From: Rugalucina vietnamica
Taxonomy: Eukaryota; Mollusca; Bivalvia; Lucinida; Lucinidae
Direction of reading: 5' to 3'
DNA length: 64,000 nt
Assembly (NCBI GenBank): GCA_964017185.1
Contig: OZ024875.1
Span: forward strand, 26,545,456 to 26,609,455
In this document: piece by piece, positions 1 through 64,000 of the stretch
Layout: every line of letters begins with the position of its first letter
Position numbering within the stretch: the stretch's first letter is position 1
Notes under the pieces: generated by a model
What the model saw: only the letters and a program-made list of their open reading frames with translations
Told to the model about the DNA's origin: nothing
The model's database searches: none
Translations under genes and position numbers: made by a program

Positions 1-316
1 AGGACTACTCAATAAACATTTCTGCAAAAACAAAATTCAAATATCTCCAACAAGACAGCAAAAACTGGCAATTTTCACATTTTTCCATTATAAGTCTATG
101 GGAAGCAAAAGTTGCCATAGCAACCAGAGTCATCCGATCAAAACAAAAAACACAATTATTCTTTCCCCCTACCTGTAGATGGTGTATGTGTAATATGAGA
201 ACAATCGGCCCAGCGGTTTCAGAGATGAAGATCTTTGAAATTGTGGACGACGGACGGACAACGGAGCATGGGTATACTATAAGCTCACCTATGAGCCTTC
301 GGCTCAGGTGAGCTAA
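1..316 (-). repeat. AGCTCACC-family dispersed repeat, partial
   Basis: The stretch ends in a near-palindrome (GCTCACC, GAGCCTTCGGCTC, GGTGAGC) followed by an A run. The same terminus recurs at 1480-1526 and 26035-26085, and in reverse at 57466 and 60442. The internal text (a GGACGACGGACGG block, then GCGGTTTCAGAGA) also matches those copies. It is cut by the window edge. No coding potential is seen. Confidence 0.7.
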
Positions 317-317
317 A

Positions 318-520
318 AAGGGAAATAACTCTCACAGAATGGGCCCCTAGCCCCTTGAATTTACCTGAAAGGAAAAATATGTGTCCTTTTATATTTTCAT
401 ATACAAACTTCATACCAAATTTCACGATCCTAGCTGTAACGGTTCCTGACGAAGTGCTAAGCGTTACTCACGCACTGGACGGACGCACAGTGCCAAACCA
501 ATATGTCCCTTCAACTTCTT
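318..520 (+). repeat. Dispersed repeat B, copy 1
   Basis: A segment starting GGGAAATAACTCTCACAG, with CCTAGCCCCTTGAATTTACC and ending in a GGACGGACG-like block, is repeated almost word for word at 5373-5600. It is non-coding and its class is unknown. Confidence 0.6.
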
Positions 521-539
521 TGAAAATCGTCTAACAAGG

Positions 540-1526
540 TCAGGGTCCTATAATGACCCCCGGGGTGGGGCCATATTTGACCCCAGGGGCAAAATTGGCA
601 GGATTTATGTAGAGCTCCACATGACAATGTTGTATATCAAATACATGCTGTTGCAGAATGATTTTTTCATATATTTCCATTATAAGTCTATGGTAGATAA
701 TGACATGCCTGGGGCGTGGCCTGTATGGACCCCAGGGGCACCGTTGGCAGCATTTATAAAGGAGAGGATTATACATTGGTCAACACAACATATGAAAGCT
801 CTGGGCCATATGGTTTCCGAGAAGAAGATTTTTTTATGTTTTTCCCATGACGCCCCTGGGGCGGGACCCGTATGGACCCCAGGGGAACGGTTGGCAGGAT
901 TTATGAAGAGGACCACTATACATTGCTAAAAACAAAATATGAAAGCTTTGGGCCTTGTGTTTTCAGAGAAGAAGATTTTTTAAAGTTTTTCCCATGACGC
1001 CCCCGGGACGGGGCCCGTATGGACCCCAGGGGCATGGTTGGCAGGATTTATAAAGAGGAACACTATACATTGCTACAAACAAAATATGAAAGCTCTGGGC
1101 CTTGTGGTTTCGGAGAAGAAGATTTTTTTATGTTTTTCCCATGACGCACCTGGGGCGGGGCCCGTATGGTCCCCAGGGGCAGGGTTGGCAGGATTTATAA
1201 AGAGGACCACTATACATTGCTACTGACAAAATATGAAAGCTCTGGGCCTTGTGGTTTCGGAGAAGAAGATTTTTTTATGTTTTTCCCATTGTAAGTCTAT
1301 GGGAGCTATCTGTTGCCATGGAAACCAGAGTTCCAATCCGACCTGGCCCAAAACCTAATGCAACCTTTCCCCCTCCTCAATGATGCTTTAGATAAAATTT
1401 GATCACGATCGGCCTTGTCTTAGAGATATTTGAGTTTGAAAATGTGGACGCACAGACGCACGGACGGACGCCGGCTGACTACTGTACTATAAGCTCACCC
1501 TGTGAGCCTTCGGCTCAGGTGAGCTA
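540..1526 (-). repeat. AGCTCACC-family element with about five tandem internal units
   Basis: About five units of roughly 145-150 bp follow one another (near 550, 700, 850, 1000 and 1145). Each has a CCCCTGGGG/GGACCCCAGGGG core, then GTTGGCAGGATTTAT and GAAGAAGATTTTTT. The block ends at 1526 with the same terminal near-palindrome as the copy at 1-316. The short open frames on both strands here are by-products of the repeat. Confidence 0.7.
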
Positions 1527-2145
1527 AAAATGGAAAAGCCTTAACACCTTGCCAATCTGGACATGTGTAAAGAACTGCTGATTAAAGAACTGCTGATTAA
1601 AGAACTGCATATAAAGAACTGCATGCTCCATTTTCCCAACAGCTAGTCTGAGCTAGACTGTTGTAACATTGTTTGGACAGGACTGGAAAGAAGAGTGACA
1701 ACTGAAATACAAAGAATTTATTGCAATTTCTTGCAAACTTAGTCATAAATCCAAGAGAATGACAATAATACACATATATTCCCATGAAAACCATGCTTAA
1801 CAATTGTGAGAATCTAGCAAAATAGCCAACTATAATGGTTCACCATGACAAAAAGTCTACAAATTTTGCAAGACCTCATAACCATCAAGAACATTATGAA
1901 TGAGTCACATCATGAGAAAACCTGTTAATGTCTTACTATGCAAACAACAAACTTTTGCTTTTTACTGCCTAAGTTATAAATGTTCAGTTTAAGCTAATTC
2001 TTGTCTACAGATTTTTTCCCATAACAGGACCCATTTACTCACAGCACTTTCTACCATTTTGAACATTTATGGTATTTACAAATTATCAGTCAGCTCTGGC
2101 ACTGTTAAATTAGAAGTTTCTAGGAAAACACCAGGTCCTGAGTCG
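1527..2145. other. No gene recognised
   Basis: AT-rich sequence without a recognisable coding region. A 15-bp unit (AAAGAACTGCTGATT) is repeated about three times at 1567-1610 and then decays. Confidence 0.5.
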
Positions 2146-2350
2146 TAGCGCAGGAAAACAAACAAACTGGATTTCTGATCAGGTATGACATAAACCAAGC
2201 TGTACAGCCAAAATAAAAGCTTGATATTTTGGACTTGAGAAGATGAGGGATTGAACTGTCTGTGTGTAGAGAAAACAAAGGTGCTGATCAGCTGTGCAGA
2301 GCTGACCTGTGCCTTTGTTTTCACATGAGCAGATTGTTGATTTTCTGGGT
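2146..2350 (+). repeat. Palindromic MITE family, divergent copy
   Basis: Contains the family core GAAAACAAAGGTGCTGATCA / CCTTTGTTTTC and the upstream text GCTGTACAG...AAGCTTGAtATTTTGGA. Ends are degraded. The fullest copy is described at 53107-53341. Confidence 0.6.
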
Positions 2351-3486
2351 CCCAACTTTTCACACAAAAAAAAACAACATCAGCTAAGCAGATTCAAAAC
2401 AGAAATTCCATTAGGATATACACAATATAATCTAGTCAAAGGGAGACAATCAAAGTAATACTTACTGACTGCCGTGCCACAGGATGGTATATGTACTTTG
2501 CAAGCATCAAAGGGATGGATATTTTGTGTTCATGACAATTTTTGTCATTTCTCCTTAAAGTCACAGGATCTCATTAGAAGTACCTTGCCAAGTTCTTCCG
2601 ATGAGTACCAAATACTTAGAGTCAAGCTACAAGAAAACCTGTCTTTCGTGTTAACTATCATGTACCACGCTAACCAAGCAGTAGTATGACACAGCCACAA
2701 TAAAGACTAGCAGCATAAAACTGCTGATTTAGAAAAGCAGAGCACAGTTCATCTGCAATTACTTTACAGCTGATCTGTGGCTTTGTTTTTGCAGGTGCAA
2801 AGTTTTCTTATGACGCAGATTACATAATTCAATGATGAATTGACAAAATTTCAAATTTTCAACAAACATCCACCTCAATATCACCCATGAAAGTGTCATA
2901 ACTATTTAAGTGATTGCCATCAAGAAATGAGTGATAAAACAGATTATGTCACAAGGCTTTCACTACATTGTAGTGGTATCTTTTATGGCACATTTACATG
3001 CCCTGATTTAAGACTATGTAAATCTTATTCTTAGTCATTTAGCGGGTGGCACTTGCAAGTTTAATAGTAACAAACTTCTGGGTATAAATTTTACACAGTG
3101 ACGAGTTTTTACAACTGTATAATACTATTATGCCAGTGTTCAAAATTTACACGTTACTAAACATTAGATGTTACTAAATCTGCTAAAGTGCCACATTACA
3201 AAATCAGTGAGTAATTTAATTTTCTTCAAATAAATTCAATATGTTGCTTTTAAGGTGACAAGGAACACAGCGTCTGCACAATGTGACAATCTAACACATT
3301 ACAACTCAATCTCCTTAAATATAACATTTTAATGTCTGATTATAAAATGTTGAAAGACAAAAAATGAAAAATAACTTAGCATATGGTTAAAACAAAATTG
3401 TGCAAATGAAGTGTCTAACACAGGATGCGGAAGCCTCATTATGAGTTTATTGAGATAACTAACAGATAATTTGGCCAAGTTCTCTA
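2351..3486. other. No gene recognised; one MITE fragment
   Basis: AT-rich non-coding flank downstream of the KDM5 gene. Only a fragment of the palindromic MITE (about 2720-2815, with CAGCTGATCTG and CTTTGTTTTTGC) is recognised. Confidence 0.45.
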
Positions 3487-3489
3487 TAA

Positions 3490-3698
3490 GGCCTAGTTTC
3501 CACGGACAATGTTTCTTTGTAGAAGACTATTTGTCACAGAAACTTTGGCAATGAGTTTGCATTCACACACAGCAAAGATTACTACTTAGCTCGCTCACCT
3601 TTGTCACAGATATTTGGCAATGAAACTTCTCCATGGAATTGAGTTTACATGAACATTTTCTTCTGCGACAAACCTACTTTGTCCGTAGAAACCAGGCA
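3490..3698. mobile_element. PIF/Harbinger-like MITE, 209 bp
   Basis: Terminal inverted repeats GGCCTAGTTTCCACGGACAA at the left and, on the opposite strand, TGCCTGGTTTCTACGGACAA at the right. They are flanked by a direct TAA at 3487-3489 and 3699-3701. A 3-bp TWA duplication is typical of PIF/Harbinger elements. There is no transposase, so it is non-autonomous. Class is inferred from ends and duplication only. Confidence 0.6.
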
Positions 3699-3714
3699 TA
3701 AAACTAGGAAATCA

Positions 3715-3793
3715 CTGCACAGTTACTGCACAGCTGATCTGCGCCTTTGATTTCGCATATGCAAATTATTTGTTTTCTGATGCAGCAGCTCAT
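3715..3793 (+). repeat. Palindromic MITE family, 3' fragment
   Basis: Holds only the distal half: CAGCTGATCTGCGCCTTTGA, CGCATATGCAAATT, then TGTTTTCTGATGCAG and GCTCAT. Confidence 0.6.
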
Positions 3794-3985
3794 ATACATT
3801 TGTTTTTATGAAGCACTAACAAAAATATCTGATCAATCATCACCAAAAATCTAAATGAGGCTCCTGTACAGAATGCAAAATTTATGCAGAGATAACAAAA
3901 TGAAAATAATCACCAAAGACCGCTAATGATTTGCTATTATAAATCACATCACTCAAAAATGAACTTAAAAAAAGAAAACATATGA

Positions 3986-4217
3986 GCCACCTCGTGAGAA
4001 AACCAACAATCTGCATATGCGAAAACAAAGACGCAGATCAGCTTCGCGGTAACCGCGAAGCTGATCAGCGCCTTTGTTTTCACTACTCAGATAGTACATT
4101 TCATCTACTACTTAAATCCGAAATTTCAAGCTTCTAGCCTACTTCTGTAGCTGCACAGGCCGGTTAGTGTCAGACCTGTACGAAAACGACATTGTTGGTT
4201 TTCCCACGAGACGGCTC
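3986..4217 (-). repeat. Palindromic MITE family, full copy
   Basis: Ends TGAGCCACCTCGTGAGAAAA and, inverted, GGTTTTCCCACGAGACGGCTC. The central hairpin GATCAGCTTCGCGG/CCGCGAAGCTGATC is almost perfect. Reverse orientation relative to the 53107 copy. Confidence 0.75.
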
Positions 4218-4218
4218 A

Positions 4219-4786
4219 TATAACAGAGAAATAAGAAATGAGGTCAATCATGAGATAACCTGTTTCTGTGGGTTGCTATATACTGTGCAATAAGTCAATT
4301 AATTTCTGACCATTATCTCAGGAGCTGTGGAAATGTGACTTGCTCAAAATCAAAACAAACAATGCCTTGGCTGTGAATGCCTTGGCTGTGACCCCTTGGC
4401 CCAAAGTCTTTAAGTTTACAATATTGCCAGTCAGCTCGAAGAACCTGGTTTGCACAGTTTACAGTCTTGAACAATCTTAGGAAGCAGAAAACCAGTACTT
4501 TTTAGCAGTATTCAGTGAAAATAAATATGCCGCTCAACTTTAATCAGGCATATCCAAAAAAGCAGATTTTCTCATGACAAAGCCCAAATTAATGCACATT
4601 TGAACATTCATTACAGGTTAAAAATACATACATTTTATTACACTGCAATTGTGTGAAATATATAAGTGAACTATGTAATCTTAATTACAAAATGTACATG
4701 AATACCCCTGCACTTTTGATAAACCATATGAGCCTGTGCATGAAAAAAAAACTAGAAAATGTGTTTATGAAACACTATGCCCCAAA
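4219..4786. other. No gene recognised
   Basis: AT-rich sequence without a supported gene or an identifiable element. Confidence 0.4.
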
Positions 4787-5365
4787 CTGGTAAGTCACTT
4801 TCAAGATGTAAAAATGTCCAAAAAAATGACTAAGTTCAAGTTGTAGAAAGAATTGACAAAAATTATTCTGAGGAGTATATCCCAAGCACATGCACATCTT
4901 CAAAGCATGGCCACAATGTCTGCAAAGTTTCAAAAGTATCGGTATTAAATTGTAGGAGGAGTTGCGCACACAAGGTACCCTCTATCCTTTCACTAAAATG
5001 CCCGAAAAAATGACTAAGTTCAAATTGTGAAAAAAATGGCAAAAAATAATGCAAGAATTATATCCAAACCAAATGCATATCTTCAGACCATGCCCATAAT
5101 GGGCACATGTAAAGTTTTAAATGAATTGGCATGAAACTGTAGGAGGTTGCACACAAGGTACCCACTGCCCATTCACTTTCATTGTGAAAATGCCCGAAAA
5201 ATGGCTAAGTTCAAATTGCGAAAAAAGTGACAAAAATTCGTCTGAGGATTATATCCAAACCACATGCATATCTTCAAAGCATGGTCACAACATCTGTAAA
5301 GTTTCAAGAGAATCGGAATAAAACTGTAGGAGTTGCACACACAAGGTAGCCACCATCTATTCACT
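4787..5365. repeat. Tandem repeat, three units of about 190 bp
   Basis: The phrase AAATGCCCGAAAAATGACTA with small changes starts near 4808, 4996 and 5187. Each is followed by CACATGCATATCTTCA and ACTGTAGGAG...CACACAAGGTA. The units are clearly diverged. Short frames inside are repeat by-products. Confidence 0.7.
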
Positions 5366-5372
5366 TTATCAA

Positions 5373-5600
5373 GAATTAAAAAGGGAAATAACTCTCACAG
5401 ACCCCTAGCCCCTTGAATTTACCTGAAAGAAAAAATATGGGTCCTCTTAATTTTCATATACAAACTGCATGTACATACCAAATTTCAAGATCCTAGCTGT
5501 AACGGTTCCTGAATGAGTGCTCATGCATCACAGACAGACAGACAGACTCACTGCACGGACAGACCCAAACCAATATGCCCTTCTTCTTCCTAAGTTGGGG
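5373..5600 (+). repeat. Dispersed repeat B, copy 2
   Basis: Second copy of the 318-520 sequence, directly after the 190-bp tandem block. It ends in CAGACAGACAGACAG and GCACGGACAGACC. Confidence 0.6.
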
Positions 5601-5611
5601 GCATAACAACA

Positions 5612-5810
5612 ATTTGGGTTCCAACCAGGTCAACACTAACCGACCTGTGCAGTCACAGAAGCTGGCTAGAAGCTTGAAATTTCGGATTTAAGAAGAGGGA
5701 TCCATGTAGCTAAAACAAAAGCGCTGACCAGCTTCGTGGTGACCTCGAAGCTGATCTGCGCCTTTGTTTCGCCCAAGCATTTTGTTGGTTTTCTAATGCA
5801 GAGGCTCATA
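5612..5810 (+). repeat. Palindromic MITE family copy
   Basis: Contains AATTTGGGTTCC, CAGTCACAGAAG, TAGAAGCTTGAAATTTCGGA, the AGCTTCG...CGAAGCT hairpin and the terminal GGTTTTCTAATGCAGAGGCTC. Confidence 0.7.
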
Positions 5811-6009
5811 TTCTAAATAAACTTCTGGACAAACACATCCAAAACAAAGCAGACCCAGATTAAATGGCTCTAAAGGCAGTTGTCTTAGGGTCTGCACAGT
5901 TCAGTCTGTAATATTTCAACAGTAATGCTCTTTAGTACCAACAAATGTTTGGAATTTTAGGATATTACAGCAGCAGAGTTTAGAGCTTTTAAAGCTGCCA
6001 GAATCAGTT

Positions 6010-6015
6010 TTTATT
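6010..6015 (-). terminator. Candidate KDM5 polyadenylation signal
   Basis: AATAAA on the minus strand, about 60 nt beyond the KDM5 stop codon at 6077. It is the first canonical hexamer after the stop. No transcript evidence is available and a longer 3' UTR is possible. Confidence 0.35.
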
Positions 6016-6076
6016 CATGAAGACGATGACTAAAACATCCAAAGTTTCACGATGACATAAAGAGCAATAGTAACAG

Positions 6077-32469
<26,393 letters not shown>

Positions 32470-32559
32470 TCACACTAATCCAATTTCAAATGTTTCCGTT
32501 CACTGAAAGGGTGTTGTCATCCAAAAAATATCCATTTTTTGTACAACTTTTCAGCAACG

Positions 32560-32620
32560 AAAACTCATGTAGATGGAGCCTAACAACACCTCGCGATTTC
32601 GCGGAAGTACAAGTAGGTGA
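32560..32620 (-). promoter_or_regulatory. Candidate KDM5 core promoter
   Basis: About 110-170 bp upstream of the KDM5 ATG lies CTCGCGATTTCGCGGAAGT, combining a TCGCGA palindrome and an ETS-type CGGAAGT in otherwise AT-rich DNA. No TATA box is evident. Placement is inference. Confidence 0.3.
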
Positions 32621-33149
32621 AAATAGTTCTAAAGTAGAATCAGAATATTTTCTGATCTAAGATAAAAACAACGGTAAAATTAGGCATGCATATATTTCAT
32701 AAAAATCTTACACGCTATAAATTAATGGTTTGAACAATTTCCGAATGCTTCTTTAATTACGATTTTTGTGTATGAATTTCTCCTTCTTCCATATCTGATT
32801 GGTTCGCTAAATAAGGATGACAACAAGAGGTCAATCTCATAAATAAAGACATAAAATCAAAGTGCAGTTAGTACTGCAACTCGGCCATTAGTATTATTAT
32901 TTGTATTATTATCATTTTATTTATTTATTTTATAATTTTTTTTTTTCAGATTTTCGCGTCTGTGGCAACGATCCAGCAACTCAAGGTTGTAAATTTGTGT
33001 GTTTGTGGCACATTTTCTCAGCTCCTGACACTCCTGTATCCATCGCCAAAAATAGCTCCAGTGGAGCTGGCTAAATCTCAGAAAATATCTTGTAGCTTTC
33101 AGCTTTTATCATTATTATATTTACATTTTTCTAAAACCTCTTTAGATGA

Positions 33150-33235
33150 ACCATTAGATGTTCATCTGTGTTCATACTTCCATGAACAACATTGTGTCAC
33201 GCGACGTGACGTAATCCAAACTTGACGTCAAAAAA
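33150..33235 (+). repeat. Repeat with CRE-like motifs, copy 1
   Basis: CTTCCATGAACAACATTGTG, TCACGCGACGTGACG and AACTTGACGTCAA recur at 35831-35895 in the same order. TGACGTCA (33222-33229) is a CRE consensus, but as part of a repeat it may not regulate KDM5. Confidence 0.5.
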
Positions 33236-33399
33236 CATGAATCTCGCCAATCTGATTGGACGTTGTAAACGTTGACGCCGTTCCGCTGTTTCAACACACA
33301 CTGTGTGTAGATTCTCTGTTTGCTGGTAAATGTGACCGCCTTGGTGATTTTTTAACAAGCGATAGAGAGAAACGAATGTAAATATAGGCAATGAGTTTA

Positions 33400-33528
33400 A
33401 TTTTTCTGTTGTTCATGGAGCTATAAACCGCAGTGGGTCGCTAGCAAAGCTTACACGAACCCCTTCGGGGTTCATTCACTTTGCACGCGACCCACTGCGG
33501 TTCATACCTCCATGAACACCAGAAAAAT
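33400..33528. repeat. Hairpin element with TTCG-centred loop
   Basis: Arms of about 41 bp (33401-33441 and 33487-33527), with CCGCAGTGGGTCGC pairing with GCGACCCACTGCGG. The centre contains GAACCCCTTCGGGGTTC, a second perfect hairpin. Confidence 0.75.
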
Positions 33529-33639
33529 GAAAATCATTTCTTAAATCACATGTATCAGTAAACTGTGAAAATAACAAGAGCAACAGTCTCCAGATGTACG
33601 ATATCAGATTTCTACAGGTTTCATCTTTGACCATTTTGT

Positions 33640-34560
33640 GTTAGAAATGTCATATTTCGAGCCTGTGGGTACTAATTTATATGGTTACTCACAATTGTGG
33701 GTATGTAAAATTTGGGAGCACTTTTGAAATGTTTGAAACTTGTTTTACTTTTTTTTTCTCAAATTTTGGGCAGGTAAATTTTGTGGTCTTCAACTTTGTT
33801 GGTACTCAAAATATGTGGGTATTCAAAAGTATGAATGATCAAATTTTGTAGGCACTCAAAATTGGTGGCAATTAGAAGATATAGATATTTTAGTAAGATG
33901 TTATTACATAAAATTGCGGCACTCGAAATATTTATATGATTCTTCAAATTTGAGTGTATTCAAAATAAGTGGGCATTCAAAAGTGCATATAAATATTTTG
34001 GGGTATTGAAAATGTTAGAACTATATTGTCTTGTAACACAAAGCATGGGCAAATTATGTTGGTCTTCACTATGAGAATGTTCACAAAATTCAATCACACA
34101 AAATTGTGGGTATTCAAAATAAGCTGGGTCATAAAATTATTAGTCAAGACAGAAGCTGTTCGTATGAAACTGGTGTGGTCTTGGGGTTCTCTACCGGTCC
34201 CGATAGCGTAATGGTTAGAGCGTTTGCTTCGGAAGCGGGAGGCGCGGGTTCTAATCCGGGCCGCGTCATACCAAAGACGTTAAAAATGGTACCAGTGGCT
34301 ACCTTGCTTGGCGCTCAGCATTAATAAGGCAAGCACTGGCTTCTCTCAAAAAGATAACTTCAATGATGGGAGCTCCATGTAATACTCTGTTTATGAGGTG
34401 TTTGGTACCTGGCAGATTCAGATTCTCATGGAATCGTTGGTGTTCAAGTTATTTGTATGTACAATGTGTATTCATAAATTAAAGAATTTCACGCTCTTTG
34501 TGCTCAGTAATTGTGGGTACTCAACATGTGGGTACCTAAAATAGTTTGGTACAAATGCAG
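33640..34560. repeat. Degenerate short-period minisatellite, interrupted by a SINE
   Basis: The phrase GTGGGTATTCAAAA and variants (GTGGGTACTCAA, GTAGGCACTCAAAA, GTGGGCATTCAAAA) recurs many times at roughly 20-35 bp steps from 33660 to 34135, and again at 34505-34550 after the tRNA-like insertion. Confidence 0.65.
34195..34330 (+). repeat. tRNA-derived SINE
   Basis: A box TAGCGTAATGG and B box GGTTCTAATCC in tRNA order. A CGG anticodon position can be drawn in a TTCGGAA loop, but the D and T stems are imperfect. A non-tRNA body (ACCAGTGGCTACCTTGCTTG, GCGCTCAGCATTAA) follows, as in bivalve tRNA-SINEs. Probably not a working tRNA gene. Confidence 0.6.
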
Positions 34561-34564
34561 AAAG

Positions 34565-35630
34565 TATGCACTTGCATATGAATTGAAAGTCTCAATATGG
34601 AAAAATTCCACCTTAATATCTTTATAGACTCAGATCAGTGTTTCATTTAGTCTGATCAGACACTGTATCCATTGTCTAATATTGAGACAAAGAGTAAATT
34701 AGAAGTTAATGGCATATTTCATCTAATTCTTGAAACAAACAGGTGGCCAGAGTCAAGAACTTTATCTCGTTTTCTCACTGCTGTCAGGCAATTATCTTCT
34801 TTATAAGAATTTATTGTGACAGCCTCAAAGATTAGAAAAAACAGCAAAAAACTCTGAAAACTGGCGATGGATATAGGAGTGCTGAGGTAATGGTCAGAAA
34901 TTGATCGACTCATCAGAAATTGATCGACTCATTAAAAAAGAAAAAGAAAGAAAGAAAAAATAGACTGCTTTAGCGAAAAAAAAATACATTGAAAACATTC
35001 TTGATGTATTTTTGTTCAGGGCAGATAAAACCTTTATATGCAATAAATCAAAATAAATGCATATTTCTAAAATTTAAACATTTTGTTTAGAGGTTTCATT
35101 CAGAGGCCTGTAGCTTGAAAAAATGCACACTACCCTATATTAATTTTGCCTTCAAATGTCTTCTATTATACTCGTATTTTGGAAGCAAAAAAGAGTTGTT
35201 AGAAAAAAGTTTGAATACTTTTTCACCGGCAGCGAACATCCTTAAAAGAATATACATGTTTATTTGATACTTAGCAGTGAAATTAATGTATATCAAAAAT
35301 GGAAAAAAGTGATATTTTCACTGCAGAATTGATATTGATATTTTCACTAGTGATTGATATCAGCCGATATTTTCAGTGTAGAGTTTGGATTACTTCTGAC
35401 GTTCCCATTCACTTGACGTCATTAAATGTGCCTCTCTTCAGAAATTCAAATGCCTATAACTCCGTTATTTGCGAACGAAAACATAAAATGTGGGTATTCA
35501 TTTTCTTAGTTAGAACGCGAGGAACAATGTGGTACCAAAATTATTTGTGTTTTCAAAAAATTTTGGTTTTAGCATTTTCACCGCCTGCTTTGTGAATAGG
35601 AAAATGCCCGTGTATTGTATAAAGTAAAAA
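34565..35630. other. No gene recognised
   Basis: AT-rich intergenic sequence. One GTGGGTATTCA motif near 35490 suggests a stray minisatellite unit. Confidence 0.4.
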
Positions 35631-35635
35631 GAAAA

Positions 35636-35783
35636 TTTACTTTTATCGGTAAATACCAAATATATTTCATCTCGTGACTTGAAAACATCTAAATTTTCAC
35701 TCGTGCTACGCACTCGTGAAAATTTTGATGTTTTCAACTCACTCGATGAAAAATATTTGGTATTCACCTCAAAAAAGTAAATA
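35636..35783. repeat. Hairpin element, about 70-bp arms
   Basis: TTACTTTTATCGGTAAATAC...CACTCGTGC and GCACTCGTGAAAATTTTGAT...AAAAAGTAAAT pair with a 3-nt loop, with several mismatches. Confidence 0.7.
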
Positions 35784-35830
35784 TCCTCTATATATTTGTA
35801 TTTACATTTCTGATGCAAAGTTAGAAATGA

Positions 35831-35895
35831 AATGTGGTTCATAGTTCCATGAACAATATCGTGTCACGCGACGTCACATGATCAAACTTGACGTT
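35831..35895 (+). repeat. Repeat with CRE-like motifs, copy 2
   Basis: GTTCCATGAACAATATCGTG, TCACGCGACGTCACATGATC and AACTTGACGTTAT match 33150-33235. Confidence 0.5.
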
Positions 35896-36196
35896 ATTTT
35901 ACACAACATAATATCTTTTTATTCAAGGCTCAGATATTAAAGTTACATATGAGCATATATATACGTTACTTCAAAATATGGCTACATGGCGGTTACAACA
36001 AGCTCGAAAAATTGTTTCAAGATAGGCAGAAAAGGAAATGTATGAAGAAAAGATGGTAAAACAAGGAAGAATGGGAAGAGTAGCAAAATAATTTGATAAT
36101 CACTAGCACTATACGAAATAAATAATAGCAACTTGCTAGCTTCAAATAGGAGATACAATGCTTAATGTATTACACCAACAGGTAGAGACCGACGGG

Positions 36197-36202
<6 letters not shown>

Positions 36203-36238
<36 letters not shown>
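36203..36238. repeat. (AG)n microsatellite
   Basis: Uninterrupted AG dinucleotides for about 36 bp, followed by imperfect GA-rich sequence. Confidence 0.9.
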
Positions 36239-36239
<1 letters not shown>

Positions 36240-36829
36240 CATGGAGAGAGAGGGGGAAGAGAGAAGAGTTCAATATGTAAACAGAAAGTAAAATATAATC
36301 GATTTGCCAGTAAATATGACATTCTCAAATTTTCACTGTCACTGGATGTATATTGTTTGGTCATGTGGCGTGTAATTAGCACGCTTTTCTTGTGCGATCA
36401 TAGGCCACATTATGGTACATGCGAGGAGTTCGGATATCCACGTGGTGATTGTGAAAACTTGTGAATGGAATATTGTAATACATTTTCATTTACACATTAG
36501 AATTCATCAGAGATGAAAAAGGCATTTTTTCTGGTAAGTATGAGCATGGCAATTCTGCGACATTTCATTTTCGAGGTTGGTGCCCTGTCACGAGAGAATC
36601 TGTATTATATTCTACTTGCGGGGCTTTGTATGGGATATCAAACCGACCCAATGTGTTTTAAATACTTGTCGCTTATGCAGAAGAACAGCGCCTGTTGAAA
36701 AAGTTCAGATATGGAAAGCAGATTATTTCGTGACATGGCACATTGTCGAAGAACACTATACACAATATCGTACATAAGGTGCTGCGGTAGACAAAAAGCC
36801 ATTTACTGTACATTGATTGCCATTTATTT

Positions 36830-37127
36830 CGTCAGAATTTTAGTTTATTTTAGGTTGATCGAGCAACCAGTCGTTAGCTCGATCGTAAAGGTTTCTACAT
36901 TTCCCATTGCTCCAGTCACACCCCTTGTCCGCACCATTCTAGACAAGGGCCACGACCCCGGAGGCCAGGCTATAATCATGTCTCAACCGCTGCTTCCTTG
37001 CCGAAAACCGAAACCGCACGGACAGAAGCAGTATCTTTGGTTTGCATTGAATATCCATCGAACATGTACAGTGAATGACCTTTTCAAAGTGTCGCCTAGT
37101 GATAAAATTCTATCCACCATAGCATAG
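36830..37127 (+). pseudogene. Possible retroelement pol fragment
   Basis: The frame ending at 37127 includes PLLPCRKPKPHGQKQY and DKILSTI, spaced like the start of an LTR-retroelement or retrovirus-like reverse transcriptase. No catalytic motif follows, so at most a short decayed remnant is left. Weak. Confidence 0.3.
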
Positions 37128-37334
37128 CCCTGAGCCCACAAATTTTAACCATTATACCGATATATGCATATTCTGATAAAATACTGTGTTGAAGCATAAG
37201 CATGCAACCTAGATGGAAGGCGTATTTGTCAAATACTTCTTCAGCTTTTCAATATGTATATCATAATTTATAACATCGCAAGCCGGCCATTGTAACAGCG
37301 GCTTTATGACGTAACTAGGGAGACAATGTGGCGT

Positions 37335-37337
<3 letters not shown>

Positions 37338-37375
<38 letters not shown>
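37338..37375. repeat. (AG)n microsatellite at LINE 3' end
   Basis: AG repeat of about 38 bp directly abutting the short TCTGAA tandem tail of the LINE on its minus strand. Confidence 0.9.
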
Positions 37376-37377
<2 letters not shown>

Positions 37378-40300
37378 TGAATCTGAATCTGAATAGTTTA
37401 CTGGTGACACGCCAAATGACATTATTTCACCAGGGGTTCGGATGGGGGAGAAATTAGTCCCTTGAACGCACGAGTGAAGCGAACTTGGACACACAATCAT
37501 CTGACATTTCAGCAGTAGAAAAAAGAGAGTCAGGGAGGTCATTCCAGTCCCTGATAGTCTGGGGAAAAAACTACATTTATAGGCCTCTATACTAGCAGAT
37601 GGAAGCTGAAATGCCTTGGAGTGGCTATTTCTACAACGCCTAGTCTTTGGGATAAGGTCATCTGTAGGTATTCTGGCTTTACCCTTCAGACCTTTGTATA
37701 GTAATATAAGTCGATTATCCGTCCTCCTTTTCTTGAGAGATTCCCATTTGAGTTGTTCAAGAATGCCAGTCATACTACCTTCCTCGAAAGTATAATTCCT
37801 AGTTACAAATCTAGCGGCACGATTCTGTACCTTCTCCAATTCCTCCTGGAGGCATTTAGTATGGGGATCCCAAACAGAACTTCCATACTCCAGGACTGGG
37901 CGCACCAGTCCTTTATAAGCTGCTTCTTTAACATCTAGGGGGCAAGAAAATAAGTTTCTCCTCAAGAATCCAAGTGTTCTATTGGCTTTAGTACAGATAT
38001 TATTGATATGTGTATTCCACTTGAGGTCATTTGTAATTGTTACACCTAGATATTTAATGCTATCAACATTCTCCAATACCGTTCCCTCGAGGGTGTACGA
38101 GGCCTCAATTTTATTTATCCGCTTATTTGTCAGCTGCATCATGTTGCATTTGACAGGTTGAAATCTCATGCCCCATTTTCGGGCCCAGCTCCCTAAAAGG
38201 TCAATGTCTTTCTGAAGTTTCAATGTATCTTCTACTGTTATAATTTCACGGTAACAAACACAGTCATCAGCAAAAAGCCTGATTTGAGAGTCAATGCCAA
38301 CGGGTATGTCATTTATGTACAAGGAGAACAACAATGGACCGAGAACGGTGCCCTGAGGGACACCAGACACAACAGGGGCCCAGTCAGATTTAACACCATT
38401 AACTACTACCCTTTGCTGCCTGAAGCACAAAAAAGCATTTTAGTTAAGTTAAGGTAACTGAGTGGCCACCTATTGGGAAAATAGCTGCTCATTCGGCTTA
38501 CGATATGTTTCATGGTATAAGTGCCTGATTGTTAGTTTGGTTTTTTCCCACCTCGGTTTTTGGAGTGGGAATCTTTTTCTGATTGCGCCTTTTCCTGATC
38601 TTTGCCTACTTGTACCTTTTTTATCCATTCCAATGTCTTTCCACCTATACCATAACTAAACAATTTGCTCTTAAGAAGTTCATGTGGAGGGGTGTCAAAA
38701 GCTTTTTCAAAGTCCAAAATAAAAGTGTCAACCTGACCCTTTTTGTCCAATATTTTTGCCCAATCATTTATTACTGTAATCAACTGAGTTTCACAACTAT
38801 GCCATTTCCTGAATGCATGCTGTTTGTCCTACAAAAGATTATACTGGTCAAGATGACCCATGATGTTTGAGCAGACAATATGTTCTAGAAGTTTGCAAGG
38901 AATACAAGTCAAAGAAACTGGGCGGTAATTACAAGCAAGGGACCTGTCACCTTTCTTGAAAAGTGGACAAATATTAGCAAGTGACCATTCTTGGGGATTT
39001 CACCCGTATTGATTGACTGCTGGAAGAGATGTGCAAATACAGGTCCTAATTCTTTTGCCAATTCTTTTAGGACTCTAGGATGGAGTTCATCAGGTCCTAA
39101 GGCTTTAGATGGGTTCAGACCTTTAAGGAGTTTTGTTACTCCTTCCTTTGTAACAACAATTTCATCCATGAATGGGGCCGACCTATCCAGAAGTGGGACT
39201 TGGGTGTGTACCGTTTTGGTGAATACATCTGTGAACTGTCCATTAAATTCTTCTGCTTTTTCGAAATCTGATTGAGCAATACCACTTCCATTTTTCTTTT
39301 TCAAAGGGGGAATGCCTTGGGTATCTTTCCTCTGACTATTGATATACCAATAAAATCCCAGGGATTAACCTTAACGTCCCCTACCAAGTTATTGACATAA
39401 AGGTCATGCTGCTGCCTTAGCGAATCTTCCTCCTTATCTCAGGAGTTATCCATGGGACAGAAGAGACAGAGCGACTTGTTTTTGATGGGATATGCTTATC
39501 TGCCGAGTCCTGAATGAAAGATGTAATAAGATTGACATTTTCCTGAACCGAACGGGTATCCGAGTAGCCATTGAAATACTTTTCCTTTGCAAATTTTAAT
39601 GTTTCTGCCCTCATAGATTCATAATCACCTTTCTGGTACCGATACACCTTCCTCCGAGGTTTCTTAATGGGGGGAATAACAATCTTCAGCGTTCCAGAAA
39701 CAATATCATGATCACTGAGACAATCTGGGGAGTGAATATCTACAAACTGATTGGGAAGAGAAGTGATAATCAAGTCCAAAGTATTTCTTTCTCTGGTAGG
39801 GAAGTGGACTAATTGATCAAATCCATGATCATTAATAATGTCAACCAAAATTTGACCTTCAATCCTACTCAATGGGGACCCACATTTATTGTGTCTGTCC
39901 GGCCAAACAATATCTCCAAAGCTGAAATCCCCTAGGACATGAACTGAGGGGGGTTTATTTCCTTTATGTTTATATCCCCAATTTTGTTAAGCTGCTCTCT
40001 GAACAAAGTATCAAATTTCTGTAGGTCTTCCAAAGGTGTCAAGTTTTCATCACTATGGGGTGGCCTATACCAGCTTGCAACAAAATGTGCGGTTTTATTA
40101 GCGAATACTGTAAATTTCCATTGAGCATGGACTATCATTGTAAAAAGTTTCATTGATAAGACTTCACTTGTAAGATACTGACCAATCAATTTACACAAAG
40201 TGTCTTAAATTAGAACATTTACCCTTTGTGATTCAGCATGGTCAAGGCAAAGAAAAAAAAGAAGTAAACAACATGAAATTATTATATCAATTTTATTTGC

Positions 40301-41478
40301 ATATTTTCACTTTCTTTAGGTATGTATAAAGTTTATTTGAGGAAGTATGTTTTGATTTGGATTTCTAGTGTTCGCTGGTTATCATATTTCCATGTATAGA
40401 GTTATAATTATGAAGACAAACAATAGATTTTTCTGTGCACTGATACTGTAAGTATCCAAGTGACAGTATTGATTTTTCTTCTACACTGACTGACTGACTG
40501 ACTACAGTTTGAAAAAACAGGTAAATTCGTTTGTCCACGCTCATTGGAAATTAACAGTACTTTTACCCAAACTGATTCTGACTTATTGGAAAAGGTCCCT
40601 CAGGACCTTTTCCACAGTGTTTACTTTGAATATGAAGAAAATTTTACCCTTGATCGACTGCTCTCTCTCAATTACGCGTTTTGTCACATAAAGCGCTTAA
40701 TAAAAACTAGTGAACCCGTCTATACTGACTAGACAGTTAACCGCAATTAATTAAATTAATCCATTGTTGACACTCCCCGTCAAAAAGCGGTAAAATCTAG
40801 CAAGCAGTCTCGATCGTGGTGACTGCTTATCATAGCGCATCTAGGCTTAGATCGTAGATACCCTGACGAGGGGTACAGAAACTATAAGAACTCATCGGTC
40901 CCATGGGTCTGTTTCTGGTAGTGTGGCTGCAGGTCAAAATTGAGAACTCTGACACAAATTGACTGCACTGCAAAATGGTTTTCTACGCATCGACATATTG
41001 ATTGTAATCGTGTTCCCTTTAGTATTGGCTTTGATTCCATAGCATCAGAAATTTTGGTCAATGCCTTGAGTGACAGATACACACACTGGTCAAGCGTTCA
41101 TAACAAGAAACGCCATTCATGTGTAGGAAACGAAACTGAAACGTATGAGAATCGAAATTAATGACAAACCAGAGAATCAACAACACTGAAATCTAGAGCA
41201 AAAGGAATCTCTTATAACAAACGGCTGCTGACCTTTTCATTGGTTTCTTTTTAAAGAAGCCAACTTGTTTTCTAATTCTGTTATTGGCATGTGTGGGATA
41301 TCCTTGTGAATAAGTAACATGACACCACCACCATCAAGAGTTCTGTCCTTCCTGTACACACTATATGGGAAAGTTTCCGGAAACAATTCTGAACTTGAAA
41401 TAGAACTGTCGATCTTTGTTTCTTGAATCGCTACAATCTGAGGTTCATGAAGATCAATGAAAGCCAACAACTCAAGCT
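37376..41478 (-). pseudogene. Non-LTR retrotransposon (CR1/Jockey-like LINE), broken
   Basis: Minus-strand pieces lie in ORF2 order. Endonuclease start (41237-41470, PQIVAIQETKID). Endonuclease end (39417-40100, VASWYRPPHSDENL, CLSDHDIVSGTL). Reverse-transcriptase N-part (38909-39304, LNPSKALGPDELHP). RT motif A (38532-38783, DFEKAFDT). RT motifs B and C (37336-38430, GVPQGTVLGPLLF, FADD) with the thumb region after them. Frameshifts, a separating insertion and a non-LINE patch near 38440-38530 make it dead. The 3' end is a (TTCAGA)3-like tail, typical of CR1/L2-type elements. Confidence 0.88.
40105..41225. mobile_element. Insertion splitting the LINE endonuclease
   Basis: LINE homology stops near 40105 (FANKTAHFVASW side) and resumes near 41228 (HMPITELENK side). 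The intervening 1.1 kb has no LINE codons. Related text occurs in opposite orientation at its left edge (ATTTCCATTGAGCATGGA) and at 40530-40560 (CCACGCTCATTGGAAAT), suggesting a DNA element with inverted segments. Exact ends are unresolved. Confidence 0.5.
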
Positions 41479-41479
41479 T

Positions 41480-41526
<47 letters not shown>
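41480..41526. repeat. (GA)n microsatellite at LINE 5' end
   Basis: GA repeat of about 46 bp immediately outside the LINE 5' end. Confidence 0.9.
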
Positions 41527-41527
<1 letters not shown>

Positions 41528-41684
41528 ATTAAATGGATCAATCTACGTTTTGCGGTTATCGATTTTGCGGTCTACATTACGTGAAAAGTATAAGTTTAGC
41601 TTTTAGTGTAAATAGTATACTGCACGGAATAAGTGACGCTTGTGTGTATTTTCGAAGTTTTAGAGTTAAATGTTCTTTAGGCAT

Positions 41685-42115
41685 TCAGTTACGCTTAAAA
41701 GAGTTCATTATATAAGAAACAAATATGCTAAGTTTTGATAACTTTTGAGGCGAATTTGTTTTGAACAGCTCATTGTATTTAAGTGTGTTTGGCCTTAAAT
41801 AGTAGTAGGGCTTTAGGCACAATTTCCTTTGCTCTTCAAAAGCTTTACATACAAAAAGGTAATGGAATTCGTCGGCTGGATCTGATTTATCACATAAAGG
41901 ACAGTTTCTTTCAGATACTTCTACTCTTTGTTTGCCCCATCTCAGAGTTTCAATAGGTAAAAAGTGGTCGGCTGTTCTGTATTTGATGAGGGGTATGTAT
42001 TTGTTTTTTGGTAATATTGTTAGGTAATTTTCCAAACAATGCTCATTTTTTATCATGCGGTAATTAAGACCTTTAGAAGATTCAGACATGGACTCTGACC
42101 ATTTTGTTTGAATTG
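41685..42115 (-). pseudogene. LINE ORF2 C-terminal fragment
   Basis: Encodes YRTADHFLPIETLRWG, then CPLCDKSDPADEFHYLFVC, a zinc-knuckle-like tail common at the C end of LINE polyproteins. No reverse transcriptase is attached, so it is 5'-truncated. It differs from the 37-41 kb LINE. Confidence 0.6.
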
Positions 42116-43400
42116 GTCAACAGGTAATACGCATATTTTTCTTGAGCTGTAACAAATGAAATTTTTTAGCTGAAAACTTCTGATAATTAATTTTTGCTCA
42201 AAACATTGTGGATACACGTTAGAGCCGCTATGTTTTGGATCAAAGATAAGAAAAATGGTATACCCCTGTATACTCCAGTTTCACTACATAAAGTGGGGTG
42301 TGTGGTGTTTATTTCATGGATCCGTTTTCTCGATGGTAGTAAGCTCAATTTCTGATGCCGGGTTTAATGCTTCGAGACGACCGTCGGCTTTGCAGAGACC
42401 CAGAGCTATTGGCTATTCATGGATGCATCTGTACAAGATTGACCATGCTCGGGTGCACCACCGAAGCCAAGATACTTTCTGAGATAATTATAATATCGAG
42501 ACTGACAGATTGTGTCGGATCGGTGAGGATTTGGGGATGCTTACCAGCGATGAATACTAAGACACGACCTGTCTTTGTCTGAGGCAACTTGATTGTAGTC
42601 TGACACCGAAACGATTTTTCTTCCATTCTGCAAGCAGCATTTTCTAAGGGGCTTAGATGAACGACGGTGTGTCGCCGGTAAGAAGACGGAACGCTCAATA
42701 GCAGAAAGTTGGAACAATTTGCAGGTGATTGGAACGATTAGCACACCGTACTTTACTCTGTCTCAATAACTCGTTAGTGCTGTTCTGTTGTGATTTATCT
42801 TTACGATGCGTGTTTTTATTTATTCGTTCGTCTGTCTTTTTCGGCATTGTTTATTATATATGATGGTCAGATGACTGCCACCCCCGCCCCCCATCGGGAG
42901 AACTCTCACAAAAAGTACTTCTCCCACACCCCTCCACATCCCTCATAAGGCATCAAAGGCCCGGGGCACTTCGATTAGTGAATTACTACTTCCAAGGTCG
43001 AAATCCCATGAATTCCCCCTAGAACTTTGAAAGCGTCAAGTGAATTACGAAATTATAACTGGTCAACCAGTAATGACCCCCCCCCCCACCTCAGTAATGG
43101 GTCACGAGAACGCAATAGTCAACAACAATAAAAAGAAAAGATCTCATCAAAGCAAATATTTTGGTACAAATTTTGTTCAAATTGGTCAAGGAATAAGTGA
43201 GATCTTGGCATTTGATATTTTTGGAACGAAGTGACTTTCGGCCGCCATTTTGATTATTTAATTAGAAACTGTAAAAATCAAAGCATTGTATAAATTTTAG
43301 ATGACCAAAAATTGATAGTAAACCAAAAGAAGAAAACATTAAAACTAAAATTTACAAATTTATATTAACAGTGTTTCATTAATCTTGATTATGCATATTT
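42116..43400. other. No gene recognised
   Basis: A 93-codon minus frame (42417-42698) in a patch of higher GC content has no family I recognise. C-rich runs occur near 42880 and 43076. Confidence 0.35.
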
Positions 43401-43406
43401 AATAAG

Positions 43407-43428
43407 GGCTTTATGACGTCATAAAGCC
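43407..43428. repeat. 22-bp perfect palindrome with central CRE
   Basis: Reads GGCTTTATGACG and its exact reverse complement around a central TGACGTCA. No gene start is nearby. Confidence 0.8.
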
Positions 43429-44415
43429 GCATGAATATCCAAGATGGCCGCCTCCTTAAACAGAAATTAGGGAATATTCAAACCAACATTATTTTCTTAA
43501 TTTCCATCCAATTTTGATAAAACTTGTTCCAAATTGTTTAGGGAGGTGAGTATTTTCATATAAGATTCATTGTACTTCAACAATTGCGTTTCCCTTAATA
43601 TTAAGCAGCGTTGCCGTAAGAAAGACTCTGACGGTGGGGTATGAAAGCCCCTGCCGAGCCGAGCTGTATAAAAGCCCCTACCGAGCCTGGCTTTTGACTT
43701 GTAATCGCCAGTAAAACTCAAAATACCAAAAATGAACTAGAAATCATTCTATTCAAAATAAAAGCGAACTTACTTGAAAGCGTAAATGTAAAAGCCCAGC
43801 ATAATGCATTTTATGCGTGGTCCGTCATTTTTCATCAAGATTACTGCAAATAAATTGTCACGCACGCAAAAGCATCATGTTGCACTAAATCACAATACTG
43901 ATCAAATTTTCCTGTGATTTTTAAAAAGACCCGTGCACTACTTCCTGATTATTTTTGCGTGAAACTACCTTGGAAAGAAAGCAACCTTCTGTGAAAATAA
44001 TCAATATTCCCGTATGCTCCGTTGCTGATCCCGTAGGCGCCGGAAAACGGCGATTTGATCCCGTAGATTCCGTTAAGGCTACCCACCGTAACCTATTATT
44101 TACATTTTAGAAAAATGGGTAGCGAAAAGGTCGGTCGTTTCGGCCAATTTTCTGGGTGAGTCGATTCGGCCCTGAGTCGTTTCGACCAACGTATATGGAA
44201 ATCTTCATGTAAGTAATAACTCAAAGATAAATCGATCTTCTTGAGTACATGCGTTTTCGTGGACATATACATGATGTATGCATGTGGGGTGTTTTGAAAG
44301 GATTGTAGTTACAGTTCCAGCCTCACATATTCTTATTGTCTCGGAAAGAAGTTCCCATTAATATTTAATGATTAGTACTGGCGATAGAAAGGATTGATAG
44401 GGTTGAGGGGATGGA

Positions 44416-44470
44416 TGAATGAATGAATGAATGAATGAATGAATGAATGAATGAATGAATGAATGAATGA
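44416..44470. repeat. (GAAT)n microsatellite
   Basis: About 13 uninterrupted GAAT units, then GATAGATAG. Confidence 0.9.
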
Positions 44471-44515
44471 GATAGATAGTTTGAGTCTACGCATGAATAA
44501 AAACAACAGTTTTAG

Positions 44516-44691
44516 AATCCGACCAGGTCCATCACAAACCAGCCTGTACAGTCACATAAGCAGGCCAGAGTCTTGAAATTTTGGATTTAAGAAGAAGAAT
44601 GATTGTACTATCTTTGTAGCGAAAACAATGGCGCTGATCAGCTGTGCAGTTATCTGCGCCTTTGTTTTCGCCTATGCATATTGTTGGTTTT
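44516..44691 (+). repeat. Palindromic MITE family copy
   Basis: CCAGGTCCATCACAAACCAG, TACAGTCACATAAGCAGGCC, GTAGCGAAAACAATGGCGCT and CCTTTGTTTTCGCCTATGCA in family order; terminal repeats are lost. Confidence 0.7.
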
Positions 44692-45169
44692 AAATACCGT
44701 TAAAATGGTAGCTTTAAAAAGTTATGAAAAAAAACTCAAATTTTGTTACAGCTGAATCTTTAAGTTTGAAAGTCAAATTCTATTAGATAAATGTACTATG
44801 TTTACAGATTTTATATAGACTTCTTAGAATTCTCTGAGATGGGATTGTTAAGTTGCTGTTTGCATTGTACATGTAAAGCTTAGATTGCATAAACTGGTTT
44901 CATTTCTGTTTGATACAGGCATTACTCCAGAAATCTCTTAAGTTGATTTTTTTTTTTCAAAATGATGTTTAGTTTAAGATGAGAAAAACGTAAGGAAAAT
45001 TATGAAATTAAACCGTTTGTGCTTTTTTGTTTTATAAACCATGACGCCATATAAATGACCATTGTAGTTTTTATATCTTTTTTAATTGAATAAAGATGCA
45101 ATTTTTCACCCTATAATAGACCTAAGTACCCTTGCAAGACTGGCTGCATGGTAAACTAGCGTCGTATAG

Positions 45170-45316
45170 CATTCACCATTTTTGCATTATCGGCTAGTTT
45201 CCTGCTTACAAAAAATCAATATTGGAAAAACAGGTAACCAGAACCAGATTACCTGTTTTTCCAATATTGATTTTTCTAAAGCTGGGAACCAGCAGACAAT
45301 GCAAAAATGGTGAATA
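45170..45316. repeat. Compound long hairpin, about 145 bp
   Basis: An inner perfect stem of about 27 bp (45212-45238 and 45250-45276, with AATATTGGAAAAACAGG and its inverse) around an 11-nt loop. An outer stem pairs ATTCACCATTTTTGCATT with AATGCAAAAATGGTGAAT. Confidence 0.85.
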
Positions 45317-46534
45317 CACATCTTGCATAAAGTATGGTAGCAATCCACAGTTTTTAGAGCATTTTTCAGTTAATTTTGCTAGATCCGCCAAAGTTGATAA
45401 TAGCTCTGTCCAATCTGGTGAACAATCCGATTTCTCCCATAAAATCATTAAATCAGATGTCTAACAACAAAATAACATCATTTAAATTGCCTAGAACTGA
45501 CTATCACCCTACCTGTATTGGGGATATTTTCCCCTACCCCCTCTTTCAGACCAGTGAATTTTCGTAAAATATGCCTGAAGTCTGGGCCCCCATGCATATT
45601 CTGTGCAAAAGGAAGCCCCATAGATCTCATGCAGATACTTAGAGAATCGACCCAGGATCATAATGAGCAGTGCACAAATATGTGCCATCCATCTACTTTT
45701 TTCGCTATTTGTGAACAAAGATAACCCCTGCAAAGTCGACAGTGAAGAGCGTCACCGGCTATGACTGGCGAACGATCCGGGATCCTTATATAATCCCGGT
45801 TTTTACCAGTCTAAAAATAGAAAATAAGTATTTTTCACATGTTTGAGGCATAATTGATCCGATTTGGGGAAAGATGTCGGCAAATTATTGAAAGAGGATA
45901 ATTTACAGCCCAATTTCATGCCCTACCCCTTCATATTGAAGCTGTACGAAACTGTGAATGGAACCTATATAATATAGTATATACGGATTGGATAAAAAAT
46001 CGGGCCGAAACGACTCACCAAAATTTGCCGAAACGACCCAGGGCCGAATCGACTTAGGCCGAAACGACCCAGGCCGAAACGACCCACGGCCGAAACGACT
46101 CAAGGCCGAAACGACTCGCGGCCGAAACGACCCGTTACCCTGACGGCGTAAGCCATAGCTGTTAAACAAATCTTACCATTTTTTACTTCCGGCAGGAAAA
46201 AATGGTAAAAAAGATCAAATCCCATTGATTTCTCTCCTTTCTTTGGTAAACATTTAAAGAAAAATTATTTATTCTCGTCTGTCAACGAGCTCAGGACTCA
46301 ATTATTCCATTAACTCGTCTAATTCCTTATTTCATCAACCCTTGTCGAGATGTCTGCCCAGCGGATTTTGACAAGAAATATATACTGATGCTGAATCCTA
46401 TCAAATTATTTTACAGAAAATTGCAGATTCATACAGTTCAAGGATTCGTACACTCGGCAGTTTTAGACTATTGTGAAATAAGGCCACTTCCAACAGCCTC
46501 GCTGTTGGGCTAGCTCATTAGCGACATGGTTTAA

Positions 46535-46890
46535 CAGGGATTTTTTCTGCAATTTTGGGAAGGGGCCCTAGGGCCTTTCTGATTGGGAAAATTAGCGACG
46601 TACACCCAGAATTTGGGAAAATTTCAAAGCATTCAAAGTTGATGATATTTTCCAATTTGACATAGTTAATTAAGGTTACTCATTTTAAATCATTATATAA
46701 TAACTTACAATCAAAGTTAAACATCATTTCAAACAGCAGAGTTTAATTTTTCCAAGGTTTAGGAACTGTTGAGAATTATTTTCTGCTGTGATTGGGAATT
46801 TTTTTCTCCAAATTGGGAAAAAAGTCACTTAATTTCCATTGGGAATGGGGCCTTATTTCGGCCCCTGAGACACCCAAAAAAAAATCCCTG
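46535..46890. mobile_element. hAT-like MITE inside the left TRIM LTR
   Basis: Ends CAGGGATTTTTT and AAAAAAATCCCTG. The uninterrupted right LTR gives the empty site (ACATGGTTAGAGTGG). Flanks GGTTTAA and GGTTAGA look like an imperfect 7-8-bp duplication. Removal leaves an LTR only 7 nt longer than the intact one. No transposase. Confidence 0.75.
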
Positions 46891-47215
46891 GGTTAGAGTG
46901 GTCGCTTGTCATGCAAGAGATCGCGGTTCGATCCCGGGTAGGGACATGGTCTCTTTCTCCTAAAATACTTCATTGGCGACGAGAAAATTTGGACAGAAGA
47001 GGTCTGGCAAGCCATTGTTGGTGGTAGTGGCGGATGCAGGAGCGAGGCTTATAGCCAGCTCTGTCTGTGGAATTCTGTGAGCATAGCTCTCAAGTTATTA
47101 ATTCTACTTCTCTACATGTCGACGGGTAGTACTCGGCGACTGCCAAGACCTCAAAGATAAAGTGGGGAAGAATATTGTGAAATAAGGCCACTTCCAACAG
47201 CCTCGCTGTTGGGCT

Positions 47216-47287
47216 AGCTCGTTAGCGACATGGTTAGAGTGGTCGCTTGTCACGCAAGAGATCGCGGTTCGATCCCGGGTAGGGACA
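47216..47287 (+). ncRNA. tRNA-Asp-like segment within TRIM LTR (Pol III boxes)
   Basis: CTCGTTAG start, A-box-like TAGCGACATGG (47223-47233), a GTC anticodon position (47249-47251) in TTGTCAC, and B box GGTTCGATCCC (47266-47276). Stems are imperfect, so it is a tRNA relic or an internal Pol III promoter rather than a working tRNA. The same sequence is in the left LTR (46511-46525 plus 46891-46944). Confidence 0.6.
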
Positions 47288-47317
47288 TGGTCTCTTTCTC
47301 CTAAAATACTTCAAGAC

Positions 47318-48175
47318 CTATCTATCTATCTCTATATACTGCCGTACGCCCTCGCGGACATTCTAGGCAGGGTTGCGCATGGTCTGTTAGTATCAGACAG
47401 TTTAAAAGAATGAAAATTTAGACAAGAATGGAGTGTGATAGTGAAGGATAAAAACAGATGATAGGTTAAAATAGATGAGAGTAGCTAAAAACAGGTTAAA
47501 AACAAGCTTTTCTGGAATCAAGGTCGAGAGTGTTGCAGCTTACAGATAGCAGCCTTAATGTAAGATGTATACTGGCTTCCTCCTGTATCGCGGCCCTTAT
47601 TTGTAAACAGAAAGAATCAAACAAACATGATCAATAAATGAAATTTATTATACCTCAACAATTTCCAAAATCCTTCCCCTGCAACCCTTTTATGATGAAA
47701 ATTACAAGACATTTGTCAATATTTTGTGAAAACCGCAAATGTGTGACCATGTTGGTATATACCCATGTGGCAAAAGTGACTTCTGTATCGCGGGGTTCAC
47801 CTAAAACGTGAATGCAAAAGTTTCCATGTAAGGAGATAACTTGACCTCGTAATGGCGCATGACCTTTGACGCCCAGACGACAGATGCTGACTCAAAGCAA
47901 GTATAATCAACCGGTGTTTTAGGTACTGAGGGGACATTTTATGGGTAGGGGGTAACCAGTATGTGCAAAAATACGAATTCTACTTAACTTTTGTAAAGGT
48001 TTACATTTACCCTCCACTTTTCATGACAATATGCACAATTTTCACTGGAATTCAGAGTTTGACATCTGCTGCGAAAGATGCCGATTGTAGGGGGTGCTAG
48101 GTTCGAAAATTCACGTGATATGCAAATGCCGCGATACAGAAGCTACCACGATACAGTACGAACTGAGTATAAGAT
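47318..48175. other. Unclassified insertion with inverted CTGTATCGCGG motifs
   Basis: Begins with (CTAT)n and CCCTCGCGGACATTCTAGG, which recurs inverted beside the GATA array at 51160. TCCTGTATCGCGG (47583) and GCCGCGATACAG (48129) are inverted with respect to each other. No gene is seen. Confidence 0.4.
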
Positions 48176-48232
48176 GTAAGATCAAGCATCCATTTAAAAA
48201 GACAATCTATTGTATAAGCAATCAGTAAAATA

Positions 48233-48746
48233 CAGTACCTTAATTAGGCTGCGTATTTGCGTAATTACCCAATTAAAATATGAAAAAACGCAATTAATAA
48301 CGATCTGGTAGCGTACGAAAACGCAAAAGAAATTGCCGATACGCAATACCGGAAAAATCAATTGCGTACCGGTTTTTATCGGTGTGCGCCGCAGAACGGC
48401 TTACGCCGTCTACATTAAACAAAAATGTCATTGCACATGCGCAAATCGTTCGATTGGAAGCCATTTCTTTTCTGTTTTTTCGTTGGTTGACTGCGATTTT
48501 AGTTAATTCTCTCAACCAATCAATGTTTCCCTTTTATTTTATGCTATGCAAAAGCGAAAGTAGAAGAAAATAAGGAAAGTACACCTCGAACATCATTTTT
48601 ACCAAATTGTTTTCCATTTTACCCAATTGATTGAAAATAGAGTGCGTAACAGAATTGAACTTACCCAATTAAAATTCCAGATACGCCATTGAATGAAAAA
48701 GGGGTGCGTAAATACCCTATAGGCTAAAAAATTAATTAAGGTACTG
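48233..48746. mobile_element. TIR element, 514 bp, with verified 6-bp target duplication
   Basis: Ends CAGTACCTTAATTA and TAATTAAGGTACTG. AAAATA flanks both sides (48227-48232, 48747-48752). The related inverted copy at 50519-50537 shows the empty site with a single AAAATA. The interior has GTAATTACCCAATTAAAAT-like blocks in both orientations. Superfamily unknown. Confidence 0.8.
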
Positions 48747-49728
48747 AAAATATTTCTGTAAATCAGTTTCAGTGCAAATTTGCGCGTGCTTGGCAGCGTG
48801 TGCGCACTGCAGACGATTTTTCCGGTCAACCAAAGCGACAGATTTGGTGCATTCCTAATTGCTTTTCGTTGAAATAAAGATTTCTGCCCGAATAAATGGC
48901 TAAAAAGGACAGTATTTAGTAAGAAAATAACAACAGTTTATATCCCAAGTACTTACATCTCTACCACTTTGTTCAGTTGTTTACAGTTTTTATCGATCAG
49001 CTGACGTCTGCACTCAGCTGTCATCCTGGGATTTCCCTTAGGGAGACATCATTATTTTGTCAGATGGGTCATTACCTTTTCGTTCCATTCATGGTACCTT
49101 TCTACACCCATATTCAACTTTTTTGCGAAAATCTTCAGAAATATAAATGCATATTAATTGTTTTAAGCAAACTCACTGAATTTTATTCAACTTAAAAATT
49201 TGCCAATACCAGCTGTTTTCAAGTGTTCATAACTTACTTTACTGTTGACAAATATCTATGAAACTTTGCATGGCAAAGTAAAATTGATCTATTTCCATCT
49301 TGAAAATGATTGTTTGGAGCTGCTCTTAATTGTTATTCCACAGGGATAGTGTACGAATCTGCAACCTGTGATGCATGATTTTCTCTGATTTTCATCCATT
49401 TGAATAATGAGAGATCCCTACCAAACAGGAACTGCTGTAAACGAAAGTAGCTCAGCAAATTAATCAAGAAGCGTGTATTATTTTTGTAGCGACAGGTGAA
49501 AGGGTGAGTGAGATGAGATGAAAACACTTTAAAAAATGTGCGAATCTGCAAACTGTCACTCTACCACTTCATGGGTTTTTACCAGTACTCTGTGGCGGGA
49601 GGAATAAGTACAATCGGATCCCTTAACATTGTGCAGTCCCAAACATTGCGCACATGGCATGTCAACCAGATTTCAAACAATATTTGACTACCAATGCTAT
49701 TTGCTCATATGTTACACCAGCAAGAGTG

Positions 49729-50647
49729 TAGAGTGACAGGTTGCAGATTTGTACAGTTTTGAAAGCGTTTTATCTCATTGTACTCACCTTTTGAATTAGC
49801 CCTTTCAATCGTCGCTACCAAAATAATACATGCTTCTTGTTTAATTTGCTAACATACTTTCGTTTTCAGCAGTTCCGGTTTGGTAGGGATCTCTCATTAT
49901 TTTAATGGATGAAAATCGGAAAAAATCATGCATCACAGGTTGCAGATTCATACACTACCTTTGTGGAATAACAATTAAGAGCAGCACAAAAACAATCATT
50001 TTCAAGCTGGAAATAGGTAAATTTTACTTCGGCATGCCAAGTTTCATATCTATTTGTCAACAGGAAATTGAGTTCTGAACGCCTGAAAACAGCTGGTATT
50101 GGCAAATTATTCATTTGTATAAAATTCGGTGATTTTTTTAAAACATATAATGTGCATTTAAATTTCTGATGATTTTCACTAAAATATTGAATATGGGTGT
50201 AGAAAAGTACCATGAATGGAACGAATAGGCAATAACCAATCTTACAAAATAATGATGTCTCCCTAAGGGAAATCCCGGGATGACAGCAGAGTTCAGCTGG
50301 TAGTTGATCGATAAAAACTGTGAACAACTAAACAAAGTGGCATGGGATACAAATTACTGTTATTTTCTTACCATATACTGTCATGATTGCTGCAGAAATG
50401 TTACTGTCAATGAAAAACAATAAGGAATGCACCAAACTTGCCGCTTTGGTTGGCGGGAAATATCGTCTGCAGCCCGCACGTGCTGCCATGCACGCATGAC
50501 TTTGCACTAAAAGTGATTGACAGAAATATTTTACTGATTGCTGATGCAATCGATTGTCTTCTTAAATGCATGATTAATGTTACAGAGGCCTAAAACTGCC
50601 GACTGTACGAATCCTCGACCTGTACGAATCTGCAACCTGTCACTCTA
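49729..50647 (+). mobile_element. 0.9-kb TIR element, right copy
   Basis: Starts TAGAGTGACAGGTTGCAGAT and ends with its inverse. CAAGA occurs just outside both ends. It is the uninterrupted copy, so it serves as the reference for the insertions in the left copy. The 133-codon minus frame (49926-50327) has no recognised domain. Confidence 0.75.
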
Positions 50648-50649
50648 CA

Positions 50650-51159
50650 AGATTTTAAAGACAAGAATGATTTTCCTTCCTTTCTAATTGAATAATTTAG
50701 CACCATTATGTGATTTTGTTTAATTTTGAAATACGGTGTGGTAACATTTTTGTACCACCATACACATTATGAATTTCTTTGAACTTTCTTGTTTGTAATT
50801 TGTCACATGGGTGTCATATGTGTTGACAGAAATACAACTACTGTGGATAAATTGCAGGTTGCTTTAGAATATACATTTGATTTAGCTGTGCACAATGTTA
50901 GGTGACAAATTATCTCCAATTTTTTCAAGGGGGTGCATATGTTGAAGCCACAATATTTCTAAAGCTAATAGAATTGCTAACATTTGATATTATGATATCT
51001 GTATTATTGAATCACTAAAACATCTCATGGTAAGTGATGTTAGTCAGTGTTCATATTTGATGTCAGACCTGGCATAAAATACCTTAGGTGCACAATGTTA
51101 CCGGACTGCACCGTACAGACTACATAATTGGATCAATGATCACAAATATTGTAACTTAC

Positions 51160-51160
<1 letters not shown>
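50650..51160. other. No gene recognised
   Basis: AT-rich intergenic sequence with no identifiable element. Confidence 0.4.
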
Positions 51161-51390
<230 letters not shown>

Positions 51391-52090
51391 ACCCTGTGAC
51401 TGTGTCAGTAGTATCCTTTGAACACAAGAACTACAGATTCTGCCCTGTGCTTTTAACTCTAGGTTCTTTCAAATAGCCTCTGGGACAACATATTACATAA
51501 ATTCATTTTCTTAGAGAGAGTTTAGATGATATTAAGAAAATGCCTGCCTAGAATTTCCACAAGAGAGTATGGCAATATATAGAGAGAAAAAGAAAATGAA
51601 ACCCCTTTGCAAGACCCACACCTGAAAAATTCACGTAAAATATGAGCCTTTGTATAATTTATCTATTAGTGCTTTTCTTTTTTGAGAGATTTTTTATCAC
51701 TGATCATCTTTGTGACTACTTTAGTTTGAGAGGAAGATTCAATTCCATGCTTGCTCATACATGTGTATATACTAATGCTTCCATGCAACAACTGTGGCCT
51801 GCATTTGAATAGATGTAATGTGACGGTAAATGTCCTTTATATTGTGAACTAGGTACCTGCCTTATAAATCTGTTATAGCAATGTGAACCAGCCCCCTTAT
51901 AGCATATTGTCACACAGTATGTGTATTAACAGGCATGTATTAATGTTGAAAATGCCATGTACATGTATTAATCAGACAATTCATGTGAGCCCATGCTGTT
52001 AATACACAGCTTTTATTTATTGTTGTTACGGGGTGCCACACACAGCTTAATTCATGGCTTAACATATGTTTGAGTTATGGTTATATAGAG
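51391..52090. other. No gene recognised
   Basis: Non-coding AT-rich DNA upstream of the kelch gene. TACATGTATTAAT-type motifs occur near 51935-51970. Confidence 0.4.
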
Positions 52091-52091
52091 G

Positions 52092-52184
52092 ATCTTACAC
52101 GAGTGGTCATTTCATATGAAATTTATTAAACGAGCCTTCGGCGAGTTTAATAAATTTCATATGAAATGACCACGAGTGTAAGAT
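52092..52184. repeat. Near-perfect hairpin, 45-bp arms, TTCG loop
   Basis: ATCTTACAC...GGTCATTTCATATGAAATTT pairs with AAATTTCATATGAAATGACC...GTGTAAGAT around CGAGCC-TTCG-GCGAG. Two mismatched positions are visible near each end. Confidence 0.85.
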
Positions 52185-52857
52185 TCGTTTTATCATATGA
52201 CTTCTTAAATACGATTTTATCGCCTTAAAAGTGGACATATTTCCAATGAAAATTAACATTGTTGTTACGGACGTCGTCAATGACGTTACGCATTCCCGCA
52301 AAAGTGTTAATACACGTGTGGTCATATGATTTTTATGACATGACGTTATCCACTGGAAAACAGCGACGTCATATGATAAATTGTGATATAATGATGACCT
52401 TACAGAACCGTTAATGTTTGCCCAGAAAGCAACATTTTTAAAATATCGCTAGCTAACGTCAGTTTCCATGCCATTTTACGTGCATGACTTTCGGCAAATC
52501 TAGGCAATTTCTCCATACTTTTGCATGAAATATTCAGTATAATGCAATTATAATGATCAAACATGTTCTTTGTGATACATTAACATCGGCTGGGTGCCTT
52601 GAAAGGATTGAAACCCTTTCAGGCTCAGGTTTCCATGTCATCCTTGGGGCCCAGCAGATGCTAATGCATAGAAACCTTGTTTGATCTCTATATTGCTTAC
52701 TGTAAATGTTCTGAAGGACAGTAACCAGCTTTATGAAGGGAGGCAGCAGTTACCTGACTTATTTTGACAAGGAATAAGGATAATTATTTAAGATTTCTGG
52801 TTTTCAGCACTTTGGATAATTAGATTGAAAGTGTTTGTTTTTGTTTGTTTTTTATAG

Positions 52858-52940
52858 ATTTGAGAAAGAAAAACCAGCAATGGAGCTGTGAAAGTTTGAG
52901 AGATCTCTGTTATATATATATAGGAAAATAAACTACCAAC
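52858..52940 (+). promoter_or_regulatory. Probable 5' UTR of the kelch gene
   Basis: TTTGTTTTTTATAG before 52858 looks like a 3' splice site, so an upstream non-coding exon is likely. The UTR contains a three-codon upstream frame (ATGGAGCTGTGA) and a TATATATATATA run. Confidence 0.4.
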
Positions 52941-55125
52941 ATGTCAGGACAGGTGAGGATTTTTCAAAAAATGTGAGAAAGATTCTCGCATTTTATCATC
53001 AACAAAAAATAACAGTGTATTTGCTTATAAATGTCTACTTAACAAAGTGAGGTTTTAACGATGTAAAGCTAACAAGTCTTGAACGACTGGCGACTAGACT
53101 GAAATATGAGCCTATGCATGAGAAAACCAACAATTTGGGTTTATGACCAGGTCCGACACAAACCAGGCTGTACAGTCAAGGAATAAAGCTAGAAGCTTGA
53201 AACTTTGGATATAAGTAGAAGAGGAACTACTATCCAAGTGGCGAAAACAAAGGCGCTGATCGGCTTCCTAGTTACTGGGAAGCTGATCTGCACCTTTGTT
53301 TATGCATATGCAAATTGTTGGTTTTCTCATGCGAAGGCTCATAATTATTGTGTTACAGATTGATGGTTCTATGGTGTCTCTGGATTCCATGGAGGATGGT
53401 TCAGAATCAAGTCGTATCTACAACAGCGGCGAACACTCGGGATACCTCATAGACAACATGGAACAGTTCAGGGTCGACAGTGGCTTTACTGATATAACTA
53501 TTGATGTTGAGGGAAGGCAGTTCGCCTGTCATAAAGTTGTTCTAGCTGCAGGCTCGCCTTACTTTCGGTCCATGTTTTCATCGGGTATGGAAGAATGTCA
53601 TAAGAATGTGATCAAAATGCAGCAGATTGCCAGTGATGTTTTCGAGCAGGTTCTTGGATTCATTTACACAGGAAAAGTTTGTATTACTGAGAATCTTGTT
53701 GAGGACCTGTTTGCTCAGGCCCATATATTTCAAATTTCTACATTGATCAGCCTGTGCGTGGATTTCTTTGAGAAGAACATGAAAGATCACAATTGTTTGT
53801 CAGTTTTGACTCTAGCAGACATTCATGCCCACAAGCCTCTGTACCTCTTCGTGAAGAAATTTTGTTGTGAGAATTTTCAAACTCTACGTCAGGACGATGA
53901 TCTTTATAAACTGTCACCAGAGTGTATGATAGATCTGTTGCAGGACAGACAACTGAACTGTGAGACTGAGGAGATGGTCTACCACACTGCTTTGAAATGG
54001 CTAGAGTATGACATAGCCCAGAGGAGAGTGTTCCGTTATAGAATTCTCGAATGCATCAAGTTTTCACTACTTTCAAAGCCTTTCTTGATTGATTACGCAT
54101 CAAGGTCATCTCACGTCATTGGGGATGACAGGGGCAGAGAACTCCTACATGATGCTTTACTGTTCCACACGATTCCAGCCAGACGACATCAACTGCCGTC
54201 ATACCAGACGACACCAAGGAAGAATTTCATGTATGCTGAAGTTGCGGTGCTGTTAGGGGGCAGGCTGGCTGATGGGCTGAGTAATGATGTAGAGTGCTTT
54301 ATGGCTGATACAACCGACTTTATAACTTTGAAACAACTGCCGTTTAAGAAGCGAAATGAGTTTGCCGTCTGCACAATTGGCAATGATATTTATGTATCAG
54401 GTGGTCTAAGGAGTGCCGAATTCTGGAAGTATGACCCTGTGTTTGATTGTTGGTTACGTGGAACAAGCTTGCAGCATGCTCGTAGACGTCATGGCATGGC
54501 GGCTGTGGATGAGCACATCTTTGTTCTTGGTGGGTTTGATGAGGAGAATGTGTTGTCCTCTGTTGAATACTGGCAGGCGGACATGAATAAATGGGAAGAT
54601 GGGGGAAACTTGAATCAGCCTGTAGAAAACATGGGCTTTGCCACTTACGGACGGAAAATTTATCTTTTTGGTGGCAAGAATAACGACGAAGTTGTCACTA
54701 ATTGTGTCCAGTATTATGATACAGTCACTAAGTCGTGTACGACTCTCGCATGTGATTTGCCGGCCAACGACATGTGCCTTAATGCCGTACTGCTGAACAA
54801 CTACATCTACATCGTTGGACTGGAGGGTTTCTTCAGATTCTCCCCCGACAGTGAAAACTGGGACATATTGCCTGACATGAGTTGTGCACGTGATTTCGTC
54901 AGCTTGGCGGTCCTGAACGAGAAGTTGTACGCTCTCGGTGGACGTCGACGTGGAGCAAAGGATAACCTGTACACTGACATCATTGAGTGCTATGACCCAC
55001 ACACAAATCAGTGGGAGTGTAAGGGCAGTCTGCCTGTGCCCATGTACTCCTATGGATGTGTACGCATATTTTTGAACAAGATGAGTCCAGTGAAGACCGA
55101 GTTCATTGCAAATAAAATGGAATGA
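52941..55125 (+). CDS. Kelch-like BTB-BACK-Kelch protein, KLHL24/KLHL6-like
   Basis: Two coding exons: 52941-52952 (MSGQ, ending CAG|GTGAGG) and 53359-55125 (acceptor TTGTGTTACAG), 592 residues. The BTB domain (about residues 35-145) includes DSGFTDITIDVEGRQFACHK and FRSMFSSGM. BACK follows (about 150-255; ALKWLEYDIAQRRVFRY). Six kelch repeats follow, with VLLGG, VSGG, VLGG, LFGG and ALGGRRRG motifs. KLHL proteins of this type are Cullin-3 ubiquitin-ligase adaptors. Closest by eye to KLHL24/KLHL6 (EFAVCTIGNDIYVSGG and a similar C-terminus). The upstream in-frame ATG at 53296 lies in an intronic MITE and is not used. Exact orthology is uncertain. Confidence 0.92.
53107..53341 (+). repeat. Palindromic MITE family, reference copy (kelch gene intron)
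   Basis: About 235 bp. Left end ATGAGCCTATGCATGAGAAA, right end GGTTTTCTCATGCGAAGGCT. Internal order: AATTTGGG, CCGACACAAACCAGGCTGTA, TAGAAGCTTGAAACTTTGGA, then a central hairpin AACAAAGGCGCTGATC / GATCTGCACCTTTGTTT. No open frame. About 17 copies or fragments are in the window in both orientations, several inside KDM5 introns. Flanks suggest a 2-3-bp AT-rich duplication. Confidence 0.8.
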
Positions 55126-55173
55126 GATCAAAATACAAGTCATGCTGTCAACGGAAATAACTGGAAACAAAAT

Positions 55174-55408
55174 ATTTGAGCCTTCGCGTGAGAAAACCAA
55201 CAATTTAGGTTCCGACCAGGTCCGACACAACCAGGCTGTACAGTCACAGAAGATGGTTAGAGGCTGGAAATTTCGGATTTAGAAGAAGAATTGTACTATC
55301 TGTATAGCGAAAACAAAGGCGCTGATCTGCTTCGCAGTTACTGATAACTGATCTGTGCCTTTGTTTTCGCCTATGCAGAGTCTTGGTTTTCCCATGTGGT
55401 GGCTCATT
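55174..55408 (+). repeat. Palindromic MITE family copy, kelch 3' flank
   Basis: TTGAGCCTTCGCGTGAGAAA to GGTTTTCCCATGTGGTGGCT, 50 bp after the kelch stop codon. It probably lies in the 3' UTR or just beyond. Confidence 0.75.
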
Positions 55409-55409
55409 T

Positions 55410-56130
55410 CATACTTGATGTTTAAGGTATACATATTATTAGCCATATTATGAGAAAATCTTTGCTCCACGGTTCTTAACTTATTTTGACACAGACTGGT
55501 CTGCTTAGCTAGCTTTTTAGTTGAACTTTGAGATGCAGAAATGCATAGAATGAATGAAATATCTTGTCATCGACTCACTGTCGGGAAACAAACTCTTTGT
55601 AAGCTATCATTTACGTACATTTTAGTGAAGTCACGGGTAAATTTAACAGTTCGGACTAAACCTAAGTTCGGAAAATTTGTGGTGCTGTTTGCTTTAGGTA
55701 TTTGTGAAATATTTTACATATCATATGTAGCACACATTTTTTGTTATATAACTATAAAAAGTCTCACGTGTCTTCGTCTGGTCGCTAAGAACACTTCAGA
55801 AACGTCAAAGTTCCTAAATGTTGACAAATGTTTCAAAGAAAGAAAACATTGATAAATAGTGATTATAACATGCCGCATATGATAGTATATGTGTAAAAAC
55901 ATTTTTCTTTCATATCAAAATAGCAACGCGTGATTTCCGAAATTATGTGCAGTACAACGCGCTCTCTGTCGTATGACGTATACACAAATGATAGCAAACA
56001 CGAAGTTTGTTTCCCGACACTGGACTAAAGGTACAGAACAAAGTGATCGTTCTGCGATTTTGTTGTTTGCATTCACAGGAGTCAGGCTTTCTCCTAACAT
56101 GGCTCATTGAGGTCTTATAGCACCTATATT
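55410..56130. other. No gene recognised
   Basis: A 103-codon plus frame (55541-55852) shows no family features. Near 55573 and 56010 the text GTCGGGAAACAAACT / GTTTGTTTCCCGAC is inverted, hinting at another foldback repeat of about 450 bp. Confidence 0.4.
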
Positions 56131-56131
56131 T

Positions 56132-56536
56132 GAGCCCCGACGTGAGAAAACCAGTCTTTGGGGTTTCAGACCAGGCCCCGAGGTTATAGAACTTTTTTCA
56201 TGCGCAGCTCAGCTGAGACTAAAATTTATCCTGCTCATAAATGTTAAAATGCCAACAATTGTTACAGTTTTTGGCAATCTGAACCTAAAATTTCAACCAA
56301 TTTTTGTTATTTCAGTAATTATGAGCAGTTTAAATTTCATGCTCAGCTGAGTTGAGCATGAAAAGTTTTATAACCTCAGGGTCTGACACAAATCGGTCTG
56401 TACAGTCACAGAAGCAGACTAGAACATTGCAATTCCTGATTTAAGAAGAAGAGGAATTGTACTAACCGTGTAGCAAAAACAAAGGCGCTGTTTTTCGCAT
56501 AGGCAAAAATCCAGTTTTCTCATGATGCGGCTCATT
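56132..56536 (+). repeat. Palindromic MITE family copy, split by another MITE
   Basis: TTGAGCCCCGACGTGAGAAA to GGTTTTCTCATGATGCGGCT. The family sequence is interrupted between GACCAGG and TCTGACACAAA by the 206-bp element at 56176-56381. Confidence 0.7.
56176..56381. mobile_element. Nested MITE, about 206 bp
   Basis: Ends CCCCGAGGTTATAGAACTTT and AAAGTTTTATAACCTCAGGG are inverted repeats. GCTCAGCTGAG and CTCAGCTGAG lie just inside. Other copies of the host MITE give the empty site. Confidence 0.65.
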
Positions 56537-56690
56537 TGGTCTGAAATCTTTATGCAGTTTGCTTGTGTATGTCTGGTTCACCTTCATACAGAATCATGGA
56601 TTCAATGGTTATTTTGCTGTCGTCATTATAATTTTCTCAAGACTGCATGTTCGCCATGTGTGTAAAGTAGTTCTTACAAAAGATAACATA

Positions 56691-56926
56691 AGCCGCATCA
56701 TGAGAAAACCGGAGTTTTGCATATGCGAAAACAAAGGCGCAGATCAGCTGTGCAGTAACTGCACGGCTGATCAGCGCCTTTGTTTTCGCTGCTCTGATAG
56801 TAAAATTCCTCTTCTACTTATAGCCAAAATTTCAAGCCTCTAGCCTGCTTCTGTGATTTTACAGGCCGATTTGTGTCAGACCTGGTCGGAAATCCCGAAG
56901 ACCGGTTTTCTCGCGTTCAGGCTCAC
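56691..56926 (-). repeat. Palindromic MITE family, full copy
   Basis: AGCCGCATCATGAGAAAACC to GGTTTTCTCGCGTTCAGGCT with the strong hairpin CGCAGATCAGCTGTGCAGTA / GCACGGCTGATCAGCG. Confidence 0.75.
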
Positions 56927-56932
56927 ATGGTA

Positions 56933-57010
56933 GCTTAGTGGTTAGAACGTCATACTATGGTCTTCGATCACCACTGGTGCCAGATTGTTACCCTGAGCAT
57001 AGTACAGTTC
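56933..57010 (+). repeat. tRNA-like fragment
   Basis: GGTAGCTTAGTGGTTAGAAC is a perfect A box in tRNA context. The B box is degenerate (TTCGATCACC). Probably a SINE remnant. Confidence 0.4.
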
Positions 57011-57129
57011 TGGGAGCCAGTTGTTCAAAATTAACACTGTCGTTAGTTAATGATTTGTTGAAATTCCAAATGGCAATATTACAAATACACAGTTATTTTT
57101 TGTTGTACTAACCATGTAGCGAAATAAAG

Positions 57130-57265
57130 GCGCTGATGCAATGCAAAGGATTTTCACATTTTTTCAACAAAAAATAACAGTGTATTTGCTTTTGAAGTTG
57201 ATATATAGTTAACAAATTGAGGGCTTAACGACAGCGTTAAGCTAACAAAGTTTTGACCCAGGACT
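57130..57265. repeat. Dispersed repeat D
   Basis: AACAAAAAATAACAGTGTAT, GGGCTTAACGACAGCGTTAA and GCTAACAAAG recur at 52965-53075 and, partly inverted, at 26612-26722. Confidence 0.5.
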
Positions 57266-57465
57266 CAAAGAAACAGTGGCTCTGTCCTGACATGACTTAA
57301 AAATTGTTGACTGGGACAAAACAGACAAAAGTCAGAACTATTTTGATATGTGATAATTAAATTTCAGTTGAAGAAAATTAATATAAGAAAATTAAATCAA
57401 GAAAGAAGTTGATACTCCTATTTTTTTTTTCAAAAGACCGTATGACATTATTTCAAAATATTTTT

Positions 57466-58510
57466 AGCTCACCTGAGTCAAAGGCTCACCATGTGAGCTT
57501 ATAGTATACCAATCAGTCCGGCATCCATCCGTCGTCCGTCCATCGTCCACAATTTCAAAGATCTTCTTCCCTGAAACCGCTTGGCCAATCAAAGTGAAAT
57601 TTTATGTGGAGTATCCATGGATAGGGGGAACAAAAATTTGAGCACAAAGTCTGGGTCACATGACCAAGATGGCCGCCACGCTCATATATGGTAAAAACCA
57701 CTCAAAAATCTTCTTTTCCAGAACTGGCAGGCCGATTTTCATGAAAATTGGTACGTAGCATTTGGTAGTCCATTATAATTTGATCAAATGATGACCCTAG
57801 GATGACCTTGACCTAAATAAGTAAATTACGGCAAGGTCAATTTTGGAAACATAGGCTTTTACATGGGAAAAACTGAAAACTATAGATTTTTTGAAAACTA
57901 TTACAGCCTGAGACCTGAAAAGTGGTAGATGCAAACAACTAATGGAGTAGATAAAGGTATGTGATTAATTTAGGTCAAGGTCATCTTTTGACCTTGGCCA
58001 GTCTGTCATCCATACACACTTTTCAAAGATCTTCTTCTCTGAAACAGCTTGGCCAATCAAAGTGAAATTTTATGTGGAGCATCCATGGTTAGGGAGAACG
58101 AAAGTTTGATCGCGAAATCCGGGTCATATGACCAAGATGGCTGCCATGCCCATACATGGTAAAACCACTCAAAAATCTTCTCCAGAACAGGCAGGCCGAT
58201 TTTCACGGAACTATAATGGTATGTAGCATTTGGGACTCGAGCCCATCATAGTTTGTTCAAATGATGACCCTAGGATGACCTTGACCTATTTTACGACAAG
58301 GTCAATTTTGGAAACATAGAAAAGTGACAACTAGGTCTCAGGTAATCATTTACAGGACCAATGATCCTATGGAAACTATTGTAGACCTGAAACATGACCA
58401 AGATGGCCGTCATACCCATATATGTTAAAAAAGACCCAACCACTTTGTCCAGTGACTGTACTTGTTGACTCTCAGGTGAGTGATCGTTGCCCTTGGGCTA
58501 CTTGTTTAGT
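57466..58510 (+). repeat. AGCTCACC-family element, divergent long copy
   Basis: Starts TTTAGCTCACCTGAGTCAAA, GTGAGCTTATAGTATACC, CCGTCGTCCGTCCATCGTCC. Two internal units of about 500 bp each contain GGCCAATCAAAGTGAAATTT, GACCAAGATGGC and GATGACCTTGACCT. Ends near CAGGTGAGTGATCGTTGC. Short frames inside are not genes. Confidence 0.65.
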
Positions 58511-59018
58511 ACTTGTACACCATTGATAGCACTGACAAAAAATAACATTAGTCACTGGAGAATCACCAAATCTATTTACCTAAAAAACACTTTGAATCAA
58601 ATCATTATCAGTAAGAATAAATAAGTTATAATCTTTTCAATATCATTTTTGGACCAAAACACATGTATCCTTTTTAATTTCACATAATACCGAAGTCTTT
58701 TAAATTGCATCTTCCATATTTTAAGGTATCAATGAAATATTGGGATTTTCCTATGAATCATGTAGGCCAAGGAGCATGAAATTCATTAAATATGGGACTT
58801 TGATTTCATACAGCCAATTTTATTATCTTTTTTGTTGTTGTTTGTTGTTCTTATATGTAGTTGTCATGACTGATCAAACATTTTGCTTTCCACATAAAAG
58901 GAAAGTTTGGATTGAAGTTTTGAAGATGCTGGGTGGTCAGGTTATCTCGTTAGTTTTGTCAAACTGTGGCACAATCAGAATTAGTGGAATCATTCATATT
59001 GTTGCTAATATAATACAT
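58511..59018. other. No gene recognised
   Basis: AT-rich sequence; the 168-codon plus frame at 58740-59246 runs through a MITE copy and shows no protein family features. Confidence 0.4.
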
Positions 59019-59177
59019 GAGCTGTGTCATGAGAAAACAGGCTTTTTGTGGGAAAACAAAGACACAAATCAGCTGTGCAGTTCTGCACAGCTGATCAGTG
59101 TCTTTGTTTTTGCTTCAAGGATTGTACATTTTTGGCTGGAAATCCTGGAGACTGGTTTCTGTGCGTCACAGCTCACA
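59019..59177 (-). repeat. Palindromic MITE family, short form
   Basis: ATGAGCTGTGTCATGAGAAA to GCGTCACAGCTCACAT, with a perfect 14-bp AATCAGCTGTGCAG-type hairpin. Internal flank is deleted. Confidence 0.65.
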
Positions 59178-59549
59178 TTATACAGGGTTCAAGCACTGTG
59201 CAGACAAGGATTTATAATCATGTTTAAATTTAATTGTTGTAAGTAGAATATTTGCTTTTTTGGTGGTTTCTTTCTATTGTGATCACAAAAAAAGTCAGAT
59301 TGTATTTTACAGTAAACATAAGATATTTGTGAAAAAAGAATGATAAGTTGCTTATCTAAAGTCATTGTACCTAAAGTTACATGTATATCATGGCTATAAG
59401 TATTTTGAGTGGGCAAAGGCATGTGTGTCAAAGAGTGCATTAGTCAAGATATAAAATTTATAAGTCTTACCTTAATATACTCCTAAAAAAATCTGTTCAC
59501 CCAACTGTGTGTCAAGCACCCAACAAATAAACAAAACTATTTTCCACTT

Positions 59550-60005
59550 TTTAGCTCGCCTGTACGAAAGTACAGTACAGGAAGAGCTATTGCAATCACC
59601 CTGTCGTCGTCATCAGCGTTGCTCAAATGTTAAAGTTTTTGGTTAAAGATTTTATAAGTCTATATCTCTTGAACATGTTGATGGATCAAGTTGATACTTT
59701 TGCATGTTAATAGATGTTGGTCTGAAGTTTTGTACAGTATCATCATGACCCACCCTGGGTGACTTTGAGGTCAAGGTCACGGACTTGGAAATTTTGTGTT
59801 AAAGTTTTTGGTTAAACTTTTTATAAGTATGTATGTCATGTAGATGTATCAAGTTGATAGTTTGCATGTTTGTAGATATTGGTCTGAAGTTTTATGCTGT
59901 ACCATCACGACACACCTGAGTGACCTTGAGGTCAAGGTCATGGATAGATTTAGTGGCAAAGCATAAGTCAGGCGAGCTACGCTGTCCTGCGACAGCTCTT
60001 ATTGT
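59550..60005. repeat. Dispersed repeat E (AGCTCGCC family)
   Basis: Left end TTTTAGCTCGCCTGTACGAA, right end GGCGAGCTACGCTGTCCTGC...AGCTCTTATTG. The ends are partly inverted. Two internal units of about 180 bp share TTAAAGTTTTTGGTTAAA and TGAGGTCAAGGTCA. Confidence 0.65.
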
Positions 60006-60440
60006 AAGTTTTATAATACTTGGCAAAATCAAGTGTATTAACTGTATACAGTGTACGTCAATTGGGCATGCTCTGTTCCGAACGCAGATATTTTAGAAGA
60101 TTGATTACAAATGGGTGGAGTATCTAGAAGGCCATACCATTCCAATGACCCGCCCATACTTACTCCCTCTGGATAAAAAATTCAGTGTAGATACATCTGT
60201 AGTGTAGTCATAAAGCTACTTGATTTGTATTCATGAGTCATGTACTTGATCCATTGCCGCTAAAGCATTCCGGATAAAATTTTCAGCACGTTGTATCTCA
60301 ATATGACATTATCTGTTAGTAGGATGTAAAGCACTGACAAAGCAACATCAGTTGCAGTTTTGGGTTTGGAATAAGGGTTTTAAAGGGTATAATCAAAGTT
60401 AGCAAATTTATACAAAATATGAAAATGCTAACAATTATTG
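60006..60440. other. No gene recognised
   Basis: Intergenic sequence without an identifiable element. Confidence 0.35.
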
Positions 60441-60441
60441 T

Positions 60442-63232
60442 TAGCTCACCTGAGCCGTTAGGCTCACAAGGTGAGCTTATAGGATGGCCATGATCCGGCG
60501 TCCGTCCGTCCGTCCGTCGTCTGACCGTCCACAATTTCAAAGATCTTCTTCTCTGAAACCGCTTGGCCAACCAAAGCCAAATTTTATATGAAGCATCTAT
60601 AGGAAGGGGGAACCAATGTGTATATAAGAAATCCAGGTCACATGACCAAGATGGCCGCCATGCCCATATATGGTAAAAACCCTTCAAAAATCTTCTTCTC
60701 CAGAACCGGTGGACTGATTTCAACGAAACTTGGCATGAAGCATTGATGGCTCAAGCACTACAATGTGTATATAAATCATGACCCTGTGATGACCTTGACT
60801 TATTTTACGGCAAGGTCAACATAGGTCGCCAATGCATTTGAATGGGGAAAACTTTTAAAATGTCATTTAAAGTCATTTAAAGTGAAAGTCTTGCAGGAAA
60901 TGGGTAGTAGGACTGAATATTAATGATTCTGAAAAAAATTGGACCCCAGGGGCTCATATGCCCCCACCCCGGGGCAATATACATGTATATTACCATAATA
61001 TTCAAACATCATCTCCTCTGAAAGCCCTCGGCCAATCAAAGCCAAATTTTATGTGAAGCATCAATAGGAAGGGGTAATCAATGTGTATATAAATAATCCA
61101 GGTCACATGACCAAGATGGCCGCGATGCCCATATATGGTAAAAACCCTTCAAAAATCTTCTTCTCCAGAACAGGTGGATCGATTTCAAAGAAACTTGGCA
61201 TGAGGCATCGATAGCTCAAGCGCTACAATGTATATATAAATCATGACCCTGTGATGACCTTGACTTATTTTACGGCAAGGTCAACATAGGTCGCCAATGC
61301 ATTTGAATGGGGAAAACTTTTAAAATGTCATTTAAAGTCATTTAAAGTGAAAGTCTTGCAGGAAATGGGCAGTAGGACTGAATATTAATGATTCTGAAAA
61401 AAATTGGACCCGAGGGGCTCATATGCCCCCACCCCGGGGCAATATACATGTATATTACCATAATATTCAAACATCATCTCCTCTGAAACCACTTGGCCAA
61501 TCAAAGCCAAATTTTATGTGAAGCATCAATAGGAAGGGGTAATCAATGTGTATATAAATAATCCAGGTCACATGACCAAGATGGCCGCGTGCTCATATGT
61601 GGTAAAAACCCTTCAAAAATCTTCTTCTCCAGAACAGGTGGATTGATTTCAAAGAAACTTGGCATGAAGCATCGATGGCTGAAGTACTACAATGTGCATA
61701 TAAATCATGACCCTGTGATGACCTTGACCTTTTTTTACGGCAAGGTCAACATAGGTCGCCAATGCATTTGAATAGGGAAAACTTTTAAAATGCCATTTAA
61801 AGTGAAAGTCTTGCAGGAAATGGGCAGTAGGACTGAATATTAATGATTCTGAAAAAAATTGGACCCCAGGGGCTTATCTGCCCCCACCCCAGGGCAATAT
61901 ACATGTATATTACCATAATATTCAAACATCTTCTCCTCTGAAACCGCTTGGCGAATCAAAGCCAAATTGTATGTGAAGCATCTATGGAATGGGGGAATTA
62001 ATGTATATATAAATTATCTAGTTCACATAACCAAGATGGCTGCCATGCCCATATATGGTAAAAACCCTTCAAAAATCTTCTTCTCCGAATTTTGAGGACG
62101 GATTTCAAAGAAACTTGGTATGAAGCACCAATGGCTGAAGTACTACAATGTGTATATAAATCATGACCCTGTGGTGACTTTGACCTATTTTTCGACAAGG
62201 TCAACATAGGTCGCCAATGCATTGGAATGGGGAAAACTTTTAAAAAGTCATTTGAGGTGAAAATCTTGCAGGAAATGGGTAGTAGGACTAAATATTAATG
62301 ATTCTGAAAAAAAAAAAATGGATCTAAGGGCTCATATGTAATATACAGTCAGTGGACATAATTATTCGCCACCTTTGGAAAATTCCATAGACTTACATGT
62401 ATTTTCATGTTTGCAAGAAAAAATATTCTGCTTCTCCTGGTCAACATATTTTTATGTTTTTGGTGTCATTTGAAAGGTAAATGAATAAAGCAATAAACAA
62501 GATATTTTCCATTTAATTCCATGTCTGTGTTTTAAAGCTACAATTTTTTAAAAACTTGCGATTTTTTTTTTGACACTTTTTGGGCAACGTCACCATTGAC
62601 GTCAATGGGAAAGTGGCTTTTTCAAAATTTTCCGAAATTTTAAACTGCTGTACATACAAAATGCAATGTTGAAACTTCACCAACTAACCTTTGTTTATTG
62701 CCTTAATCATTTAACTTTCAAATGACACCAAAAACGTGAATATATGTTGACCAGAAGAGGCAGAATATTTTTTTCTTGCAAACATGAAAATACATGTAAG
62801 TCTATGGAGTTTTCCAAAGGTGGCGAATAATTATGTCCACTGACTGTGTACAAGTATATTACCATAATATTCAAACATCTTCTCCTCTAAAACCACTTGG
62901 CCAATTGAAGCCAAATTTTATGTGAAGCATCTATAGGATGGGGGAACCAATGTGTATATTAATAATCTAAGTCACATGACCAAGATGGCCATCATGCCCA
63001 TATATGGTAAAAACCCTTCAAATGTCTTCTTCTCAGAAACCAATAGATTGATTTTAATGAAACTTGGCGTGAAGCATCCATGGACAGAATATTGATTAGT
63101 CTGAAAAAAGAAAATGGCCCAAGGGCTTCATCTGCCCCTGCACTGGGGTTAAATACCATAATATTCAAACATGTTTATTGGTATATGCAGCAGACTCAGG
63201 TGAGCGTTTACAGGACCATTGGTCCTCTGGTT
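60442..63232 (+). repeat. AGCTCACC-family element, expanded copy
   Basis: Bounded by TTAGCTCACCTGAGCC and CAGGACCATTGGTCCTCTGG, as in the 396-bp form at 25690-26085. The interior has about five tandem units of 420-460 bp (near 60540, 61000, 61460, 61920 and 62860), each with GGCCAATCAAAGCCAAATTT, GACCAAGATGGCCG and CAAGGTCAACATAGGTCGCC. The fourth and fifth are separated by a Tc1-like MITE. Confidence 0.8.
62346..62848. mobile_element. Tc1/mariner-like MITE, 503 bp
   Basis: Ends CAGTCAGTGGACATAATT and AATTATGTCCACTGACTGTG with TA on both sides (62344-62345, 62849-62850). Arms of about 170 bp pair. Neighbouring tandem units give the empty site (ATATACATGTATATTACC). No transposase. Confidence 0.8.
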
Positions 63233-63590
63233 ATAGTTCTTACAGCTTTAGGTGATCAGATTTTTTTGAGGAGGAGTATTTATACCATACTATTATTCTG
63301 TATCAAATCTCTAAAATTTTGGCATTTAATGTTTGTCATTTCGAATCATTGGACAATATGTGTAAATTCTCATACTAAACCACCAGGATTTGAATATAAG
63401 CTTTCTTTTGCTCTGGTATTTCAGTGTTACTATTGAATCTTTGTGGCTGCTTTAACATTACAGTGCTAAATACTTGTTTCAAAGATGCATGGTAATTTTC
63501 ACATGGACAGGTAAATAAGGTAAATAAATGTTATCAGTACCGACACACTCTATTATTTGGGATAGTGTTTCTCATTGAAATAAGCAAAAT
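63233..63590. other. No gene recognised
   Basis: AT-rich intergenic sequence. Confidence 0.35.
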
Positions 63591-63591
63591 A

Positions 63592-63827
63592 TTTGAGCCA
63601 CAGCATTGGAAAACCAACAAAATGCTTGGGCGAAAACAAAGGCGCAGATCAGCTTTGTGGCAACCGCGAAGCTGATCACGCCTTTGTTTTCGCTACACGG
63701 ATAGTATAATACCTCTTCTTCTTAAATCTGAAATTTCAAGCTTCTAGCTTGCTTCTGTGACTGTACAGGCTGGTTTGTGTTTGACCTGGTCGGAACCCAA
63801 ATTGTTGGTTTTCTGACACACAGGCTT
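63592..63827 (-). repeat. Palindromic MITE family copy
   Basis: TTGAGCCACAGCATTGGAAA at the left; hairpin GCAGATCAGCTTTGTGG / CCGCGAAGCTGATC; right end GGTTTTCTGACACACAGGCT. Confidence 0.7.
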
Positions 63828-64000
63828 ATTTAAAAGTTTGTAGTAAATATGTCACATCAGTAAACCCTTAAACATGACTGATTTGATTTCATTTGTTTAT
63901 AACGGTTTCCATAAAACTTTTCAGTATCTATATATGTGAATATTTTACCTAACAAGTACTTTAAGCCAAGGTATTGTGAATCTACCGTAGCAGTCTTCAA

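Follow-up and report, generated by a model that had tools for sequence, protein, structure and literature searches.

Genomic context and structure of the element

The window analysed here, a stretch of 64,000 nucleotides, holds exons of a KDM5-like histone demethylase (6077-26321, minus strand; ARID, JmjC, C5HC2, PLU-1 and PHD domains), fragments of a non-LTR retrotransposon (37336-39986, minus strand), whose RVT_1 and endonuclease domains lie in separate frames, and a gene for a KLHL24-like protein (53287-55125). The KLHL24-like protein was placed in a tree with 22 of its 49 database matches. The window sequence was joined by one relative (100/100), then by Mya, Dreissena and three further rows (100/99), and next by Sinanodonta (100/99). 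The five pteriomorph rows stood apart. By this one gene, the host groups with heterodont bivalves.

At 46469-47313 we found an element in which a pair of 141-bp LTRs encloses a 200-bp interior (Table 1). The tetranucleotide AGAC abuts both outer ends of the LTR pair and represents a 4-bp target duplication. The initial annotation described near-identical 141-bp direct repeats, and the two LTRs indeed differ at only 2 of 141 sites (46517 A against 47221 G, and 46912 T against 47253 C). The 5′ LTR is, however, interrupted by a 359-bp insert which had not been mentioned, and it lies in two pieces, 46469-46531 and 46895-46972. Both the primer-binding site TGGCGACGAG and the purine-rich tract AAAGTGGGGAAGAA occur a single time in the window when both strands are searched. 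The hairpin reported for each LTR is present, with 8 bp and the loop CTC. On its own, it is not a rare feature, because the window contains 33 perfect hairpins of 8 bp with a loop of 3-8.

Table 1. Features of the element and its immediate flanks (positions in the window)
Feature	Position	Strand	
Left target duplication AGAC	46465..46468	.	
5′ LTR, first piece (LTR positions 1-63)	46469..46531	+	
Hairpin CCAACAGCCTCGCTGTTGG, 5′ LTR	46490..46508	+	
A-like box TAGCGACATGG, 5′ LTR (LTR positions 51-61)	46519..46529	+	
MITE-like insert, 359 bp, 12-bp inverted ends CAGGGATTTTTT/AAAAAATCCCTG	46532..46890	.	
5′ LTR, second piece (LTR positions 60-141); starting with the 4-base insert-made duplication GGTT	46891..46972	+	
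B box GGTTCGATCCC, 5′ LTR	46925..46935	+	
Non-coding interior, 200 bp	46973..47172	+	
Primer-binding site TGGCGACGAG, complement of tRNA-Ser-GCT 3′ end + CCA	46974..46983	+	
Purine-rich tract AAAGTGGGGAAGAA; most other copies have GGGGAGGAA	47159..47172	+	
3′ LTR, 141 bp	47173..47313	+	
Hairpin, 3′ LTR	47194..47212	+	
A-like box TAGCGACATGG, 3′ LTR	47223..47233	+	
B box GGTTCGATCCC, 3′ LTR	47266..47276	+	
Right target duplication AGAC	47314..47317	.	

The additional bases sit between LTR positions 63 and 64. Their ends form a perfect 12-bp inverted repeat flanked by GGTT on each side, and a diverged relative of the insert was found at locus L023 (88-90 % over two pieces). The insert contains seven runs of at least four T and starts 2 nt past the A-like box. 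As it parts the A-like box from the B box, the putative 5′ promoter of the window copy is broken. This MITE-like insertion into the 5′ LTR disrupted the window copy at a later stage.

Two other repeats lie nearby. Eight head-to-tail units of 15-16 bp similar to GGCCGAAACGACTCA are located at 46003-46135, 330 bp upstream of the element, and a MITE-like inverted repeat with 34-bp arms, 79 % complementary and 295 bp apart, is located at 47780-48142.

Copies in the genome and mode of spread

We searched the window's own 1.09-Gb assembly using the LTR and the interior as queries. At least 41 matches were obtained with the LTR, for which 40 of the 283 first-look candidates were scored, and at least 40 with the interior, for which 40 of 64 were scored. 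As only part of the candidates was scored, the copy counts are lower bounds and are biased towards query-like copies. Complete copies other than the window copy were sought among the first 60 loci, requiring LTRs of about 131 nt or more and a spacing within 150-260 bp, and identical flanks were counted once. In this way we recovered at least 26 distinct complete copies with lengths of 465-490 bp. An interior of a second type, about 201 bp long, occurs together with the same LTR and has both of its ends in common with the first type. The leader pattern, with up to three mismatches allowed, occurred 127 times in the genome against two occurrences of the reversed control. Scans of viral contigs and of genome contigs with the LTR, leader and insert patterns gave no matches.

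The target duplication was exactly 4 bp long in 21 of the 26 complete copies and longer in none, which excludes a chance arrangement. Three of the four duplication bases are retained in L002, L004 and L048, and two of the four in L007 and L025, both of which are fused copies. Within a copy, the two LTRs differ at 0-7 sites (median 2.5). Identical pairs were found in three of the 26 copies, so the recent activity proposed for the element holds for the family.

Alternatively, the 141-bp unit could be a tRNA-derived SINE that spreads alone, with the pair in the window being a coincidence or a tandem insertion. Single LTRs do exist (L015, L016 and L018, all with CTAT on both sides, and also L019), and the LTR query recovered more first-look candidates than the interior query (283 against 64). 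However, LTR recombination is expected to leave single LTRs, and L015, L016 and L018 represent one insertion carried by something larger, as their flanks are identical. We also looked for copies in which the unit moves with its own duplications and lacks the primer site and purine tract between pairs, which the initial annotation regarded as the mark of a SINE. In the complete copies, the primer site and the purine tract lie between the LTRs and the duplication lies outside the pair. With 26 complete copies having the interior between their LTRs, 21 of them with an exact 4-bp duplication outside the pair, the SINE reading was rejected on the duplications flanking the LTR pairs and we regard it as very improbable. 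The element spreads as an LTR element. The original interpretation as a miniature LTR retrotransposon (TRIM) with a tRNA-like LTR stretch, in a bivalve, proved right.

Some copies have a more complex surrounding. L014, L021 and L026 show identical flanks around a copy of the second interior type, which points to one insertion multiplied together with a larger repeat. In the TRIM copy at L005:355-1641, about 800 bp are inserted ahead of the 3′ LTR, and TTAC is the outer flank on both sides.

The tRNA-like stretch and the promoter

On both strands of the window, the B box GGTTCGANNCC is matched exactly only by the two copies of GGTTCGATCCC, at 46925 and 47266. The A-like box TAGCGACATGG begins 43 nt upstream of the B box, which is a tRNA-like spacing. 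We scored the tRNA-likeness of the LTR against 16 human tRNAs, with 300 dinucleotide-model sequences per tRNA as controls. The LTR core scored 60 against Ile-AAT, 12.7 SD above the model sequences (maximum 30 in 300), and 54 against Asp-GTC, 10.4 SD above them (maximum 31 in 300). Among 4262 window tiles, those of the LTR were top-scoring for all three tRNAs tried; a tile at 34201 scored 47 against Ala-AGC, equal to the best 5′ LTR tile. The stretch at 34200-34265 has tRNA-like A and B regions, the latter being the B-like GGTTCTAATCC, and is perhaps an old SINE head.

Regarding the tRNA itself, ARAGORN called none in the element at default thresholds, and at 80 % thresholds it returned an 84-base structure with a malformed anticodon, which is not GTC. 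The Rfam tRNA model gave no match even at E 10. Base pairs are retained at 3/5 positions in the anticodon stem, 4/5 in the T stem and at most 5/7 in the acceptor stem. The tRNA scores together with the ARAGORN and Rfam misses and the broken stems indicate a tRNA-derived stretch and not a tRNA gene, with an insecure Asp isotype. A tRNA-Asp gene was rejected based on the same misses and the broken arms. From the annotated A box, GTC anticodon and B box of tRNA-Asp type, the exact B box and the tRNA-like character were retained, whereas the A box is only A-like, Asp is a weak assignment scoring below Ile-AAT, and the anticodon returned by ARAGORN does not agree with GTC.

From these motifs, we infer that Pol III may transcribe the element using the A-like and B boxes. 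The same TRIM could also be transcribed by Pol II, in which case the tRNA-like stretch would be left over from a former SINE insertion into the LTR and would have ceased to drive transcription. Consistent with Pol II, the tRNA models do not match, pairing in the anticodon stem is disrupted, and evolution is no slower in the A and B boxes than at other LTR sites. No selection on the boxes was detected among 92 distinct full LTR copies, where they vary like random LTR sites and 4368 of 10000 random draws had equally few changes (non-CpG sites). This test is nevertheless low in power because the family is young, and several features of the element argue against the Pol II reading. No TATA, CCAAT or poly(A) signal motifs were found in the 3′ LTR, the B box is exact and lies at the tRNA-like distance from the A-like box, and TTTT is absent from the 419 nt following the insert. 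Such an absence is not striking for sequences of the element's composition (641 of 2000 model sequences) and was seen in 57 of 2000 sequences of the window's composition. Overall, we consider transcription by Pol II somewhat less likely than not. The pairs of the LTR hairpin are all intact in 77 of the 92 LTR copies.

Comparison with known TRIMs

Cassandra, a plant TRIM with 5S rRNA, resembles the element in that each LTR carries a Pol III promoter motif derived from a small RNA. It differs in the RNA and the host, 5S rRNA and plants in Cassandra against a tRNA-like stretch and a bivalve here, and no Rfam match to 5S rRNA was found in the window. According to the initial annotation, a tRNA-bearing animal counterpart of Cassandra would be a parallel invention. 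Such animal elements had already been reported by Kojima (2024), who named TRIMs with tRNA-like LTRs Helenus, in a paper that also describes Cassandra as a plant TRIM with 5S rRNA in its LTR (PMC10886601).

According to the main text of that paper, Helenus elements are non-coding and 311-1263 bp long, and the 51 bivalve families come from five orders of Pteriomorphia, the only group given there for molluscan families (PMC10886601). Animal Helenus elements have 4-bp target duplications and Gypsy-like primer sites, with tRNA-Ser among the bivalve primers, and most families have a box A with TRGCY and YGG and a box B with GGTTC and are without a functional tRNA (PMC10886601). Pol III transcription of Helenus is expected in the same text, where the promoter function is said to await validation and the way in which TRIMs stay dependent on a helper is left as a question (PMC10886601).

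Compared with this description, our element is likewise a short non-coding LTR element (465-490 bp in the 26 complete copies). Both LTRs contain a tRNA-like sequence, the primer site fits the 3′ end of a tRNA, a purine tract is present, and the target duplications are 4 bp long (exact in 21 of 26 copies, AGAC in the window). Its A region can also be read as TAGCT...TGG with additional bases between, and its B box is exact. Judged by its size, tRNA-like LTRs, primer site, purine tract and target duplications, the element very probably represents a Helenus-type LTR retrotransposon that is non-autonomous, i.e. a TRIM with a tRNA-like LTR stretch. Unlike the molluscan Helenus families listed in the main text, it resides in a host that groups with heterodonts, by one gene, and not with Pteriomorphia. 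The terms Heterodont, Venerida, Mercenaria, Ruditapes, Unionida and Imparidentia are absent from that main text (PMC10886601), and no other report of such elements in heterodonts was recognised in a literature search of titles and abstract starts. Elements of this kind are thus already published, but the present one occurs in a group of bivalves absent from the main text of the describing paper. New here are the heterodont-grouped host, which would extend the known range of Helenus, and the fused copies described below, which are the more interesting part.

Another bivalve TRIM, biv-TRIM (Satovic 2019, PMC6934838), was considered as a possible family for the element. Both have a bivalve host, the TRIM structure and solo repeats, and the biv-TRIM purine tract GGGGAGA can be set beside GGGGAGGAA of most copies here. 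However, in the published description the repeats of biv-TRIM measure 202-218 bp and its interior 77-80 bp, and a clear primer site is missing (PMC6934838), against a 141-bp LTR, an interior of about 200 bp and a primer site in our element. The two have no common motif, as the biv-TRIM PCR primers and its inner motif TGATCCCAAAGGAC mismatched the element at 8/20, 8/20 and 5/14 positions at best. Membership in biv-TRIM was rejected on the lengths and the motif mismatches, and we hold it to be almost certainly wrong.

Primer tRNA and fused copies

Using the human tRNA-Ser-GCT as a query, we found 37 places in the genome. Two of them were fetched, and ARAGORN identified both as tRNA-Ser with the anticodon GCT; CCA is encoded in neither. 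The match to the complement of the mature tRNA-Ser-GCT 3′ end, including CCA, covers 10 nt in the window copy, 11 nt in the second interior type and 10 nt in L091, a coding element discussed below. The tRNA-Ser primer-binding site initially annotated was confirmed, its 10 nt fitting the tRNA-Ser-GCT of the element's own genome.

Several copies are fused to other sequences. In L013, 53 nt of tRNA complement including CCA connect a foreign LTR to the TRIM interior, which is joined at its primer site. The tRNA stretch is identical to gene L096 at 53/53 nt and to L095 at 52/53 nt. The copied tRNA-Ser-GCT at L013:1246-1298 reaches the anticodon loop. Retroviral plus-strand synthesis usually stops near position 58 of the tRNA, and the copying past this stop in L013 suggests either that the tRNA was unmodified or that an unusual read-through took place.

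L025 contains another foreign LTR, followed by 16-17 nt of tRNA complement, tail to tail with a TRIM LTR; the 17th nt may belong to the TRIM LTR. Because the native primer site of the foreign element matches only 11 nt, the extra nucleotides appear to be copied from the tRNA. L010 has an inverted pair of TRIM LTRs with a 14-nt tRNA match. As the last 2 nt of this match may be LTR, it hardly exceeds the 11 nt matched by the second interior type. At this locus (L010:1335-1641, with L027 representing the same place), the TRIM LTRs are arranged head to head around 25 bp of primer-site sequence, and the outer flanks are TCAC and TTAC.

In retroviral reverse transcription, plus-strand strong-stop DNA together with template switching would produce such junctions. 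If, as we infer, this scheme can be applied here, the fused copies look like fossils of reverse-transcription intermediates.

Candidate helper elements

A genome search with the foreign LTR of L025 gave 31 matches. Read by eye, they include nine clear same-strand LTR pairs 5.3-5.7 kb apart, in which one match extends through the primer site and the other ends at the LTR end. They belong to a larger LTR element with a 224-bp LTR (by subtraction) that starts with TGTGG and with an 11-nt primer site that is the same as that of the TRIM. Its copy C13 has the purine tract GGGGGGAA before the LTR starting TGTGG, and CCGG on each side as a 4-bp duplication (one copy, by eye). At L007, a TRIM copy without the target duplication, the 3′ region of the larger element ends about 230 bp upstream (88-96 % over longer pieces). 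An LTR with primer site of this element lies 5.4 kb upstream of L007, at C3:15211125, with no second LTR among the matches listed.

The junctions at L007 and L025 tie the TRIM to the 5.3-5.7-kb LTR element, which is a likely candidate helper of the TRIM. The two have the 11-nt primer site and, in one copy, the 4-bp duplication in common, and they are fused at L025 and L007, whereas the 224-bp LTR and the much longer interior set the larger element apart. Regarding its putative coding capacity, a 441-nt piece is open over 146 codons and had no Pfam match over the cut-off (best E 0.094). No RNase H was seen by eye in the nine paired copies among 150 scored matches of 2475 candidates.

In the proposed scheme, RNA would be made from the TRIM, perhaps by Pol III via the A-like and B boxes, and would be packaged in particles of the larger LTR element. 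The tRNA-Ser-GCT would prime the copying of the TRIM RNA, and the enzymes of the larger element would integrate the TRIM cDNA. We tentatively suggest, with somewhat less than even confidence, that the genome preserves reverse-transcription intermediates of a heterodont tRNA-promoter TRIM, in which TRIM DNA is linked both to copied tRNA-Ser-GCT and to a 5.3-5.7-kb LTR element that was packaged with it and has the primer site and the 4-bp duplication in common with it. Such elements would be made by Pol III and yet copied by the machinery of LTR elements that are transcribed by Pol II. Since the junctions at L007, L013 and L025 name the primer tRNA and a candidate helper, co-packaging becomes testable. 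Should the suggestion be correct, the fossils identify the primer and the helper of a Helenus element and, if the element was also inherited from a common ancestor, molluscan Helenus predates the split of Pteriomorphia and Heterodonta.

We also considered L091, a Ty3/Gypsy element from the same genome with protease, reverse transcriptase, RNase H and integrase in one frame of 1193 aa. It has the enzymes and also the primer site of the TRIM, which in both elements is set off by one base from an LTR ending in CA. Unlike the TRIM, it is coding and has 197-bp LTRs, and beyond the primer site there is no convincing similarity. As its flanks share 5 bp (CCTGT, by eye) and not 4, L091 was disfavoured as the integrase donor and rejected as the helper. 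No ORF of 150 aa was found in L093, and L092 contains three ORFs of 154-390 aa.
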